Shown here: one piece after another, positions 1-64,000 of the stretch
How the letters are laid out: the number at the start of each line of letters is the position of its first letter
Position numbering within the stretch: the first letter of the stretch is position 1
NCBI RefSeq assembly: GCF_013409625.1
Contig: NZ_JACCBF010000001.1
Coordinates: 868,001-932,000, forward strand
Reading direction: 5' to 3'
DNA: 64,000 nt
DNA from: Nocardioides kongjuensis
GTDB taxonomy: Bacteria > Actinomycetota > Actinomycetes > Propionibacteriales > Nocardioidaceae
Position numbers and translations under genes: made by a program
Notes under the pieces: generated by a model
What the model saw: the letters and a program-made list of their open reading frames with translations, nothing else
The model's database searches: none
Told to the model about the DNA's origin: nothing

Positions 1-1057
1 AGCAGCTCCACGCCAACCCCGAGCTCGGCTGGGAGGAGCACAGGTCCTCGCGGTGGGTCGCCGAGGCCCTCGCCGAGGTGGGCTACGACGTCACGCCGGC
101 CTACCTCGGCCTGGAGACGGCCTTCCACGCCACCATCGGCAGCGGCCCGTTCCGGCTCGGCCTGTGCGCCGAGTACGACGCCCTGCCGGGCCTGGGCCAC
201 GCGTGCGGCCACAACCTGATCTCCGCGATCACCGTCGGCACCGCCCGCGCGCTGGCCCCGCTCGCCGACGCCGCCGGCCTGACCATCGAGGTCTACGGGA
301 CCCCGGCCGAGGAGGGTGGCGGCGGCAAGATCGAGCTGCTCGAGCGCGGCGCCTTCGCCGGCCTCGACCTGGCGATGATGGCGCACCCGGCGCCGGTCGA
401 CGTCGCCGAGGCGGAGCCGTTCGCCGTGTCGCACTCGCACGTGGAGTACCGCGGCAAGGCGGCCCACGCCGCGGCGTACCCCGAGCAGGGCGTCAACGCC
501 GCCGACGCGTTCACGATCGCCCAGGTGGCGATCGGCATGCTGCGCCAGCAGCTGCCGCCGTCGGTGCGCGTGCACGGTGTGATGACCAACGGGGGAGAGG
601 CGCCCAACGCGATCCCGGCCCGCACCGAGGGCCGCTGGTACGTCCGCGCCGAGTCGCTGGCCCAGCTCGCCGAGACCGAGGACCGGGTCTGGAAGTGCTT
701 CCAGGCCGGGGCGCTGGCCACCGGTGCGAGCCTCGAGGTCACCCCCGAGAGCAAGCCGTACGCCGAGTTCCGCACCTTCGCGCCGGCCCTGGAGGCCTAC
801 CGGCGCAATGCGCAGGAGCTCGGGCGCACCTTCGACGAGACCTCGCCCGCGCGCCGGATGAACCGTGCCTCGACCGACATGGGCAACGTCTCCCAGGTCG
901 TCGACGCGATCCACCCCTACATCGGCATCAACTCGGGCACCGCGCTCAACCACCAGCCCGAGTTCGCCGCCCACTGCGTCGGCGGGGACGCCGAGAAGGC
1001 GCTCCTCGACGCGGCGACCGCGCTGGCGTGGACCGCGCTCGACGTGGCCGCGACGCG

Positions 1058-1061
<4 letters not shown>
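1..1061 (+). CDS. M20-family amidohydrolase, 5' end missing
   Basis: The frame is open from base 3 to the stop at 1061, so the N-terminus lies outside the window; the first ATG at 78 is internal. The first visible residues contain LHANPELGWEE, the usual N-terminal signature of M20 peptidases/amidohydrolases. HACGHN and AEEGGGGK supply metal-binding residues of the binuclear zinc site, and MNRASTDMGNVSQ near the end resembles the C-terminal catalytic-domain signature. Members hydrolyse N-acyl or N-carbamoyl amino acids or aminobenzoyl-glutamate in the cytoplasm; the substrate cannot be read here. The stop overlaps the start of the aspartate lyase by 4 bases (ATGA), so the two are translationally coupled, which hints at an N-acyl-aspartate-like substrate (inference). 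Confidence 0.85.
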
Positions 1062-2449
<1,388 letters not shown>

Positions 2450-2475
2450 GCGCCGGGACCGGGAGGTACGGCAGG

Positions 2476-3399
2476 ATGGCCGTCATGGCGGAGGTCGGCT
2501 TCACGCTCACGCAGCTGCGGTACTTCGCCGCGGCCGCGGAGCTGGGCTCGATGACCGCGGCCTCGAAGGAGCTGATGGTCTCCCAGTCGGCCGTCTCCAC
2601 CGCGGTCGCCCAGCTGGAGAAGGAGCTCGGTGTCCAGCTGCTGCTGCGCCACCACGCCCGTGGCCTCACCCTGACCGCGGCCGGCGAGGCCTTCCAGCGC
2701 GAGCTGCGCAGCTACCTCGTCCACACCACCGAGCTCGCCGAGGTCGCCCGCTCGGCGGGCCAGGCGCTCACCGGCGACCTGACCGTCGGCTGCTTCACCA
2801 CCCTGGGCCCGTTCGAGCTGCCGCGCCTGCTGGCCGCGTGCGAGGCCGACCACCCCGGCATCCGGATCTCGGTCGTCGAGGACGAGCACGCCGCGCTCAA
2901 GCAGGCGCTGCGCTCGGGGCGGTGCGAGCTCGCCCTGATGTACGGCTACGACCTCGACGACGACATCGACCACGTCCGGGTCGGCGGCGCGCCGCCGTAC
3001 GTCCTGCTGCCGCGCGGCCACCGGCTCGCCCGGCGCAGGAAGGTCTCGTTGAGGGAGCTCGCCGACGAGCCGATGGTCCTGCTCGACCTGCCGCACAGCC
3101 GGCAGTACCTCGAGCGCCTGGTCGCCTCGGTCGGGGTGCGCCCGACCGTGCGGCACCGCACCTCCGGCTTCGAGACCGTGCGGGCGATGGTCGCCAACGG
3201 GCAGGGCTGGTCGGTCCTCAACCAGCGCCCGGCCAGCGACACGACCTACGACGGCGCCGAGGTCGTCACCCTCGAGATCGCCGACCCGGTCGAGCCGCTC
3301 GAGGTGGTCGTCGCCTCGATGAAGGACGTCCGGCTGACCGCCCGGGCTCAGGCGTTCGTGAGGTCGGCGGTCGGCGGCCGCCGCCGGCCCAGGGCGTAG
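2476..3399 (+). CDS. LysR-family transcriptional regulator
   Basis: 307 residues, the normal size for LysR proteins. The N-terminus has the winged helix-turn-helix (residues about 5-65), with TLTQLRYFAAAAELGSMTAA and a helix containing SQSAVSTAVAQLE. The rest is a substrate-binding-fold effector domain. The ATG at 2476 is preceded by GGGAGG at about 2461-2466 and is preferred; a second ATG lies at 2485. It follows aspA by 26 bases and could regulate the amidohydrolase/aspartase pair. Its 3' end runs 52 bases into the opposite-strand gene that ends at 3348. Confidence 0.9.
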   Translation: MAVMAEVGFTLTQLRYFAAAAELGSMTAASKELMVSQSAVSTAVAQLEKELGVQLLLRHHARGLTLTAAGEAFQRELRSYLVHTTELAEVARSAGQALTGDLTVGCFTTLGPFELPRLLAACEADHPGIRISVVEDEHAALKQALRSGRCELALMYGYDLDDDIDHVRVGGAPPYVLLPRGHRLARRRKVSLRELADEPMVLLDLPHSRQYLERLVASVGVRPTVRHRTSGFETVRAMVANGQGWSVLNQRPASDTTYDGAEVVTLEIADPVEPLEVVVASMKDVRLTARAQAFVRSAVGGRRRPRA

Positions 3400-3905
3400 A
3401 GCCCGAAGCCGGTCGCCAGCAGCAGCCCCAGCAGGATGCCGATCCGCTGGCCGAACTGCGCCGGGTGCGCGGCGTCGAGGGCCGCGTAGACGGCGAGGTG
3501 GTCACCGACGTACCAGAGCAGGTACGCCGTCGGCGGCGCCAGCCAGCTCAACGGGTGCCACCAGCGCACTGCGTGGTGGTTGCGGCCCACCAGGACGAAG
3601 TCGAGCACGACCAGCGACGGCGTCACGACGTGCTCGAGCAGCGACCAGGCGTGCCACAGGTTGCCGTTCTGCATCGGCACGTAGGCGAGGGCGACGAGCA
3701 CCATCAGCGTGGTCAGCGCGCCGCGCAGCCAGGGGGAGCGGGGCTCACGGACGGCCAGGCCCAGGAAGCACACCGCCACGGCGAGGTTGGAGAGCTGGGA
3801 CAGCGCGGTCCACCACACGTCGTACTCCTGCGCGGCGAGGCCCACCCCGGTCGCCGCGCTGCCGGCGACGAGCAGGCGCCAGAGCGCGACAGGGGCCGTG
3901 TTCAC
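3348..3905 (-). CDS. Pr6Pr/FAR-17a-like integral membrane protein
   Basis: A 185-residue protein with about six hydrophobic segments spread along its length. It resembles the Pr6Pr family of bacterial membrane proteins, with the pattern YDVWWTALSQLSNLAV, a central HAWSLLEHVVTPSLVVLDF and PLSWLAPPTAYLLWY. The function of the family is not established in bacteria. The start is GTG at 3905, downstream of a cluster of GTGAAC repeats on this strand. The 3' end overlaps the convergent LysR gene by 52 bases. It has no obvious operon partner; the symporter gene upstream ends 63 bases before its start. Confidence 0.75.
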   Translation of the reverse strand: MNTAPVALWRLLVAGSAATGVGLAAQEYDVWWTALSQLSNLAVAVCFLGLAVREPRSPWLRGALTTLMVLVALAYVPMQNGNLWHAWSLLEHVVTPSLVVLDFVLVGRNHHAVRWWHPLSWLAPPTAYLLWYVGDHLAVYAALDAAHPAQFGQRIGILLGLLLATGFGLYALGRRRPPTADLTNA

Positions 3906-3913
3906 CGGGGAAT

Positions 3914-3947
3914 GGTGTCACGTTCACCATGCGTTCACCCCGTGAAC
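3914..3947. promoter_or_regulatory. GTTCAC repeat cluster upstream of the Pr6Pr-like gene
   Basis: Within the 63-base gap between the Pr6Pr-like gene and the symporter there are GTTCAC copies at about 3922 and 3933 plus an inverted GTGAAC at 3942-3947. The last pair forms the inverted repeat GTTCAC-CCC-GTGAAC (3933-3947), and TGGTG/CACCA arms lie at about 3914-3930. Such clustering fits an operator for the minus-strand gene starting at 3905, or part of a terminator for the symporter operon. The binding protein is unknown. Confidence 0.35.
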
Positions 3948-3968
3948 ACGGCCCCTGGCCCAAGCGCT

Positions 3969-5396
3969 TCAGGCCCTCGCGGCCGTGGCGTGACGGGCGT
4001 CGGACGCCGTGGTGGGGCTGCTCCGGCGGCGGACCGCCTCGGCGACGACCAGCACCACCAGGTTCGGCGCGAGCGCGATCAGGCCGGAGTCCCAGCTGCC
4101 GATCGGGACCTCGAAGAAGGTGATCCAGGCGACCGTCACGACGCCGACGACCATGCCCAGCAGCACGGGCACCGCGCCCACGGTGACCTTGCGACGCAGC
4201 CCGATCAGGGTCGCCGGAGCCATCTGGGTGAGTCCGCCGTAGGTGAGCAGCAGCAGCGAGGCGATGTCGGAGTTCGCCAGGCCGAAGCCGAGGGACAGCA
4301 CGATCGCGCCGATCACGAAGACCGTGTTGAGCCGGAACCGGAGCGACTCGCGCACCGGCACCAGGTTGGTGGACACGAGCGAGGAGATGCCCATCGCGAT
4401 CGCTGCCGCGGGAACCATGGCGGCGGAGGCGCCGGCGATGGCGACGACGGCCACCAGCCACGACGGCAGGGTCGCGTTGGCGGTGTCGAGCAGCACGTGG
4501 TTGCCGGTCGTGTCGGGCGCGAGCGCCTGGGTGGCGGTGAGCCCGACGATGATCGGGGCGAAGAGCATCAGCTGGTAGAGCGCGAGCCACTTGTAGTTGC
4601 TGCGCAGCACCTCGCCGGACTTCGCTGCGAGGACCGGCGGCCACAGGTGGGGGAAGGTGTTGAGGCCGGCGCCGATGCTGGTGACGACCACGGCGGTCAG
4701 GAAGAACGTCGAGTCCCAGCCGGGCTGGCTGAAGTCGAGCAGCTGCGGTCCCACGCTGTGGATGTGTGCGAAGGTGTCGGGGATGCCGGCGATGCCGAAC
4801 ACGGCACCACCCAGCACGATCAGCAGCGCGGCGATCATCAAGACGTCCTTGACCACGGCGACCCGGGCGATGCCGCGGATCCCGGACCAGACCACGAAGA
4901 CCACGACGAGCAGGCTCGCGACCACCATGGACAGGCCGCGTCCCGCCTCGCTCCCCGTCGCGAGCTCGACGATGAGGCCCAGGCCGGTGATCTGCAGCTG
5001 CAGGTAGGGCAGCAGGAAGATCGCGCCGACCAGGGCGGACACCTTGCCGAGGGCCGGGCTGTTGAACCGGTCGGTGAAGAAGTCCGCCTGCGTGAGGTAG
5101 CCGCGCTCCTCGCCGAGCTGCCTGATCCGGGGAGCGACGAAGTAGAGGCCGATCGAGCAGATCGAGAGGTAGGCGAGGGCGAAGACACCCACCACCCCGC
5201 CCCCGAAGGCGATGCCGGCGAGGCCGAGGAAGCTGAACGTCGTCAGCGAGTCGCCGGCCTGGAGGAACCACGAGGTCCAGCGCGGGAAGCCACGACCGCT
5301 GACGGTCCAGTCGGCCATGGTGGTGCTGCGCCGCCCGCTCATGCCGAGGGCGCCGAGAGCGACGATGCCGATGATGATGGCGGTGGTGAGGATCAT
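3969..5396 (-). CDS. Sodium:solute symporter (SSS family)
   Basis: A 475-residue polytopic membrane protein with about 13 hydrophobic segments, typical of the SSS family. Early motifs include MSGRRSTTMADWTVSGRGFP and the residues around FLQAGDSLTTFSFLGLAG, which match the first helices of sodium symporters. The ATG at 5396 is preceded by GGAGGAG on the minus strand and overlaps the stop of the small DUF3311 protein by 4 bases. DUF3311-SSS pairs are common, the small protein being a likely accessory subunit. The operon starts with an amidase, so the transporter probably imports the amide substrate or a related carboxylate (inference). Confidence 0.88.
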   Translation of the reverse strand: MILTTAIIIGIVALGALGMSGRRSTTMADWTVSGRGFPRWTSWFLQAGDSLTTFSFLGLAGIAFGGGVVGVFALAYLSICSIGLYFVAPRIRQLGEERGYLTQADFFTDRFNSPALGKVSALVGAIFLLPYLQLQITGLGLIVELATGSEAGRGLSMVVASLLVVVFVVWSGIRGIARVAVVKDVLMIAALLIVLGGAVFGIAGIPDTFAHIHSVGPQLLDFSQPGWDSTFFLTAVVVTSIGAGLNTFPHLWPPVLAAKSGEVLRSNYKWLALYQLMLFAPIIVGLTATQALAPDTTGNHVLLDTANATLPSWLVAVVAIAGASAAMVPAAAIAMGISSLVSTNLVPVRESLRFRLNTVFVIGAIVLSLGFGLANSDIASLLLLTYGGLTQMAPATLIGLRRKVTVGAVPVLLGMVVGVVTVAWITFFEVPIGSWDSGLIALAPNLVVLVVAEAVRRRSSPTTASDARHATAARA

Positions 5397-5671
5397 CGCT
5401 GCTCCTCCTCGTGGCGGGCGTCCGACGCGGCGAGCTCGGCGGCGTCGACCGCCGCCCCGCCGTCGCGGCGGTAGCTCGCCTCGACGACCTGGAGGGCGAC
5501 GACGGTGCCGACGACGCACAGGGCGGTCCAGACGAGGACCGACGGCAGGCCGAACCACAGGTGGGGGCCGTTGACGAACGGCAGCAGCGGTGTGGCGAGG
5601 AAGCCGACGACCGGTACGGCGGCGATCGCGAGCCGCCGGGGGCTGGCGAGGGTGGGGATGGACGGGGTCAC
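5393..5671 (-). CDS. DUF3311 small membrane protein
   Basis: 92 residues with two transmembrane segments (about residues 12-30 and 38-60) and an acidic C-terminal tail. The sequence VPVVGFLATPLLPFVNGPHLWFG matches the DUF3311 family, whose members sit directly upstream of SSS symporters. The start is a GTG at 5671 with GGAGGA 8 bases upstream. It overlaps the amidase stop by 4 bases and the symporter start by 4 bases, so all three genes are translationally coupled. It is likely a small partner of the symporter; no catalytic role is suggested. Confidence 0.82.
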   Translation of the reverse strand: MTPSIPTLASPRRLAIAAVPVVGFLATPLLPFVNGPHLWFGLPSVLVWTALCVVGTVVALQVVEASYRRDGGAAVDAAELAASDARHEEEQR

Positions 5672-7107
5672 GAGAGGTCCTCCGGGAGGCGAGGGGTGCA
5701 ACGGCCGTGGCCGGTCGCTGCTTCGAATGTTGCGGCGATGGAGAGCAGGGTGGAGTCGGTGCGGGCCCGGGTGACGACCTGGAGGCCGACCGGGAGCCCG
5801 TCGGGCGTGAACCCCGCGGGCACCGAGATCGCGGGCACGCCCAGGGGGGTGAGCAGGTAGCTGGCGCGCATCCAGTCGAGGTAGGTCTGCTGGGCCGTGC
5901 CCTCGATGTCGGTGGGCCACGCCTGCTCGACGGGGAAGGGGGCGACCTGGCTGACCGGGGCGAGCAGGACGTCGTACTCGTCGAAGAAGCGGTGCGCGGC
6001 CCGCTGCAGCCGGGTGACCTCGGCGAACGCCTGCATGACGTCGCGGCCGGAGAGCCCCCGGCCCTGGCGGACGTTCCAGACCAGGTCGGGCTTGAGCACG
6101 TCGGGCTGCTCGTCGAGCAGGTGGCCCCACATCAGGTCGAACTCGGCGGCGCGCAGCGTGCGGAAGGCGTCGTCGGAGCCGTCGAGGTCGAGGCAGGCGT
6201 CCTCGACGTGCGCGCCGAGCTCGCTGAAGACCTTGACCGCCGGCTCGAGCACGTCGAGCACCTGGCGCTCCACCGGGACCCGGCCACCGAGCGTGGGCGC
6301 CCACGCGACGCGCAGTCCCCGCAGGTCGGCCGACGCCACCGGTGCGGAGCCGGGACGCTCGCCGTGGTGGGAGAGCGGGTCGTCGCGGTGGGGACCGGCC
6401 AGCACGGAGAGCAGCAGGGCGGTGTCGTCGACGGTGCGGCCCATCGGTCCGGAGACGGCCAGCGGGGTGAAGACGACCCCGGTGGTGGGCTCGGGCACCA
6501 GGCCCGGCGTCGGGCGCAGGCCGACCACGTTGCACATCGCGGCCGGGTTGCGCAACGACCCACCCATGTCGCTGCCGTCGGCGACCGGCTGGAAGCGCGC
6601 GGCCAGTGCCGCTGCCGCGCCACCGCTGCTGCCACCTGCCGTACGGCCGAGCGCGTAGGGGTTGTGGGTGGCGCCGAAGACCTCGTTGAACGTGTGGGAG
6701 CCGGCCGCGAACTCCGGCACGTTGGTCTTGCCCACGCGCACCGCACCGGCAGCCTGGATCCGGCGCACGACCTCGTCGTCGGCCGTCGGGACGTTGTCGG
6801 CGTGCAGCGGGGAGCCGTACGTCGTGCGCAGGCCGGCCGTGGCGTGCGTGTCCTTGAACGAGATCGGCATGCCGTGCAGCGGTGCCAGGGGAATGCCTGC
6901 CGCGCGGCGCCGCGCGGCCTCGGCGTCGGCCGCCGCGGCCGCGCGCTCGGCGCCGTCGCGGTCGAGGGTCACGATCGCGTTGACCACCGGGTTGTGCCGG
7001 TCGATCCGCTCGAGGTGGGCCGCCAGCACCTCCCGCGCGGAGAACGCGCCCTGCTGCTGGCCCTCGACCAGCTCGCGGGCGGTGGCTTCGGTCAGGTCGT
7101 CGACCAC
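5668..7107 (-). CDS. Amidase (amidase-signature family)
   Basis: A 479-residue amidase-signature hydrolase, a usual length. The catalytic Ser-cisSer-Lys triad is visible as Lys in SFKDTHAT, and the serines in GGSSGGAAAALAA and DGSDMGGSLRNPA. The enzyme hydrolyses carboxamides to acids plus ammonia; substrate class cannot be told. The GTG start at 7107 has a GGAGGAG ribosome site. It heads an operon with DUF3311 and symporter genes and is divergent from a double AsnC/Lrp regulator across a relatively AT-rich 149-base region, so that regulator is the best candidate controller. Confidence 0.9.
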   Translation of the reverse strand: MVDDLTEATARELVEGQQQGAFSAREVLAAHLERIDRHNPVVNAIVTLDRDGAERAAAAADAEAARRRAAGIPLAPLHGMPISFKDTHATAGLRTTYGSPLHADNVPTADDEVVRRIQAAGAVRVGKTNVPEFAAGSHTFNEVFGATHNPYALGRTAGGSSGGAAAALAARFQPVADGSDMGGSLRNPAAMCNVVGLRPTPGLVPEPTTGVVFTPLAVSGPMGRTVDDTALLLSVLAGPHRDDPLSHHGERPGSAPVASADLRGLRVAWAPTLGGRVPVERQVLDVLEPAVKVFSELGAHVEDACLDLDGSDDAFRTLRAAEFDLMWGHLLDEQPDVLKPDLVWNVRQGRGLSGRDVMQAFAEVTRLQRAAHRFFDEYDVLLAPVSQVAPFPVEQAWPTDIEGTAQQTYLDWMRASYLLTPLGVPAISVPAGFTPDGLPVGLQVVTRARTDSTLLSIAATFEAATGHGRCTPRLPEDLS

Positions 7108-7256
7108 GGGACTCCTCCAGAGGTGCTCGAACGGCGGGCCGGATCACCGGGTGACTCAGGCCACACTGTTGTTTGAGCCACAGTCTTTGCCATGATGGCG
7201 ATTCAGGTCAATAGATCCTGTGAAAAGAATGAAATGAGACAAATGGAGAGGGATTC
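7108..7256. promoter_or_regulatory. Divergent promoter region, amidase operon / AsnC regulator
   Basis: This 149-base stretch between divergent starts is clearly richer in A and T than its surroundings, especially 7165-7250. It contains ACTGT (7165-7169) facing ACAGT (7180-7184) and a direct repeat of GCCACA, both of a kind that Lrp/AsnC proteins can bind. No firm -10/-35 pair was assigned. Confidence 0.4.
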
Positions 7257-8294
7257 GTGAACAGGCGAGCCGCCCTGCCCGGTTCGCGGGGGCGGGTGCC
7301 GGATACTGGCCCGGTGTCGAGTGCCCCCCTGGACCCGTTGTCGCAGCGGATCGTCGGCGCCCTGCAGGTCGACGGGCGCGCGTCCTGGCGCAAGATCGCC
7401 GAGGTCCTCGACGAGCCCGTGCGCACCGTCGCCCGACGCGGCGCGGCGCTGCTGGAGGAACGCACCGTCCAGGTCGTCGGACTCCCGAACACCGACCCGA
7501 CCCACCTGCTGCGGATCCGTTGTCGTGCCGGTGCCACCGCGACCGTGGCGGGCGCGGTGGCGTCTCGTCGCGACACCGTCTTCGTCTACGCCCTCGGCCG
7601 GGCCCCCGAGATCGTCGTCGAGGTGATGACGCCCTACGCGACCCTCGCGGCGCTGGTGCTCGACGAGCTGCCCGCCCTCGACGGGGTCGAGGAGGTGCAG
7701 GTCGACCCGGCGCTGCTGTACTTCCGCACGATCGCGGAGTGGCTGCCCGGGCTCCTGAGCGCCGAGGAGATAGCCGGCCTCGGCGGGGTCCCGACCGCGG
7801 GGCCGTTCTCGCCGGAGACGGACTTCCGTCTCGACGACGCCGAGCGCACCCTGCTCGACGTGCTCGCCAGGGACGGACGGACCCCGCTGCAGGAGATCGC
7901 GGAGCTGCTGGGCTGCTCGGACGCGACGGCGCGACGACGCGTCGAGCAGCTCGTGGAGCGCGGGGTGCTGCGGATCCGCGCCGTCGTCGAGCCTGCACTC
8001 CTCGGCCTGCCCGTGGAGACCCTGCTGCGCGTGCGTGTCCACCCGACGAAGGTCGACGCGGTCGGTCGTGCCCTCGTCGGGTCGCCGCTCGTGCGCTACT
8101 GCGCGTTCGTCGCCGGCGAGGACCAGCTCCTCGTCGACGTGACGACCCCCGACGTCGACGGGCTCCGGGCACTGCTGGCCGACCCGACCTGGATCGGCGG
8201 CGCCGACCAGGTCGCCGCCACCCCGCTCCTGCGTGCCTACAAGCGCGGCGGCGTCCTCGTCGACCCATCGGTAGGGTCCTCGCATGAGCGCTGA
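7257..8294 (+). CDS. Tandem AsnC/Lrp-type transcriptional regulator
   Basis: 345 residues made of two successive Lrp/AsnC units, each with a helix-turn-helix followed by a RAM-like effector region; a standard Lrp has only one unit of about 150 residues. The first HTH is around residues 22-70 (LDPLSQRIVGALQVDGRASW) and the second around 190-240 (TLLDVLARDGRTPLQEIAEL). The GTG at 7257 has GGAGAGG 5 bases upstream; an alternative GTG lies at 7314. It is divergent from the amidase/symporter operon and probably controls it in response to an amino acid-like ligand. A second protein of the same architecture and length is encoded at 27543-28580. Confidence 0.85.
   Translation: MNRRAALPGSRGRVPDTGPVSSAPLDPLSQRIVGALQVDGRASWRKIAEVLDEPVRTVARRGAALLEERTVQVVGLPNTDPTHLLRIRCRAGATATVAGAVASRRDTVFVYALGRAPEIVVEVMTPYATLAALVLDELPALDGVEEVQVDPALLYFRTIAEWLPGLLSAEEIAGLGGVPTAGPFSPETDFRLDDAERTLLDVLARDGRTPLQEIAELLGCSDATARRRVEQLVERGVLRIRAVVEPALLGLPVETLLRVRVHPTKVDAVGRALVGSPLVRYCAFVAGEDQLLVDVTTPDVDGLRALLADPTWIGGADQVAATPLLRAYKRGGVLVDPSVGSSHER
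8272..8283 (+). promoter_or_regulatory. TAGGGT -10 box, probable leaderless start for DUF1801 gene
   Basis: TAGGGT at 8272-8277 ends 6 bases before the ATG at 8284, so a transcript would begin at or next to the start codon. No Shine-Dalgarno sequence is present. The box lies inside the 3' end of the regulator gene, implying an internal promoter. Confidence 0.45.
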
Positions 8295-8625
8295 CTGGCG
8301 GGCCGACACCGTCGAGAAGATCCGGTCCCTGATCGTGGCGGCGGAACCCGCCGTGGTCGAGGAGGCCAAGTGGAGGAAGGCCTCCAACCCCGACGGTGTG
8401 CCGACCTTCTCCGCCGACGGGCTGATCTGCACCGTCGAGACCTACAAGGACAAGGTCAAGACCACGTTCGCCAAGGGCGCCTCGCTCGAGGACCCGACCG
8501 GGATCTTCAACGCCAGCCTGGACGCCGGCACCCGCCGAGCGGTCGACGTGTTCGAGGGCGAGGTCATCGACGAGGACGCGTTCATCGCCCTGGTTCGCGA
8601 GGCCGTCGCGCTCAACCGCGGCTGA
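8284..8625 (+). CDS. DUF1801 (YdhG-like) protein
   Basis: A 113-residue soluble protein. The middle portion, with VVEEAKWRKASNPDGVPTFS and the following VETYKDKVKTTFAKGASLED, matches DUF1801, a small fold found in many Actinobacteria and Firmicutes whose biochemical role is unknown. The start overlaps the regulator gene by 11 bases and seems to have its own -10 box. The RelZ-type gene starts 8 bases after its stop, so the two are probably cotranscribed. Confidence 0.75.
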   Translation: MSADWRADTVEKIRSLIVAAEPAVVEEAKWRKASNPDGVPTFSADGLICTVETYKDKVKTTFAKGASLEDPTGIFNASLDAGTRRAVDVFEGEVIDEDAFIALVREAVALNRG

Positions 8626-8633
8626 CCCCCCGC

Positions 8634-10391
8634 ATGCACTTCGTCGGGATCGACCTCGCCTGGGGCGACCGAAGGCCCACCGGGCTCGCTGTCGTCGACG
8701 GCGACGGCACCCTGGTGGCGGTCGCTGCCGTGCAGGACGACGACGAGATCGTCGCCGCGCTGGCGCCGTACGTCGAAGGGGAGTGCCTGGTCGCGATCGA
8801 CGCGCCGATCGTCGTGCCCAACGCCACGGGGAACCGGCCGGCGGAGGCAGCACTCAACAAGGACTTCGCCCGCTTCGACGCCGGCGCGCACCCGTCCAAC
8901 ACCGGCAAGCCGGAGTTCCGCGACCAGCCCCGCGCCGCCCGGGTGGCGGCCCGGCTCGGGCTGGACATCAACCCGCGTTCGCGGCGACCTCGCCGGGCGA
9001 TCGAGGTCTACCCGCACCCCGCGACCGTCGCGCTGTTCCGGCTCGGCCGCACGCTGAAGTACAAGGACAAGGCCGGGCGCGACCTCGAGCAGCTGCGCGC
9101 CGAGCTGGTCGTGCTGATCGGCCTGGTCGAGGGCCTCGCCGCCGCCGAGCCGCCGCTGCACGTCGCCGTGCTGCCGGCCTGGCAGGAGCTGCGAGCCGCG
9201 GCCGAGACGGCGACCCGCAAGAGCGAGCTGCGCGTCGTCGAGGACCAGGTCGACGCCGTCGTGTGCGCCTACATCGGCCTGTTCGCCGAGCGCCGGCCCG
9301 AGCACACCACGACGTACGGCGACCTGGAGACCGGCTACATCGTGACGCCGACGCTCCCGCCCGACCTCGAGCCCACCCCGCGCCCGCGCCGCGGCGCACC
9401 GCCGCTCGACGTCGGCTCCGCCGTACGCCGCTACGCCGAGCTGCAGCCGGGCCTGCGCCCCGTCACCGAGGGCTTCGTGGCGCTGGTGACCTCGATCCTC
9501 GACGAGGCCGGCATCAACTACCTGACCGTCACCGGCCGCACGAAGTCGGTCTCGTCCTTCGCGGCGAAGGCGGCCCGCACCGTCGACGGGCGTCCGCTCT
9601 ACACCGACCCGCTGCACGAGATCACCGACCAGGTCGGCGTCCGCGTCATCACCTACGTCCACAGCGACGTCCAGGCCGTCGTCGACCTCCTCGACGACCA
9701 GGTCGTCGTCCACGACGACCGCGACCTCGGGCAGGAGACCGCGAGCGAGGGGCGGTTCGGGTACTCCAGCCGACACCTCGTCGTCGGGCTCGAGCCCGGC
9801 TCCGACGGACCGCTGCAGGGTCACCAGGCGGCGATCCAGATCCGCACCGTGCTCCAGCACGCGTGGGCGGAGTTCGAGCACGACATCCGTTACAAGGGCA
9901 GCGTCCCGCCCGAGCACGTCCTCGAGCTGGACCGCCGCTTCACCCTCGCCGCCGGTCTCCTCGAGCTCGCCGATCGCGAGTTCTCGACCATCCGCGACCT
10001 GCTGCAGGGCCCCGTGGGGCCGGCCACCAGCGGCGAGGACGAGCCGTTCGACGAGGACGACCCGCGGATCAGCCCGCGCGAGCTGGCGGCCTTCCTCGCC
10101 GGCCAGTACGCCGACGCCGGCTGGTCGCGCACCGACCACTACGCGTGGATCTCCGCGCTGCTCCTCGAGCTCGGCATCACCTCGCTCGCCGCGCTCGGCG
10201 AGACCCTCCGCTCCGTCGACGAGGACGCCCTGCGCGAGCGGATGGGCTACCGCTACCCACCGGGCGCCGTCCGCCGCCTCGACGACGCGCTGCTGTGGGC
10301 CCACGGAGACAGGTACGCCGACCTGCGCGGCAACGCGCACCGTGCGGCTGCCCTCCGGGCCAGGTGGGCGAAGATGCGCGGTGAGGACTGA
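8634..10391 (+). CDS. relZ: DUF429 nuclease-like domain fused to (p)ppGpp synthetase domain (RelZ type)
   Basis: 585 residues with two domains. Residues 1 to about 240 are DUF429, an RNase H-like fold (MHFVGIDLAWGDRRP, AIDAPIVVPN, RAIEVYPHP). Residues about 275-470 are a RelA/SpoT synthetase domain: VTGRTKSVSSFAAKA (about 298-312), ITDQVGVRVITY (about 330), GYSSRHLVV (about 376) and IQIRTVLQHAWAEFEHD (about 401). A C-terminal extension of about 100 residues follows. This architecture matches M. smegmatis RelZ (MS_RHII-RSD), reported as a dual RNase HII/(p)ppGpp synthetase. No HD hydrolase domain is present. The motif normally starting with Glu (EIQ(I/V)RT), whose Glu binds magnesium in RelA enzymes, reads AIQIRT, so synthetase activity is uncertain. 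Confidence 0.85.
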   Translation: MHFVGIDLAWGDRRPTGLAVVDGDGTLVAVAAVQDDDEIVAALAPYVEGECLVAIDAPIVVPNATGNRPAEAALNKDFARFDAGAHPSNTGKPEFRDQPRAARVAARLGLDINPRSRRPRRAIEVYPHPATVALFRLGRTLKYKDKAGRDLEQLRAELVVLIGLVEGLAAAEPPLHVAVLPAWQELRAAAETATRKSELRVVEDQVDAVVCAYIGLFAERRPEHTTTYGDLETGYIVTPTLPPDLEPTPRPRRGAPPLDVGSAVRRYAELQPGLRPVTEGFVALVTSILDEAGINYLTVTGRTKSVSSFAAKAARTVDGRPLYTDPLHEITDQVGVRVITYVHSDVQAVVDLLDDQVVVHDDRDLGQETASEGRFGYSSRHLVVGLEPGSDGPLQGHQAAIQIRTVLQHAWAEFEHDIRYKGSVPPEHVLELDRRFTLAAGLLELADREFSTIRDLLQGPVGPATSGEDEPFDEDDPRISPRELAAFLAGQYADAGWSRTDHYAWISALLLELGITSLAALGETLRSVDEDALRERMGYRYPPGAVRRLDDALLWAHGDRYADLRGNAHRAAALRARWAKMRGED

Positions 10392-10406
10392 CCGTCCGGC
10401 CGCGGC

Positions 10407-11057
10407 TCAGCGCTCGGCCGCCAGCCCGGCGGCCGTGAACCGCGCGAGCTCGTCGACGAACACCGGGTCGAGCCCGGCGGGGCCGATCTTGCCCTCCGGC
10501 TTGCCCTGGTCGGCCCCGGCGAGCGAGGCGAGCATCGAGAACATCGCGATGCCGAGCCGGAACCGGACCGCCGTGCTCTCGTAGTCGCGCAGTGCCCGCA
10601 CGGCCGCGGCGTGGAAGAGCTCGGACGCGCTGGGCTCGCCGTCGTCGAGGTCGGCCCACGCGGCCGCACGGTGGTTGGCGAGCTGGGTGATCAGCTTCAT
10701 CCACGACAGGCCCGCCTTCGGGTCGGCCGCGATCATGGCCACCATCGGGAGCAGGACGGCGTCGACCACGTCGCGCGTCGTCACCGGCTCGGTGCGCTCG
10801 ACGAGCGCGGCGAGACCGGAGCGCATGCTGCGGGTCAACGGCTCGCCGCGGCGGGCGACGACCGCGTCGACCAGGTCCTGGCGCCGGGGGAAGTGGTAGA
10901 GCACCCCGGCCGACGACACGCCCGCGGCGCGGCCGATGGCCCGCAGCGAGTCGGTCCCGACGCCGTTGGCGGCGAACAGCTCCTCGGCCGTGTCGAGCAG
11001 CCGGGCCCGCACGTCGACGTCGGTCCGCGGCCCCGGACGGCTCGCTCCCGCCGTCAT
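10407..11057 (-). CDS. TetR-family regulator
   Basis: 216 residues with a TetR helix-turn-helix at about residues 15-62 (ARLLDTAEELFAANGVGTDS, SSAGVLYHFPRRQDLVDAV) and an all-helical ligand domain behind it. Start ATG at 11057. It is divergent from the LLM oxidoreductase with only 45 bases between start codons, and that gap holds a perfect AATCTGA/TCAGATT inverted repeat, so it very probably represses both itself and the oxidoreductase. Its 3' end lies 15 bases from the convergent relZ stop. Confidence 0.9.
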   Translation of the reverse strand: MTAGASRPGPRTDVDVRARLLDTAEELFAANGVGTDSLRAIGRAAGVSSAGVLYHFPRRQDLVDAVVARRGEPLTRSMRSGLAALVERTEPVTTRDVVDAVLLPMVAMIAADPKAGLSWMKLITQLANHRAAAWADLDDGEPSASELFHAAAVRALRDYESTAVRFRLGIAMFSMLASLAGADQGKPEGKIGPAGLDPVFVDELARFTAAGLAAER

Positions 11058-11067
11058 TCCGCGACCC

Positions 11068-11102
11068 TTGACAGCAATCTGATCACTTGCTCAGATTACG
11101 CC
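11068..11102 (+). promoter_or_regulatory. TTGACA promoter with overlapping TetR-type operator
   Basis: TTGACA at 11068-11073 is followed 17 bases later by TCAGAT (11091-11096), ending 6 bases before the ATG at 11103, which suggests a leaderless transcript. The perfect inverted repeat AATCTGA (11076-11082) / TCAGATT (11091-11097) with an 8-base spacer covers the spacer and -10, the ideal position for repression by the divergent TetR protein. Confidence 0.7.
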
Positions 11103-12212
11103 ATGTCGAGCACCTCCGACCAGCAGCCCGAGCAGCTCAACGAGCTGGGCTACTACGCCGTGACCCACCACCCCGCCGACGCCCGGGTCCTGTTCCCGGA
11201 GGCGACCGCCGCGGCGCGGCTGGGCCTCGGCTCCTGCCACATCAGCGAGCGGTTCACGGTCAAGGAGGCGGGCTCCCTGGCTGGGGGCGTCGCCGGCCGG
11301 GCCCCGTCGCTGGGGATCGCGAGTGCCGCGATCAACCACCACACCCGGCACCCGATGATCACGGCGACCCTCGGCTCGACGCTGCACCAGATGACCGAGG
11401 GGCGTTACGCCATGGCCTTCGGCCGCGGCGCCGCCCAGCACTGGCGGGCGATCGGCCTGCCGGTGGTCACCGAGGCCGCGCTGCGCGACTTCCTGGGCCT
11501 GCTGCGCCAGGTCTGGCGGGACGGCTACGCACTGGACCACGACGGCCCGGCCGGCTCCTGGCCCGTCGTGCACAACCAGAGCGGGCTGGGCGAGGGACCG
11601 CCGCTCGGCCTGGTCGCGGTCGGGCCGCGGACCATGGAGCTTGCGGGGGAGACCTGCGACTTCGTCATCATGCACACCTTCTTCGGCGAGCAGGCGACCC
11701 GCTCCTCGATCGAGGCCGTGCGCCGCGGCGCCGAGCGAGCCGGCCGCGACCCCGACGCGATCCGGATCTGGTCCTGCCTCGCCACCGTCCCCGACGGCCT
11801 GTCCGACGACGACGGGGTACGCCGTGGCGTGGGCCGCCTGGTCACCTACCTGCAGGCGTACGGCGACGTGCTGGTCGCGGTCAACGGCTGGGACCCGGCG
11901 GCGTGGGAGCGACTGCGCACCGCCCAGGTCTACGTCGACGCAGCGGCCGCGGGCGCCATCGACGCGAGCGCCGACGCGCAGACCCTCCACCGGATCGCGG
12001 AGCTGGTCCCGGCGGAGTGGCTCGCGGCCTCGGCGCACGGGACCGCGGACCAGGCGGCGGCGACGATCGTCCGCGAGCTCGAGCTCGGCTGCCACTCCGT
12101 GATCCTGCACGGAGCCGAGCCGGACGAGCTGGCGCCCATCGTCGAGGCCTACCGGGCTGTTCGTCCGACGCCGGCCCGCCGCGTCGCCACCAACCCGGGC
12201 CGGTTCCTCTAG
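11103..12212 (+). CDS. LLM-class (luciferase-like) flavin/F420 oxidoreductase
   Basis: A 369-residue TIM-barrel protein of the bacterial luciferase-like family. It shows the typical FPEATAAARLGLGSCHISER N-terminal strand/helix, GIASAAINHHTRHPMITAT, and MTEGRYAMAFGRGA, a phosphate/cofactor loop. Actinobacterial members mostly use coenzyme F420, sometimes FMN. The substrate is unknown. The start ATG at 11103 has no ribosome site but sits at the expected transcription start of the TTGACA promoter. Expression is probably controlled by the divergent TetR. Confidence 0.85.
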   Translation: MSSTSDQQPEQLNELGYYAVTHHPADARVLFPEATAAARLGLGSCHISERFTVKEAGSLAGGVAGRAPSLGIASAAINHHTRHPMITATLGSTLHQMTEGRYAMAFGRGAAQHWRAIGLPVVTEAALRDFLGLLRQVWRDGYALDHDGPAGSWPVVHNQSGLGEGPPLGLVAVGPRTMELAGETCDFVIMHTFFGEQATRSSIEAVRRGAERAGRDPDAIRIWSCLATVPDGLSDDDGVRRGVGRLVTYLQAYGDVLVAVNGWDPAAWERLRTAQVYVDAAAAGAIDASADAQTLHRIAELVPAEWLAASAHGTADQAAATIVRELELGCHSVILHGAEPDELAPIVEAYRAVRPTPARRVATNPGRFL

Positions 12213-12236
12213 GGATGGCCTAGGGTCGGGCGGGTC

Positions 12237-12935
12237 ATGGCCCGCGACCTCTACGTCCTCGAGATGGACGACATGCAGCAGTCGGCGGTCGACCTCGCCG
12301 ACCCGACCCGGCTGGTCTTCGACTACGTCCGCCGGATCGGCGACCTCCTCGACGTGATGCCGCCCGGTCCGCTGCGGGTGCTGCACGTCGGCGGCGCGGC
12401 GATGACCCTGCCGCGCTACGTCGCCGCCACCCGTCCCCGCTCGCCGCAGGTCGTGCTGGAGCCCGCTGTCGAGGTCATCGAGCGCGTTCGTGCGCAGGCG
12501 CCGCTGCCGCCGCGCAGCGGCATCAAGGTGCGCCCGGTCGACGGCGAGACCGGGATCCTCGCGGTGCGCGACGACTCGCAGGACGTGGTCGTCCTCGATG
12601 CCTTCGCCGGCGGGAAGGTGCCCGGGTCGCTGACCTCGGCAGGCTTCGTCGAGCAGGTCGCACGGGTGCTGGCGCCGGGCGGGATGTTCGTCGCGAACCT
12701 GGTGGACCGGCCGCCGTACCCACGGGTGCGGGCGTTCGTCGCCGCCGTCCGCGCGCTCGGTGACGTCGTGATCGGCGCGGAGCCCGCGACCCTCAAGGGC
12801 CGCCGTGAGGGCAACCTGGTCGTCGCCAGCGGTGCGGTCCCGGCGGGTGCGTTCGGGGCACCGTCGCCGCTGGAGTACCGGGTGTTCCAGGGCCGTGCGG
12901 TGACCGACGCCTTCGGCGGCGGCCACCGCACGTGA
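12237..12935 (+). CDS. Spermidine synthase-like methyltransferase-fold protein
   Basis: 232 residues with a Rossmann S-adenosylmethionine-type core: PLRVLHVGGAAMTLPRYVAA forms the glycine-rich loop, VVLEPAVEVIERVR the acidic second strand, and DSQDVVVLDAFAGGKVPGSL a catalytic-loop-like segment. It resembles the short actinobacterial spermidine synthase-like proteins that lack the N-terminal beta-domain of true aminopropyltransferases, so spermidine synthesis is not certain. A TAGGGT box at 12221-12226 could serve as its -10, giving a very short leader. It ends 3 bases from the convergent deaminase gene. Confidence 0.72.
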   Translation: MARDLYVLEMDDMQQSAVDLADPTRLVFDYVRRIGDLLDVMPPGPLRVLHVGGAAMTLPRYVAATRPRSPQVVLEPAVEVIERVRAQAPLPPRSGIKVRPVDGETGILAVRDDSQDVVVLDAFAGGKVPGSLTSAGFVEQVARVLAPGGMFVANLVDRPPYPRVRAFVAAVRALGDVVIGAEPATLKGRREGNLVVASGAVPAGAFGAPSPLEYRVFQGRAVTDAFGGGHRT

Positions 12936-12938
12936 TGC

Positions 12939-13418
12939 TCAGCCGTTGAGTGCCCGGAACTCCGTCCAGATCGCGGCGCACTCCTCGCGCCCCTCGGCCA
13001 GGTGCACCAGGTCCATCGTGCTGGTGTCGCTGCCGTCGAGGTAGCGGCGTAGGTGCGTGTCCGAGAAGCCGTTGCTCGCCGCGTCGTCGCGCGTCGAGGC
13101 GTAGTAGCACTCGGTGATGCCGGCCCACATCATCACGGCCACGCACATCGGGCACGGCTCGCAGGTGGCGTACATGACCATGCCCGACAGGTCGAGCGTG
13201 CCGAGCCTGCGGCAGGCCTCGCGCACGGCGACCATCTCGGCGTGACCCGAGGGGTCGGTGTCCTTCAGGACCGTGTTGCCGACGCTGACGACGACCTCGC
13301 CGTCGTGGACGAGCGTGGCGCCGAACGGGCCGCCCGTGCCGGCTCGCATGCCCTCGAGGGTGATGTCGGCGGCCTGGGCGAACCAGGCGTCGACCTGCTC
13401 GGGAGTCGGAGTCGTCAT
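12939..13418 (-). CDS. Nucleoside/guanine deaminase (CMP/dCMP deaminase fold)
   Basis: 159 residues. The zinc site of the cytidine-deaminase superfamily is complete: HAE in DPSGHAEMVAVREA, and CEPCPMC. GGPFGATLVHDG and the C-terminal part with TRDDAASNGFSD resemble bacterial guanine deaminase (GuaD), which turns guanine into xanthine and ammonia; other amino-purine or amino-pyrimidine substrates remain possible. The ATG at 13418 overlaps the permease stop by 4 bases. It is the last gene of the DUF2877-ankyrin-FdrA-DUF1116-permease operon, which suggests it acts on the imported compound. Confidence 0.85.
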   Translation of the reverse strand: MTTPTPEQVDAWFAQAADITLEGMRAGTGGPFGATLVHDGEVVVSVGNTVLKDTDPSGHAEMVAVREACRRLGTLDLSGMVMYATCEPCPMCVAVMMWAGITECYYASTRDDAASNGFSDTHLRRYLDGSDTSTMDLVHLAEGREECAAIWTEFRALNG

Positions 13419-14896
13419 GAGGTCGCCTCTCGCGTGCTGAGGATCGTCAGTGTGTAGCCGACGAAGCCGATGAGCAGGCCGGAGAAGAACGCCAGGTTCT
13501 TGACGTCGACGAGGAAGTCGATCTCCTCGAGCCCGGGGAGCGTGCCGGCCATCGTGAACACGAAGCTGACCACCAGCACGCCGATGGCACGCCAGTTGTA
13601 GGCCACCTGTGGCGACCTCGGGTCCGCGTAGATGTCGTCGAGGTCGACGGTGCGCCTGCGCTCCACGAAGTACGACGCCAGCATGATCCCGGCGATCGGG
13701 CCGAACATCGAGCCGATGAACGAGTAGAACAGGAACAGCGCGTCGGTCGCCTCGAGGAACTTCCACGGCAGGAACAACGTGCCCACCACCGCGGTGATGA
13801 TCGCGCCCTTGCGCACCGTGAACCGCGAGGGCCACTCGGCGGTGAGCTGCAGGCCCGCCGGCAGCATGTTGCCGAACACGCAGAACGCGGTCATGCCGAC
13901 GTTCATCGACAAGATCAGCAGCACCACGACGAACGGGTTGCCGATCGAGTTGATCGCGTCCACGAAGATCGTCGGCCGGTTGACGTCGAAGTCGCCGTGC
14001 GTGCTCACGCTGAGCGAGGCCATGAAGGAGACCGTCACCAGCGCGAACAGCAGGTAGGACGCGATGACGCCGACCGGGAAGCCGAGGGCCGGAGCCTTCG
14101 TGGAGGTCGCGTTGCGGGTGTAGTCGCCGGTGTTGACGATCGGGCCGGCCCAGTTGGACACCAGCGCCGCGACGCAGCCGACGAACACCAGCGGCGTCAC
14201 CTCGGACTGCACGGGGTGCAGCTCGAAGACGTCGGAGAAGCTGCCGACGTTCCTGACGGCCAGCACGACGCCGACGACGATCAGGACGTAGACCGCCGGG
14301 TTCGCCCAGGTGCTGAACGTCCCGAGGAACCTCTGCCCCGCGAGGAACAGTGCCACCGTGATCGCCCACATCAGCAGGTACGAGATCGCCGTCGGGACGG
14401 CGAGCCCGAGGACCGAGCCGTCGAGGTCGGCGTACCCGGGGAAGACCTTGTCCATCACGACGTCCAGCGCCTGTGCGCTGGAGACCGTCGACAGGCCGAA
14501 GAACACGATGCCCGCCACCGTGCCGCGGATCGCGGCCGGGATCAGCGCGCCCCGGGAGCCGAACGAGTCGCGCAGCAGCATCGCGAACGGTACGCCGTAC
14601 CGCGCCGAGGCCTGGCCGTTGAGGACGTAGCCGGCCGACACGATGACCGCGCTGAGCAGGATCGCGGCCACCACCTGCCTCGCCGAGAGGCCGAGCGCGA
14701 AGAAGCCGACGACCGTGAAGTAGGACAAGATGTTGTGGATCGGTCCCATCCACACGGTGACGAACTGCGGCGTCGACCAGGTCCGGTCCTGCGGACGGAC
14801 CGGGAGGACGTCCTCGGCGTAGCCGCGGGCGGCGTACGTCGCGACCGCCTCGGCTCCCGGGTCGACCAGGTCGTGGAGGCTAGAGGTCGGGGACAT
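13415..14896 (-). CDS. NCS1-family purine/pyrimidine permease
   Basis: A 493-residue membrane protein with about 12 transmembrane helices, matching NCS1 nucleobase:cation symporters (cytosine permease/CodB-like). Typical positions include TVWMGPIHNILSYFTVVGF at helix 1, AMLLRDSFGSRGA, and VSNWAGPIVNTGDYTRNAT. The family imports cytosine, purines, allantoin or hydantoins. ATG at 14896, 14 bases after the DUF1116 stop. Its position beside a deaminase and the FdrA-type carbamoyl-transfer proteins makes a nitrogen-rich ring compound or ureide the probable substrate (inference). Confidence 0.88.
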   Translation of the reverse strand: MSPTSSLHDLVDPGAEAVATYAARGYAEDVLPVRPQDRTWSTPQFVTVWMGPIHNILSYFTVVGFFALGLSARQVVAAILLSAVIVSAGYVLNGQASARYGVPFAMLLRDSFGSRGALIPAAIRGTVAGIVFFGLSTVSSAQALDVVMDKVFPGYADLDGSVLGLAVPTAISYLLMWAITVALFLAGQRFLGTFSTWANPAVYVLIVVGVVLAVRNVGSFSDVFELHPVQSEVTPLVFVGCVAALVSNWAGPIVNTGDYTRNATSTKAPALGFPVGVIASYLLFALVTVSFMASLSVSTHGDFDVNRPTIFVDAINSIGNPFVVVLLILSMNVGMTAFCVFGNMLPAGLQLTAEWPSRFTVRKGAIITAVVGTLFLPWKFLEATDALFLFYSFIGSMFGPIAGIMLASYFVERRRTVDLDDIYADPRSPQVAYNWRAIGVLVVSFVFTMAGTLPGLEEIDFLVDVKNLAFFSGLLIGFVGYTLTILSTREATS

Positions 14897-14910
14897 GCCA
14901 CCCCGTCCCC

Positions 14911-16335
14911 TCAGGCACCGATCGTCTCGGCGAGCGTGACGACGGCCTGCTGGAAGGCCTCCAGCGGCGGGTGCACGATGCCGGCGCCGATCATGCCGAT
15001 GCCCGGGTCCTTGTGGGCGATGGCGGTGTTGATCAGCGGCAGGATGCCGGTCTCGATGACCTTGCGGACGTCGATGCCGGTCGGCACGCCCATGAAGTCC
15101 AGCGCCGGGATGGTGACGTTGGGGTTGTTGGTCGTGGTGATGGCGTTCATCGTCCTCGAGTAGCCCATCGCCTCCTGCACCGTGCCGCCGACGAGGGCGA
15201 CGATCGCGGGGGCTGCTGCCATCGCGAAGCCGCCGATGCCGAAGGTCTCGGTGATGGCCGAGTCGCCCATGTCGAGGCCGGAGTCGGCGGGGGTGTAGCC
15301 GGCGAACATCGGGCCGACGACCTGCTGCGCGGGACCGGTGAACCACTGGTCGCCGGTGCCCGAGACGCGGATGCCGAAGTCGACGCCGTTGCGGCACATG
15401 GCCGTGACGACCGTCGAGCTCTCGATGCCCGCAGCGGCGTCCATCGCGGCCTTGGCGGTGACCATCCAGGTCGGCCCGGAGAAGTAGTCCGAGGACGCGA
15501 CGAAGTCGAACACCTCGCGCTTCTCCCTGGTCGTGAAGTCGGTCTCGAGGATGTACGGCGCGAGCGCCTGGATCAGCAGCGTCGTACCGGCCACGTTGCG
15601 GTTGTGCGCCTCGTCGCCCATGTGCAGCGCCTGCGAGAGCAGCAGGCGCAGGTCGAGTCCACCCTCGTTGAGCTCCATCGCGCCGGCCAGGATCGGGCCG
15701 AGGACGTCGCGCATCCAGGTGAGGCGGTCGATGACCGACTGGTCGTTGGCGCCGAACCGCAGGATCTTGGACAGCTGCTCGGACAGGTTCGTGTAGGCGG
15801 TGTTCCCGTGGGTGCGGTTGGTGACCTTGTGGACCCACATGCTGGCGCTGGTGACACCGGCCATCGAGCCGACCGACTGGTGCTCGTGACAGGGGGAGAA
15901 GGTGATCTCGCCCGAGCCCGCCAGCTCGCCTGCCTCGTCGAGGTCCTTGGCGAGGCCCTCGAAGACCAGAGCGCCGGTGACCGCGCCCTTCATCGGGCCC
16001 GACATCCGCTCCCAGCTGATCGGGGGACCGGCGTGCAGGATGGTCGTCCTGGTCATCCCGGGCACGGTGTCGATCGCCTGGCCGAAGCCCTCGAGGAAGG
16101 GCTGGGCGGCGAGGACGCGGCTGACGGCCTCCTCGTTGGCGGCGTCGATCCTCTCGGCCAGCTCGGGACGCTCGAGGCGGCCGAGGGCCGCGATGATCTC
16201 CGGGTCGCCGCCGCCCGGCGGGGTCCAGTCCATCCGGACCGGCGCCACGCCCTGGGCGGTGAGGTCCTCGGCGAACATGTCGAGACCGAGGTTGACCGGC
16301 TTGAGGCCGGTCGAGAACAGGCTGTTGATGCTCAT
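14911..16335 (-). CDS. DUF1116 protein (YlbE/AllG-like)
   Basis: 474 residues of the DUF1116 family, the family of E. coli YlbE. YlbE (AllG), with FdrA (AllF) and YlbF (AllH), has been reported to form oxamic transcarbamylase, which releases carbamoyl phosphate at the end of anaerobic allantoin breakdown. Recognisable stretches are AGPPISWERMSGPMKGAV, FSPCHEHQSVGSMAG and NNPNVTIPALDFMGVPTGID. The start overlaps the FdrA stop by one base (TGATG). All three presumed subunits plus carbamate kinase occur here, so the same chemistry is likely, though the natural substrate may differ. Confidence 0.85.
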   Translation of the reverse strand: MSINSLFSTGLKPVNLGLDMFAEDLTAQGVAPVRMDWTPPGGGDPEIIAALGRLERPELAERIDAANEEAVSRVLAAQPFLEGFGQAIDTVPGMTRTTILHAGPPISWERMSGPMKGAVTGALVFEGLAKDLDEAGELAGSGEITFSPCHEHQSVGSMAGVTSASMWVHKVTNRTHGNTAYTNLSEQLSKILRFGANDQSVIDRLTWMRDVLGPILAGAMELNEGGLDLRLLLSQALHMGDEAHNRNVAGTTLLIQALAPYILETDFTTREKREVFDFVASSDYFSGPTWMVTAKAAMDAAAGIESSTVVTAMCRNGVDFGIRVSGTGDQWFTGPAQQVVGPMFAGYTPADSGLDMGDSAITETFGIGGFAMAAAPAIVALVGGTVQEAMGYSRTMNAITTTNNPNVTIPALDFMGVPTGIDVRKVIETGILPLINTAIAHKDPGIGMIGAGIVHPPLEAFQQAVVTLAETIGA

Positions 16336-17882
16336 CAGTGGTCACCCTTCGCAACGAATTCGCGGGCCAGCAGGCCGAGGTTGGTGGAGGAGGAGGCGAT
16401 GGTCACGCCGGCGGCCTCGAGCTGCGCCACCTGGCCGGCGATGGCCGGGGCGTCGAGGTCGGTGCCGAGGACGTAGCCGAGGATCTCCAGGTGCTGGCCC
16501 CGTGCGGCAGCCCTGGCCTTGGCCTCCTCGATGGCGGGGATGGTCACGCCGACCGGGTCCTCGTGGGAGCCGAAGCCGAGGATGAAGTCCATCGCGATGA
16601 CGCCGACCTCCGGGTCGTCGGCCTCCTGGAGGAGGCGCTGCAGGCGCAGCGACGGGTCGATCATCGGGTGCGGGCGGCCGTCGGTGAAGTCGTCGTCGCC
16701 CATGTCGAGGAAGGTGTGCTCCTTCGACGGGTCGGTGGCGCCGAGGACGTACGACGGGTCCTTCTGGATGTTCGAGTAGACGTTGTCGAACGTCGCGAGC
16801 GCCGCGAACATCGCCTCGTCGCACAGGGTGCCGCCGCAGAACAGGCCGCGGACGTACCTCTGCTCGGGAGCCAGCTTGGCGCGGACCTCCTCGATCAGCG
16901 CGATGTTGAGGGCGTGCAGGTCCAGGGTGGACTCGTCGACGCCGGTGGCGAGGACGGCGGCCAGTGCGGCGGGCTTGGTGCCCGACACCAGCTGCACGTT
17001 CGGGTGGCCCGACGCGGTGCGCGACGAGCCGAGGAAGCAGACCACGGCCGGCTTGCCGGTCGCGCCGAGGACACCGAGCACCCTCTCGGCGACGTCCTCC
17101 GCCGGGGGCTTGGAGACGACCACGATGACCTCGGTCTCCGGGTCGGCCGCGAGGGCCTCGATGCCGTCGAGCATCATCAGGCCGCCGACCTCGGCCGACA
17201 GGTCGCGACCGCCGGTGCCGATCAGCTGCGAGACGCCGCCACCGAAGTCGTGCACCCGGACCGAGATCTCCTGGCTGCCGGTGCCCGACGCGCCGACGAT
17301 GCCGATCGAGCCACGGCGCACGGCGTTCGAGAACGCCAGGCCGGTGCCGTTGATGATCGCCGTGCCGCAGTCGGGACCCATCAGCAGCAGCCCCTTCTCG
17401 TGGGCCAGCGTCTTGAGCTCGATCTCGTCCTCGACCGACACGTTGTCGGAGAAGATCATCACGTGCCTGCCGGCGACGAGCGCCTTGCGGGCCTCGCGGG
17501 CCGCGAAGGCGCCGTTGACGGAGATCAGCACGAGGTTGCTGTCCGGCACCTCGGAGAACGCGCCGTCGAGGGTGCGGTAGCGGACCTCGGTGGCGCCCTC
17601 GGCGGGGCTGTTCTTGCGGGCGAGGATGTCGTTGACGGCCTGGACCGCGTCCTCGATGAGGTCGTCTGCGGCGTCGATGACGATCATCAGGTCGCTCGGC
17701 CTCGCGGCGTCGATGGCGGGGTCGTCGACGCCGACGTTGGCGAGGACCTCCTTGTTCATCGGCGTGGCCATGCCCAGCAGGGCCTGGGTGACGCCCTCGA
17801 CGGCGTTGGCCCTGGTGCTCATCGACATGAGCGAGACCGAGTCGAGGTAGGTGTTCTTGCGGATGTCGATGTACCTGGTCAT
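16335..17882 (-). CDS. fdrA: FdrA family protein (AllF-like carbamoyltransferase subunit)
   Basis: 515 residues, the FdrA length. The family is related to succinyl-CoA synthetase alpha/beta subunits: residues about 190-230 (GPDCGTAIINGTGLAFSNAV, then GIVGASGTGSQE) and the GGRDLS loop form the nucleotide/phosphohistidine-like fold. The E. coli homologue is AllF of the oxamic transcarbamylase complex. ATG at 17882 with an AAGGGA ribosome site; the ankyrin gene ends 12 bases upstream. It is the central gene of the operon and with DUF1116 and DUF2877 probably transfers a carbamoyl group to phosphate, feeding carbamate kinase. Confidence 0.88.
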   Translation of the reverse strand: MTRYIDIRKNTYLDSVSLMSMSTRANAVEGVTQALLGMATPMNKEVLANVGVDDPAIDAARPSDLMIVIDAADDLIEDAVQAVNDILARKNSPAEGATEVRYRTLDGAFSEVPDSNLVLISVNGAFAAREARKALVAGRHVMIFSDNVSVEDEIELKTLAHEKGLLLMGPDCGTAIINGTGLAFSNAVRRGSIGIVGASGTGSQEISVRVHDFGGGVSQLIGTGGRDLSAEVGGLMMLDGIEALAADPETEVIVVVSKPPAEDVAERVLGVLGATGKPAVVCFLGSSRTASGHPNVQLVSGTKPAALAAVLATGVDESTLDLHALNIALIEEVRAKLAPEQRYVRGLFCGGTLCDEAMFAALATFDNVYSNIQKDPSYVLGATDPSKEHTFLDMGDDDFTDGRPHPMIDPSLRLQRLLQEADDPEVGVIAMDFILGFGSHEDPVGVTIPAIEEAKARAAARGQHLEILGYVLGTDLDAPAIAGQVAQLEAAGVTIASSSTNLGLLAREFVAKGDH

Positions 17883-17894
17883 CTCAGGTCCCTT

Positions 17895-18497
17895 TCAGAG
17901 GTAGCGCTCGATCACGGCGGCGAGGTCGTCGAACCCGCGCTTGCGCGCCAGGTCGAGGGGCGTGACACCCCACTCGTCCGTCATGCCGGGCTTCGCGCCG
18001 TGCTCGAGCAGCAGCTCCGCGGTCTGCTGGCGGACCGGGCCGCCGTCGCCGAGGATGATCGTCTCGATCAGCGCGGTCCACCCGAGCGTGTTGGTCAGGT
18101 TGACGTTGATGTCGGTGTTCTCGAGCAGGTAGCGGACGATCTCGAGGTGGCCCTTCTCGGCGGCCGGGGTGAGGCCGTTGCCGCCGAAGCGGGTGAGGCG
18201 CTTCAGGTCGGTGCCCGCCTCGACCATGATCTTCACGAGCTCGAGGTCGTCGTGGATGCAGCCGTGGATGAACGGGTTGAAGCAGGTCTGGTCCTGCGCG
18301 TCGATGTCGACGCCCTCGCCGATCAGGAAGCGCACCACGTCGTGGTGCCCGGCCCGGGCCGCCGCCAGGACGGCACTCGCCTCCTCCCGGTCCACGGCGT
18401 CCTTGTCGGCGCCGTCGGCGAGGGCGGCGCGCACGCCGTCCAGGTCGCCGGCCGCCGCGGCGGCGAGGTACCGCTCGTCGGCTGAGGGTGTGGTCAC
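17895..18497 (-). CDS. Ankyrin-repeat protein within the fdrA operon
   Basis: 200 residues consisting almost wholly of about five ankyrin repeats, with signatures such as SAVLAAARAGHHDVVRFLIG, GLTPAAEKGHLEIVRYLLEN, GWTALIETIILGD and GVTPLDLARKRGFDDLAAVI. There is no signal peptide or membrane segment, so it is cytoplasmic. The GTG start at 18497 overlaps the DUF2877 stop by 4 bases and the stop lies 12 bases before fdrA. It is embedded between two presumed subunits of one enzyme, so a scaffold, regulator or extra subunit role is likely; no such role is established in the E. coli system. Confidence 0.88.
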   Translation of the reverse strand: MTTPSADERYLAAAAAGDLDGVRAALADGADKDAVDREEASAVLAAARAGHHDVVRFLIGEGVDIDAQDQTCFNPFIHGCIHDDLELVKIMVEAGTDLKRLTRFGGNGLTPAAEKGHLEIVRYLLENTDINVNLTNTLGWTALIETIILGDGGPVRQQTAELLLEHGAKPGMTDEWGVTPLDLARKRGFDDLAAVIERYL

Positions 18498-19438
18498 GAG
18501 ATCTCCTTCGAGTGGGTGGGATCCGCGAGGCGGTCCGCCTCGCGCAGGTCTGCCTCGAGCTCGAGCCCGAGGCGGAAGCCGGTGAGGATGTCGGCCCCCG
18601 AGGTGTGGCCGACGGCCCGCACCCGCAGCACGGCGTCGACCAGGGCGGGGGTGGTGCCGGCCGCGCTGAGCGCCGAGACGAGGACGTGGATCCGCTGGCG
18701 GCCGCGCCCGGCGAGCGCCTCGGTCAGGGTGGCCGCGCTGACCGCGGTGGTGCGCTCCTCCAGGGGAGCACCACCGAGGACCCCCTCGGCCAGGGCCGGC
18801 CGGACCCGCTCGAGCAGCATCCCGCCGGCCGCGGCGAGCACGGCGAGGCCGGTCAGCACGTCGTCGCCGCTGGGGGTCAGCCCGGAGCCGAGGCCGACCA
18901 GGCGGGCCGCGGCGGCGGCGACCGCGTCCGGGTCGCCGCCACGGACGGCGTCGGCCAGGACCGTCGTGCGGCGGGCGAGCTCCTCGGCGCTGAGGACGTC
19001 GAACGGAGTGAGGTCGGCCGGCGGCAGCAGGTGCCGCTCGATGGTGGCGGCCGCCGCCCGGAGGTCCCCGGGGGCCAGCACGGCCAGGGCGGTCGGGTCG
19101 GCGGGGGAGGGCTGCCAGCGCGCGGCACCGGCAAGGACGACGGTCGTGCCGTCGTACTCGTGGGTCAGGGCGGGACCGAACCGGATCGGGTCGTCGAGGT
19201 GCCAGTCGATCCGCGCCCAGTCGGCGGCGGCGATCCGGACGGTGCGCGGCGCGTCGTCGAGCTCGTCGCTCGACAGGCAGCAGAGCAGGCCGTCGGGCGT
19301 GCGCACGTTGACGACCTTCGCGTGCACGGAGTGGACGGCGCCACTGCGCCCGTCGGTGGGGAGCCCGTCCGCGAGCAGGGCGTCGACGGAGACGGCGTCG
19401 ACCAGCCGTACCGCGTGCTGTCCGGCAGTCGCCACCAC
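18494..19438 (-). CDS. DUF2877 protein (YlbF/AllH-like)
   Basis: 314 residues. The C-terminal half has the DUF2877 hallmark LVGLGSGLTPSGDDVLTGLA and GRGRQRIHVLVSAL. E. coli YlbF (AllH) of this family is one of the three oxamic transcarbamylase subunits. The start is taken as the GTG at 19438 because AAGGAG lies 6 bases upstream; a GTG at 19435 and an ATG at 19491 are alternatives. It is the first gene of the minus-strand operon and faces carbamate kinase across a 124-base regulatory gap with two identical palindromes. Confidence 0.82.
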   Translation of the reverse strand: MVATAGQHAVRLVDAVSVDALLADGLPTDGRSGAVHSVHAKVVNVRTPDGLLCCLSSDELDDAPRTVRIAAADWARIDWHLDDPIRFGPALTHEYDGTTVVLAGAARWQPSPADPTALAVLAPGDLRAAAATIERHLLPPADLTPFDVLSAEELARRTTVLADAVRGGDPDAVAAAAARLVGLGSGLTPSGDDVLTGLAVLAAAGGMLLERVRPALAEGVLGGAPLEERTTAVSAATLTEALAGRGRQRIHVLVSALSAAGTTPALVDAVLRVRAVGHTSGADILTGFRLGLELEADLREADRLADPTHSKEIS

Positions 19439-19501
19439 CCGGGACTCCTTCGTCTGGGCTTCGTGAGGGGTTCTGTGAGCGGGCTCTCCCATCTCCAGGT
19501 G

Positions 19502-19533
19502 ATGGTATACCATTCTTTGAAATGGTATACCAG
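19502..19533. promoter_or_regulatory. Two TGGTATACCA palindromic operators
   Basis: ATGGTATACCAT (19502-19513) and ATGGTATACCAG (19522-19533) are two copies of the perfect palindrome TGGTATACCA, centred exactly 20 bases (about two helix turns) apart and placed in the gap between the divergent DUF2877 and carbamate kinase starts. GTATAC-centred palindromes are typical of GntR/FadR-type repressors. No GntR gene is found in the window, so the regulator lies elsewhere. Confidence 0.75.
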
Positions 19534-19562
19534 CGTGTACCCCATCGAGCAGGAGGAAGTTC

Positions 19563-20510
19563 ATGCGAGTCGTAGTGGCACTGGGCGGCAACGCCCTCGC
19601 GCGTCGGGGCGAGCCGATGACGGCGGAGTACCTGCGGGCCAACGTCCGCTCCACGTGCCAGGCGCTCGCCGAGCTGGCCCGCACCACCGAGCTGGTCATC
19701 ACCCACGGCAACGGACCGCAGGTCGGCCTGCTCGCCCTGCAGAACCTGGCCTACCAGGACGTCGCGGCGTACCCGCTCGACATCCTCGGCGCCGAGACCC
19801 AGGGCATGATCGGCTACGTCGTGCAGCAGGAGCTGTCCAACGCCGTCAAGGGCGAGCGCGAGGTCGCCGGCATCATCACGACCACCGTCGTCTCCGAGGA
19901 CGACCCGGCCTTCGACCGGCCCACCAAGCTGATCGGCCCGCAGTACTCCGCGCACGACGCCGCGGAGGCCGCGGCCGAGTACCGCTGGACCATCGCCAAG
20001 GACGGCAACGCCTTCCGCCGCGTCGTCCCGTCGCCGCAGCCCCTCGCCATCGTCCAGGCGCCGCTCATCCGGCGCCTGCTCGAGGGCGGCACGCTGTGCG
20101 TGTGCGTCGGTGGCGGCGGCGTGCCGGTCCGCCTGGACCGCAAGGGCCGCCACGTCGGCGTCCAGGCCGTCGTCGACAAGGACCAGGCCAGCGCCGCGCT
20201 CGCTGCCGAGATCGGTGCCGACGTGCTCATCATGCTGACCGACGGCGACTACGTCAGCGAGAACTGGGGCACCCCGCAGCAGCGTGACATCGTCACCGCC
20301 TCGGCCGACGCGATCGCGGAGCTGGCCTTCGCCGAGGGCTCGATGCAGCCCAAGGTGGACGCCGCGATCCGGGTCGCCCGTGCCGGCGGCCGGGTCCTGA
20401 TCGGTCCGCTCGACCGGCTCGACGACCTCCTCGCCCGCAAGGTCGGCACCGAGATCGTGCCGACCCTCGACGAGGGCATCGTCTTCCTGGAGCGCGAGCC
20501 CGCCGCCTGA
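19563..20510 (+). CDS. arcC: Carbamate kinase
   Basis: 315 residues, standard length. Amino acid kinase motifs: VVVALGGNALARRGEP at the N-terminus, VITHGNGPQVGLLALQN, CVCVGGGGVPV and VVDKDQASAALAAEIGADVL. It converts carbamoyl phosphate plus ADP to ATP, carbon dioxide and ammonia in the cytoplasm. ATG at 19563 has a strong AGGAGGAA site. It is divergent from the DUF2877-FdrA operon and shares its two palindromic operators, which fits use of carbamoyl phosphate made by that complex. No arginine deiminase or ornithine carbamoyltransferase gene is nearby. Confidence 0.93.
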   Translation: MRVVVALGGNALARRGEPMTAEYLRANVRSTCQALAELARTTELVITHGNGPQVGLLALQNLAYQDVAAYPLDILGAETQGMIGYVVQQELSNAVKGEREVAGIITTTVVSEDDPAFDRPTKLIGPQYSAHDAAEAAAEYRWTIAKDGNAFRRVVPSPQPLAIVQAPLIRRLLEGGTLCVCVGGGGVPVRLDRKGRHVGVQAVVDKDQASAALAAEIGADVLIMLTDGDYVSENWGTPQQRDIVTASADAIAELAFAEGSMQPKVDAAIRVARAGGRVLIGPLDRLDDLLARKVGTEIVPTLDEGIVFLEREPAA

Positions 20511-20513
20511 CGG

Positions 20514-21476
20514 TCAGTCCGCCGGGGTCGACCTGCGTACGCCGGGCAGCACCTGCTCGCCGTAGAACTCGATCATCTCCCGGTAGTACGGGCCCATGGT
20601 GGAGACGTACACCTCGTCGTACCCGGCCTCGGCGTAGGCCCGCACCGCTGCGACGTGCTCGCCGACGGCGGACCCGGCGACCACGCTGTCGGCGGTGGCC
20701 TCCTTCGTGACCAGCTGCGATGCCTGCTCGAAGTGCCGCGGCGAGGGGAGCACCTGGGCGAGCTCGCCGGGGAGACCGGCGTTGGCCCACAGCCGGTGGG
20801 CGTGCTCGACGCCTTCCTCCGTGCTGGGTGCGAAGGCCACCTTGAGCCCGGCTGCGGTCGGCCGGCCGCCGGACTCCTCGGTGAACAGCTCGCGGAGCTC
20901 GGCGCCGGGGGCGGTGTTGACGTAGCCGTCCGCGATCTCGGCGGCGACCCGGGTGGCCTTCTCGCCGAAGCCCGACATCCAGATCTCCGGCGGCGTGCCG
21001 GGCAGCGTCCACAGCCGGGCGTCGTCCACCGTGAACCACCGGCCCCGGTGGTCGACGGTCGCGCCGGTCCACAGGGCCCGGATCAGGCCGACCGCCTCGC
21101 GCAGCATCTCGATGCGTACGTCGAACGAGGGCCACACCTCGCCGGTGAGGTGCTCGTTGAGCGCCTCACCCGTGCCCACCCCGAGCCGGAAGCCGGGGTT
21201 GAGCACGGCGCAGGTCGCGGCCGCGTGGGCGACCATCAGCGGGCTCTGCCGTCCGATGGGACAGGTCACCGCGGTCATGATGGGAAGGGCGGTGACCTGG
21301 GCGATCGCCCCGATCATCGGCCAGACCATCGGGCTCTGGCCCTGCGTCGAGTTCCACGGCTGGATGTGGTCGCTGATCCACAGCCCGTCGAACCCGGCGT
21401 CCTCGGCGGCGAGCGCCTGCTCGACGAGCTGGGCCGGCGTGTACTCCTCGCTGGAGAGGAAGTAGCCGATCCTCAT
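20514..21476 (-). CDS. F420-dependent LLM oxidoreductase (G6PDH-like subfamily)
   Basis: 320 residues of the luciferase-like TIM-barrel family. The opening MRIGYFLSSEEYTPAQLVEQ, DGLWISDHIQPWNSTQGQSP and GFRLGVGTGEALNEHLTG match the actinobacterial subfamily related to F420-dependent glucose-6-phosphate dehydrogenase. The substrate is unknown and the true sugar-phosphate dehydrogenase is not necessarily implied. The gene ends 3 bases from the convergent carbamate kinase stop and starts 1 base after the hemerythrin stop, so it is cotranscribed with that gene. Confidence 0.85.
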   Translation of the reverse strand: MRIGYFLSSEEYTPAQLVEQALAAEDAGFDGLWISDHIQPWNSTQGQSPMVWPMIGAIAQVTALPIMTAVTCPIGRQSPLMVAHAAATCAVLNPGFRLGVGTGEALNEHLTGEVWPSFDVRIEMLREAVGLIRALWTGATVDHRGRWFTVDDARLWTLPGTPPEIWMSGFGEKATRVAAEIADGYVNTAPGAELRELFTEESGGRPTAAGLKVAFAPSTEEGVEHAHRLWANAGLPGELAQVLPSPRHFEQASQLVTKEATADSVVAGSAVGEHVAAVRAYAEAGYDEVYVSTMGPYYREMIEFYGEQVLPGVRRSTPAD

Positions 21477-21477
21477 C

Positions 21478-22032
21478 TCACGACTCCGCCTCTGCCTCGA
21501 GGGTCTCCTTGAGCTCGTCCTTGCTCATCGACGACGTCCCGGAGACACCGGCGTTGGCGGCCTGCTGGTCGAGCTCGGCCCTGGTGATGTCGCCCGGCTG
21601 CTCGCCGAGGTGCTCCTCGCGGGCGGCGAGGAACGCCTCGCCCAGCTCGGCTCGGCGGGCCTCGTCCAGCCGCTCGCGCATGCCGGGCAGGACGGTCTGC
21701 TCCTCCTCCTCGACGTGGTGGCTGACCGCGTCGACCAGCTCCTGCAGCGCGGCCTCGAAGTCCGGGGAGGAGGGGTCGGTCTCGGACAGGGCGAGCGCGA
21801 GCTGGTCGGCCTCGAGGTGCTCCTTCTGGCTGTGCTCGACGTCGTCGGCTCCGCCGGCCTCGCGGGCCGCCGGGTAGACCTCCGACTCCTCGGCCCGGCT
21901 GTGCGCCGTGAGCAGGGTGGTCATCACCGGCACGAGCGCGGCGCGCTTCTCGGGCTCGTTGAGGAGGGTGTCGAAGAGCTTCTCGAGCTCGCGGTGGTCG
22001 TTCATGATGAGGTCGACGACGTCCTTGCTCAT
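21478..22032 (-). CDS. Hemerythrin-domain protein with SAP-like C-terminal tail
   Basis: 184 residues. Residues 1 to about 140 form a hemerythrin four-helix domain with the diiron histidines and acids in MNDHRELEKLFD, AHSRAEESEVYP, HSQKEHLEAD and AVSHHVEEEEQTVLP. The last 45 residues (ITRAELDQQAANAGVSGTSS, MSKDELKETLE) resemble the short helix-extended-helix motif of SAP/Rho-N segments that bind nucleic acid. Hemerythrins of this type sense or store oxygen or nitric oxide. ATG at 22032; cotranscribed with the LLM oxidoreductase. Confidence 0.85.
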   Translation of the reverse strand: MSKDVVDLIMNDHRELEKLFDTLLNEPEKRAALVPVMTTLLTAHSRAEESEVYPAAREAGGADDVEHSQKEHLEADQLALALSETDPSSPDFEAALQELVDAVSHHVEEEEQTVLPGMRERLDEARRAELGEAFLAAREEHLGEQPGDITRAELDQQAANAGVSGTSSMSKDELKETLEAEAES

Positions 22033-22127
22033 GGGGTGCTCCTCGCGTGGGTCCGTGGGTCCGTGGGCCCTGACCGGGCCCGCGGGAGCCGTACCCGTGA
22101 ACCCGCTGCCGATACGGCGGGCGAGGG

Positions 22128-23000
22128 TCAGGCCTGTGACTCCTCCCACCGTCGGTGCGCCGCGAGGACCGTGCTCCACAGCCGGTCGCGTTCGGCGGGG
22201 GTCAGGTCGTCGAGCGGGAGGTCGAACACGTCGGCCAGCAGGGCGAACCAGGTGCCCCGGTCGGTGACCGGCGCATCGGTGCGGGCGCCCTCGCCGATCC
22301 GGCTGGGCACCAGGCCGCGCACGACGTCGACCCCGGTCGCGTCGCGCCGCTCGACCACCGCCACCTGCACGAAGCCCGAGTCGGCGGACGTCGAGAGCCG
22401 TTGGTGCTGGGCGAGGAAGTCCTCCACCCGGGCGGCGCCGGTCGTCCAGGACATGCCGGTGAACCCGCCCGCCGGGTCGTGGCCCAGGTGCCAGCGCGTC
22501 CCGTCGGCCGACTCCTCGAGCGTGAGGTCGAAGGGCGCCTGCCGGTGGGCTCCGGCGACGAGCGGCAGCGGGTCGTGCAGGGCGTCGCCGAGCCCGCTGT
22601 CGACGTACCAGGTGCCGGTGGGGTTGTCCTCGGTCGGGAGGCCGGTGACGCTCAGCGCCAGGTGGTTGCCGACGACGGTGGGGTTCGCCCCGTCCGGGCC
22701 GTGCACACCGCCGACGTGGGCGGTCGTGGCATAGCCGAGCGAGGTGAGCAGCAGCCCGAGCGCGCCGTTGAGGTGGTAGCAGTAGCCGCCGCGTCGCTCG
22801 TGCGCGATCCGGCGGGCGGCCGTGTGCGGGTCGATGTCCCAGGCCTGGCCGGCGTGGATCCACAGCGTCTCGTAGGGGACCCGCTCGGCGTGCCGCCGCA
22901 CGATCCGCTGCAGGGCCGCGGCCGAGGGCGGTTCGGCGGCGACCCCGAGGCGGTCGAGGTAGGCCTGCTGGAGCCGGGGGTCCAGCCTGTCGGTGAACAC
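22128..23000 (-). CDS. nat: Arylamine N-acetyltransferase
   Basis: 290 residues, typical for NAT enzymes. The catalytic triad is visible: Cys74 in RGGYCYHLN, His113 in VGNHLALSV and Asp134 in VDSGLGD. The enzyme transfers acetyl or propionyl groups from CoA to aromatic amines or hydrazines; in actinobacteria NATs are linked to sterol catabolism or arylamine detoxification. The GTG at 23000 is chosen because it is the only in-frame start between the upstream stop at 23018 and the conserved region. The upstream gene stops 17 bases before it, so the two are probably cotranscribed. Confidence 0.88.
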   Translation of the reverse strand: MFTDRLDPRLQQAYLDRLGVAAEPPSAAALQRIVRRHAERVPYETLWIHAGQAWDIDPHTAARRIAHERRGGYCYHLNGALGLLLTSLGYATTAHVGGVHGPDGANPTVVGNHLALSVTGLPTEDNPTGTWYVDSGLGDALHDPLPLVAGAHRQAPFDLTLEESADGTRWHLGHDPAGGFTGMSWTTGAARVEDFLAQHQRLSTSADSGFVQVAVVERRDATGVDVVRGLVPSRIGEGARTDAPVTDRGTWFALLADVFDLPLDDLTPAERDRLWSTVLAAHRRWEESQA

Positions 23001-23017
23001 CCCGGCATTGTGCAGGC

Positions 23018-23620
23018 TCAGGCCATCTCGGGCACGTGCAGGTGCGCGTAGGCGAGGTCGAACTCGTGCACCTCGACCACCACGCCGGAGGCCTCCTGCG
23101 CCGTGCGGTTGCGCATCTCGTCGGCCATCGTGCGGCTCGCGACCATCGCGTCGTGCGACTCCCAGGCCGTCGTCGCGCAGCCCAGGCCGGTGGCCCGGTC
23201 GACGAGCAGGCTGGCACTGCAGAAGCCGTCCATCTCGTCCAGGCGGGGGAGAAGCGCGACCCGGAAGGTCTCGGTCATCGTGTCGAGGTCGCCCTCGAGC
23301 CAGCTGACCCGGCAGCACGCACCGTGGTGGCTGCGGTGCATGGCGACGATCTCCCAGCTGTCGACCTGCATCGAGGCACCGAGCACGTCGCGGCCGCGGT
23401 CGCGCATCGGCCGCAGCAGCGCGTCGCTGGCGGTCATCGCCTCCTCGGTCTGCCACGAGCTGGTGGCGATGCAGTACCCGGTCGCGCGGTCGACCAGCAG
23501 CGAGAGCCCGAGGCAGCCCTCCATCCGGCCGAGCATCGGTGCTGCCTCGTCCTCGACGAACTTGATGCCCGCGTCGATGTTGGCGGGGTTGCCGTGGAAC
23601 GTGCTCGAACGTGCGTACAC
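23018..23620 (-). CDS. Duplicated ABM-like (dimeric alpha/beta barrel) protein
   Basis: 200 residues with two homologous halves. MEGCLGLSLLVDRATGYCIA in the first half corresponds to MDGFCSASLLVDRATGLGCA in the second, each followed by a Trp and an AM.AS motif. The size and pattern of each half fit the antibiotic-biosynthesis-monooxygenase/stress-responsive ferredoxin-like fold, here as a tandem repeat that would make one barrel from a single chain. No catalytic residues are evident and the substrate is unknown. GTG start at 23620 after GAGAGGAG. Confidence 0.65.
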   Translation of the reverse strand: MYARSSTFHGNPANIDAGIKFVEDEAAPMLGRMEGCLGLSLLVDRATGYCIATSSWQTEEAMTASDALLRPMRDRGRDVLGASMQVDSWEIVAMHRSHHGACCRVSWLEGDLDTMTETFRVALLPRLDEMDGFCSASLLVDRATGLGCATTAWESHDAMVASRTMADEMRNRTAQEASGVVVEVHEFDLAYAHLHVPEMA

Positions 23621-23723
23621 GACCCACTCCTCTCAGGGGCAGGGCGACGCCCGACCGGCATCGCCGGTAGCTCCCTGCATACTCCTGAGCGGGCCGACAC
23701 GCCAGCCCTGCGGGGCAGCCGGA

Positions 23724-24392
23724 TCAGGCGTCGACGGGCCGCTCGTTGTAGGCACCTGCGAGCTCCTGGCCGGTCAGCGCGTGGATGGCGTCCATGATCT
23801 CGTCGGTCGCCTCCCGCCGCGCCCGGCCCGGCGCCACGCCCTCGAAGCGCCCGGTGAAGTCCAGCGGCCTCCCGAACCGCACGGTCACCTTGGCCAGCCG
23901 CGGGAACCGCGCGTCGACCGGCTGCAGCTCGTCGGTGCCGGTCAGCCCGACCGGCACCACGGGTACGCCGGCCGTCAGCGCCAGCTGCGCGACGCCGGTG
24001 CGGCCGCGGTAGAGCCGTCCGTCGCGCGAGCGGGTGCCCTCGGGGTAGATGCCGAACGCCTCGCCCCGACCGAGCACCTCGAGCGCCACGTCGAGCGAGT
24101 TGAGGGCCGCGCGGGTGTCGCTGCGGTCGACCGGCACCATGCCCAGGCCCTCGAACCAGGCCTTGCTCAGCCGGCCCTTGATCCCGGGGCCGGTGAAGTA
24201 CTCCGCCTTCGCCAGGAACACCACCTTGCGGGGCGCCACGATCGGGATCACGACGCTGTCGGCGAAGCTGAGGTGGTTGCTCGCGAACAGGACCGGCCCG
24301 GTCAGCGGCACGTTGGCGACGCCCTCGATCGTCGGTCGCCACACCGCGCGAGCCAGCGGCGGGACAACGGAGTGGAGGACCTCGTACAGCAC
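23724..24392 (-). CDS. 1-acyl-glycerol-3-phosphate acyltransferase (PlsC-like)
   Basis: 222 residues. The acyltransferase boxes are present: NHLSFAD (HX4D catalytic motif) near residue 40, GMVPVDRSD, and YPEGTRSRDGRLYRG for glycerol-phosphate binding. The enzyme esterifies lysophosphatidic acid at the membrane during phospholipid synthesis; a related acyl transfer is possible. The GTG at 24392 is taken as the start because it precedes the first conserved hydrophobic helix; longer versions run into the upstream non-coding region. Confidence 0.87.
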   Translation of the reverse strand: MLYEVLHSVVPPLARAVWRPTIEGVANVPLTGPVLFASNHLSFADSVVIPIVAPRKVVFLAKAEYFTGPGIKGRLSKAWFEGLGMVPVDRSDTRAALNSLDVALEVLGRGEAFGIYPEGTRSRDGRLYRGRTGVAQLALTAGVPVVPVGLTGTDELQPVDARFPRLAKVTVRFGRPLDFTGRFEGVAPGRARREATDEIMDAIHALTGQELAGAYNERPVDA

Positions 24393-24509
24393 GGGGGTCA
24401 GCCTAGTTCCCCGGACGGACCCCTCCTTTCCCCATTCCACGGGATGCCACTGCACCGCCCCGCAGGGATCGTGGGAGGAGGGAGGGGCCACGAGGCCAGG
24501 AGGCCAGGC

Positions 24510-25847
24510 ATGACGAGATGGTGCGGCCCCGACGAGGCCGGGTACGACGAGCAGCGCGCTGTGTTCAACGCCATGATCGACAAGCGGCCGCGCGTCATCG
24601 CAGCCTGCTCCGGACCCGCGGACGTCAGGGAGGCGCTCGATCGCGCGGCCCGCGACGGGCTCGCGGTCGCGGTGCGCTCGGGCGGCCACTCGGTGGCCGG
24701 CCAGTCGACCAACGACGACGGCCTGGTGGTCGACGTACGCCCCATGAAGGGGGTCGAGATCGACGTCGCCGCCCGCCGCGCGCGGGTCGGCGCGGGCTGC
24801 ACGTGGGGCGAGCTCGACGCGGCCGCCCAGGAGCACGGGCTGGCCACGACCGGTGGCCGGATCTCCTCGACCGGCGTCGCGGGGCTGACCCTCGGCGGCG
24901 GCTCCGGTTGGCTGGAGCGCCAGTACGGCCTCAGCTGTGACAACCTGCTCGCCCTCGAGCTGGTCACCGCCGACGGCCGCGAGCTGCGCGCCGACGAGAC
25001 CCAGCACCAGGACCTGCTCTGGGCGAGCAAGGGCGGCGGCGGCAACTTCGGTGTCGTGACCGCGCTGGAGCTCCGGCTGCACCCGGTCGGCCCGACGATC
25101 ATCGGCGGGCTGATGCTGTGGCCGCTCGACCGCGGCCCGGAGGTCGCCCGCGTCTTCCGGGACTGGGCGGCCGGCGCGCCCGACGAGCTCGGCACCGCGC
25201 TCGTCGTGATCAGCGGACCGCCCGAGGAGTTCGTCCCCGCGCACCTGCAGGGCCAGCCCCTGATCGGCCTCGCCGTGTGCTGGAACGGCGACCACGCTGT
25301 CGGGAACGACCTGGTCCAGGTGATGCGAGACCTCGCCCCGGCGGTCGACCTGGTCGGCCCGATGCCCTACACCGCGTTCCAGTCGATGCTCGACCAGCCG
25401 GCGGGTCTGCGGCAGTACTGGAGTGCCGACTACCACGACAGCTTCCCCGACGACGCCCTCGACGTCTTCCTCGACGCCGGTGCCCGCCGTCCCTCCCCGA
25501 TGAGCCAGCACCTGCTGCTCCCGTGGGGCGGCGCGCTGGCCCGCATCGACGCCGACTCCACACCGCTCAACCAGCGTGCCGCCCGTTGGGTCAGCCACCC
25601 GTTCGCGACCTGGCTCGACGAGTCCGAGGACGCCGCCAACATCGGCTGGGTCCGCGACTACCGCCGGGCGAACGCCCCGTTCACCACGGGCGGGGTCTAC
25701 CTCAACTTCATCGGCGACGAGGGCGACGAGCGGATCCGCGCGGCCTTCGGTGACAAGTACGAGCGCCTCGTCGCCATCAAGTCGGAGTACGACCCCGACA
25801 ACGTCTTCGCGGGCAACCAGAACATCCGTCCGCGTGCCACCGTCTGA
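24510..25847 (+). CDS. FAD-linked oxidase with BBE domain
   Basis: 445 residues. FAD-binding type 4 domain at about 30-200: VAVRSGGHSVAGQSTNDDG contains the histidine that carries covalent FAD, and GVAGLTLGGGSGWLERQYGL follows. The last 50 residues (ANAPFTTGGVYLNFIGDEGD, EYDPDNVFAGNQNI) are the berberine-bridge-enzyme C-terminal segment. Such oxidases act on sugars, oligosaccharides or secondary metabolites using oxygen. ATG at 24510 behind AGGAGG. The cupin gene follows by 14 bases, suggesting cotranscription. Confidence 0.88.
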   Translation: MTRWCGPDEAGYDEQRAVFNAMIDKRPRVIAACSGPADVREALDRAARDGLAVAVRSGGHSVAGQSTNDDGLVVDVRPMKGVEIDVAARRARVGAGCTWGELDAAAQEHGLATTGGRISSTGVAGLTLGGGSGWLERQYGLSCDNLLALELVTADGRELRADETQHQDLLWASKGGGGNFGVVTALELRLHPVGPTIIGGLMLWPLDRGPEVARVFRDWAAGAPDELGTALVVISGPPEEFVPAHLQGQPLIGLAVCWNGDHAVGNDLVQVMRDLAPAVDLVGPMPYTAFQSMLDQPAGLRQYWSADYHDSFPDDALDVFLDAGARRPSPMSQHLLLPWGGALARIDADSTPLNQRAARWVSHPFATWLDESEDAANIGWVRDYRRANAPFTTGGVYLNFIGDEGDERIRAAFGDKYERLVAIKSEYDPDNVFAGNQNIRPRATV

Positions 25848-25861
25848 GCAGAGGAGAAGCC

Positions 25862-26215
25862 ATGTCCGACAAGCAGAGCATCGACACCCCGCACGAGCGT
25901 CGTGCCTTCCAGGACCACGGCCACATGGACGTCGTCACCCTCGGCGACTTCACCCTGGGCCGCGGCACCTTCGAGCCCGGCTGGCGCTGGTCGAACGACG
26001 TCAAGCCGATCGCCGGCACCGACTCCTGCCAGGTCCACCACACCGGGATCTGCCTCTCCGGCCGGATGACCATCAAGCCCGACGACGGCGAGGAGTTCAG
26101 CATCGGCCCCGGCGACGTCATCGACCTCGACCCGGGGCACGACGCCTGGACGGACGGCGACGAGGCCTGCGTCATCCTCGACACCGGCGTGGCGGCGTAC
26201 GCCAAGCCGAGCTGA
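25862..26215 (+). CDS. Cupin-fold protein
   Basis: 117 residues forming one cupin barrel: HHTGICLSGRMTIKPDDGEE corresponds to the first cupin box and GPGDVIDLDPGHDAWTDGDE to the second. The metal ligands are only partly canonical, so it may be a binding rather than catalytic protein. An AGAGGAGAAG ribosome site precedes the ATG. It lies 14 bases behind the BBE oxidase and probably serves the same process. Confidence 0.78.
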   Translation: MSDKQSIDTPHERRAFQDHGHMDVVTLGDFTLGRGTFEPGWRWSNDVKPIAGTDSCQVHHTGICLSGRMTIKPDDGEEFSIGPGDVIDLDPGHDAWTDGDEACVILDTGVAAYAKPS

Positions 26216-26293
26216 GGCGGCGACTGGGAGACGCCCTGCCGGCACCGGTTCTGACTGATTCCTGCATCGGCAGGCCCTGGGCCGATCGTCCTC

Positions 26294-26305
26294 TACGTTC
26301 TGCCC
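26294..26305 (+). promoter_or_regulatory. TACGTT -10 box, probable leaderless start for MFS gene
   Basis: TACGTT at 26294-26299 ends 6 bases before the ATG at 26306 and no ribosome site is visible, so the transporter mRNA probably starts at or beside its start codon. No clear -35 was found. Confidence 0.4.
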
Positions 26306-27628
26306 ATGGTCGACGAGCTGCCCGCGCGGATCCGTCGCGGCTACGCGCTGGGCGGTGTCGCCACGGGCGTCTACGGCACGGTGCCGTCCCTGCTGCTGAT
26401 GCCCTACCTCACCGAGGAGCTGGGCGTCGGCGCCCTGCTCGCCGGGCTCGTGGTGTTCGCGCCCAAGGCCTGGGACGTCGTCTGCAACCCGCTGGCCGGC
26501 CGCCTCAGCGACCGGGTGCGACGCCGCGACCGCCGCCGGCCCTTCCTCCTGGTCGCCGGCCCGCTCATGGGAGTGGGCCTCGCGTTCGTCTTCACCGGGC
26601 CGAGCGCGCCCTTCCTGCTCGCCCTGGCGTGGGTGCTGCTCGCCAACCTGGTCGCCGCGACGGCGTACGCGTTCTTCCAGGTGCCCTACCTCGCGATGTC
26701 GGCCGAGGTCACCGGCGACTGCGGCGTGCGCACCCAGATGATGGCGTGGCGGGTGGGCGTGGTGACCACCGCGATCGCGGTCTCCGGGGTGGTGGCGCCC
26801 TGGCTGGCGACGACCGCGGGCGGCTACCGCACGATGGGTGTCCTCGCCGGACTCGTCGTCCTCGCCGGCTCGCTGGCCGTGTGGTGGTGCACCCGCGGCG
26901 CACCCGTGGTCCGGGCCGAGAGCGCCGGGGGAGGACTGCGGGACCAGCTGCGGATCGTCCTCGGCAACGCCCACGCGCGAGCGCTGATCACCGCCCTGGT
27001 GCTGCAGGCCGCGGGCACGAGCATGCTCCTCGCCGCGGTGGCCTACGCCGCCCGGGTGCTCCTCGGTGACACCGCCACCGGCAGCTACCTGTTCGCCGCG
27101 TTCGTGCTGCCCGGCGTCCTGTCCGCACCGGTGTGGGCCCGGCTCGGTCGCCGGCACGGCAAGAAGGCCGGCGACCTGGTCGCGACGGCCGTCCTGGCCT
27201 GCGGCCTGGTCGCGATGCTCGGCGCCTGGTCCGGCAGCCTGGCGTGGTGCCTGGTCTGGTCGGCCGTCACGGGGGCCGGGTACGCCGGCATCCAGGTCTT
27301 CCCGCTCGCGATGCTCCCCGACGTCGCCGCCCACGACGCCCGCACCTCCGGGCACAACCGGATCGGCCTGTTCTCCGGCGTCTGGGCCGGCTGCGAGCTG
27401 CTCGGCTTCGCCCTCGGACCAGGGCTGCTCGGCGTGGTGCTGGCGGTCGGCGGCTACGAGGGCGGCCTCGACGCGTACGACACCCCGGCGCGGCTCGCCG
27501 TCCTCGCCGGCACCTCCGTCGTGCCATCCGCGCTGGTGCTGGTCAGCCTCGCCGCGATCCGCGCCTACCGCCTGGACGAGGCGCTGCGCGACGTCCCGTC
27601 CGGTCCAGCACCTGCCCCTGTCGCTTGA
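26306..27628 (+). CDS. MFS transporter of the GPH/MelB type
   Basis: 440 residues with about 12 transmembrane segments. LSDRVRRRDRRRPFLLVAGP after helix 2-3 and the helix 5 region AYAFFQVPYLAMSAEVTGD match glycoside-pentoside-hexuronide:cation symporters. The substrate is unknown; an organic acid or sugar is usual. The ATG at 26306 has a -10 box directly upstream. Its last 86 bases overlap the convergent AsnC-type regulator gene. Confidence 0.85.
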   Translation: MVDELPARIRRGYALGGVATGVYGTVPSLLLMPYLTEELGVGALLAGLVVFAPKAWDVVCNPLAGRLSDRVRRRDRRRPFLLVAGPLMGVGLAFVFTGPSAPFLLALAWVLLANLVAATAYAFFQVPYLAMSAEVTGDCGVRTQMMAWRVGVVTTAIAVSGVVAPWLATTAGGYRTMGVLAGLVVLAGSLAVWWCTRGAPVVRAESAGGGLRDQLRIVLGNAHARALITALVLQAAGTSMLLAAVAYAARVLLGDTATGSYLFAAFVLPGVLSAPVWARLGRRHGKKAGDLVATAVLACGLVAMLGAWSGSLAWCLVWSAVTGAGYAGIQVFPLAMLPDVAAHDARTSGHNRIGLFSGVWAGCELLGFALGPGLLGVVLAVGGYEGGLDAYDTPARLAVLAGTSVVPSALVLVSLAAIRAYRLDEALRDVPSGPAPAPVA

Positions 27629-28580
27629 CCGGGCGCAGCACGGTCAGCCGGCTGCGCACCTGCCAGCCCGGAGACAGCACGGCGAGCTCGGCCTCGATGC
27701 GGGGCAGCTGACCGAGCGAGGCCAGCCGGACCCCGAGGGTCAGGTTGCCGGCTCCGACCGTCTGCACGCAGCGGTGCACCGCTGCGTGCCCGGCCAGCGC
27801 CCGACCGGCCCGGTCGGGGTCGTCCGCCTCGACCTCCAGCAGCACGCCACGACCCAGGGCCGCGGCGGGCGTCGCCAGGTCGCAGCCCAGCTGGATCACG
27901 CCCGAGCGCAGCGCCCGGTCCAGGCCGCGTCGTACCGTCGGCTCCGAGCCGCCCACCCGCGCCGCGAGCTCCTGCCCGCTGAGCCGGGCGTCGTCGCCGA
28001 GCGCCGCGAGCAGCTCGTCGACCAGGCCGGCACGCGGCGGTGTGGGTCGCGGCTCGTCGGTGCGCGGGAGCAGCGCGCGCCGCTGCGAGGCCGAGCAGAT
28101 CCCCAGGCGCCACCCGGCGTCCTCGGCGTGGACGGCGGCGACGACCCGGCGCTCCACGACGTCGGCACCGCACAGGCCCGCGAGCTCGTCGACGCGCTGG
28201 TGGACCTCGGCCAGTCCCGCACCGAGCACCACGACACCGAGGTCGGCCGCGCCCGACAGCAGGTCGACCGTGTGCGCCCAGTCCGGCGCCGCCGCGCGCT
28301 GGGCTGCCTCCTCGGCCGCACCGGGCGCCGTGCGCAGCAGCGCGAGCGTCGCGTCGACGTACGGCGTGAGCCGGGCCGCCGACGGCCGGACCACCCACCA
28401 GGCCAGGCGCTCCTCGTGCAGCCGCCGCCAGCGGCGGGCCGCGGTCACCGCGTCGATGTCGAGGACCGAGGCGATGGTCGTCCACGGCGCCCGCGGGTTC
28501 ACCTGCAGCGCGTCGATCAGCGCGAGGTCGATCTCGGGCAGGATCTCGAGGTGACCGATCCCGTCATCGATGGACGTCAT
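27543..28580 (-). CDS. Tandem AsnC/Lrp-type transcriptional regulator (second copy)
   Basis: 345 residues with two Lrp/AsnC units, the same design and length as the protein at 7257-8294. The first HTH region begins at about residue 18 (IDLALIDALQVNPRAPWTTI) and the second at about 200 (LSGQELAARVGGSEPTVRRG). ATG at 28580. It is divergent from the M28-like/lipase-like pair across 87 bases and is their best candidate regulator; its 3' end also overlaps the MFS transporter by 86 bases. Sequence identity to the first copy is low outside the HTH, so they probably sense different ligands. Confidence 0.82.
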   Translation of the reverse strand: MTSIDDGIGHLEILPEIDLALIDALQVNPRAPWTTIASVLDIDAVTAARRWRRLHEERLAWWVVRPSAARLTPYVDATLALLRTAPGAAEEAAQRAAAPDWAHTVDLLSGAADLGVVVLGAGLAEVHQRVDELAGLCGADVVERRVVAAVHAEDAGWRLGICSASQRRALLPRTDEPRPTPPRAGLVDELLAALGDDARLSGQELAARVGGSEPTVRRGLDRALRSGVIQLGCDLATPAAALGRGVLLEVEADDPDRAGRALAGHAAVHRCVQTVGAGNLTLGVRLASLGQLPRIEAELAVLSPGWQVRSRLTVLRPVKRQGQVLDRTGRRAAPRPGGRRGSRRG

Positions 28581-28654
28581 GTGAGCAGTCTTGCCCATCC
28601 CCGGCCAGGTGATGTCGGTTTCCGTCGCCCGGAGGCCACGCCGTGACGAGGTCC

Positions 28655-28667
28655 TAGGGTCGTCGAC
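28655..28667 (+). promoter_or_regulatory. TAGGGT -10 box, probable leaderless start for M28-like gene
   Basis: TAGGGT at 28655-28660 lies 7 bases before the ATG at 28668, the spacing expected when transcription starts at the A of the start codon. No Shine-Dalgarno sequence is seen. Confidence 0.5.
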
Positions 28668-30119
28668 ATGAGGCAGCGCACCGCCGACGTGGCCGACGTC
28701 GACCAGCTGATGGCGACCATCGAGGACCTGGTCGCGCTGGCGCCGCGCGCGACGGGGACGCCGGGCGGCGAGCAGGCCGCGGCGTACGTCGTCGACCGGT
28801 TCCGCCGCGCCGGCCTCGACGAGGTGTGGGTCGAGGAGAGCGACTCGTTCGCCTGGGAGGCCCTGTCGACCGCGCTGTCGGTCGACGGGGACGAGGTCGC
28901 GTGCGCGGCGATCCGGCACTGCGCGCTGACCGGCCACGAGCAGGTCGGCCCCCTCGGAACCGGTCCCGACGGCGTCGAGGCCGAGCTCGTGGACATCGGC
29001 GCCGACGGCGTCGGCGACCACGACGTCGCCGGCCGGATCGTGCTCTTCGACCTGACCTTCGACCTGCCGCAGTGGGCGCTGCTGCCGCTCAGCGAGTACG
29101 TGCACGACCCCGGCCGGCGGATGCTGAACCGTGAGGCGCTCGGCTCGCGCAACCCCTACATCACCTCGCTCACCCGCACGATGCGCGACGCCGCGGCCGC
29201 CGGCGCGCTCGGGGTGGTCGGCGTGCTGCGCGACTACCCGGAGTCGCTCGGCTACCACAACGAGTACTACCGCCGGACCCTGCTGACCCTGCCCGGCGTG
29301 TGGATCACCCGCAGCGCGGGGGATGCCCTGCGTCGCCGGCTGCACGCCGGCTCCGTCGCCTCGCTGCGGCTGGTCGCCGAGCGCCGACGGGTCACCGCCC
29401 GCACCGTGGTCGGCGTGCTGCACGGAGCATCGCCGGAGACGGTCATGGTCCAGTCCCACCACGACTCGATCGGCCCCGGCGCGGTCGAGGACGCCAGCGG
29501 TACGGCGGAGGTCGTCGCGCTCGCCGAGCACGCCGTCGACCGCGCGCGGTCGGGCCGTCCCTGGGCCAAGACGCTGATGTTCGTCACCTTCGACAGCCAC
29601 TTCACCGGCTACCAGGCGCACCGGGACTTCGCCCGCCGCTACACGATCGACCCCGACTCGCCGTACCGGCTGGCGCTCAACCTGACCGTCGAGCACGTCG
29701 GGCTCCGCGCCCGTCGTACCTCGGACGGGGCATTCGAGACGCTCGACCACAGCGAGCCGCGCGCGTTCTTCGAGAACGTCTCGCTGCCGATGAAGCTCGC
29801 GCTGGTCCGCGCCGTCCGCCGCCACGGGCTCGGCGCGACCTCGGTGCTCAACGCCGGCCTGCTGGAGTTCACCCTCGACGGCATGCCCACCGACGCGTCG
29901 TTCACCTTCACCGCCGGCGTCCCCACGATCAGCCTGGTCTCCGGCCCGCTCTACCTGTACGACGACGCCGACACCCTCGACAAGATCGACGTCGACCAGC
30001 TGGTCCCCGTCGCGAACGCCTTCGCCGACCTGATGGCCTTCGCCGACGGGCGCGCCCCGGGGCGGCTCGGGATGGTCCCGCGTGCCGTGCGCAGGCGCCT
30101 GCCGCGGGGGCGCTGGTGA
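28668..30119 (+). CDS. M28-like peptidase-fold protein with altered active site
   Basis: 483 residues. The fold and part of the metal site match M28 aminopeptidases: QSHHDSIGPGAVEDASGTAE (about 262-281) gives the first His and Asp ligands. The usual Glu-Glu pair that follows the next strand is replaced by FVTFDSHFTGYQ (about 303-314), and the final His before DTLDKID is Asp (YDDADTLDKID). It may therefore be a non-peptidase or have different metal chemistry. A PA-like insert around residues 100-200 is likely. The stop overlaps the downstream hydrolase start by 4 bases. Probable control by the divergent double AsnC regulator. Confidence 0.75.
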   Translation: MRQRTADVADVDQLMATIEDLVALAPRATGTPGGEQAAAYVVDRFRRAGLDEVWVEESDSFAWEALSTALSVDGDEVACAAIRHCALTGHEQVGPLGTGPDGVEAELVDIGADGVGDHDVAGRIVLFDLTFDLPQWALLPLSEYVHDPGRRMLNREALGSRNPYITSLTRTMRDAAAAGALGVVGVLRDYPESLGYHNEYYRRTLLTLPGVWITRSAGDALRRRLHAGSVASLRLVAERRRVTARTVVGVLHGASPETVMVQSHHDSIGPGAVEDASGTAEVVALAEHAVDRARSGRPWAKTLMFVTFDSHFTGYQAHRDFARRYTIDPDSPYRLALNLTVEHVGLRARRTSDGAFETLDHSEPRAFFENVSLPMKLALVRAVRRHGLGATSVLNAGLLEFTLDGMPTDASFTFTAGVPTISLVSGPLYLYDDADTLDKIDVDQLVPVANAFADLMAFADGRAPGRLGMVPRAVRRRLPRGRW

Positions 30120-31180
30120 GCGCGGTCGTCGCCCGCGAGCCGGCGCGGGGGCGGGCGGCGCTCGCCGCGGCGGGGGAGTCGTGGCGGGTGTCGTACCCCT
30201 CGGGACGCTCCGTGCTCACCGGGCTGGTCCACCTGCCCGCCGGCCCTCCGCCCGCCGGCGGCTGGCCGGTCGTCACCTACGGGCACATGACCACCGGCGG
30301 CAGCGACCGCTCGGCGCCCAGCGCCGCTGTCGACGGGCACCCGGAGCTGCGGCGGATGACCCAGGGCGACGCCTTCGTCTCACAGCTGCTGGGGCGGCGG
30401 ATCGCGGTCCTGCAGCCCGACTACGAGGGCCTCGGCAGCCCGGGCCCCCATCCGTACCTGGTCGGTCCCGCCCTGGCCACCTCCGTGCTCGACCTGCTCG
30501 TGGCCGCGCGTGCGTCCTTCGACCTGTCGCACCGCTGGGTCTCCGCGGGGCACTCCGAGGGTGCCGTCGCCGCCCTGCACGCCGCCGCTCTCGGCGCTCC
30601 GGCCGGTTTCTCGCTGGCGGGGTGCGCCGTGTTCGCCCCCGTCACCCGGATGGACCAGACCATCGGTCTCTCCCTGCGCTGGCCGCTCACCCCGCCCGGC
30701 TTCGGCGTCGTCCCCGCCCTCGTCGCCCTCATGATCGAGGGCGCCGCCACCGTCGATCCCGATCTGGCCGTGCTGGTGGACGGCGACGGCCTCAGCGACC
30801 GCGCCCGCCGGCTGTGGCCCCAGCTCCGCGAGCGCACCCTCACCGAGCTCGCCCACCGCTCCTCCTTCGGCGGCCTCGCCCCCGGTGCGCTGCTCGGAGC
30901 CCGCGGGGACGTCGTACGGGACCGGTTGCTGGGCTCCCTGCGCACCCACGACGTCGCCCGGCTCGCGCTGCCCACCGGGATGCCGCTGCGCATCGACGCC
31001 GCCGCCGCCGACGAGGTCGCCCCGTTCTGGCTGACCCGTTCGCTGGTCCGCGGCTACCGCGAGTCCGGCCTGCGGGTCGAGCCGCACTGGTGGCGCACCG
31101 GTCACTCCGGGGTGCTCGCCCCCGGTCGGGCGCCGCAGCCGGCCGCTGCGTGGGTGGCCGGGCTGCTCGTGCCCCGTTGA
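30116..31180 (+). CDS. Alpha/beta hydrolase, secretory-lipase-like
   Basis: 354 residues. WPVVTYGHMTTGGSDRSAPS gives the oxyanion region, VLQPDYEGLGSPGPHPYLVG is typical of LIP-type lipases, and SAGHSEGAVAALHAA carries the nucleophile elbow GHSEG. The C-terminal HWWRTGHSGVLAP supplies the catalytic His. There is no clear signal peptide. It is translationally coupled to the M28-like gene (GTGA overlap), so both probably act on the same ester or amide substrate. Confidence 0.78.
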   Translation: MSAVVAREPARGRAALAAAGESWRVSYPSGRSVLTGLVHLPAGPPPAGGWPVVTYGHMTTGGSDRSAPSAAVDGHPELRRMTQGDAFVSQLLGRRIAVLQPDYEGLGSPGPHPYLVGPALATSVLDLLVAARASFDLSHRWVSAGHSEGAVAALHAAALGAPAGFSLAGCAVFAPVTRMDQTIGLSLRWPLTPPGFGVVPALVALMIEGAATVDPDLAVLVDGDGLSDRARRLWPQLRERTLTELAHRSSFGGLAPGALLGARGDVVRDRLLGSLRTHDVARLALPTGMPLRIDAAAADEVAPFWLTRSLVRGYRESGLRVEPHWWRTGHSGVLAPGRAPQPAAAWVAGLLVPR

Positions 31181-31261
31181 CCCGCTGTATCAACCCGCCT
31201 CCCCGCGACTCCTCTCTGCATGAGCGGTGCCGCCGGCACCGCGCGAGCGAGGAGACAGGCG

Positions 31262-32443
31262 ATGACAACACAGGACGCACCGTTCTCGCAGCGCGAGCTG
31301 TGGGAGCGTGACGACGTGCCGGTCGGTGACGACCAGCGGCCGTGGGGCTACGTCACCGAGTCGGCCCGGCTGCTGATGCCGGCCGACGGGGCCGAGGGTG
31401 AGGTCCGGCTGCGCGATGCGGGGGAGCAGTTCGCGGGTCTCCCGGTGCTGCACGCGGACCGCCTGCTGCTGCCCGGCGTGCCGGGGCGGGACGCCAACCT
31501 CGGGGAGGCGCTGACGCGCAGCCTCGCCGAGCGGGCGGAGGCGGCCCTGGTCCGCGACCGTCGTACGCCGCGCGATGCCCGGGGCGAGATCGGTGCCCCG
31601 TACCGGCCCCGTGGCGTGCCGTCGGGCATGCACCCGAAGGTCGTCAGCTCGCTGCGCGACACCGCGTTCGGCCTGAACGCACGCGGGACCCGCACACGAC
31701 TGTCGAACCACAGCACCATCATCGGCGGCGAGTCGCGGTCGCTGGTCTACCCCGACGCCTACCCCTACACCGCGGTCTGCAAGCTCTACGTCTACCACCA
31801 GGCGACGCCGGGCGGAGCGTGGATCTACGACAGCGAGGCGACCGGCTACATGATCGGCCGGAGCACGATGATGACCAGCGGCCACGTCCAGCCCAACGCC
31901 GGCTCCGGCTGGATGATCAAGGTCGTCCCGGCCTGCTGGAACGGCCAGTCGGTGTTCGGCGCAGGCTTCCTGAGCTACGTGTCGGGCTACTGGTCGTGGA
32001 ACTCCGACTCGGGCAGCGACATCAAGATCTGCGGCCTCTACGACCCGATCGGCGACCGCACGGGCTACTTCGGCTACCGCCACTACAGCTCGTCGTGGGA
32101 GGACGGTGACTACTGGACGATGGCCGGCTACCCCTACGACATCAGTCTCGCCTCGATGTCGCACGAGACCGCGATCGCCGTGCGTGACGACGACGACGGC
32201 GACGACATCAACGTCAACGGCTCCACCTACGACACCACCCAGGTCGAGAGCGACGCCGACGAGGCGTCCGGTGCGTCCGGTGCGCCGCTGTGGGGGTGGT
32301 GGGACGACGGCCCGTACGCGATCGGCGTCCACCACGGCGTGGAGTACGACGGCACGCTCTTCGGCACCGAGACCTACTCGTGCGCCTCCGGCGGCGACGG
32401 GTTCGTCGCTGCTGCGGGCTGGGGCCGCAGCATGTGGGGGTGA
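31262..32443 (+). CDS. Trypsin-like (V8-type) serine protease without signal peptide
   Basis: 393 residues. The second half looks like a V8/glutamyl-endopeptidase chymotrypsin fold: MTSGHVQPN carries the presumed catalytic His (about 209), SGSDIKICGLYDP the Asp (about 252), and EASGASGAPLWGW the Ser (about 341), where the usual GxSGGP reads GASGAP. Residues 1 to about 140 are a polar, charged pro-region with no hydrophobic signal sequence or lipobox, so the export route is unclear. ATG at 31262 is preceded by GAGGAGACAGG. The 3' end overlaps the convergent membrane protein gene by 70 bases. Confidence 0.75.
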   Translation: MTTQDAPFSQRELWERDDVPVGDDQRPWGYVTESARLLMPADGAEGEVRLRDAGEQFAGLPVLHADRLLLPGVPGRDANLGEALTRSLAERAEAALVRDRRTPRDARGEIGAPYRPRGVPSGMHPKVVSSLRDTAFGLNARGTRTRLSNHSTIIGGESRSLVYPDAYPYTAVCKLYVYHQATPGGAWIYDSEATGYMIGRSTMMTSGHVQPNAGSGWMIKVVPACWNGQSVFGAGFLSYVSGYWSWNSDSGSDIKICGLYDPIGDRTGYFGYRHYSSSWEDGDYWTMAGYPYDISLASMSHETAIAVRDDDDGDDINVNGSTYDTTQVESDADEASGASGAPLWGWWDDGPYAIGVHHGVEYDGTLFGTETYSCASGGDGFVAAAGWGRSMWG

Positions 32444-32895
32444 GGTGCCCCGGTCGTCGCCGGGGCCGGCGTGGTGCGCGGCCAGGTCCAGGCACAGCGA
32501 AGGACGAGCGCGAGCAGGGCGAGCTCCAGCACGACGCCGAGGCCGTAGAAGAACAGCCAGTCCGCTCCCACCAGGTTGAACGCCGTGACGGGGACGTAGA
32601 GCGAGGCCACGACCAGGTTCGCGGTGCGGCTCGCCCGGGCGGGCAGCGTCATCGACAGCACGATCATGAGGATCGGGATGGCGACCAGGGTCAGCGCCGC
32701 GGCCGAGAAGGTCTGGGAGAGGTCGAACTCGAAGACCCTGCCGTCCAGGATGTCCTCGACGACGCCGGGGGTGAAGAAGTTGAGGATGTCCACGTAGGCG
32801 TACAAGAACATGAAGGCGGTCCACGTCGCGGCGAGGCTGGCACGCACCGGGACCGGCTCGTCGTGCAGTGGGGCGGTGGGGTTGGTTGCGCTCAT
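32374..32895 (-). CDS. DUF6326-like four-helix membrane protein
   Basis: 173 residues with four transmembrane segments (about 22-42, 65-85, 95-115 and 118-138) and a proline/alanine-rich C-terminal tail that lies in the stretch overlapping the protease gene. SLAATWTAFMFLYAYVDILN and the following FFTPGVVEDI resemble the DUF6326 family. Function unknown. ATG at 32895. The 162 bases between it and the divergent histidine kinase hold the kinase promoter. Confidence 0.65.
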   Translation of the reverse strand: MSATNPTAPLHDEPVPVRASLAATWTAFMFLYAYVDILNFFTPGVVEDILDGRVFEFDLSQTFSAAALTLVAIPILMIVLSMTLPARASRTANLVVASLYVPVTAFNLVGADWLFFYGLGVVLELALLALVLRCAWTWPRTTPAPATTGAPHPHMLRPQPAAATNPSPPEAHE

Positions 32896-33045
32896 CGGGT
32901 CTCCGTGGTCGTGGTGGTGGTCGGTGGGTCCACGATCGCCGGGCCCGGCGGCGCAGGGCATCGGCCGCGGGGCCGCGGTCGCCCCGGCCGATGGCACGGT
33001 CCCTCTCTCGTACTTTCGGCGGGTATGCCGGGGCGCGTCGATCCC

Positions 33046-33057
33046 TAGGCTGGGGCC
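33046..33057 (+). promoter_or_regulatory. TAGGCT -10 box, probable leaderless start for histidine kinase
   Basis: TAGGCT at 33046-33051 ends 6 bases before the GTG at 33058. No ribosome site is present, consistent with a leaderless transcript. Confidence 0.45.
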
Positions 33058-34197
33058 GTGGTCACCGTCCGGCGTTCCCTCCTCGACGAGCCGCGGCCTG
33101 CCGACGCCCCGCCCGTCGGTCGTCTCGACCGACTGCTGGTGGGCGTGTTCGCGGCTGCGGTGCTGGTCGAGGGCATCGCCCGGCCCGACGTGGCGTGGCG
33201 ACCGCTGGTGACCGTGCTCGCCCTGGCGCTCGTGCCCGCCCTGCTCTGGCGGCGCAGCCGCCCGCTCGTGGCCGCCCTGCTCGGGTGGGGTGTCGCCGGG
33301 GTGCTCTCGGTCCTCGAGCTGACCCCCCACCACGGCGACCTCGACCTGTACTCCATGTCGGCCGTCCTGGTCCTGCTCCACTCCCTGGTGCGGTGGGGCT
33401 CGGGACGGGAGGCGGTGCTGGGGACGGCGTACGTGACCGTCGTCGTCGCGCTGGGGATGTACGCGACCTCCGCGGGCCGGGCCGACGTCTTCGGCGGGAC
33501 CGTGCTCCTGCTGCTGGTCGTCGCACTCGCCGCGGTGTTCCGCTACCGCGCGGACCTCTGGCACCGGCAACAGCGCGAGATCCGCAACGAGGAGCGGGTC
33601 GCCCTGGCGCGCGAGCTGCACGACATCGTGGCCCACCACGTCTCGGCCATCGCGGTGCAGGCCCAGGCCGGCGGTGTCGTTGCCGGCGCCCAGCCGGAGA
33701 AGGCCGCCGAGGTCCTGGCCGCGATCGAGTCCGAGGCGTCGCGAACCCTGGCCGAGATGAGGTCGATGGTGCGGGTGCTGCGAGAGCCGCAGGCCGTCGC
33801 CTACTCGCCGCAGCGGGGTGTCGCGGACCTGCCTGCCCTGGCGCGCGCCGACGCGACGCCGGCCGTCGAGGTCACGCTGGACGGTTCGTTGACCCTGCTG
33901 GCGCCCGCCGTGGACGCGACGCTCTACCGGCTCGCGCAGGAGTCGCTGACCAACGCCGTACGGCACGCCCGGGGCGCGACGCGGGTCGGGATCGACGTAC
34001 GCCGCGACGGTGCTGCCGTCAGGCTGCGGGTCACTGATGACGGTCGGATCGAGCCGGGTCCGGCCGCGGCGTCGGGCTTCGGTCTGCAGGGCATGGCCGA
34101 GCGCGCCCAGCTCCTCGGCGGCTCGCTCACCGCGGGCCCACGGCCCGAGGGTGGTTGGGTGGTCGAGGCCGTGCTGCCGGCGGCGGGCCCGGCATGA
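33058..34197 (+). CDS. Two-component sensor histidine kinase (NarL-type partner)
   Basis: 379 residues. About five hydrophobic segments occupy residues 22-165. The HisKA_3 dimerisation box ARELHDIVAHHVSAIAVQAQ (about 182-201) contains the phosphorylated His, and the ATPase domain shows LTNAVRHARGATRVG and VTDDG. Short HATPase kinases like this pair with LuxR/NarL response regulators; the next gene overlaps by 4 bases and is exactly that. The stimulus is unknown; the membrane domain has no obvious extracellular sensor. Confidence 0.92.
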   Translation: MVTVRRSLLDEPRPADAPPVGRLDRLLVGVFAAAVLVEGIARPDVAWRPLVTVLALALVPALLWRRSRPLVAALLGWGVAGVLSVLELTPHHGDLDLYSMSAVLVLLHSLVRWGSGREAVLGTAYVTVVVALGMYATSAGRADVFGGTVLLLLVVALAAVFRYRADLWHRQQREIRNEERVALARELHDIVAHHVSAIAVQAQAGGVVAGAQPEKAAEVLAAIESEASRTLAEMRSMVRVLREPQAVAYSPQRGVADLPALARADATPAVEVTLDGSLTLLAPAVDATLYRLAQESLTNAVRHARGATRVGIDVRRDGAAVRLRVTDDGRIEPGPAAASGFGLQGMAERAQLLGGSLTAGPRPEGGWVVEAVLPAAGPA

Positions 34198-34850
34198 CCG
34201 TCCGCGTCGTCGTGGCCGACGACCAGGACCTGGTCCGCACCGGCCTGGTGATGATCCTCGGTGCCCAACCCGGCATCGAGGTCGTGGGGGAGGCGGCGGA
34301 CGGGCTCGCCGCGCTCGACCTGGCGACCCGGCTGCGCCCCGACGTCCTGCTCGTCGACATCCGGATGCCCGGCCTCGACGGCGTCGAGGTGACCCGGCGC
34401 CTGGCCGGGCCCGACGTGACGGACCCGATGGCGGTCGTCGTCATCACCACCTTCGACCTCGACGAGTACGTCCTCGGCTCCCTGCGCGCCGGCGCCCGCG
34501 GCTTCCTCCTCAAGGACGCCGGACCCGAGCTGCTGGTCCAGGCCATCCACGCCGCGGCCAGCGGCGACGCGCTGATCGCCCCCAACATCACCCGCCGGCT
34601 GCTCGCGACCTTCGCCGACCAGGCCCCGGCGACCCCGGTCCAGCCCGTCGACCCGCTCACCGAGCGCGAGGAGGAGGTGCTCTCGCTGGTCGCGCGGGGC
34701 CGGACCAACGCCGAGATCGCCACCGAGCTCTTCGTCGGCCTGAGCACGGTCAAGACCCACGTCGCGTCGTTGATGACCAAGCTCGGTGCCCGCAACCGCG
34801 TCGAGGTCGCGATGTGGGCCTACGACACCCGGCGCGTCCGGGCCGACTGA
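34194..34850 (+). CDS. LuxR/NarL-family response regulator
   Basis: 218 residues. The receiver has VVADDQDLVRTGL at the start, the phospho-accepting Asp in LLVDIRMPGLDG (about 54) and the Lys in GFLLKDA. The DNA-binding LuxR domain is LTEREEEVLSLVARGRTNAE through STVKTHVASLM. ATG overlaps the kinase stop (ATGA), so the two form a two-component system. Targets are not evident from the window. Confidence 0.94.
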   Translation: MTVRVVVADDQDLVRTGLVMILGAQPGIEVVGEAADGLAALDLATRLRPDVLLVDIRMPGLDGVEVTRRLAGPDVTDPMAVVVITTFDLDEYVLGSLRAGARGFLLKDAGPELLVQAIHAAASGDALIAPNITRRLLATFADQAPATPVQPVDPLTEREEEVLSLVARGRTNAEIATELFVGLSTVKTHVASLMTKLGARNRVEVAMWAYDTRRVRAD

Positions 34851-34940
34851 CTCCGGTCCGCGAATGGGCTCACCGGGCCGGCGATCCGCTGTACGTTGTG
34901 CGGTGCCGCTCCGCGGTCCAGCGTCCTGACAGGAGACCCC

Positions 34941-35258
34941 ATGCCCCACGACCGGCCCTTCACCCGGCAGTCCACCGTGCTCGAGCTGTCCTCGACGCTG
35001 CCCGGGCGCGCGTTCAAGGCGCTGATCGTGCGCCAGCTCCCTCCCGTCGCCACCGAGAAGGAGCGTCAGGAGCTGGAGGACATGACCGTCGGCCTCCCCT
35101 TGGAGACCTTGGTCGAGCTGTCCGAGGGCAAGCTCACCTGGGGGATCGCCGATTCCGTCGTCGACCTGGCGAACGGCAAGCCGCACCGCCTGATCCCTCG
35201 TGGTGTGGGCGCGGGTGCGGGCGTGCTGAAGAAGGTCACGCGCGCGGTCCGCCGCTGA
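34941..35258 (+). CDS. Small conserved protein of unknown function
   Basis: 105 residues, soluble, basic C-terminus. The start at 34941 has AGGAGA 6 bases upstream, better than the in-frame ATG at 34896. The first part (PFTRQSTVLELSSTLPGRAF) resembles short helical segments found at the C-terminus of some glycoside hydrolases and stand-alone in actinobacteria, but that likeness is weak. No function is proposed. Confidence 0.6.
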   Translation: MPHDRPFTRQSTVLELSSTLPGRAFKALIVRQLPPVATEKERQELEDMTVGLPLETLVELSEGKLTWGIADSVVDLANGKPHRLIPRGVGAGAGVLKKVTRAVRR

Positions 35259-35317
35259 GCCGTCATCGTCAGGTCGAGCCAGCAGACGGCGGGTCGCTGC
35301 CGCCGAGTCGTCCTCGG

Positions 35318-36103
35318 TCAGACGGTCGGGACGGTCCCGCCGTCGATCACGTACTCGGCCCCCACGATCGACGAGGCCCGGTCGGACACCAGGAAGCCGA
35401 CCAGGTCGGCAATCTCCTCCGTCCGTGCGAAGCGACCGAGGGGGACTCCACCCAGGGCGGCGTGGACGCCCTGCTCGGCCTCCTCCCGGGTGCCTCCACT
35501 CGCCTCGGCGAGCTTGCCCAGGAAGTCCTCGTAGCCCTCGGTCTCGATGCCGCCGGGACTGATGGTGTTCACCCGGATGCCGTGAGGTGCGAGCTCGTTG
35601 GCGAGTCCCTTGCTGTAGGTGCGCAGCGCACCCTTCGCTGCCGCGTAGGGCAGGGTCGCCTCGTGCAGGGGCATCTGGCGCTGGATCGAGCCGAAGTGCA
35701 GGACCACGCCCGACCCGGCCTCGACCATGGCCGGGAGCAGCGCGCGATCGAGCCGGACCGCGCCGAGAAGGTTGAGGTTGATCTCGGTCAGCCACTGCTC
35801 GTCGGTGGCGGCGGCGAACCCGCCGGGTGGTGTCGTCGAGCCGCCCACGACGTGCACGAGGATGTCCAGCGCGCCGCCTTCTGCGATCCGGCGGGCGAGG
35901 GTGTCGGTGCCCTCGGGCGTCGAGGTGTCGGCCTCGACGAAGCGGTCGGGGCGCTCGTACCCGGCGGGCATCGTGCGGGCCGACACCCAGACGTCGGCTC
36001 CCAGCTCGCGGAGCCTCGCCACGACTGCTTGGCCCGACCCCCTGGTTCCGCCCGTGACCAGCGTCCGGCGGCCGTCCAGTCGGTCTCGTTCTGTGGTGGA
36101 CAT
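35318..36103 (-). CDS. SDR-family oxidoreductase
   Basis: 261 residues. The NAD(P) loop is TGGTRGSG near residue 17 (the usual third Gly pattern), HVVGG replaces NNAG, the catalytic Ser is in LHFGSIQRQ and the Tyr/Lys pair in [17 protein letters not shown] follows as usual. A classical short-chain dehydrogenase with unknown substrate. It starts 30 bases after the NTF2-like gene on the same strand, so the two form an operon, divergent from a MerR regulator. Confidence 0.88.
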
Positions 36104-36133
36104 GGGTTCCTCCTTGAATGGTCGAGCGGCCGG

Positions 36134-36493
36134 TCAGCCGAGCACGATGTCCAGCTGGGCGATCCGGTCGCCGTCGAGCGCGAACCGGTAGTCCAGGTCC
36201 GCCTTCCCTCCGGGGAAGTCGCCCTCCAGGTGGTGGCTCACCACCCAGGTGTCGCCGTCGCGAACGACTCCGGTGATCTCGTCGGTGTAGGTGAACTCGG
36301 TTCCCGCCTCGCTGATGAACCGGCGCAGCGCCGCCTCGCCGCTGAAGGACTCCCCGACGTCGGAGATGACGGCCTGCGGGCCCAGGAGGTCCAGCGCGGC
36401 GTCGGCGTCGCGGGCCGCGTGGGCGTCGTTGAAGGCACGGATCGTGGTGGGCAGCTGCTGGGTGTCGGTCGGGGTGTTGGTGTTGTCGTCCAT
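36134..36493 (-). CDS. NTF2-like/SnoaL-type protein
   Basis: 119 residues with the NTF2-like pattern: IRAFNDAHAARDADAALDLL at the N-terminal helices and strands such as FTYTDEITGVVRDGDTWVVS. Members bind or isomerise small polyketide-like or steroid-like molecules or act as stress proteins. ATG at 36493, 79 bases from the divergent MerR start, with a strong palindrome between them. Confidence 0.75.
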   Translation of the reverse strand: MDDNTNTPTDTQQLPTTIRAFNDAHAARDADAALDLLGPQAVISDVGESFSGEAALRRFISEAGTEFTYTDEITGVVRDGDTWVVSHHLEGDFPGGKADLDYRFALDGDRIAQLDIVLG

Positions 36494-36541
36494 GTGGACG
36501 AGCGTGGGCGCTCGCGCGCCGCGAGGGTCAAGGGCTGGAGT

Positions 36542-36558
36542 CTCTCCCCGGGGGAGAG
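36542..36558. promoter_or_regulatory. MerR-type palindromic operator
   Basis: CTCTCCCC (36542-36549) and GGGGAGAG (36551-36558) form a perfect 8-base inverted repeat around one base, 14 bases before the MerR ATG and in the gap shared with the NTF2-like/SDR operon. C-rich/G-rich palindromes of this form are typical for MerR-family drug or multidrug sensors. Confidence 0.65.
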
Positions 36559-36572
36559 TGCACACTGCTGCC

Positions 36573-37379
36573 ATGTTGGCGATCGGTGAGTTCTCCCGGA
36601 TGACGCACCTCAGCATCCGCACGTTGCGGCGCTACCACGAGGCGGGGTTGCTCGAGCCGGAGACCATCGACGTCTCCAGCGGCTACCGGTACTACTCGCC
36701 CGACCAGATCCCGGTCGCCCAGGTCATCCATCGGCTGCGGGAGCTCGACGTCCCCTTGTCCGACGTCCAGCGCATCCTTCGCTCTCCGGACCCGGAGCAG
36801 CGAGCTGCGCTGGTCGCCCAGCACCTCGAACGGTTGGAGTCCGAGCTCGCTCGCACCCGCGCGGCGGTCGGCGCCCTGCGTCGCTTGCTGTCCCCGGAGC
36901 CGGCGCCGCTGCAGGTGGAGGTCCGCGCGGAACCCGCAGTCACAGTGGCGGCGGTCGAGGACGTGGTGGGGGAGGGCGACGTCGAGGCCTGGTACGCCGG
37001 CGCGATGGCCGAGCTCGACGCAGCGCTCGGTCCCGGGGCCGAGCACGGACCGCCCGGCGGCCTCTACGACAACGCTCTCTTCGAGAGCGGTCGTGGGCGC
37101 TTGCTGCTCTACCGGCCGGCTCCGGAACCACCCACCCGCGGCCGGGTCCGCCCGGTCACCCTGCCCGCCGTCGAGCTCGCCGTCACCACCCACCAGGGCG
37201 AGCACGACGGCATCGACGTGACCTACGGCGAGCTTGGCTCCTGGGTGGCCGGCAACGCGTTGACGGTGGCGGGACCGGTACGCGAGCGCTACCTGGTCGG
37301 CCCGCGGGACACCGACGACAGCGCTGCGTGGCGCACCGAGATCGGGTGGCCCGTGTTCCGCGTGGCGCCCAGCCCCTAG
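36573..37379 (+). CDS. MerR-family regulator with GyrI-like effector domain
   Basis: 268 residues. The N-terminal MerR winged helix is clear (MLAIGEFSRMTHLSIRTLRR, SGYRYYSPDQI), followed by a dimerisation coiled coil (about 75-115) and a C-terminal domain of about 150 residues of GyrI/BmrR type that binds hydrophobic ligands. It is divergent from the NTF2-like and SDR genes and probably activates them by acting at the palindrome between. The IS element begins about 160 bases downstream. Confidence 0.88.
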   Translation: MLAIGEFSRMTHLSIRTLRRYHEAGLLEPETIDVSSGYRYYSPDQIPVAQVIHRLRELDVPLSDVQRILRSPDPEQRAALVAQHLERLESELARTRAAVGALRRLLSPEPAPLQVEVRAEPAVTVAAVEDVVGEGDVEAWYAGAMAELDAALGPGAEHGPPGGLYDNALFESGRGRLLLYRPAPEPPTRGRVRPVTLPAVELAVTTHQGEHDGIDVTYGELGSWVAGNALTVAGPVRERYLVGPRDTDDSAAWRTEIGWPVFRVAPSP

Positions 37380-37540
37380 GTTCCGTCGTCCGCCGTCTCC
37401 GCCGGTTGCCACGAGCGTCCGTCGCCCGCCCGCCGGCGCCGACGGACGCCAGGTCTACGGGCACCTATGTCCGACGTCGGCCCGGGAGCGATCAAGGGTG
37501 ACGTCCCGCGTCGTGGTGGAGTTTCCTCGACACCGTGCGG

Positions 37541-38840
37541 GTCAGTGGTTCTCATGATGCCGTCATGAGTTCGGGCTTGGCCACCTCCTGCTCGGTCTTG
37601 TTGGTGCCGGTGATGAGTTCCATGGAGTGTTCGGACAGATAGCGACGTTCGGCGGTGACCTGCCATTCGTCGTGGGCTTCGACCAGGACGGCCCCGGCCA
37701 GCCTGAGCAGGGCCTCGGGGTTGGGGAAGACGCCGACGACGTCGGTGCGGCGTTTGACCTCCTTGTTGAGCCGCTCCAAGGGGTTGGTCGACCAGATCTT
37801 TTTCCAGTGCGACACCGGGAACCCGGTGAACGCGAGGAGGTCGTCGTGGGCATCACGCAACATCTGCTCGACCTTGGGCAGCTGTTTGCCGAGCATCGCC
37901 GCGATGACCTCGAACTGCTCACCAACGTGCTCGGCGTCGGGTTGGGCGAAGATCGTGCGGATTGCGGCGGCGACCATCTCAGCGTTGCCCTTCGGTACGA
38001 CCGCGAGGACGTTGCGCATGAAGTGGACCCGGCACCGCTGCCAGCTCGCGCCGACAAAGACAGCGGCGATCGCTGTCTTCAGGCCGGTGTGGGCGTCGCT
38101 GATGACCAGCTGGACACCACCCAGGCCGCGGGCCTTCAGACCGCGCAGGAACGCGGTCCAGAACGCCCCGTCCTCGCTGTCCCCGACGTCGAACCCGAGG
38201 ACCTCACGGCGCCCGTCGGCGGTGACTCCGGTGGCGATCACGACGGCCTGGGACACCACGCGACGGTTCACGCGGGCCTTGCAGTAGGTGGCGTCGAGGA
38301 ACACGTACGGGTAGGTGATCTCGCCCAGCGACCGGTCGCGGAACGCGCCGACTTCCTCGTCGAGGTCCGCGCAGATGCGGGAGACCTCGGACTTGCTGAT
38401 CCCGGTGTCCGCGCCGAGTGCTTTGACCAGGTCGTCGACCTTCCTGGTCGAGACACCGTGGAGGTAGGCCTCCATCACCACCGCGAACAAGGCCTGGTCG
38501 ACCCGTCGTCGGCGTTCGAGCAGTGAGGGGAAGAAGGATCCCGACCGCAGCTTCGGGATCCGCAGTTCCAGGTCGCCGGCGGTCGTGGACAGGGTCCGCG
38601 GCCGGGAGCCGTTGCGCTGTGTCGTGCGTTGGTCGGTGCGTTCCCAGGGGCCGGCGCCGATCACAGCGGTGAGCTCGGCGTCGATCAACGCCTGGTAGAT
38701 CGTCTGTGCCGCGGTGCGGACGCGGTCCTCGACCCCGCCGGCCTGCATGGCTTCAAGTACCTCGAGTAGTGCAGCATTGTCCAAGGCCATCGTGCTTCGT
38801 GTCCTATCCGTGAGTGTCTGTCGCAAGTACTCACTGACCG
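37541..38840 (-). mobile_element. IS256-family insertion sequence
   Basis: One transposase gene with flanking imperfect terminal repeats: GGGTCAGTGGTTCT at the left (from 37541) and, in reverse complement, CGGTCAGTGAGTACT at the right (ending 38840); CGTGC is also shared just outside. The exact ends are uncertain, and no clear 8-9 base target duplication was found. The transposase is intact, so the element could be active. Confidence 0.7.
37552..38790 (-). CDS. IS256-family (mutator type) transposase
   Basis: 412 residues, the usual length for IS256 transposases. The DDE triad is visible: Asp166 in VFLDATYCK, Asp232 in VISDAHTG and Glu339 in STNPLERLNKEVKRRT, with the family CxxxHFxRN motif (CRVHFMRN) between. 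The ATG at 38790 (MALDN) is preferred over an upstream in-frame start within the terminal repeat. No frameshift or stop interrupts the gene. Confidence 0.95.
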   Translation of the reverse strand: MALDNAALLEVLEAMQAGGVEDRVRTAAQTIYQALIDAELTAVIGAGPWERTDQRTTQRNGSRPRTLSTTAGDLELRIPKLRSGSFFPSLLERRRRVDQALFAVVMEAYLHGVSTRKVDDLVKALGADTGISKSEVSRICADLDEEVGAFRDRSLGEITYPYVFLDATYCKARVNRRVVSQAVVIATGVTADGRREVLGFDVGDSEDGAFWTAFLRGLKARGLGGVQLVISDAHTGLKTAIAAVFVGASWQRCRVHFMRNVLAVVPKGNAEMVAAAIRTIFAQPDAEHVGEQFEVIAAMLGKQLPKVEQMLRDAHDDLLAFTGFPVSHWKKIWSTNPLERLNKEVKRRTDVVGVFPNPEALLRLAGAVLVEAHDEWQVTAERRYLSEHSMELITGTNKTEQEVAKPELMTAS

Positions 38841-39322
38841 TCGCACGATGGCCGCCTACGTCACCGGCAACACGACGAACCTCAACGCCGAGGAACTACA
38901 CCACTCGGCGGGACGTCACCGCGATCAAGCGGGCGGAAGGCAAGGCTTCCGCGAGTTGTACCGGATCTGTGACCGACGAGCGGCTGACAACAGCAAACGC
39001 CGCCGAGTGACCAAGGGGTCGCTCGGCGGCGTTTGTGCAGGTCAGCGGCTGTTCGTTGCGGTCATTCGGCGTAGCTGGACGACCGCAGCCGGAGGCCCGG
39101 TCAGATGTCGTAATACTGACTGACTCACCCATGTCGACCTGCGTGAACGTCGAAGATGGCCGGCTGTTTGTACCGCAGTTGTGACAACCTACCCCGATTC
39201 GCGGCGGCGGGCACGGCTCGAAATCCAGGAGAAGGCCCGCGCCTCTCTACTCGCCTGGCGGACAAGGCGCCTCGGTTCCGCCATTCGTTGCGCAGCGGCG
39301 TAGGGGCGGCTGGCTTGGGCCT
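38841..39322. other. Non-coding stretch beside the IS element
   Basis: No recognisable gene in either strand over about 480 bases. It holds a very strong hairpin (38994-39035), a short low-GC run ATGTCGTAATACTG (39105-39118), and the beginning of the next block. Open frames here give no known domain; it may be a gene remnant left after the insertion. Confidence 0.5.
38994..39035. terminator. 19-bp hairpin, probable terminator
   Basis: Left arm 38994-39012 and right arm 39017-39035 pair over 19 bases with a single G-T type mismatch; loop AAGG. The stem contains CGCCGCCGAG/CTCGGCGGCG and ends in TTTG, without a long T-run. It would act in either direction and lies between the IS and the minus-strand hydrolase operon. 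Confidence 0.65.
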
Positions 39323-40183
39323 TCAGTTGGCGAGGAACTCGGCTGCGGCGGGCGCGAACTGCTCGTGGAACTGGAAGATGCCACCGTGTCCGGAGTTCGG
39401 GTAGATGATCAGTTCGCTGCCCTTGATGCGGCGGTGGAGATCCTCGGACAGGACGGTGGGGACCATGCGGTCGTGGTCGCCGTTCGCGATGAGTGTGGGC
39501 TGGGTGAACGTCGACAGGTCGGAGGGCGCGGAGCGGCCGAACTTCTGGATCGCCTTGAGCTGGGTGCGCAGTGCCTTGAGGGTGATGTCCTTGTCGCGGT
39601 CGATGTCGCGTTCCTGGAGCCGCTTGACGAAGGCCTTCCCGGCTGCCTTGCCCGTGGCGTCGCGGTTGAAGAAGAGGTACTCCTTGGGGTCGGAGCGGGT
39701 CAGGGTCGCGCGGAGGATGTCGTAGTAGGTCACGCCGACGACCTTGTCCATGTCCTTGCCGCCGCGCGGCCCGGTGCCGGTCAGGACAAGCCGGCGGACC
39801 AGGTCGGGGTGCTTGACGATCAGGTCCTGGGCGATCATGCCGCCCATCGAGAACGAGAAGACGTCGATCTGCTCGAACCCTAGAGCGGTGATGAACTCGT
39901 AGGCGTGGTCGGCTGCCTCCTCGAGGGTGGCTGGCACCTGGCCGGTCGAGGCTCCGACGCCACGCTGGTCGAAAGTGATGACGTGCCGGTTTTCGGCGAT
40001 GGGATCGACGATGCGGGGGTCCCAGTTGTCGAGGGTCGCGGCGAGGTGGACGAAGAAGACGACCGGGATGCCGCCCTTGGGGCCCAGCTCCCGGTAGGCG
40101 TACGTCACCCCTCCCGCGCTGACGGTGCGGGCCGGGGCCTGGGCGTAGGAGGTGATGACGGGGTCGTTGCCGGTGGCGCTCAT
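39323..40183 (-). CDS. Alpha/beta hydrolase
   Basis: 286 residues. Oxyanion strand VVFFVHLAATLDNW, FDQRGVGAST, and nucleophile elbow SFSMGGMI in which the first Gly of GxSxG is Ser. Acid ANGDHDRMVP and His in PNSGHGGIFQ complete the triad. It is clearly paralogous to the hydrolase at 44116-44955 (shared YRELG, WDPR, ITFDQRGVG/IAFDNRGVG, DLVRRLVLTGTGPRGG). ATG at 40183, alternative ATG at 40201. Last gene of the tetR-MDR-hydrolase minus operon. Confidence 0.88.
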   Translation of the reverse strand: MSATGNDPVITSYAQAPARTVSAGGVTYAYRELGPKGGIPVVFFVHLAATLDNWDPRIVDPIAENRHVITFDQRGVGASTGQVPATLEEAADHAYEFITALGFEQIDVFSFSMGGMIAQDLIVKHPDLVRRLVLTGTGPRGGKDMDKVVGVTYYDILRATLTRSDPKEYLFFNRDATGKAAGKAFVKRLQERDIDRDKDITLKALRTQLKAIQKFGRSAPSDLSTFTQPTLIANGDHDRMVPTVLSEDLHRRIKGSELIIYPNSGHGGIFQFHEQFAPAAAEFLAN

Positions 40184-40277
40184 GAAGGGCTCTCGATTCA
40201 TTGGTGGAGGACGGGCGCGCCGTGCGTGACGCCCAGGTGTCGCCGGCGGCTGCTGGTCCGGCCGGCGGAGAGCAGGG

Positions 40278-41270
40278 TCATCGCGTGACGACGATCTTGC
40301 CGGCGGCCTTGCCCTGCTCGACGTAGGCCATCGCGTCGAGGGTGCGGTCGAAGGGGAAGGCACGGTCGAGCACGGGACGCAGCGTGCCTGCGTCGTACAG
40401 GTTGGCGAGGGTGGCGAGCTGTGCGCCGCTGGCCCGCATGAAGAAGAAGGAGTAGCGCACACCCAGCTTCCTCGCGCGGCGGCGGACCTTGCGGCTGAGC
40501 AGGGCCATGACCGGCTTCAGCAGGGGCTGTCCGAGCTGGGTTGCGAAGGCGGGGTCGGGCGGGCCGACGACGCTGATGGCCAGGCCGCCGGGCTTGAGGA
40601 CCGTCAGGGACTTCTCGAGGCTGGCGGCTCCGAGCGAGTCGAGGACGACGTCGTACCCGGACACGACCTGGGTGAAGTCCTGTCGGGTGTAGTCGATGAC
40701 CTCGACGGCGCCCAGTGCGCGGACCTTGTCGACGTCCTTGGTGTGGGCCGTCGTCGCGACGTGGGCACCGAGGTGCTTGGCGACCTGGATCACCGTCGAG
40801 CCGAGTCCGCCGGCGCCGGCGTGAACGAGCACCTTCTGCCCCGGACGGACGTCGGCGACGTCGACGAGTGCCTGCCAGGCGGCGAGCGCGACCAGCGGGA
40901 CGGCCGCGGCTTCCTCGAACGACAGGGAGCTCGGCTTGAGCGCCACGTCGTCGGCGTCGATGGCGAGCTGCTCGGCGAAGGCGCCGATGCGCAGGTCCCG
41001 CGGCCGCGCGTAGACCTCGTCCCCGACCTCGAGGCCGCGGACGTCGGCGCCGACCTTCGTGATCACCCCGGACAGGTCGTGGCCCAGGACGAACGGACGC
41101 TTGTACTTCAGGAGCTGCTTGAACTCGCCGTTGCGGACCATCTTGTCGAGGGGGTTGATGCTGGCGGCCCGGATGTCGACGAGCACGTCGCGCGGCCCGA
41201 CGCTCGGTGCCGGGACGTCGGCAGCCTTGAGCCCGTCAGGGCCGTAGTGGGTGACGACGAAGGCCTTCAT
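40278..41270 (-). CDS. NADP-dependent MDR oxidoreductase (quinone oxidoreductase-like)
   Basis: 330 residues, zinc-free medium-chain dehydrogenase. MKAFVVTHYGPDGLKAADVP at the N-terminus, GHDLSGVITKVGADV, and the nucleotide loop VHAGAGGLGSTVIQVAKHLG. Such enzymes reduce quinones or enones with NADPH. The ATG at 41270 overlaps the TetR stop by 4 bases. With the downstream hydrolase it forms an operon, facing the Old Yellow Enzyme operon. Confidence 0.9.
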   Translation of the reverse strand: MKAFVVTHYGPDGLKAADVPAPSVGPRDVLVDIRAASINPLDKMVRNGEFKQLLKYKRPFVLGHDLSGVITKVGADVRGLEVGDEVYARPRDLRIGAFAEQLAIDADDVALKPSSLSFEEAAAVPLVALAAWQALVDVADVRPGQKVLVHAGAGGLGSTVIQVAKHLGAHVATTAHTKDVDKVRALGAVEVIDYTRQDFTQVVSGYDVVLDSLGAASLEKSLTVLKPGGLAISVVGPPDPAFATQLGQPLLKPVMALLSRKVRRRARKLGVRYSFFFMRASGAQLATLANLYDAGTLRPVLDRAFPFDRTLDAMAYVEQGKAAGKIVVTR

Positions 41271-41881
41271 TCGGGTTCCTGACGGTTCGGGTGGACGGGA
41301 GGATGGGGAGCGGTGGCCAGGGCCACCGCATTGGCGTACGCCGCCGCGAGCATGCGGTCGGACAGGTCGGGGTCGGTGACCGCGCGGGCCGCCTGGAGGG
41401 ATCCGACGAGCAGCGAGAAGAGCCCGATCGCGCGCCGCTCGGTCTGGTCCGGGTCTCCGTTGTCGAGGTGACGTGCGATGGCCTGGATCATCGCGGTCGC
41501 GCCCGCGGTGTAGGCCTCACGGACCGCCACGTCGCACCGCCCGATCTCGTCCAGGAGGGCCGCTGAGGGGCAGCCGCCGGCGAGGTCGTCGCGATGGGCG
41601 GGGGAGAGGTAGTACTGCAGGTACTGCTCGACCGAGGCGAGTCCGGCCGGCAGGGAGTTCACGACGGCGACCTGGGCCTCGAGCTGCTGCGCCACGACCG
41701 CGGCGACCAGGTCGTCCTTCGAGGAGAAGTGGCCGTAGAAGGCGCCGTTGGTCAGGCCGGCGTCAGCGACCAGGGTCGCGATGCCGGAGCCGTCGATGCC
41801 GTCGCTCTTGAACCGGCGCCCGGCCGTCTCGATCATGCGACGCCGGGTCGCCTCCTTGTGCTCCGGGCTGTAGCGCGCCAT
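41267..41881 (-). CDS. TetR-family regulator of the 39-45 kb divergon
   Basis: 204 residues. HTH at about residues 12-55: RRRMIETAGRRFKSDGIDGS and LTNGAFYGHFSSKDDLVAAV. The ATG at 41881 is preferred over 41890 because AGGAG lies 9 bases before it rather than directly against it. It starts the minus-strand operon with the MDR and hydrolase genes and is divergent from the OYE operon; the gap contains a tandem 14-base repeat that is its likely binding site. Confidence 0.88.
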   Translation of the reverse strand: MARYSPEHKEATRRRMIETAGRRFKSDGIDGSGIATLVADAGLTNGAFYGHFSSKDDLVAAVVAQQLEAQVAVVNSLPAGLASVEQYLQYYLSPAHRDDLAGGCPSAALLDEIGRCDVAVREAYTAGATAMIQAIARHLDNGDPDQTERRAIGLFSLLVGSLQAARAVTDPDLSDRMLAAAYANAVALATAPHPPVHPNRQEPE

Positions 41882-41920
41882 GGGGTCCATCTCCTCTCGG
41901 GGGCTTGCGGGAATCGTAGC

Positions 41921-41948
41921 ATTACGATCATACTATTACGACCGTACT
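41921..41948. promoter_or_regulatory. Tandem 14-bp operator repeat in the TetR/OYE gap
   Basis: ATTACGATCATACT (41921-41934) is directly followed by ATTACGACCGTACT (41935-41948): 12 of 14 positions match. The region is much richer in A/T than its surroundings and lies between divergent starts at 41881 and 41973, so it probably combines operator and promoters for both operons. Confidence 0.65.
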
Positions 41949-41972
41949 GCAATTTCGAAATCTGGAGTCGTC

Positions 41973-43220
41973 ATGGCCTTTCTCGCTGATCCGCTCGACC
42001 TTCCGTCCGGCGTACGCCTGCCCAACCGCATCGTGAAGGCGGCGATGAGCGAGGCCCTGGGCGACGCTGACAACTCGCCCGACAACCGGATCGTCACCCT
42101 CTACCGCCGCTGGGCGCAGGGTGGCTACGGACTGCTCGTCACCGGGAACATCATGGTCGACCGGGCACACCTGGGGGAGCCGGGCAACATCGTGATCGAG
42201 GACCGTCGCGCCCTGCCGCAGCTGACGGCGTGGGCCAAGGCCGCGCACGACGGGGGTGCGCTGATCCTCGCGCAGCTGAACCACCCCGGCCGCCAGTCCA
42301 ACCTGCTCGACGTCGGCCACCGCCCGGTGGCCCCGAGTGCCGTCCCGCTGGCGATGCCCGGCGCCGCCACGCCGCGTGAGCTGACCGCAGCCGGGATCGA
42401 GGACGTCATCGAGCGCTTCGCGACCGCCGCCGCGGTCTGCGAGGAGGCCGGGTTCGACGGCGTCGAGCTGCACGCGGCCCACGGCTACCTGATCACCCAG
42501 TTCCTCTCGCCCCTCACGAACCTGCGCACCGACGAATGGGGAGGCAGTCCCGAACGACGGATGCGGTTCCTGATCGAGGTCGTCCGGCGCGTGCGCGCGC
42601 GGGTCAGCCCCGGCTTCGCCCTCGCGGTGAAGCTGAACTCCGCCGACTTCCAGCGGGGCGGCTTCACCGAGGACGACTCGCGCGCCGTCGTCGCCGCGCT
42701 CGCCCAGGAGGCCGTCGACCTGATCGAGGTCAGCGGCGGGAACTACGAGGCTCCGGCGATGGGTGGCTCGGAAGCATCCTCGACCCGGGAGCGGGAGGCC
42801 TACTTCCTCGACTACGCACGGTCGGTACGACGTGAGGCCGGCGCGATCCCGATCGCGGTGACCGGCGGCTTCCGCAGCCGCGCCGCGATGGAGGAGGCGC
42901 TCGCGTCCGGGGACTGCGACGCCGTCGGCATCGCCCGCCCGACCGTCACCGCGACCGATGCCGCGGCCGGCATCCTCGAGGGACGCGTGGCCACGCTCGA
43001 GACGCACGATATCCGCGCTGGCATGCGAGGGCTGCTCGGCCGCGTCACCGACCTCAAGGCACTCGACGGCTTCCTCAACATCAGCTGGAACACCGACCAG
43101 CTCCACCGGTTGGCGCGAGGCATGGAGCCGGACCTGGACCGGGGGCCACTGGTCACCGCCGTGGCGATGCTGCGTCGCAACGGTCGGGTCTCCCTCGTCC
43201 CGCGCAGAGGGCTGAAGTGA
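41973..43220 (+). CDS. NADH:flavin oxidoreductase (Old Yellow Enzyme family)
   Basis: 415 residues. The OYE barrel is plain: LPNRIVKAAMSEALGD, ILAQLNHPGRQSN, GFDGVELHAAHGYLITQFLS, the region FNNLRTDEWGGSPERRMRF-like at about 190, and VTGGFRSRAAMEEAL. It lacks the C-terminal FeS/FAD half of 2,4-dienoyl-CoA reductase, so it is a stand-alone FMN ene-reductase. ATG at 41973 with GGAG upstream. First gene of an operon with SDR, hydrolase and CrtA-like genes. Confidence 0.9.
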   Translation: MAFLADPLDLPSGVRLPNRIVKAAMSEALGDADNSPDNRIVTLYRRWAQGGYGLLVTGNIMVDRAHLGEPGNIVIEDRRALPQLTAWAKAAHDGGALILAQLNHPGRQSNLLDVGHRPVAPSAVPLAMPGAATPRELTAAGIEDVIERFATAAAVCEEAGFDGVELHAAHGYLITQFLSPLTNLRTDEWGGSPERRMRFLIEVVRRVRARVSPGFALAVKLNSADFQRGGFTEDDSRAVVAALAQEAVDLIEVSGGNYEAPAMGGSEASSTREREAYFLDYARSVRREAGAIPIAVTGGFRSRAAMEEALASGDCDAVGIARPTVTATDAAAGILEGRVATLETHDIRAGMRGLLGRVTDLKALDGFLNISWNTDQLHRLARGMEPDLDRGPLVTAVAMLRRNGRVSLVPRRGLK

Positions 43221-44119
43221 GTCGCGCCGCCTACGACCTCGCCGACAAGGTCGTCCTCATCACCGGCGGCAACGGCGGGATCGGCGCCGCGACGGCCCGC
43301 ACCCTGCTCCGTCGCGGCGCGCGCGTGGTGATCGCCGACATCGACCCGGCGACGCCCGGTCGTGCGACGGACCTGCATCCGATCCATTCCCTGGGCTGCG
43401 TCGCCGACGTCCGCGACCCCGCCACGCTCGAGGCCGCCGTGGCCCAGGCGGTCGACCACTTCGGGCGACTGGACGTCGTGATCGCGAACGCCGGACTTCT
43501 CGCGAAGGCGGCCACCCTGCGCAACACGCCCACCGCCGACATCGAGGCCACCCTGGCGGTGAACGTCACAGGCGTTGCGAACACGGTGACCGCGGCTCTG
43601 CCCCAGGTGATCGCCAGGCAGGGGCAGGTCGTCCTGATCAGCTCGGTCTTCGCCTTCCTCAACGGCATGGGCACGATCCCGTACGCCATGAGCAAGGCGG
43701 CCGTCGAGCAGCTCGGACGCGGTCTGCGCATCGAGCTCGCCGACCACGGCGTCTCCGTCCTCACCGCGTACTTCTCCCTCGTCCAGACCGACATGATCGC
43801 GCGCGGTGTCGACGAGGACCCGGTCGTCATGGAGCTGCTCGGCGCGCTGCCCAAGGCGATGCTCAAGCGCATCACCCCGGAGCAGGCCGCAGCCGGCATC
43901 GCGGACGGACTCGAGAGCCGCGCGGTGCGGGTCATCCGCCCGAACCTGTGGGGCCCGGTGTCCTCCCTGCGGGGCGTCCTCAACCCGACGCTCGACACCC
44001 GCTTCAGCCGCGACCGCCGCATCCTCGACGTCCTCGCCCGACTCGACTCCCGCCCGGCGGCCGTCGTACCCACGCCCGCAGCCACGTCTGCAGCACCCTC
44101 ACGAAGGAAGAAGCCATGA
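43217..44119 (+). CDS. SDR-family oxidoreductase
   Basis: 300 residues. The cofactor loop is TGGNGGIG, the NAG motif is IANAGLL, the catalytic Ser is in ISSVFAFL and Tyr/Lys in YAMSKAAVE. The longer C-terminal tail is rich in Pro and Ala. It probably oxidises or reduces a hydroxy/keto intermediate. GTG start overlaps the OYE stop by 4 bases, and its stop overlaps the hydrolase ATG likewise. Confidence 0.9.
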   Translation: MSRAAYDLADKVVLITGGNGGIGAATARTLLRRGARVVIADIDPATPGRATDLHPIHSLGCVADVRDPATLEAAVAQAVDHFGRLDVVIANAGLLAKAATLRNTPTADIEATLAVNVTGVANTVTAALPQVIARQGQVVLISSVFAFLNGMGTIPYAMSKAAVEQLGRGLRIELADHGVSVLTAYFSLVQTDMIARGVDEDPVVMELLGALPKAMLKRITPEQAAAGIADGLESRAVRVIRPNLWGPVSSLRGVLNPTLDTRFSRDRRILDVLARLDSRPAAVVPTPAATSAAPSRRKKP

Positions 44120-44955
44120 CCACCGCCTGGAAGACCACGCCCACCAAGACGATCCACGTCGGCGGCACCTCGTTCGCCTACCGCGAGCTGGGCGAGCCCG
44201 GCGGCGTACCGGTGGTGTTCCTGCACCACCTGACCGCCGTCCTCGACGACTGGGACCCGCGCGTGCTGGACGGCGTCGCCGCACGGCACCACGTGATCGC
44301 GTTCGACAACAGGGGCGTCGGGAGCACCGGCGGCCGGGTGCCCACCGACGTCGCACAGATGGGTGCCGACGCGATCGCCTTCATCCGGGCGCTGGGCCAC
44401 GACCAGGTCGACCTGATCGGCTTCTCCCTCGGTGGGGGCGTGGCCCAGATGGTCGCCCTCCAGGAGCCCGACCTGGTCCGCCGGATGGTGCTCGCCGGCA
44501 CCGGCCCGCGGGGCGGCGGGGGCATCTGGAAGATGCCCTTCATCGTCGGGGGTGCCTACGCCAAGGCCTTCCTGAGCCGGAAGGACCCGCGTCACTTCCT
44601 CTTCTTCCCGCGCACCCGGGAGGGCAAGAAGGCGGCCAACGCCTACTTCGCGCGGCTCGCGGAGCGTACGTCGGACCTGGACACGCCGATCTCCCGGCAG
44701 GCCGGCATCGCGCAGGTGCGCGCGATCACCAGCGCGGGACTGCACCGTAGTGACGACCTGTCGCAGATCAAGATCCCGGTCCTCGTGGCCAATGGCGACA
44801 ACGACCTGATGGTCGCCAGCGAGCACTCCAAGGACATGGCCGCCCGACTGCCCGACTCCCGGCTCCGGATCTACCCCGACTCCGGGCACGGCGGCGTGTT
44901 CCAGTACCACCACGAGTTCGTGCCCGAGGTCCTCGACTTCCTGGGGGCGAGCTGA
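44116..44955 (+). CDS. Alpha/beta hydrolase (paralogue of 39323-40183)
   Basis: 279 residues. VVFLHHLTAVLDDWDPR, nucleophile elbow GFSLGGGVAQ, acid ANGDNDLMVA and His in PDSGHGGVFQYHH. Unlike its paralogue across the divergon it has the intact GxSxG. Members of this group hydrolyse esters, lactones or C-C bonds. Translationally coupled at both ends. Confidence 0.9.
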   Translation: MTTAWKTTPTKTIHVGGTSFAYRELGEPGGVPVVFLHHLTAVLDDWDPRVLDGVAARHHVIAFDNRGVGSTGGRVPTDVAQMGADAIAFIRALGHDQVDLIGFSLGGGVAQMVALQEPDLVRRMVLAGTGPRGGGGIWKMPFIVGGAYAKAFLSRKDPRHFLFFPRTREGKKAANAYFARLAERTSDLDTPISRQAGIAQVRAITSAGLHRSDDLSQIKIPVLVANGDNDLMVASEHSKDMAARLPDSRLRIYPDSGHGGVFQYHHEFVPEVLDFLGAS

Positions 44956-45698
44956 TGGGCGGAGCCGACTTCGTCACCATCGACGCCTTCGGGCGGCCGC
45001 CGGGCGGTCGGCTGCGGTGGCGACGTGACCTGGCGCGCGCGATCGGCAAGGGCGTCGACGGCCTGCGCGGCGGGTCGGTGAACTACGCCAACAACGGCAC
45101 CCACGCCCTCGTGCCCAGCCTCGTGCCGGGCGGGTGTGCGCTCGTGGCGGCCTGGGGGTCGCCCGAGGCGGCCGAGGCGGCGTTCGCCGGCCCGCTGTGC
45201 GGCGCGATCGACGGCCCTGGCCGGTTCAGCATGGACGGCGAGGTCGTGCGGGTGAGGATCGACTCGGAGTCCGAGCGCGACGACTGGCACGGCTGGCGGC
45301 CCAGCGCCGAGGGGGCCGATCCGCTCGCGGAGGACGAGCCCATGGTTGCGATCGTGCATGGCATCCTGCGCCACGGGCGGCTCCTCGAGTTCGTGCGCAA
45401 CAACGCGCACGCAGCGAGCAGGGCGGCCCACCACCCCGGGCATCGCGGCAGCATCGACATCTCGTCCCACCTGCCGTACGAGCACACCTCGATCAGCCTG
45501 TGGAAGACCTACGGCCTGGCGCAGGACTTCGCCTACAAGAAGGGCGGCCACGCGAGCGCCATGACCCATGCGTTGAAGGAGAAGACCCATCGGGTCGGCG
45601 TCTTCCTCCAGGCCCGGCCGCTGGCCTGCACCGGCACGCTCGGGACCGACCGGCCGCCGTACCCCCAGCTGCCGGAGGCCCGGCGAGCGGGCCTGTAG
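44955..45698 (+). CDS. Spheroidene monooxygenase-like (CrtA-type) protein
   Basis: 247 residues. The C-terminal part (TSISLWKTYGLAQDFAYKKG followed by MTHALKEKTHRVGVFLQARP) resembles the end of the CrtA/spheroidene monooxygenase family, whose members share the pattern S-W-x-F-A-Y and a His/Arg-rich tail. No carotenoid genes are nearby, so carotenoid oxygenation is unlikely; a haem- or oxygen-dependent step on the island's substrate is possible. ATG overlaps the hydrolase stop by one base (TGATG). Family assignment is moderate. Confidence 0.55.
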   Translation: MGGADFVTIDAFGRPPGGRLRWRRDLARAIGKGVDGLRGGSVNYANNGTHALVPSLVPGGCALVAAWGSPEAAEAAFAGPLCGAIDGPGRFSMDGEVVRVRIDSESERDDWHGWRPSAEGADPLAEDEPMVAIVHGILRHGRLLEFVRNNAHAASRAAHHPGHRGSIDISSHLPYEHTSISLWKTYGLAQDFAYKKGGHASAMTHALKEKTHRVGVFLQARPLACTGTLGTDRPPYPQLPEARRAGL

Positions 45699-45723
45699 CC
45701 GGGAGCGCGGGCACCCGGTCCGC

Positions 45724-46425
45724 TCAGGGGCCCGGGTGCCAGGCGCGCCGGAGCGCGGTCTCGTGCGAGGCGAGGGCGGAGGCGTGGTCGGCGCCCAGGC
45801 CGACGCAGAAGGTGACGCCCATCGGGACCAGTACCTGCCGGACGGGGTCGGCGAATTCGGCGAAGTGCTGGGAGAGCTCGAGCGCGATGTAGCCGTGGAC
45901 GAAGCTCCAGAGCGCGCCGGCCGCCGCTCTCGGGTCCTCGACGGCGAGACCGCCGACGGAGCCCAGCCGCGTGGCTGCCTCGACGACGTGGGCGTACGCG
46001 GTGTTGAACGCTGGGGAGTGGCCGGCACGACGCTCGCCCTTCGCGGACGTGGGGCGGTAGGTGGCGCGGGTCGAGAGGCCGAACATGGCGTCGTACAGGT
46101 GTGGGTTCGCCCGCGCGTAGGACAGCGTGGTGAGGGCCATCGTGAACAGGTCGGCCACGGGATCGTCGCTCGCCCCGACCTCCGCGAACGCCTGCCCCAA
46201 CTGGTCGAAGCCGTGATCCTCCACTGCGCTGAGCAGCTCGGGGACGCCGCCGAAGTAGTTGTAGACGACCATGCTCGACATGCCGGCCCGTGCAGCCACT
46301 GCCCGGGCCTTGATGGCCGAGGGCCCTTCCTCGGCGAGCATGGCTACGGCTGCGGCGATGAGTCGATCAGGGATGTCGTTCGCCGGGCCGTCGGTCGCCG
46401 TGGAATCTCTCGCCATGGTCGTCAT
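45724..46425 (-). CDS. TetR-family regulator
   Basis: 233 residues. HTH at about residues 20-65: DRLIAAAVAMLAEEGPSAIK and SSMVVYNYFGGVPELLSAVE; the C-terminal half has the TetR_C pattern with ALWSFVHGYIALELSQHFAE. The ATG at 46425 overlaps the GMC oxidoreductase stop by 4 bases; a second ATG lies at 46416. It is the second gene of that operon and probably autoregulates through the palindrome at 48065. Confidence 0.88.
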   Translation of the reverse strand: MTTMARDSTATDGPANDIPDRLIAAAVAMLAEEGPSAIKARAVAARAGMSSMVVYNYFGGVPELLSAVEDHGFDQLGQAFAEVGASDDPVADLFTMALTTLSYARANPHLYDAMFGLSTRATYRPTSAKGERRAGHSPAFNTAYAHVVEAATRLGSVGGLAVEDPRAAAGALWSFVHGYIALELSQHFAEFADPVRQVLVPMGVTFCVGLGADHASALASHETALRRAWHPGP

Positions 46426-48035
46426 CGTCCCAAACCGGCCGCAGGGACGTGGGCCATGGCGTGCTCGGCCAACGCGGTGATCGTCAGCGCAGGGTTGACG
46501 CCGGGGTTGGCCGGGAGGGCGGCTGCGTCGCAGACGACCAGGTTCTCGTAGCCGAAGACGCGGAGTCGGTCGTCCACGACGCCTGTGTCGGGACTCGCGC
46601 CGATCACCGCTCCGCCGAGCACGTGGGCGGTCATCGGCCGGTTCCCGAATGCCTCGAACACGCTGCTCTGGGCGATGCCCCCGGTGCGCTCGGCCAGCCA
46701 CCGTGCGACCTGGTGCCCTGCGTCGATGTACGTCGGGGCGGGGCGTGCGTCGTCACGTCCGGTGGTGAGCCGGTATCCGCTCCCCAGGACCCGCTTCCTC
46801 GCCGTGAACCGGATCGCGTTGTCCCGTGGCTGCATGACGAGCATCATCAGGGTCCGTGCGCTCCAGCCCGAGCGCATCGTCGCCAGCCAGCGTCGGGGGT
46901 GCCGCAGCACGGTGCCGAGCCAGCGCAGCAGGCGGCTTACGGCAGGGCCCTCGCCGACCAGGACCGTGAACATCAGCCGCATGAAGTCGCCGCGCGGACC
47001 ATAGGTGAGGAACTCGATCTGGGTGTCGCCGTCGACGACCACTCGACTGCTCGCGGTCACGTCGCGCCACGTGCCGACGTCCTCGGGGAGCAGGACCGAC
47101 AGCACGGCCTCGCTGTTGGTGCGGACGAGGTGACCCAGACGGTCGCTCACGGCGGGCAGGGACCCGCGGTGCTTGCAGTCCGCGAGGAGGGCGTTGGTGC
47201 CCACCGCGCCGCCGGCGAACACGACGCCGCGCGTCGTGATGCTGGTGCGCCCTCGTCGCCACCTGGTGCCGGGCCGGCGAGTCGAGACCCGGTAGCCGTC
47301 GCTCCCGTCCGCGGCCCCGAGCGGGGTCACGTCGACGACCTCGCGCTCGGCGAGGATCCGGGCGCCGTGCCTCTGCGCGAACCAGAGGTAGTTCTTGGTG
47401 AGTCGGTTGGCGGCACCGGTGCGGCAACCCGTCATGCACTGCCCGCACCGGGTGCATCCCGTGCGATCGGGCCCTTCGCCACCGAAGTAGGGATCCGGCA
47501 CGGTGACACCGGGCTCGCCGAAGAAGACGGCCACGGGCGCCGGCGCGAAGGCGCCCCCGAAGCGGTCCGCGACCTCGCGCATCAGGCCGCTGGTCACGGA
47601 CTCCCAGGGCGTCCGGCTCGCCCCGAGCATCCGCTCCGCTGTGCGGTAGTGGGGTTCGAGGTGCTCCCGCCACGGTGCGAGCTGCGTCCACTGGGAATGA
47701 CCGAAGAAGGCCTCGTGGGGGCGGAAGAGGACGCCGCCGTACACCAGGCTGCCGCCGCCGACCCCGGTCTGGGTGGAGCTGAAGACGTGCCGGAACAGGA
47801 CGTTGCGCATGATCCCGCGCAGTCCCAGTCTCGGCGCCCAGACGAATCGGCGACGGTCCGAGGCCGACGTGGGCAGCTCGTCGTCGGCGTACGCCCGTCC
47901 GCGCTCGATCACCGCCACCCGGTGGCCCTTCTCGGCAAGGCGCAGGGCTGCGACGCTCCCGCCGAAGCCGGACCCGACGACGACCCAGTCGCAGTCCGTC
48001 TCGTGGCCGAGCGGGGGATGGGTGGCATTGCTCAC
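46422..48035 (-). CDS. GMC-type FAD oxidoreductase (cholesterol oxidase-like)
   Basis: 537 residues. N-terminal dinucleotide fold WVVVGSGFGGSVAALRLAEK then VAVIERG, the conserved VGGGSLVYGGV loop, and the C-terminal NPALTITALAEHAM. GCTRCGQCMTGCRTGAANRL is a Cys-rich insert found in the bacterial ChoD-like/long-chain alcohol oxidase group. It probably oxidises a hydroxyl on a bulky hydrophobic substrate such as a terpenoid or sterol. ATG at 48035, 99 bases from the divergent enoyl-CoA hydratase. Confidence 0.88.
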   Translation of the reverse strand: MSNATHPPLGHETDCDWVVVGSGFGGSVAALRLAEKGHRVAVIERGRAYADDELPTSASDRRRFVWAPRLGLRGIMRNVLFRHVFSSTQTGVGGGSLVYGGVLFRPHEAFFGHSQWTQLAPWREHLEPHYRTAERMLGASRTPWESVTSGLMREVADRFGGAFAPAPVAVFFGEPGVTVPDPYFGGEGPDRTGCTRCGQCMTGCRTGAANRLTKNYLWFAQRHGARILAEREVVDVTPLGAADGSDGYRVSTRRPGTRWRRGRTSITTRGVVFAGGAVGTNALLADCKHRGSLPAVSDRLGHLVRTNSEAVLSVLLPEDVGTWRDVTASSRVVVDGDTQIEFLTYGPRGDFMRLMFTVLVGEGPAVSRLLRWLGTVLRHPRRWLATMRSGWSARTLMMLVMQPRDNAIRFTARKRVLGSGYRLTTGRDDARPAPTYIDAGHQVARWLAERTGGIAQSSVFEAFGNRPMTAHVLGGAVIGASPDTGVVDDRLRVFGYENLVVCDAAALPANPGVNPALTITALAEHAMAHVPAAGLGR

Positions 48036-48064
48036 GGCGTCTCCTCGAGGGGTTGTCGGCTCAG

Positions 48065-48079
48065 GATAACTTCGTTATC
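48065..48079. promoter_or_regulatory. GATAAC-TTC-GTTATC palindrome, probable TetR operator
   Basis: A perfect 6-base inverted repeat (GATAAC at 48065-48070 and GTTATC at 48074-48079) in the short A/T-rich gap between the divergent GMC oxidoreductase and enoyl-CoA hydratase genes. The TetR gene encoded second in the GMC operon is the natural candidate to bind it. Confidence 0.6.
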
Positions 48080-48134
48080 GTGATGGGACAAGCGGCGGAG
48101 CACCGCCGTCGCAGACCCGCAACGGAGACCGGTC

Positions 48135-49106
48135 ATGGCACAAGAAGTACGAGGCAACCTCGCAATCGAGGACCGCGGCGCGGTGCTGGTCGCCCGCATC
48201 GACGGCGGTCCACTGGGGCTGTTCGGCAACGACATCGCCGAGCAGCTCGACGCGCTTGTCGACCGGGCCGACAGCGATCCCGCGGTCCAGGCCGTGGTCT
48301 TCACCGGAACCCACCCGGAACGGTTCGTCTCCCACGCCGAGGTGCGCTGGCTGCAGGAGGGCGGGGCGACCGTGCCCTCGGTGGGCGTGCGCGGCGCGTC
48401 CGTCCTGGCCCGCACGGCGCGGGGAGTGAACCGGGCCGGCGGCATGAAGCCTGCGCTCGGCAGGACGCCGCTGTGGCCCGCCGTCCAGCTGGAGCGGGTG
48501 CACCAGACCTTCCTCAAGATGAACCGCAGCGGGGTCGTCTTCATCGCCGCCCTCAACGGCTCCGCTCTCGGCCTCGGCGCCGAGTTCTGCTGGGCCAACG
48601 ACCTGCGCGTCATGGCCGACGGCTACTTCGTCATCGGCCAGCCCGAGGTGCTGCTCGGGATCATGCCGGGCGGCGGCGGCAGCCAGCGGCTCCCCCGCCT
48701 CGTCGGCAACCACCAGGCACTGCTGGCGATCCTGTCCGGTGAGCCGTTCACCCCGGCCCGGGCTCTCGAGATCGGCGCGGTGGACGACGTGGTGGCGCCC
48801 GATCAGGTGCTCGACCGCGCGATCGAGCTCGCCGAGCGCCTCGGATCACGGCCCAAGCCGTCGAGGGCGGCGATCAAGCGATCGGTGTATTTCGGGGGGT
48901 CGGCGAGCCTGGAGGAGGGGTTGCACATCGAGCGCTCCGAGTTCCTCGCCACTGCGCTCTCTGACATCGGCCAAGAGCTGATGCTCGACTACATGGCCAA
49001 CACCGAGGCCTCCGGGGAGCTGCCGCTGTACCAGCCTGGCGTCTACGAGCAGGTCCTCGAGACGGGCACCACCCGCGGCGCCGGAGCGAAGGGAGCGGTC
49101 GCATGA
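48135..49106 (+). CDS. Enoyl-CoA hydratase/isomerase family protein
   Basis: 323 residues, slightly long for crotonases. The oxyanion-hole loops are VSHAEVRWL and ALNGSALGLGAEFCWANDLR, and the catalytic region is GQPEVLLGIMPGGGGSQRLP with its Glu. It should hydrate or isomerise an enoyl-CoA, in line with the acyl-CoA ligase two genes on. GGAG-type site is weak (GGAGACCGGTC). The stop overlaps the next gene by 4 bases. Confidence 0.9.
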   Translation: MAQEVRGNLAIEDRGAVLVARIDGGPLGLFGNDIAEQLDALVDRADSDPAVQAVVFTGTHPERFVSHAEVRWLQEGGATVPSVGVRGASVLARTARGVNRAGGMKPALGRTPLWPAVQLERVHQTFLKMNRSGVVFIAALNGSALGLGAEFCWANDLRVMADGYFVIGQPEVLLGIMPGGGGSQRLPRLVGNHQALLAILSGEPFTPARALEIGAVDDVVAPDQVLDRAIELAERLGSRPKPSRAAIKRSVYFGGSASLEEGLHIERSEFLATALSDIGQELMLDYMANTEASGELPLYQPGVYEQVLETGTTRGAGAKGAVA

Positions 49107-50020
49107 CCGGACGCAACGGCTACGACGTGACGCGCCACGACATCACCTTCGACTCCGACGGAGACACCTGCGCGGCCTGGCTCTTCCTTCCCGACGGCGT
49201 CGAGCGCCCCCCGGTGGTGATCCTGGGCCACGGCCTGGGCGCCACCCGCGAGATGCGACTGGACGCCTTCGCCGAGCGCTTCGCACAGGCCGGGATCGCC
49301 GCGATCGCCTTCACCTACCGCCACTTCGGCGACTCCACCGGCCAGCCTCGTCAGCTGCTCTCCATCAAGCGGCAGCTGGCCGACTGGGACGCCGCCATCG
49401 CGCACGCCAAGACCCGCGGCGACGTCGACGGCAGCCGCATCGCGGTCTGGGGCAGCTCCTTCGGGGGCGGACACGCCATCATCGTCGCCTCGCGCCACCC
49501 CGAGCTGCGCGCCGCCGTCTCGCAGTGCCCGTTCACCGACGGTCTCGCCTCCGCCCGCGCGCTGGGGCCCATCGGCACCATGAGGCTGCTCCCGACTGTC
49601 GGGGCCGATGTCTGGTCGGCGATCCGCGGCAGGGAGCCCCGTCTGCTGACGTTGGCCGGTGCGCCCGGAGAGAAGGCGCTCATGACCGCGCCCGACGCCC
49701 TGCCCGGCTACCAGGCACTCGTCCCCGAAGGCACGACCTTCGTCAACGAGGTCGCGGCGCGCGTTGCGCCGACCATCACCTGGCACCGGCCCGGGAAGGC
49801 GGCGAGGAAGGTCAAGGTGCCGATCCTGTTCTGCGTCTGCGACCACGATTCCGTCACCCCCGCCGAGGAGACCCTCGCCTACGCCCGGAGTGCACCGAAG
49901 GGCGAGATCAAGAGCTACGACGCCGGCCACTTCGACATCTACCTCGGGGAGGCCTTCGAGGAGATCGTCATGGACCAGACCGAGTTCCTCACCCGGCACC
50001 TCGGCATGTCCAAGGACTAG
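49103..50020 (+). CDS. Alpha/beta hydrolase (dienelactone hydrolase-like/BAAT)
   Basis: 305 residues. VVILGHGLGATREMRL forms the oxyanion region, WGSSFGGGHAI the nucleophile elbow (about 116), CDHDSVTP the acid and DAGHFDIY the His. The pattern matches S9/AB hydrolases that act on esters or thioesters. It is coupled to the hydratase (ATGA) and lies 4 bases before the ligase gene, so all three are one operon. Confidence 0.88.
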   Translation: MTGRNGYDVTRHDITFDSDGDTCAAWLFLPDGVERPPVVILGHGLGATREMRLDAFAERFAQAGIAAIAFTYRHFGDSTGQPRQLLSIKRQLADWDAAIAHAKTRGDVDGSRIAVWGSSFGGGHAIIVASRHPELRAAVSQCPFTDGLASARALGPIGTMRLLPTVGADVWSAIRGREPRLLTLAGAPGEKALMTAPDALPGYQALVPEGTTFVNEVAARVAPTITWHRPGKAARKVKVPILFCVCDHDSVTPAEETLAYARSAPKGEIKSYDAGHFDIYLGEAFEEIVMDQTEFLTRHLGMSKD

Positions 50021-50024
50021 ACGC

Positions 50025-51536
50025 ATGCACTTCGCCCGCCTTCCCGACGTCCGCGCCGTCCAGGACCCGAACGGTCCTGCCGTTGCCGACAGCAGGATCC
50101 ACCTGACCAATGCCGACCTGCTCGCGGCCGTCCACGCGGCGGCCGAGCAGCTCGCCGAACTCGGCATCGGCAGTGGCGACGTGGTCGCCCTCAAGCTCAC
50201 CAACCGCTTCGAGTTCGTCGTCCTCCTCTTCGCGGCCTGGCGCCTGGGGGCGGCGGTCACCCCGATCAATCCGGCCGCCACCGAGACCGAGACCGCGCAC
50301 CAGGTCAGCGACTCGGCGGCGGGTCTGGTGGTCGTCGAGGACGATGCCGCCCCAGCGCTGGGCACGCCGACGCTGTCGGTCGACCAGGTGTGCCGAACGT
50401 CCACCCGGGCCCCGGGAGCGCCGCATCACGATCCAGCGGCGCTGGCCCTGCTGATCTACACCTCCGGCACCACCGGTGTCCCCAAGGGGGTGATGCTCGA
50501 CCACGCCAACCTCGATGCCATGACCCGGATGGGACAGCAGGCCTACGACGTGACGCGGGCCGACCGATGCCTGCTGATCCTGCCGCTCTTCCACGTGAAC
50601 GGCATCGTGGTCAGCATCTTGATGACGCTCCGCGCCGGCGCGACCGTGGTGATGGCCGAACGCTTCAACCCGACGACCTTCTTCGACGTCCTCGAGCGGG
50701 AGCGTCCGACGTTCTTCTCCGCGGTCCCGACCATCTACAACATGCTCGCGGCGCTCCCCGACGCCGTGCGTCCCGACACGTCCTCGGTGAGGTTCGCCCT
50801 GTGCGGTGCGGCACCCGCCTCCGCCGACCTGCTGGCCAGGTTCGAGCGACGTTTCGGGTTCCCGCTCATCGAGGCCTACGGCCTCTCGGAGGGCACCTGC
50901 GGCACCACCACGAATCCGATCGACGGCGTCCGCAAGGCCGGGTCTGTCGGGGTTCCGTTCCCGGGTCAGGAAGTTCGGATCCTCGACCCGTACGGGAACG
51001 CGCTCGGCCACGGACAGATCGGTGAGATCGCCGTGCGTGGCTCCAATGTGATGCGGGGGTACCTCGGCCGCCCCGAGGACACGGCCAACACCATCGTGGA
51101 TGGCTGGCTCAGGACAGGCGACGTCGGACGGCTCGACGGTGACGGCTACCTGACCTTGGTCGGACGGTCGAAGGAGATGATCATCCGAGGCGGGGAGAAC
51201 ATCTACCCCAAAGAGATCGAGGACGTCCTCAACGGAGATCCTGCCGTTCTCGAGGCCGCTGTCATTGGCGTGCTCGACGAGAAGTGGGGCGAGGTCGTGG
51301 TTGCGTTCGTCGAAGCTCGCTCCGGTGCGACGGTTGATGCGGACGCGCTCAAGGCCCGCTGCAGGGAACGACTCAGTGGGTACAAGCGGCCGACGGCCAT
51401 TCACATTCTCGAGTCGCTACCGAAGAACGCGGTCGGCAAGCTCGACAAGAAGGCGTTGGTCGACGTGCTGGCGGGAACCGGTGGGGCGCGCCGACCCGAG
51501 CACGCAGATCACGGCGACCGCCACGGCCGAAGATGA
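50025..51536 (+). CDS. Acyl-CoA ligase (AMP-forming)
   Basis: 503 residues of the ANL superfamily. LLIYTSGTTGVPKGVML is the AMP-binding P-loop, EAYGLSEGT the A5 motif, WLRTGDVGRLDGDGYLTLVG the A7/A8 region, GGENIYPKEIE follows, and NAVGKLDKK carries the catalytic Lys. It should activate a carboxylic acid made by the island's oxidoreductases for CoA-dependent degradation. ATG at 50025 comes 4 bases after the hydrolase stop. A low-complexity His/Arg tail closes the protein. Confidence 0.92.
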   Translation: MHFARLPDVRAVQDPNGPAVADSRIHLTNADLLAAVHAAAEQLAELGIGSGDVVALKLTNRFEFVVLLFAAWRLGAAVTPINPAATETETAHQVSDSAAGLVVVEDDAAPALGTPTLSVDQVCRTSTRAPGAPHHDPAALALLIYTSGTTGVPKGVMLDHANLDAMTRMGQQAYDVTRADRCLLILPLFHVNGIVVSILMTLRAGATVVMAERFNPTTFFDVLERERPTFFSAVPTIYNMLAALPDAVRPDTSSVRFALCGAAPASADLLARFERRFGFPLIEAYGLSEGTCGTTTNPIDGVRKAGSVGVPFPGQEVRILDPYGNALGHGQIGEIAVRGSNVMRGYLGRPEDTANTIVDGWLRTGDVGRLDGDGYLTLVGRSKEMIIRGGENIYPKEIEDVLNGDPAVLEAAVIGVLDEKWGEVVVAFVEARSGATVDADALKARCRERLSGYKRPTAIHILESLPKNAVGKLDKKALVDVLAGTGGARRPEHADHGDRHGRR

Positions 51537-51903
51537 CCGATGGCCCCAGGGGGAGACCCGGGGCCGACCCCAGCCGGCTTCTGGAGCCCACCTCCTCGGC
51601 TGGGGTCTCGGCCGACCCGATCCCGAGAGATCCAGAACCGCACGTCGACTGCTTCCGTACTACCCACGGCGGTTCGGTCCAGCCCCAAAGCGACGCCAGC
51701 AACTGTGGAGCGAACCCAAGCGGTCTACGTCAACTCCGGTGGGACTCGCCAGGCCTTCGTTCTGCCGCAATGATTCCACCGACCAACATCACGTTAGGTG
51801 GGAGATCGTCCACGCGTGTGCGATCCGGGATGGACCGGAGTAGCGTGGTGGAGTTCGGGGCCTGGCCGGGATAGCCAGTGTCTCCCTGGACCGGGAGGGC
51901 GTG
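51537..51903. other. Non-coding gap with a terminator hairpin
   Basis: About 365 bases between the ligase stop and the first DUF5994 gene. Apart from a hairpin at 51566-51607 and a ribosome site before 51904 nothing recognisable is present. Confidence 0.5.
51566..51607 (+). terminator. GACCCCAGCCG hairpin after the ligase operon
   Basis: GACCCCAGCCG (51566-51576) pairs with CGGCTGGGGTC (51597-51607), an 11-base perfect stem with a 20-base loop; flanking GGCC/GGCC can extend it. It starts 30 bases after the acyl-CoA ligase stop. There is no T-run, so termination efficiency is unknown. Confidence 0.5.
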
Positions 51904-52437
51904 ATGATTGCATCTGATCCATCCGAGCCGGCGTTCCGGCCGACTGCGAGGGTTCCATTGCGGATCCTGCTCGACAATGGGTTTCCCTCGGGTCCGCTCG
52001 ACGGCGCGTGGTGGCCTCAGTCGCGAGACCTCCAGGTCGAGTGTGCTGACTTGGTCGACCACCTCCCCGGCTTGGTAGGTCTGCCTTCCCGACTGCTCTT
52101 CTCCCGACCGGACTGGGACGCCGTCGCGGAGGGTGCTTCGGAGCGCATGATCACGGCGAGCCATGGCACCGTCGCAGTTGGCGCCTTTCCCACCGACGAT
52201 ACGCATCTGCTGATCGTCGTGACGTCCTCGGGGGAGCGTCTTCATCTGCTCGTGATTCCCAGCGGGACGGAGATCGATGTCGCTGAGGATCTGATGCGTC
52301 GAGCCGCTGACGAGCGGAACGTGAGTTCGGCAAGTGTTCTCCTCGAGACGGCGCGTAGCCACTTCGGTGGCGTTGTGCCCTTCGAGGTGGGTGTGTGGGA
52401 AGACGACGGCGGCGCTGGGGAGCGTGATCTCTCCTAG
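51904..52437 (+). CDS. DUF5994 family protein (copy 1)
   Basis: 177 residues. The conserved core LDGAWWPQSRDLQVECADLV, then SRLLFSRPDWD, is shared with two further genes at 54191 and 57774. Such proteins are common in Streptomyces, Nocardioides and mycobacteria, and the function is unknown. The ATG at 51904 is preferred; a GTG sits directly before it. GGGAGG is 8 bases upstream. Protein is soluble and acidic at the C-terminus. Confidence 0.85.
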   Translation: MIASDPSEPAFRPTARVPLRILLDNGFPSGPLDGAWWPQSRDLQVECADLVDHLPGLVGLPSRLLFSRPDWDAVAEGASERMITASHGTVAVGAFPTDDTHLLIVVTSSGERLHLLVIPSGTEIDVAEDLMRRAADERNVSSASVLLETARSHFGGVVPFEVGVWEDDGGAGERDLS

Positions 52438-52503
52438 CCTCGGCAGGTCCCGATCTCCGGTGGCACGGTAGCCGTTTGCCGGGAGGACTTGCGAATGCCA
52501 CGT

Positions 52504-52866
52504 TCAGTCGCGCTCCACCTCGTCGCGTCTGTTTCGGCGGAGCTTGAGACGCAGCTGGGTGATGCGACCGATCCCGACGACAGCCACTACGGCGCCTCCG
52601 CCGACGGCTGCGATCAGCATGGCGAGCCCGAGAGGGATCTGCCCGTCGGTGCCAAGGAACCGAACGTCGACGTTCGTCGAGTTCTGGAGCATGAAGATGA
52701 TCAGCAGTAGGAGGAGTACGAGCGCGATGCCGACGGCGACCCAGGCAGCGCTGAGGCGGGTGGTGCGGGGCCGTCGTGGCCTGGCCGCCGGCCGGGGCTC
52801 GGGGTGCGTTGGGTTCCCGGTGGGTGGGGTCCGGTCGCTGCTGGGTGGCATGGGTCCGGTGGTCAA
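52504..52866 (-). CDS. LapA-domain membrane protein
   Basis: 120 residues with a Pro/Arg-rich N-terminus and two transmembrane segments (about 39-61 and 76-98) around FMLQNSTNVDVRFLG and QIPLGLAMLIAAVGGGAVVA. This is the LapA/DUF1049 pattern, linked in other bacteria to envelope biogenesis and lipopolysaccharide assembly. A TTG at 52866 overlaps the stop of the small upstream gene by 4 bases (TTGA) and is taken as the start; the ATG at 52851 is the alternative. Confidence 0.8.
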   Translation of the reverse strand: MTTGPMPPSSDRTPPTGNPTHPEPRPAARPRRPRTTRLSAAWVAVGIALVLLLLLIIFMLQNSTNVDVRFLGTDGQIPLGLAMLIAAVGGGAVVAVVGIGRITQLRLKLRRNRRDEVERD

Positions 52867-53018
52867 GGTCGGTCCTGTCCTAGGGGCTTCCTCATCCGGT
52901 TCACCAGGTCACCTGCTCGCTCGGGTCGCCCGGTTCGTTCACTGGCGATCGAGATCCAGGCGGTGGCGATGATCGCGGTCCACAGGAGGGCTCCGAGGAT
53001 CCATAGCCATGTGGTCAT
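52863..53018 (-). CDS. 51-residue single-span membrane protein
   Basis: A short gene not reported by length-filtered gene finders. It encodes MTTWLWILGALLWTAIIATA as a transmembrane helix followed by a basic tail (SERTGRPERAGDLVNRMRKP). The ATG at 53018 overlaps the stop of the regulator gene by 4 bases (ATGA), and its stop overlaps the LapA TTG likewise (TTGA). Two exact couplings and a plausible topology make it a real gene. Function unknown. Confidence 0.75.
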   Translation of the reverse strand: MTTWLWILGALLWTAIIATAWISIASERTGRPERAGDLVNRMRKPLGQDRP

Positions 53019-53854
53019 GCCGGCAACCCCCGCGATGGGTTCCGGGGTGAGCTGGGTGGGCGCCAGGCTGCCCGGTGAGCGGCGCCGACGGCTGCGATCT
53101 GTGATTGCAGCTCGAGTTTGCTAAGGATCGACTTGACCTGGGTCCGCACCGTCGCGACCGCGACGACGTTCGTGCGGGCGATGTCTTGGACCGGGTCGCC
53201 GTTCATCAGTGCGCCGAGGACCTCTTTCTCGCATCGGGTCAGCCGGTCCAGTCGGGCTCGTATGGCCCGCGACTCGTCCCGGTCGGCGCGTGCTATCTCG
53301 ATCAAGGTGGCGCGCTGTTCTCGGCTCATCAGGGGCAGACCGTCACGGACTCGTCGGGCGGTGTCCACCAGCTCCTTCAGCGAGCACGTCTTGTGCAGGA
53401 CGTCCTTGGCGCCTAGGTGTATCGCAGCCCCCCATCGGGCCCGGTCGGTGGTGTCGGTCAGGAGCACCACTGTCGCCCCGGATGCAGACAGTGGGGCGAC
53501 GAGTCGGAGTCCGTCGCCCACCGGCCCCAGGCGATGCTCGAGTAGTACGAGCCGTCCAGCGCCACGTAGTGCGGCGGCCAGCACGGTGGCCAGCGACGCG
53601 TGCTGCTCACCAGGGTCGATCACCGTGACGATGAAGCCCTCGGGGTCCAGTGCCATCGCGAGAGAGTCAGCGAAGAGAAGGTGATGGTCGATGACGGTGA
53701 TCCGCACAGGTCGCCGGTTGTGGCCGTGCCGCACTGCCTCCGCGGTCGTCGCGCCGTGTCGCAGTGCGTGAGGGGGCGGAACGCGTTCTGGTTGTTGTGG
53801 GGATCGACCAGTTGTCGTCGGCGTTGGCTCCGACAGCTCCGACAGCTCCGACAT
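53015..53854 (-). CDS. LuxR-type response-regulator-like protein with Glu at the phosphosite
   Basis: 279 residues. Residues about 50-165 have the receiver fold: VRITVIDHHLLFADSLAMAL, and VVLLTDTTD with the conserved Thr, and AKDVLHKTCS with the Lys. The position of the phosphorylated Asp is Glu106 (RLVLLEHRLGPVGDG), and the acidic pair is Asp56-His57. The LuxR HTH is LTRCEKEVLGALMNGDPVQD through TVRTQVKSIL. It is likely phosphorylation-independent. The N-terminus begins SELSELSE from a 9-base tandem repeat. Coupled to a 51-residue membrane protein and LapA. Confidence 0.85.
   Translation of the reverse strand: MSELSELSEPTPTTTGRSPQQPERVPPPHALRHGATTAEAVRHGHNRRPVRITVIDHHLLFADSLAMALDPEGFIVTVIDPGEQHASLATVLAAALRGAGRLVLLEHRLGPVGDGLRLVAPLSASGATVVLLTDTTDRARWGAAIHLGAKDVLHKTCSLKELVDTARRVRDGLPLMSREQRATLIEIARADRDESRAIRARLDRLTRCEKEVLGALMNGDPVQDIARTNVVAVATVRTQVKSILSKLELQSQIAAVGAAHRAAWRPPSSPRNPSRGLPA
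53827..53853. repeat. Three tandem copies of GCTCCGACA
   Basis: Three perfect 9-base copies (53827-53835, 53836-53844, 53845-53853) directly behind the start codon of the regulator at 53854, encoding SEL-SEL-SE. Unit length is a multiple of three, so gain or loss of copies changes protein length but not the frame. Confidence 0.8.
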
Positions 53855-54190
53855 GTGATTCCCCCTGGCGTTCCAACACGAAGAAACTCGCGGGGTCCAG
53901 GCGGGTCTGTATCGACCTTCATATCACCTCAGTTCACGGTGCGCTAGGAGCTCGCGGAGCGTCGGGTTCAAGGCAGGGTCTGTCCGGCGGGTGCGGAACT
54001 GGGTCGTGCCATCGCGATCAGGGACGGTGAGAAGTATCTACCCGACGGGCACTCCCGAGCAGCAGGAGGCGCGGCCTGCCAGTCTGGGCTCTGTCCGCTC
54101 GACCGCGCGGTTGGTCAGTCAGGCGTAGAGTGGTGGTGACTGCCCAGTTCCGGACCCTACCGGCGTGGAGCAGCCCGAGAGGCGGACGTC
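53855..54190. other. Divergent intergenic region
   Basis: 336 bases between the regulator start and the second DUF5994 gene. It probably carries both promoters; TAGAGT at about 54126 is a possible -10 for the plus-strand gene. A short open frame of about 45 codons (from about 53990) ends at 54126 but has no recognisable features. Confidence 0.4.
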
Positions 54191-54724
54191 ATGACGACGT
54201 CGAACAATCCCGTCCATGCTTCCTCGCCCGCGCGTGGTTCGTTGCGACTCCGGATGGTGGAGCACCCCGGACGAGACCGTGTGGATGGCGGATGGTGGCC
54301 TCGTAGCCACGACCTGGTGGTCGAGTTGGCCGATCTGGTCGACCACTTCCCGGCGCGGTTCGGCAAGGTGGGGTGGGTCTCGGTGTCGCGCCCGGATTGG
54401 GCCGTGGCACCGACGCGTGTCGCTGTCGCCGATGGCTATGTGAAGGTGGGTTGGCTTCCCCAAGCCGACGATCACGTCGTGAGGCTCAAGACAGCAGAGC
54501 GAGCCGTGTTCTACCTGCTCGTGGTCCCGCCCGACTTCACCGATGACCAGGGCGCGGAAGCTCTGCTGGCCGCGTCGACGCACGGAAACAAGCATTGCGC
54601 TGCGGACATTCTTGACCTTGTCACAGAACATCCCGATGTCGATCCTGCTGATCGGTGGACCGACAACGGCACGACATGGTGGGGGCCTCACGCCGTGGCG
54701 CCGTCATTCCGGTTGGGAAGGTAG
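54191..54724 (+). CDS. DUF5994 family protein (copy 2)
   Basis: 177 residues with the diagnostic VDGGWWPRSHDLVVELADLV and VSRPDW, so it is paralogous to the genes at 51904 and 57774, though the most diverged of the three. Function unknown. ATG at 54191 follows GAGAGGCGG. A small gene starts 3 bases after its stop. Confidence 0.85.
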   Translation: MTTSNNPVHASSPARGSLRLRMVEHPGRDRVDGGWWPRSHDLVVELADLVDHFPARFGKVGWVSVSRPDWAVAPTRVAVADGYVKVGWLPQADDHVVRLKTAERAVFYLLVVPPDFTDDQGAEALLAASTHGNKHCAADILDLVTEHPDVDPADRWTDNGTTWWGPHAVAPSFRLGR

Positions 54725-54727
54725 CCC

Positions 54728-54973
54728 GTGTCCTATCTGATGCTTTACGGGAGCGGCTGGACCCAGCGGTGGAGGATCGCCGCGGGCATGGAGGACGACG
54801 TCCGGTCGCAGATCTCCCAGGTCGGCAACGAGACGACCGGAGTGCTGAAGGTCCTCGATCCTGGCTCGGACAACGAAGCAACACTGGTGGTGTCGTGGGC
54901 CCGGGTCGCGGCGGCCGTCGTCCTCGACACGGCGGCCGAGGAGACGAGGAGCTCGACTGGGCAGTACGCGTGA
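54728..54973 (+). CDS. Small hypothetical protein
   Basis: 81 residues from a GTG 3 bases after the DUF5994 stop. It contains no recognised domain; GMEDDVRSQISQVGNETTGV and VSWARVAAAVVLDTAAEETR give a compact alpha/beta-like profile. Close spacing suggests coupling to DUF5994 copy 2. Moderate confidence that it is expressed. Confidence 0.55.
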   Translation: MSYLMLYGSGWTQRWRIAAGMEDDVRSQISQVGNETTGVLKVLDPGSDNEATLVVSWARVAAAVVLDTAAEETRSSTGQYA

Positions 54974-55125
54974 GGTGTGATCGATCGGTGCCGGGCGTGG
55001 TGATCCGGTGTAGACACTGGATGCGGTGATGAGCCGCGACGTTGCGGGCGGAGAGAACCGCTTTGACGAGCTGCCACCGATGAGCTGTCTCAGATGGTGG
55101 CTGTTTGGATCAGGTTCGCGCCGCG

Positions 55126-55848
55126 TCAGGAGCGGCGTAGGTGCTCCACGCTCAAGGTGCGGGTCACGACCTGGCGGGCGACGTCCTTGACCGGGTGGTT
55201 CTTGCGGCGGCTGTAGTCGCGCATCAACCGGAATGCTTGGTCGACGTCGATCTCGGCGCTTGCCATGAGCACTCCCTTGGCCTGCTCGATCAGGACCCTG
55301 TTGTCGAGTGCGGTCTGGAGTTGCTCGGCGATCAGCCCGGACTGGCGGACGGCGCGCTCCTGGAGGAGCCCGATGGTCGCGATGTCGGCGAGCGCTTGGC
55401 CCATGGCGACGTCGTCCTCGCTCAGGTGGGAGTCGCCCGCGCAGAACAGGTTCATCGCACCGACCACGGAGTCGCGTAGGCGCAGGGGGATCGCGTGGGC
55501 TGACGCGAAGCCGACCTCGGCGAGGGCTGTGCTGAACCGCGGCCACCGCTCCCGGGACTCGCCGCCGCCCACGTTGACGACCGGACGCGCGCTCTGGAGG
55601 CAGTCGAGGCACGGGCCCTCGTCGTTTTGCAGTTCGAGGAGCTCGAGGAGCTGGGCCCGGTCGCTCGTGGAGGCGACCACGTGCAGGACGCCGCGAGCGT
55701 CGGCCAGGATCACGCCGGCGGCATCGGCATTGAGCAACTCGACGCTCCGCTCGGTCAGGGTGGAGAGGAAGTCAAGCGTGTCGAACTCGTCGACGAGGGT
55801 GTCGGCGAGCTCGACGAAGACCTGCGCCAGCCTTTGCTCACTTGTCAT
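55126..55848 (-). CDS. GAF-ANTAR regulator (second of a pair)
   Basis: 240 residues. GAF domain at about 25-150 (ELLNADAAGVILADARGVLH, NDEGPCLDCLQSARPV, GFASAHAIPLRLRDSVVGAM) and a C-terminal ANTAR RNA-binding domain (LDNRVLIEQAKGVLMASAEI through LMRDYSRRKNHPV). ANTAR proteins prevent transcription termination by binding paired hairpins in target mRNAs. The ATG at 55848 is chosen since GGAGG is at ideal spacing; a TTG at 55902 overlapping the upstream stop is possible. The two Cys in CLDC could bind a redox or metal signal. Confidence 0.87.
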   Translation of the reverse strand: MTSEQRLAQVFVELADTLVDEFDTLDFLSTLTERSVELLNADAAGVILADARGVLHVVASTSDRAQLLELLELQNDEGPCLDCLQSARPVVNVGGGESRERWPRFSTALAEVGFASAHAIPLRLRDSVVGAMNLFCAGDSHLSEDDVAMGQALADIATIGLLQERAVRQSGLIAEQLQTALDNRVLIEQAKGVLMASAEIDVDQAFRLMRDYSRRKNHPVKDVARQVVTRTLSVEHLRRS

Positions 55849-55898
55849 GGTCTTCGCCTCCACTGTCGCGGACCAGGGCCTGGCGGGCCGTGTCTGTG

Positions 55899-56627
55899 TC
55901 AATCATCTTCGCTCTCCTCTGGGTGGATGCGCAGCCGTCCCGCGAGGACGTCGCGGGCAACGTCGAGCAGTGAGCGGTCTGCGGCGAAGGCGTGGGCGCG
56001 CAGGAGAAGCAGTGCCTCGGTCATGCCGACCGAGGCTTTGACGGAGAGGAAGCCCGTCGCTTGGTGGATCTCGGCGCGGTGGGCCACCGGAGCACCGAGG
56101 TCGGGGTGCAGGGCGTCGCGGGTGAGATCGACGGACGGGATCCGGTCCTGCAGATGGAGGAGCACGACGACGGCAGCGCCCCCGTAGGCCTGTGCGGCCG
56201 TCTGCTGCTGTACGTCGAGTCGGCCGGGGGTGGAGCGGTACATGCTCAGGCTGCCGAGCCGGACCCCGCCGACGCTGAGCGGGACCGCGGTGACGGCGCT
56301 GATCCCAGCAGCCAGCGCGGCCGGGGCGAAAGCCGGCCAGCGCAGCAGCACTCCGTCACCGAGGTCGTCGCTGCCGACCGTGCGGTCGTAGCGCGAGGCG
56401 TCGACGCTCGGCCCCTCGCCAAGATCGAACTGGATCTCCTCAAGACGGGAGGCGACGGCGCCCGACGTACCAATGACCGCCTGATGACCGGCCGCGTTCA
56501 TGAGAGTCATCCCCACACCGGCCAGCCTGAGTGACTGTGCGCAGTCGATGCACAGCTCGTCGGTCAATGGCTTTCCGTCGCGGTGCCGCGCTCTGATGGC
56601 CGCGAGGATCTGCGTCGTCGTCGTCAC
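55899..56627 (-). CDS. GAF-ANTAR regulator (first of a pair)
   Basis: 242 residues. Opening LTDELCIDCAQSLRLAGVGM, GAF core with LEEIQFDLGEGPSVDASRYD and VTAVPLSVGGVRLGSLSMYR, and C-terminal ANTAR with EIHQATGFLSVKASVGMTEA and LLLRAHAFAADRSLLDVARD. It precedes the second GAF-ANTAR gene in one operon, separated by 50 bases or overlapping by 4 depending on the start used. It is divergent from the desaturase (100-base gap), so it may control it. Confidence 0.87.
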   Translation of the reverse strand: MTTTTQILAAIRARHRDGKPLTDELCIDCAQSLRLAGVGMTLMNAAGHQAVIGTSGAVASRLEEIQFDLGEGPSVDASRYDRTVGSDDLGDGVLLRWPAFAPAALAAGISAVTAVPLSVGGVRLGSLSMYRSTPGRLDVQQQTAAQAYGGAAVVVLLHLQDRIPSVDLTRDALHPDLGAPVAHRAEIHQATGFLSVKASVGMTEALLLLRAHAFAADRSLLDVARDVLAGRLRIHPEESEDD

Positions 56628-56727
56628 GTCGTGCTCACCCCTCTGCCCTTAGGAATGCAGGGGTAGCCTCGACTAATAAGGCCACCTCGGACCCCGGCGG
56701 CGCGATCTGCGACATCCGGGAGTAGTC

Positions 56728-57777
56728 ATGTCGACCAGTGATCCTCGAGGCGCGGTGCTCCGCAGCGACTACGGCGAGTTGGTGCGGGAGATCCGGCGAC
56801 GGGGACTCCTCCACCCTAGACCTGCCTTCTACGCCCGACTCGGCGCCCTCGCCCTGGCGGCGCTCGCCGTCCTGGTGCTGGTCCTCTTCCTGCTGCGCGA
56901 CTCGTGGTGGGCTCTCCTGCTCGCGCCCGCGTTCGGTGTCGTCTCGGCACAGATCGCCTTCCTCTCCCACGATGCCGCCCATCGCCAGATCGTCCGCGGC
57001 CGCCGGCTCACGACGGCGCTTTGCCTGACATTCGGCAACCTCCTCAACGGCCTCAGCTACGGATGGTGGACTGCCAAGCACGACGCGCACCATGCGCACC
57101 CCAACGACCTGGAGTCCGATCCGGACGTCGCCGCCGGCGTGTTCGTCTTCGGCGCGGACCAGGCGGGCGAACGCCGCGGTGGGCCAGCCTGGATGACCCG
57201 GCACCAGGCCGCCCTGTTCTTCCCGTTGCTCACGCTCGAGGGGTTCAACCTGCGGGCCGAGGGCGTACGCGCGCTGCTGCGCCCCGGCATAGCGCACCGA
57301 TCGGCCGAGGGCCTGTTGCTGTTCGGCCACCTTGTGCTCTACCTGGCGCTCGTGGTCAGCGCCCTGACCTGGCTCCAGGCGATCGTGTTCGTGGTCGTCC
57401 ACCAGGCGGTGCTCGGCGTCTACCTCGGCTGCTCGTTCGCCCCGTCTCACAAGGGAATGCCGGTGCCCACGGCGGAGGAAGCCGCGGACCCGCTGCTGCG
57501 CCAGGTGATCTGTTCGCGCAACATCCGTGGCGGCCCCTTCGTCGACCTGGCACTCGGTGGGCTCAACCTCCAGATCGAGCATCACCTGTTTCCTAGCATG
57601 CCGCGCCCCAACCTCAGGCTCGCCCGGCCGGTCGTGCGTCAGCACTGCCAGGCGCGAGGGATCCCCTATGCCGAGACGACCCTGCTCGCGTCGTACCGGC
57701 TGGCGCTGGGGCACCTCCACCAGGTTGGACTGGCCGCACCTGGAGCGTCAGCACCACGAGAGAAGGCAACCCCATGA
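56728..57777 (+). CDS. Acyl-lipid/fatty acid desaturase
   Basis: 349 residues, membrane-bound. Three histidine boxes bind the diiron centre: HDAAH (about 81-85), HDAHHAH (about 118-124) and QIEHH in NLQIEHHLFPSMP (about 282). Transmembrane segments lie at about 38-75 and 195-225. It inserts double bonds into acyl chains and so changes membrane fluidity. GGGAG lies 6 bases before the ATG. The stop overlaps DUF5994 copy 3 by 4 bases, so the two are cotranslated. Confidence 0.92.
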   Translation: MSTSDPRGAVLRSDYGELVREIRRRGLLHPRPAFYARLGALALAALAVLVLVLFLLRDSWWALLLAPAFGVVSAQIAFLSHDAAHRQIVRGRRLTTALCLTFGNLLNGLSYGWWTAKHDAHHAHPNDLESDPDVAAGVFVFGADQAGERRGGPAWMTRHQAALFFPLLTLEGFNLRAEGVRALLRPGIAHRSAEGLLLFGHLVLYLALVVSALTWLQAIVFVVVHQAVLGVYLGCSFAPSHKGMPVPTAEEAADPLLRQVICSRNIRGGPFVDLALGGLNLQIEHHLFPSMPRPNLRLARPVVRQHCQARGIPYAETTLLASYRLALGHLHQVGLAAPGASAPREKATP

Positions 57778-58274
57778 CCACCACCGACCGAGTTCCGCTG
57801 AGGATCTCGCTCAACCCCAGCTCGACCCGGCGTCTCGACGGGGCCTGGTGGCCTCAGTCGCGCGACCTCCAGGTCGAGTGCGCCGACCTGATCGACAACT
57901 TCCCGAGCAACATCGGCCGCCCGGCGCGCCTGCTGTTCTCCCGGCCCGACTGGGACGCCGAGCCCGACCGACCGTCCACCCGCCGGATCAAGGCTCAGCG
58001 CGGTTTCGTCAAGGTCGGCTCGTTCCCCGAGGACGACACCCACCTGGTGACCGTCATTCTTTCCTCGCGCGAGCGACTCGAACTGCTCGCGATCCCCAGC
58101 AGCACGCACACCGCGACCGCACGGACCCTGATGGACGCGGCCACCGACGAACGCAACATCCTCTCGGCCGCCGACCTGCTCGTCGCCGCGAGCGCCGGTC
58201 CCTCCAATAGGGGAGCGGAGTCTGAGGAAGCGACATGGGAGAACGAGGGCGGCACCCGCCCTCAAGCGACTTGA
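57774..58274 (+). CDS. DUF5994 family protein (copy 3)
   Basis: 166 residues, sharing LDGAWWPQSRDLQVECADLI and RLLFSRPDWD with copy 1 almost exactly over this core. ATG overlaps the desaturase stop by 4 bases, giving the only functional hint for the family in this window: a link to lipid desaturation or membrane stress. Confidence 0.85.
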   Translation: MTTTDRVPLRISLNPSSTRRLDGAWWPQSRDLQVECADLIDNFPSNIGRPARLLFSRPDWDAEPDRPSTRRIKAQRGFVKVGSFPEDDTHLVTVILSSRERLELLAIPSSTHTATARTLMDAATDERNILSAADLLVAASAGPSNRGAESEEATWENEGGTRPQAT

Positions 58275-58796
58275 CCGGGGCGTGGGTGCGCCGAGGCGAG
58301 GACTGACGCAAGGTCGTCCTTGGCGCCGACTCGAACGCGGCACGAGCTACCCCCTCCGGGCGAACACGCCCGAACCCGGCCCGGTGGACGAGCTTGCCGG
58401 CGCATACGCGCCGCGTCTCCTCAGCTATCCCGAGCAGATCGGCACCCAGCAGGCCGCTGTCCTGTACTCCGGGCGGAGGCAGCGTGGGCCGGCACGGCGG
58501 GGACCCTCGCCCTGCTCATTCCCACGTCGGTCTGGGTGTCCCAGGACGTCAGGATCGCGAGCGTCGTGAACGCAGGGCTCGTCGGGATGTTCCTCGTCCC
58601 GGGCTCCACGGGTCTCCTCCGCGGCGCTCGACAACCTGAGTGCCGCCATCGATGCGGGTCTCGGTGATCTCGGTTTCGCGGCCCACCCCAGGTGGCCGTG
58701 AGGACGCGACACCGCTCGTCGTGGCCGCGGCGAACAGGGCAGCCGGAGCGACGGGGGGCCAGTCGGCGCCGTCTCGGTGACCTGCTCCTCGAGATG

Positions 58797-58827
58797 ACGA
58801 TGGCCCCGGGGAGTCCGGGGCCATCGT
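58797..58827. terminator. 13-bp hairpin terminator
   Basis: ACGATGGCCCCGG (58797-58809) pairs perfectly with CCGGGGCCATCGT (58815-58827) around a 5-base loop. It lies where plus-strand transcription from the desaturase and minus-strand transcription from the catabolic operon would meet, so a bidirectional terminator is likely. Confidence 0.7.
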
Positions 58828-58853
58828 TGATCGAATATGGGTAATTCGATCAA
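58827..58853. repeat. TTGATCGAAT inverted repeat
   Basis: TTGATCGAAT (58827-58836) and ATTCGATCAA (58844-58853) form a perfect 10-base inverted repeat with a 7-base spacer, directly abutting the hairpin at 58797. It is strongly A/T-rich for this genome. It may be an operator or a recombination site. Confidence 0.7.
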
Positions 58854-58855
58854 TT

Positions 58856-58873
58856 TACGACCTAAATGTCGTA
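58856..58873. repeat. TACGAC-N6-GTCGTA inverted repeat
   Basis: TACGAC (58856-58861) and GTCGTA (58868-58873) form a perfect inverted repeat around CTAAAT, three bases after the preceding repeat. Confidence 0.65.
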
Positions 58874-59013
58874 GTAGTGCGTGCTTCGGTCCGCTGACCT
58901 GCGGAAACTCGTTCTACGAGGCCTCGCGGGGTGCAGGCGGTACGCACTCCGACATGCTCAGTGCCTGGCTTCGGACGTGCATCCTGGACCGGGTTCGGGG
59001 CGCTGGTGGGCTC

Positions 59014-59877
59014 TCAGGCGGGTCGGGCCTGCGTGAGCTTGTCCCAGAGCGAGCCGGCGTTGAGGGTCTGGATGTGGTTCATCATGTAGCCCTGGCCGAC
59101 GTCGACGGGGTACCGATCGGCGAAGTTCACCCGCTGGATCGTCTCCTCGCGGGTCCATCCCTGGGCGACGGCGTCGCTCACGGCCTGTACCCACTCCAGG
59201 AGGTTGGCCCGTTGGCGCGCGAGGTAGGGCTTGGTGACCACCTCGCCGTGGCCGGGCACGACCCAGTCGACGTCGAGCGCGGCGATGCGGTCCAGGGCGG
59301 TCAACCACTCGGTGACGTTGGAGCCCATGAGCCAGGTCTGGCACTCGGAGAAGATCGTGTCCCCGGTGAAGACGACCCGTTCCTCGGGGACGTGCACGGC
59401 GATCTGGCCGGGGGTGTGGCCCGGAGTGTGGAGCAGTTCGAAGGTGTGGTCGCCGACAGTGAGCGTGAGGTCGCCGGTGAAGGTGATGGTCGCTCGCCCG
59501 GGGTCGGCGAAGTAGGTCTCGCGGTCGGGGAAGATCGCCTCGCCGTCGGGGTCGTCGGTGGGCACCGCCTCGTGGGCGTAGTCGAAGGAGTCCAGTGAGG
59601 GGGTGACCTCCATGAAGTTGTCGGCCACGCCCTGGTGGTGGACGATCTCGCCGGTGCCGCGGAAGTAGTAGTTGCCGAAGATGTGGTCGACATGGTGCTC
59701 GGTGTTGATGACGTAGCGGATGTCGCCGTGGGACTCCGCCTCCTGGCGCATGGCGACTGCCTTGGTCGGCAGCTGCGGGGTGTCGATGACGACGACGCCG
59801 TCGCTGGTGAGGACCATGCTGGGGTTGCAGCCCCGGAGGGTGGTGTCGGTCCAGACGTTGCTGGTGACCTTCTGCAT
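59014..59877 (-). CDS. MBL-fold metallo-hydrolase with altered first zinc ligand
   Basis: 287 residues of the metallo-beta-lactamase superfamily. The usual HxHxDH reads E60-H-H-V-D-H, with Glu in place of the first His (VINTEHHVDHIFGNYYF). Other ligands are normal: LLHTPGHTPGQ, FTGDTIF and VPGHGE. Members hydrolyse lactones, thioesters or sulfates. ATG at 59877 with AAGGAG upstream. Last gene of the 59-64 kb catabolic operon, 35 bases after the dehydrogenase. Confidence 0.87.
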   Translation of the reverse strand: MQKVTSNVWTDTTLRGCNPSMVLTSDGVVVIDTPQLPTKAVAMRQEAESHGDIRYVINTEHHVDHIFGNYYFRGTGEIVHHQGVADNFMEVTPSLDSFDYAHEAVPTDDPDGEAIFPDRETYFADPGRATITFTGDLTLTVGDHTFELLHTPGHTPGQIAVHVPEERVVFTGDTIFSECQTWLMGSNVTEWLTALDRIAALDVDWVVPGHGEVVTKPYLARQRANLLEWVQAVSDAVAQGWTREETIQRVNFADRYPVDVGQGYMMNHIQTLNAGSLWDKLTQARPA

Positions 59878-59912
59878 GAGTTGTTCGCTCCTTCTGGTGG
59901 CCGTGTGTGCGC

Positions 59913-61298
59913 TCAGCCGATGAGGACGGTTCGGACGTTGGTGAACTCCACCGCGCCGGCCTCGCCGAGCTCGCGGCCGTAGCCGGACTGCTTGACGCCG
60001 CCGAACGGCAGCCGGGGGTCGGAGGCGGTGGTGGCGTTGATGAACAGCGCGCCGGAGGCGATCCGCCGTCCCACCGCGAGCGCGCGTGCGGTGTCGGCCG
60101 ACCACACGCTCGCCCCCAGACCGTACGGCGTGGCGTTGGCGAGCTCGACGGCTTCGTCGTCGGTGCCGAATCCGATCACTGCGGCCGCAGGGCCGAACGT
60201 CTCCTCGGCCATGACCGGCATGTCGAGGCTGACGGCACTCAGGACGGTGGGGGCGTACCAGGCTGGCCCATTGTCCAGGTGGTGGCCGCCGGTGAGCACC
60301 TTCGCGCCGAGCGCGACGGAGTCCTCCACTTGCCGGGCGAGCTGCTCGGCGAGGTCGGCGCGGGCCATGGGGCCGATCCGCGTGGACTCAGAGGCGGGGT
60401 CGCCGATCTCGAGCTCGGCGACGGCGTCGGCGAAGCGGCGTGCGAATTCGTCGACGAGGGAATCGTGCACGATGAAGCGCTTCGCGCACAGGCACGACTG
60501 GCCGGTGTTGAGGAAGCGTCCGGCGACGGCCTTGGGCACAACGGTGTCCAGGTGGGCGTCTTCGAGGACGACGAACGGATCGGACCCGCCCAGTTCCAGC
60601 AGGCTCTTCTTGGCTGCCCGGCCCGCGCTCGCCGCGACGGCGGAGCCGGCCCGGTTGCTTCCCGTGAGCGTCACGGCGGCGACGCGGTCATCGCTGATGA
60701 TCCGGTCGACGGTCTTCGGGACGTCGGGCTCGGCCACGACCAGCGTGCGGAACGCGTCGGCGGGCAGGCCCGCGTCGCGCAGGACCTGCTCGATCGCCAG
60801 CGCGGTGCCGGTGACGTTGGGGGAGTGCTTGAGGAGCGCGCTGTTGCCGGCCATGAGGGTGGGGGCGGCGAACCGGAACACCTGCCAGAACGGGAAGTTC
60901 CACGGCATGATCGCCAGCACCACGCCCAAGGGCTCGTGGGTCACCCAGCTGCGGGTGCCGGAGGCCACGACCTCGCGGTCGGCGAGCACCACAGGCGAGG
61001 TGTCCGCGTAGTACTCGCACACCCAGGCGCACTTCTCGACCTCGGCGAGCGCCTCGGTGATCGGCTTGCCCATCTCGGCGGTGGCCAGCGCCGCGAGTTC
61101 GTCGGCGCGGGCCCGCAACAGCGAGGCGGTGCCCCGGAGGATGACGGCCCGTTGCTCGATCGGCACGGCGGCCCACTGCACCTGCGCGCTCGCGGTGCGC
61201 TCGAGGATGTCGTCGATCACCTCGGGCGTCATGGGGTCATAGGAGGCGAGGGGCTCTCCGGTGGCGGGGTTGATCGTGGTGATCGGGTCAGCAGCCAC
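59913..61298 (-). CDS. NAD(P)-dependent succinate-semialdehyde-type dehydrogenase
   Basis: 461 residues of the aldehyde dehydrogenase superfamily. MPWNFPFWQVFRFAAPTLMA is the cofactor-binding strand, LELGGSDPFVVL holds the catalytic Glu, and NTGQSCLCAKRFIV the catalytic Cys; the latter motif is typical of the short succinate-semialdehyde dehydrogenases. It would oxidise an aldehyde released by the pathway to a central metabolite. GTG at 61298, overlapping the CoxG-like gene by 11 bases. Confidence 0.9.
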   Translation of the reverse strand: MAADPITTINPATGEPLASYDPMTPEVIDDILERTASAQVQWAAVPIEQRAVILRGTASLLRARADELAALATAEMGKPITEALAEVEKCAWVCEYYADTSPVVLADREVVASGTRSWVTHEPLGVVLAIMPWNFPFWQVFRFAAPTLMAGNSALLKHSPNVTGTALAIEQVLRDAGLPADAFRTLVVAEPDVPKTVDRIISDDRVAAVTLTGSNRAGSAVAASAGRAAKKSLLELGGSDPFVVLEDAHLDTVVPKAVAGRFLNTGQSCLCAKRFIVHDSLVDEFARRFADAVAELEIGDPASESTRIGPMARADLAEQLARQVEDSVALGAKVLTGGHHLDNGPAWYAPTVLSAVSLDMPVMAEETFGPAAAVIGFGTDDEAVELANATPYGLGASVWSADTARALAVGRRIASGALFINATTASDPRLPFGGVKQSGYGRELGEAGAVEFTNVRTVLIG

Positions 61299-61986
61299 GA
61301 CGCACCGTCCTCTCCAGAACTCGGTTCTTGCCGTACAGGTAGCCGATGACCAGGCCGGCGAGGCCGACAAGGGCGGGACGGGCCACGTTCTTGACCGCGT
61401 CCGAGCCCAGAAGCAGGCCCATGGCGTCGAGGCCGTCGTCGTTGGGGGTGAAGGCCGGCGCCGTGGCCGCGGCGGTGGTCGGGCCCGCGGTCGCGTGACT
61501 GCTCGCTGCGGGCGTGATGGCCGGGGTGGGCGTGGCGGTGGCGCCGGCGCTGATCATCTGGGACAGGTTGTCGGCGAACTGGGCCAGCATCCGGTTGCTG
61601 ACGTCCTTCATGACGCCGCCGCCGAACTGGGCGGCCTTGCCGGTGACGTTGAGGTCGGTGACCACGTGCACACCGGTCGTTCCGCCCTGCTCGGTGAGTG
61701 CGGCGGTCACGGTGGCCTGGGCGCCGCCGTTGCCCTTGGCGTCACGGCCCTGCGCGCGGATCACCGCTCGTCGGGCTTCGGGGTCCTTCTCGATCAGCTC
61801 GCCGTCGCCGCGGAAGGTCATGGAGATCGGGCCGAGCTTGATCTTCATCCCGCCTTCGAAGCTGTCGCCGTCGACGGAGGTGATCACCGCTCCGGGCATG
61901 CAGGGCGCGATGCGCTGGACGTCGACGAGCAGGTCGAAGGCCTGGTCGGCGGGGACGGGGACGGTGAAGTCGTGGACGAGCTCCAT
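61288..61986 (-). CDS. CoxG/SRPBCC-family protein with C-terminal membrane anchor
   Basis: 232 residues. Residues 1 to about 148 are the SRPBCC/CoxG ligand-binding fold (VPADQAFDLLVDVQRIAPCM, FEGGMKIKLGPISMTFRGDG). A Ala/Thr/Pro-rich linker leads to a hydrophobic helix (ARPALVGLAGLVIGYLYG) that may anchor it to the membrane. CoxG proteins assist molybdenum hydroxylases, but no such genes lie nearby. ATG at 61986. Confidence 0.82.
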   Translation of the reverse strand: MELVHDFTVPVPADQAFDLLVDVQRIAPCMPGAVITSVDGDSFEGGMKIKLGPISMTFRGDGELIEKDPEARRAVIRAQGRDAKGNGGAQATVTAALTEQGGTTGVHVVTDLNVTGKAAQFGGGVMKDVSNRMLAQFADNLSQMISAGATATPTPAITPAASSHATAGPTTAAATAPAFTPNDDGLDAMGLLLGSDAVKNVARPALVGLAGLVIGYLYGKNRVLERTVRRGC

Positions 61987-62021
61987 GGGTGCCTCTCTTG
62001 GCTCGTGGGTTCGCGGGGCGG

Positions 62022-62726
62022 TCAGGTGCGGTCGCCGGGCAGGTCAGCGAGGGGGTCGAAGGCCTGGATCCGGGGCGTGTCGGATCCGGTGAGCGTGATC
62101 TGGACTCCGGTGACGTAGGCGGGTTCACCGGAGTCGGCGCCGGTGGCGTGGTGGAGCACGGCGCGCAGCACCGGCGAGTGGGTGACTCCGATGACGGTGG
62201 TCGAGCTCATCGGTCCGGGATCGGTCAGGCTCGCGGCGAACCGGAGCAGGCGGGTCGCGACGTCGTGTGCGGTGTCGCCGGGAGGGTTGGCGTCGCGCAG
62301 CCACCAGCCGATGCGGTCGGTGTGCGAGATGAAGGTGGACCACCACTCGCTGGCCTCGGCCTCGGTCTCGGTCATCCCCGGGATCTGCTCCGCCAGCGCA
62401 GCGTGGGAACTGACCATGTTGACGCGTGTGCCGGCGAGGTAGAGGTCGGGATTGCGCAGCGCGAAGCTCTCGACGGGCTCGCCGGTGCGGTCCTGGTCGC
62501 CGATGCCGCGGCAGAGAGCCTCGGCGGTCTCGCGGGTTCGGCGGGTCCCGCCGAACAAGACGGTGAACCGGCCGTCGATCCCGCCCAGCACCTTGCCGGT
62601 GCGCTCCGCGTGGGTCAGGCCGGGCTCGGTCACGGGGACGTCTCCGCGGTGGGAGGCGACCTCCCCGTGGCGCAGGAGGACCAGCCGCGCGGCTCGGGTC
62701 ACCGTCTTGTTCGAGGACATGCTCAT
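62022..62726 (-). CDS. Histidine phosphatase family protein
   Basis: 234 residues. LVLLRHGE near residue 20 is the catalytic RHG motif and GVTHSPVLRAVLHHA provides the second His; GGTRRTRETAEAL is the expected middle block. The superfamily includes phosphoglycerate mutases and phosphatases of sugars or small molecules. ATG at 62726 (second ATG at 62720). It lies 14 bases after the ABM gene in the operon. Confidence 0.85.
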   Translation of the reverse strand: MSMSSNKTVTRAARLVLLRHGEVASHRGDVPVTEPGLTHAERTGKVLGGIDGRFTVLFGGTRRTRETAEALCRGIGDQDRTGEPVESFALRNPDLYLAGTRVNMVSSHAALAEQIPGMTETEAEASEWWSTFISHTDRIGWWLRDANPPGDTAHDVATRLLRFAASLTDPGPMSSTTVIGVTHSPVLRAVLHHATGADSGEPAYVTGVQITLTGSDTPRIQAFDPLADLPGDRT

Positions 62727-62740
62727 GACGCTGGGCGTTC

Positions 62741-63034
62741 TCAGACGTCGATGGTGGTGTAGGTCTTGACGGCCCGCTCCTCGAGGTACTCCAGGATGTA
62801 GCCGAAGACCTTCTCCTGGAAGTGCGGGGTGGCCTTGTGGGCTTCGTAGGCCGCCTCGTCGACGTACTGCTCGTAGAGGAAGAAGACGCGTGGCTCCTCG
62901 GGGTTGACCTGGGCCTGGTAGAAGAGGTTGCCCTCCTCGGCCCGGGACGGCGGAGTCATCTCCTTGATGACGTCCTCGACGCGCTTCTCCTCGCCTTCCT
63001 TGGCCGTCCAGGTTGCGGCGACGACGAATGCCAT
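62741..63034 (-). CDS. Antibiotic biosynthesis monooxygenase (YgiN-like)
   Basis: 97 residues, the size of one ABM domain: VVAATWTAKEGEEKRVEDVI, PEEPRVFFLYEQYVDEAAYE and AHKATPHFQ. Such proteins form dimers and often act as quinol monooxygenases or anthrone oxygenases without cofactor. ATG at 63034 with GGAAAGAGGA upstream. Confidence 0.87.
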   Translation of the reverse strand: MAFVVAATWTAKEGEEKRVEDVIKEMTPPSRAEEGNLFYQAQVNPEEPRVFFLYEQYVDEAAYEAHKATPHFQEKVFGYILEYLEERAVKTYTTIDV

Positions 63035-63112
63035 GGTGTTCCTCTTTCCGTTTTCTATTTCTTGGTGGGAATCGTGGGCCGCGCCGGGTGCGGGCGGCGG
63101 TGGTTGGGCGGG

Positions 63113-63961
63113 TCAGGTGGGTCGCTGTCCGACGCGGTTGCGGAGGATGCCGATGCCGCTGGCTTCCATCTCGATGAGGTCGCCGGGCTGGACCCAGCGG
63201 TCGAGCTCGAGGCCGGATCCGCCAGTGGCTGTGCCGCTGCCGAGGACCTCGCCGGCGCGCAGGGTCAGGTCCTGTGAGGTGTAGGCGATCATCGCCTCGA
63301 AGGTGTGGTGCATGTCCTTGGTGTTGGTGCCGCCCCAGCGTTCCCCGTTGATGCGGACCTCGAGGTCGACGTCGTGGGGATCGAGTTCGTCGGCGGTGAC
63401 GATGCAGGGACCGAGGATGTTGGAGCCGTCCCAGTCCTTGGCCTTGCACGGCCCCATCCCGACGGGCAGCTCCCTGGTCTGCACGTCCCGGGCCGACATG
63501 TCGTTCCAGATGGTGTAGCCGAACACGTGGTCCAGAGCCTGGGCTTCGGTGATGCCGCGTCCCGGTCGTCCGATGATCGCGGCGAGCTCGAGCTCGTGAT
63601 CCAGCTTCTCGGTGTACGAGGGCCACGGGATCTCTTCGTCGGGCCCGATCACGGTGTCGGGGAGGCCCTTGTAGTGAGCCGGCACGGAGTACCACTCCGA
63701 GGGGATCTCCTTGCCGAGGCCGGCGAACGCGTTGATCAGGTGGCCCTCGAAGGCGAGGAAGTCGCGAATCGTCCGCGGCCGCAGGGGGGCGAGCAGGCGT
63801 ACGGCGCCCACCTCGCCGGCCTTGCGGGTCTGGCCGTGGGGTGCGCCGGCCTCGATGAAGGCGACCATGTCGCCCTCGAAGCCGACGTCGACGACCTCGC
63901 CGTCGTCGAGGTATCCGATCCGGGCCCTGGTGGGGGTGTCGGCGTAGGTCACATACTTCAT
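63113..63961 (-). CDS. Fumarylacetoacetate hydrolase family protein
   Basis: 282 residues. Metal ligands occur in DHELELAAIIGRPG and TIWNDMSARDVQ, and the C-terminal YTSQDLTLRAGEVLGSGTAT matches the family. Members cleave or decarboxylate beta-keto or acylpyruvate acids formed after aromatic ring cleavage. ATG at 63961 overlaps the stop of the preceding gene by 4 bases. Together with the ABM and dehydrogenase genes it indicates breakdown of an aromatic or cyclic acid. Confidence 0.9.
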   Translation of the reverse strand: MKYVTYADTPTRARIGYLDDGEVVDVGFEGDMVAFIEAGAPHGQTRKAGEVGAVRLLAPLRPRTIRDFLAFEGHLINAFAGLGKEIPSEWYSVPAHYKGLPDTVIGPDEEIPWPSYTEKLDHELELAAIIGRPGRGITEAQALDHVFGYTIWNDMSARDVQTRELPVGMGPCKAKDWDGSNILGPCIVTADELDPHDVDLEVRINGERWGGTNTKDMHHTFEAMIAYTSQDLTLRAGEVLGSGTATGGSGLELDRWVQPGDLIEMEASGIGILRNRVGQRPT

Positions 63962-64000
63962 CGGGCGGCCTCCTCGATGGCGTCGATGATCTTCAGGTAG
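63958..64000 (-). CDS. C-terminal end of an unidentified gene
   Basis: Only the last 13 codons are in the window (YLKIIDAIEEAAR, then TGA at 63958-63960). The stop overlaps the FAH start by 4 bases, so it is the upstream gene of the same operon. The product cannot be identified. Confidence 0.7.
   Translation of the reverse strand, partial: YLKIIDAIEEAAR

Follow-up and report, generated by a model that had tools for sequence, protein, structure and literature searches.

The soil-type actinobacterium studied here encodes a nitrogen-scavenging gene set that matches the uncharacterised yahD to yahJ genes of Escherichia coli, and by which an imported urea-like compound is probably turned into ammonia and ATP. 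Judged by sequence identities and gene trees, this set is a Yah-type paralogue of the E. coli AllFGH system and not its orthologue. The gene content, the relatedness to yahDEFG and a pair of operator sites are observed directly, and so are further copies of the operator word elsewhere in the genome, next to genes for a CodB-like permease and for an amidohydrolase of the YahJ family. In the window (the whole 64-kb stretch of DNA that was analysed), a six-gene unit occupies 12939-19438 on the minus strand, and the carbamate kinase gene is divergent from it (19563-20510, plus strand):

12939-13418, minus strand: guanine-deaminase-like (CDA-fold) enzyme, 159 aa (PF00383, 75.6 bits)
13415-14896, minus strand: NCS1 permease, 493 aa (PF02133, 235.8 bits)
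14911-16335, minus strand: AllG/DUF1116 subunit, YahG orthologue, 474 aa (PF06545, 298.5 bits)
16335-17882, minus strand: AllF/FdrA subunit, YahF orthologue, 515 aa (PF00549/PF02629, 108.5/41.1 bits)
17895-18497, minus strand: ankyrin-repeat protein, YahD orthologue, 200 aa (Ank_2, 110.6 bits)
18494-19438, minus strand: AllH/DUF2877 subunit, 314 aa (PF11392, 80.6 bits, scored on the longer 339-aa reading)
19503-19512: operator copy 1, palindrome TGGTATACCA (12-bp ATGGTATACCAT), kept in relatives
19523-19532: operator copy 2, TGGTATACCA, 20 bp from copy 1, kept in relatives
19563-20510, plus strand: carbamate kinase, 315 aa (PF00696, 80.7 bits)

All seven components named in a sequence-only reading of this DNA were recovered with Pfam, the carbamate kinase also with NCBIfam PRK12354 (404.6 bits, above the cut-off of 361); the set it called complete, however, omitted the sixth operon gene, encoding the ankyrin protein (17895-18497, minus strand). 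The coupled starts and stops that it described are borne out by 4-base overlaps (AllH/ankyrin and NCS1 permease/deaminase) and a 1-base overlap (AllF/AllG), with 12 and 14 bases in the two remaining intergenic gaps. AllH most likely starts at the GTG at 19438, which is preceded by a GAAGGAG ribosome-binding site; with this start, the operator pair (19503-19532) falls between the AllH and carbamate kinase genes. AllF passes PRK06091 (479.5 bits, cut-off 433) and has 3dmy as a PDB relative (E 9.4e-85); AllG has 3clq (E 1e-199). When AllF is aligned with the succinyl-CoA synthetase alpha subunit, the alignment is gapped around the phosphohistidine, SucD His246. No PDB structure matched the AlphaFold2 model of AllH (pLDDT 94.1) with an E value of 0.001 or lower, so the fold gave no clue to mechanism. 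Conserved residues of the ankyrin protein include R103, E114-K115-G116, N136, G139-W140, and E145.

The closest E. coli relatives of AllG, AllF, the ankyrin protein, and AllH lie in the yah cluster. AllG is 68% identical to YahG vs. 48% to E. coli AllG, and AllF is 61% identical to YahF vs. 39% to E. coli AllF; the ankyrin protein shares 49% identity with YahD (over 196 aa), and AllH 30% with YahE. In an AllG tree built by a quick method, the window AllG groups with YahG in a clade of 56 rows (SH-aLRT 100), and E. coli AllG lies outside. With 82 rows and E. coli AllF as the root, the AllF tree recovers the matching single set, with 55 tips and none extra, at a support of only 0.67. Plain orthology to E. 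coli allFGH is rejected on these identities and both trees. The three AllF/G/H families noted earlier are present, but AllF and AllG are not orthologous to the E. coli proteins of those names, and the doubt already raised about the E. coli substrate was sound.

Gene neighbourhoods were compared between 56 Yah-type loci and 32 other AllG loci. The core, whose recurrence in several phyla goes beyond chance, consists of AllF, AllG, AllH, and carbamate kinase, usually with the ankyrin protein. The ankyrin gene is present in 43 of the 56 Yah-type loci vs. 1 of the 32 others; three of the 13 Yah-type loci without it are on short or cut contigs. Carbamate kinase is missing from 12 of the 56. The NCS1 permease (15/56) and relatives of the deaminase (17/56, vs. 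0/32 of the other AllG loci) are optional. Both are present in the window, as had been claimed, but because they vary among loci, neither defines one substrate. A YahJ-family amidohydrolase is linked in six of the 56 loci and is missing from the window cluster; a member of the family lies about 640 kb away in the same genome, next to the operator word.

The operator word, with at most one mismatch, occurs twice in the 64 kb (0.12 expected), and at least one non-coding copy at this tolerance is found in 40 of 46 actinobacterial Yah-type loci and in none of the 10 non-actinobacterial Yah-type loci scanned. The exact word has five copies at three places in the 5.67-Mb genome, the first being the cluster described here, vs. 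0.115 expected from window dinucleotides. The second place adjoins a GntR gene paired with a CodB-like permease gene; this GntR is 62-64% identical to GntR proteins encoded beside Yah-type loci, and the permease is 81-82% identical to one encoded beside AllG in two Arthrobacter. At the third place (locus L128), a GntR gene is accompanied by genes for a sodium symporter and for an amidohydrolase of the YahJ family; this GntR reaches only 34-37% identity in its best matches among proteins encoded beside Yah-type loci. A GntR/CodB place recurs in genomes G291 and G354, and a GntR/YahJ-family place in G354 and G060; G346 and G299 carry the exact word at the Yah site only, and the second operator site of G180 precedes an unrelated-looking reductase-type gene. 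A reversed-word control gave one match in G299 and none in the other six genomes. The divergent unit is probably GntR-controlled; that many FCD-type GntR proteins bind words of this kind, and that the third place has its own GntR, count against the reading preferred here. No riboswitch that would name the ligand was found in the window or, of the 87 other loci, in the 34 scanned at the gathering threshold, where tRNA and rRNA were the sole matches.

The general scheme of import, deamination, phosphorolytic carbamoyl transfer, and ATP recovery put forward earlier fits this evidence, apart from its assignment to an AllFGH-like rather than a Yah-type system. A small nitrogen-rich ring or ureide would be imported by the permease. 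In the window version, the deaminase would convert an amidine-type C-NH2 to C=O, so that an acylurea (R-CO-NH-CO-NH2) arises directly or in a later step. AllF, AllG, and AllH would constitute a three-subunit carbamoyl-transfer enzyme, with the ankyrin protein as a partner that probably binds the complex; using phosphate, this enzyme would cleave the acylurea to carbamoyl phosphate and an amide. Carbamate kinase would then convert carbamoyl phosphate to ATP, CO2, and NH3. We infer every one of these reactions, as well as the ankyrin role and GntR binding, and consider it reasonably probable that the actinobacterial Yah-type system operates in this way as a whole. A broader proposal is more tentative, and we lean slightly against it: the Yah-type complex would represent a second acylurea phosphorylase in its own right, with a non-oxalurate substrate and the ankyrin protein as a required fourth subunit. 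It would be fed by deaminases whose folds are unrelated (CDA type and AtzC/CodA type), with one GntR operator joining dispersed parts of the pathway. Biuret-class acylureas are the first candidate substrates, ahead of oxalurate.

A biuret-class route is unlikely, but is the strongest of the alternatives: a guanylurea-like compound would be deaminated to biuret, or biuret or triuret imported directly, and the Yah-type AllFGH would phosphorolyse biuret to carbamoyl phosphate and urea. It is consistent with the best PDB match of both E. coli YahJ and the L128 amidohydrolase, which is AtzC, followed by cytosine deaminase. The proteobacterial Yah-type loci L075, L077, and L078 include isochorismatase-type genes and genes for ABC transporters that look nucleoside-type by eye, and the L078 hydrolase matches the RutB and BiuH models, although far below their cut-offs (RutB 155.7 against 377.95, BiuH 143.3 against 370). 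Nitrifier contigs with biuH, allFGHK, gntR, and codB in varying combinations are described in the available part of PMC12625717. An AtzD-family ring-opening gene lies near AllG in seven of the 32 other AllG loci, including Melaminivora, but is linked in none of the 56 Yah-type loci.

We regard as improbable a plain oxalurate (oxamic) transcarbamylase that ends allantoin breakdown, as E. coli allFGHK does, with the allantoin steps encoded elsewhere. The reported lack of allantoinase and uricase holds for the window but not for the genome, in which uricase, allantoinase, and AllE-like cupin genes form one run. Besides this run, the route is favoured by the permease, which resembles allantoin permeases (35% identity to E. 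coli AllW; nearest models PRK11375 at 372.7 bits and another at 345.7, below the cut-offs of 620 and 800), and by the carbamate kinase, which is closer to E. coli AllK (51% identity) than to YahI (38%). However, the AllE-like run includes an apparent malate synthase (by eye), suggesting a glyoxylate route, AllF and AllG fall outside the E. coli AllF/G clade, and allantoinase exceeds its cut-off in only three of 10 genomes with a Yah-type set. AllD, the oxalurate-forming enzyme, was detected in none of these 10, our genome included, while the E. coli control matched; oxalurate is disfavoured, since a genome with genes for both uricase and allantoinase yielded no AllD match.

An equally doubtful purine or pyrimidine base route, in which a true guanine or cytosine deaminase would feed the pyrimidine/ring-opening cluster of the same genome, draws on the best PDB sequence match of the deaminase (guanine deaminase 1wkq, E 1.3e-30; zinc motif HAE + PCxxC, as in GuaD), on the AtzD-family enzyme and molybdenum hydroxylase of that cluster, and on cytidine deaminase and thymidine phosphorylase genes in the genome (by eye), but nearness to guanine deaminase is not decisive for substrate, Yah-type loci have no linked AtzD-family gene, and two AllFGH sets side by side would be redundant. 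Because the pyrimidine/ring-opening cluster contains the second AllFGH set of the genome, the window set probably serves something else.

The reading that we prefer, a Yah-type system, connects yahD-J, an orphan cluster of the best-studied bacterium, with relatives in actinobacteria, bacilli, and proteobacteria, loci that are likely to conserve energy in the form of carbamoyl phosphate. It also points to partner genes and to a candidate regulon, which narrow the substrate search, and implies that oxalurate degradation should not be the default reading of a FdrA/DUF1116/DUF2877 set.

Among known systems, E. coli allFGHK, for which oxamic transcarbamylase activity is published (PMC11326118, in the part available), shares the three subunit families and carbamate kinase. 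In contrast, the window AllF and AllG belong to another clade at the lower identities given above, an ankyrin gene is added, and no allantoin genes adjoin the set. A word search of the accessible text of E. coli allantoin papers (PMC11326118, PMC9843812, PMC8550087), and also of PMC12535856, returned no "yah" term, and the yah-gene literature, judged mostly from records short of full text, yielded no reported Yah-protein activity or functional yahD-J study. In the accessible portions of two papers, allF is said to have formerly been called yahF (PMC12625717), and YahJ is listed among predicted Tat substrates (PMC7549933). AllF/AllG are likewise shared by AtzD-linked AllFG loci and by this genome's second AllFGH set, in several cases near YahJ-family amidohydrolases and carbamate kinase; unlike the window cluster, they carry a ring-opening AtzD/TrzD-family gene and, among the loci compared, no ankyrin gene, except L038, which has both. 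AtzC/CodA amidohydrolases are the best PDB matches of E. coli YahJ and of the shared-operator enzyme at L128. The closest counterpart is E. coli K-12 yahDEFGHIJ (b0318-b0324), with its ankyrin, DUF2877, FdrA, and DUF1116 proteins, a carbamate-kinase-like protein, and a deaminase-type amidohydrolase. Unlike yahD-J, the window cluster has a CDA-fold deaminase and an NCS1 permease in place of YahJ, a divergent carbamate kinase nearer AllK than YahI, a swapped order of ankyrin and AllH genes, and a predicted GntR-type operator pair.

The AllFGH-like gene cluster that the sequence-only reading had reported is real, and its components were located by gene coordinates and family models. All of the components named in that reading are present, but its gene list omitted an ankyrin-repeat gene on the minus strand. 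The genes are as follows:

12939-13418, minus strand: small CDA-fold deaminase (family models)
13415-14896, minus strand: NCS1 permease (family models)
14911-16335, minus strand: AllG/DUF1116 (family models)
16335-17882, minus strand: AllF/FdrA (family models)
17895-18497, minus strand: ankyrin-repeat protein (family models)
18494-19438, minus strand: AllH/DUF2877; likeliest start GTG 19438, behind GAAGGAG
19563-20510, plus strand: carbamate kinase, divergent from the minus-strand genes and preceded by AGGAGG

Adjoining minus-strand genes overlap by 4, 1, and 4 bases, with remaining gaps of 12 and 14 bases; thus, the six genes appear to form a single operon, with the carbamate kinase gene divergent. 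The nearest flanking genes encode an F420-type oxidoreductase and a spermidine-synthase-like protein, and among the mapped loci this position is kept only in the nearest Nocardioides and Pimelobacter kin (closest AllG proteins: Nocardioides sp. SLBN-35, 97%; Pimelobacter simplex, 96%).

Escherichia coli K-12 carries two such sets: fdrA-ylbE-ylbF-ybcF (allFGHK), within the allantoin cluster, and yahDEFGHIJ. By BLASTP similarity, the window proteins match the second set: AllG is 68% identical to YahG vs. 48% to E. coli AllG, AllF is 61% identical to YahF vs. 39% to E. coli AllF, and the ankyrin protein is 49% identical to YahD. AllH is 30% identical to YahE over 283 residues, and 42% to E. coli AllH but only over 115 residues. 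Carbamate kinase departs from this pattern, being closer to AllK (51%) than to YahI (38%). In an AllG tree (102 rows, quick method), the window protein and YahG fall within one 56-row clade (SH-aLRT 100), hereafter Yah-type; E. coli AllG lies outside, nearest to two loci from genomes of the window's order (L037 and L038), the former with allantoinase-like and AllC-like genes nearby. An AllF tree (82 rows) grouped 55 tips from these same loci and no others, at a support of only 0.67. The Yah type is uncommon in the window's order, where AllG of at least 68% identity occurs in 10 of 293 genomes, vs. any AllG match at E 1e-50 in 86, mostly at about 50% identity.

Gene neighborhoods, a comparison proposed from the sequence alone, were compared between 56 Yah-type loci and 32 other AllG loci. 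By six-frame search with author-chosen bit thresholds, the 56 Yah-type loci yielded AllF in 55, AllH in 49 (an undercount, as AllH of locus L050 was detected by Pfam but missed by this search), carbamate kinase in 44, and ankyrin in 43, vs. carbamate kinase in eight and ankyrin in one (L038) of the 32 other AllG loci. A permease family (c7) was found in 22 Yah-type loci, deaminase in 17, NCS1 in 15, CodB-like permease in 15, and YahJ-family genes in six. AtzD-family genes were found in none of the 56 Yah-type loci and in seven of the 32 others, and deaminase in none of the 32. Deaminase accompanies 14 of the 15 NCS1 genes, the exception (L047) being a contig that ends 357 bases past the permease; three Firmicutes loci (L068, L069, and L072) have deaminase without NCS1. 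From these counts, the core therefore comprises AllF, AllG, AllH, and carbamate kinase, with ankyrin in most cases, and the import and deamination modules are exchangeable. The c7 family is exemplified by a 537-aa protein, membrane-type by eye (L059:11446-13059); this protein, the sole one scanned, matched no Pfam or NCBIfam model. The seven AtzD/TrzD-family matches near non-Yah AllG are at L105, L107, L109, L112, L115, L117, and L038; the Melaminivora locus, L109, additionally carries carbamate kinase and a YahJ-family member.

The ankyrin protein probably binds the AllF-AllG-AllH complex, given that its gene stands near the core genes and its motif is conserved between E. coli and Nocardioides. 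A longer form (~370-412 aa) replaces the 200-aa form in nine of 10 non-actinobacterial Yah-type loci (L068, L069, L071-L073, L075, L077, L078, and L080); the one scanned (L068) contains ankyrin and TPR repeats, and three that were aligned retain most of the motif (NRFG, EKG, N-LGW, ILG-GG). Relatives of ~60% identity also occur in Avibacterium, Mannheimia, and a Cardiobacteriaceae bacterium. In genome G321 (L149:4734-6544), a gene for a YahD-like ankyrin protein (34%) shares 4 bases with one encoding a YahJ-like amidohydrolase (38%); the pair adjoins an AtzD-family gene, and the AllG at that site (L038) falls with that of E. coli in the tree.

Between the AllH and carbamate kinase starts lie two exact TGGTATACCA palindromes, at 19503 and 19523 (20 bp apart); the 64 kb contains no further match when one mismatch is allowed, against an expectation of 0.12 matches. 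At least one non-coding copy (up to one mismatch) lies near the cluster in 40 of 46 actinobacterial Yah-type loci (exact in 16, at least two copies in 25, with 22 neighboring pairs spaced at exactly 20 bp); of the six loci without a copy, three are short or cut contigs. None was found outside coding sequence in the 10 non-actinobacterial Yah-type loci. Genome-wide, five exact copies of the word lie at three places, against 0.115 expected from the dinucleotides of the window: this interval; L127, ~427 kb away, where a GntR gene and a CodB-like permease flank the word; and L128, ~640 kb away, where it separates a second GntR gene from a sodium symporter, with a YahJ-family amidohydrolase next after the symporter. 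The L127 GntR shares 62-64% identity with GntR proteins adjoining three Yah-type loci (L044, L045, and L065); the permease at L127 is 81-82% identical to that beside AllG in two Arthrobacter. Half of the Yah-type loci (28 of 56) contain GntR-family genes of one cluster; the window's locus has none of these beside it. Among six other genomes, the GntR/CodB place with the word recurs in G291 and G354, and the GntR/YahJ-family place in G354 and G060. Against a shared regulon, G346 and G299 gave the word at the Yah site only, the second G180 site precedes an unrelated-looking reductase-type gene, a reversed-word control matched once (in G299), and the L128 GntR reaches only 34-37% identity to the GntR proteins that it matches best at Yah-type loci. 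No riboswitch naming the ligand was found in the loci scanned.

The AllH model is confident (pLDDT 94.1), with N-terminal strands followed by a helical domain and invariant residues making up GxGxGLTPxGDD; it had no fold match in the PDB at E 0.001 or better. PMC11326118 gives the E. coli AllF-AllG-AllH reaction as oxalurate + phosphate <-> oxamate + carbamoyl phosphate, assayed from the oxamate side. In general terms, this is acylurea phosphorolysis, and Yah-type AllFGH would probably perform the same phosphorolysis on a ureido compound other than oxalurate. At loci with a linked deaminase (CDA fold in the window; AtzC/CodA type in YahJ), that enzyme would convert an amidine-type carbon to the carbonyl of the urea group. 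The presence of AtzD-family genes close to AllG in other clades fits this scheme, since opening of the barbiturate or cyanurate ring yields an acylurea.

The genome also holds a second AllFGH set (L003:7917-17145 and L006:142-12336; G000:C1 about 5438.9-5460.3 kb). Its AllG and AllH were found by family search; an AtzD/TrzD-family ring-opening enzyme, an amidase, and a molybdenum hydroxylase were assigned by family models; and carbamate kinase, a PucR regulator, a xanthine/uracil-type permease, cytidine deaminase, and thymidine phosphorylase were recognized by eye from translations. This set appears to serve oxidative pyrimidine breakdown, by a route that would split ureidomalonate to carbamoyl phosphate instead of hydrolyzing it, although its AtzD-family protein exceeds the cyanuric acid amidohydrolase cut-off (470 vs. 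360).

PMC12625717 describes nitrifier biuH contigs that carry allFGHK, gntR, and codB in varying combinations, and interprets allFGHK as oxalurate degradation; a biuret-class substrate is an equally good reading. For the Yah-type set of the window, oxalurate is possible but disfavored. The genome does have one run of genes (L129:4546-11804; G000:C1 about 716.5-723.8 kb) encoding a Pfam-assigned uricase, an allantoinase (TIGR03178), and an AllE-like cupin, together with genes that by eye resemble those for malate synthase, OHCU decarboxylase, and HIU hydrolase. However, the oxalurate-forming enzyme AllD was detected in none of 10 Yah-type genomes (E. coli, the control, was positive), and allantoinase exceeded its cut-off in only three of the 10, which argues against an oxalurate role. 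With phosphorolysis of another ureido compound as the preferred reading, the window's system is a conserved variant within a kind already known, and a useful handle on the orphan E. coli cluster yahDEFGHIJ.
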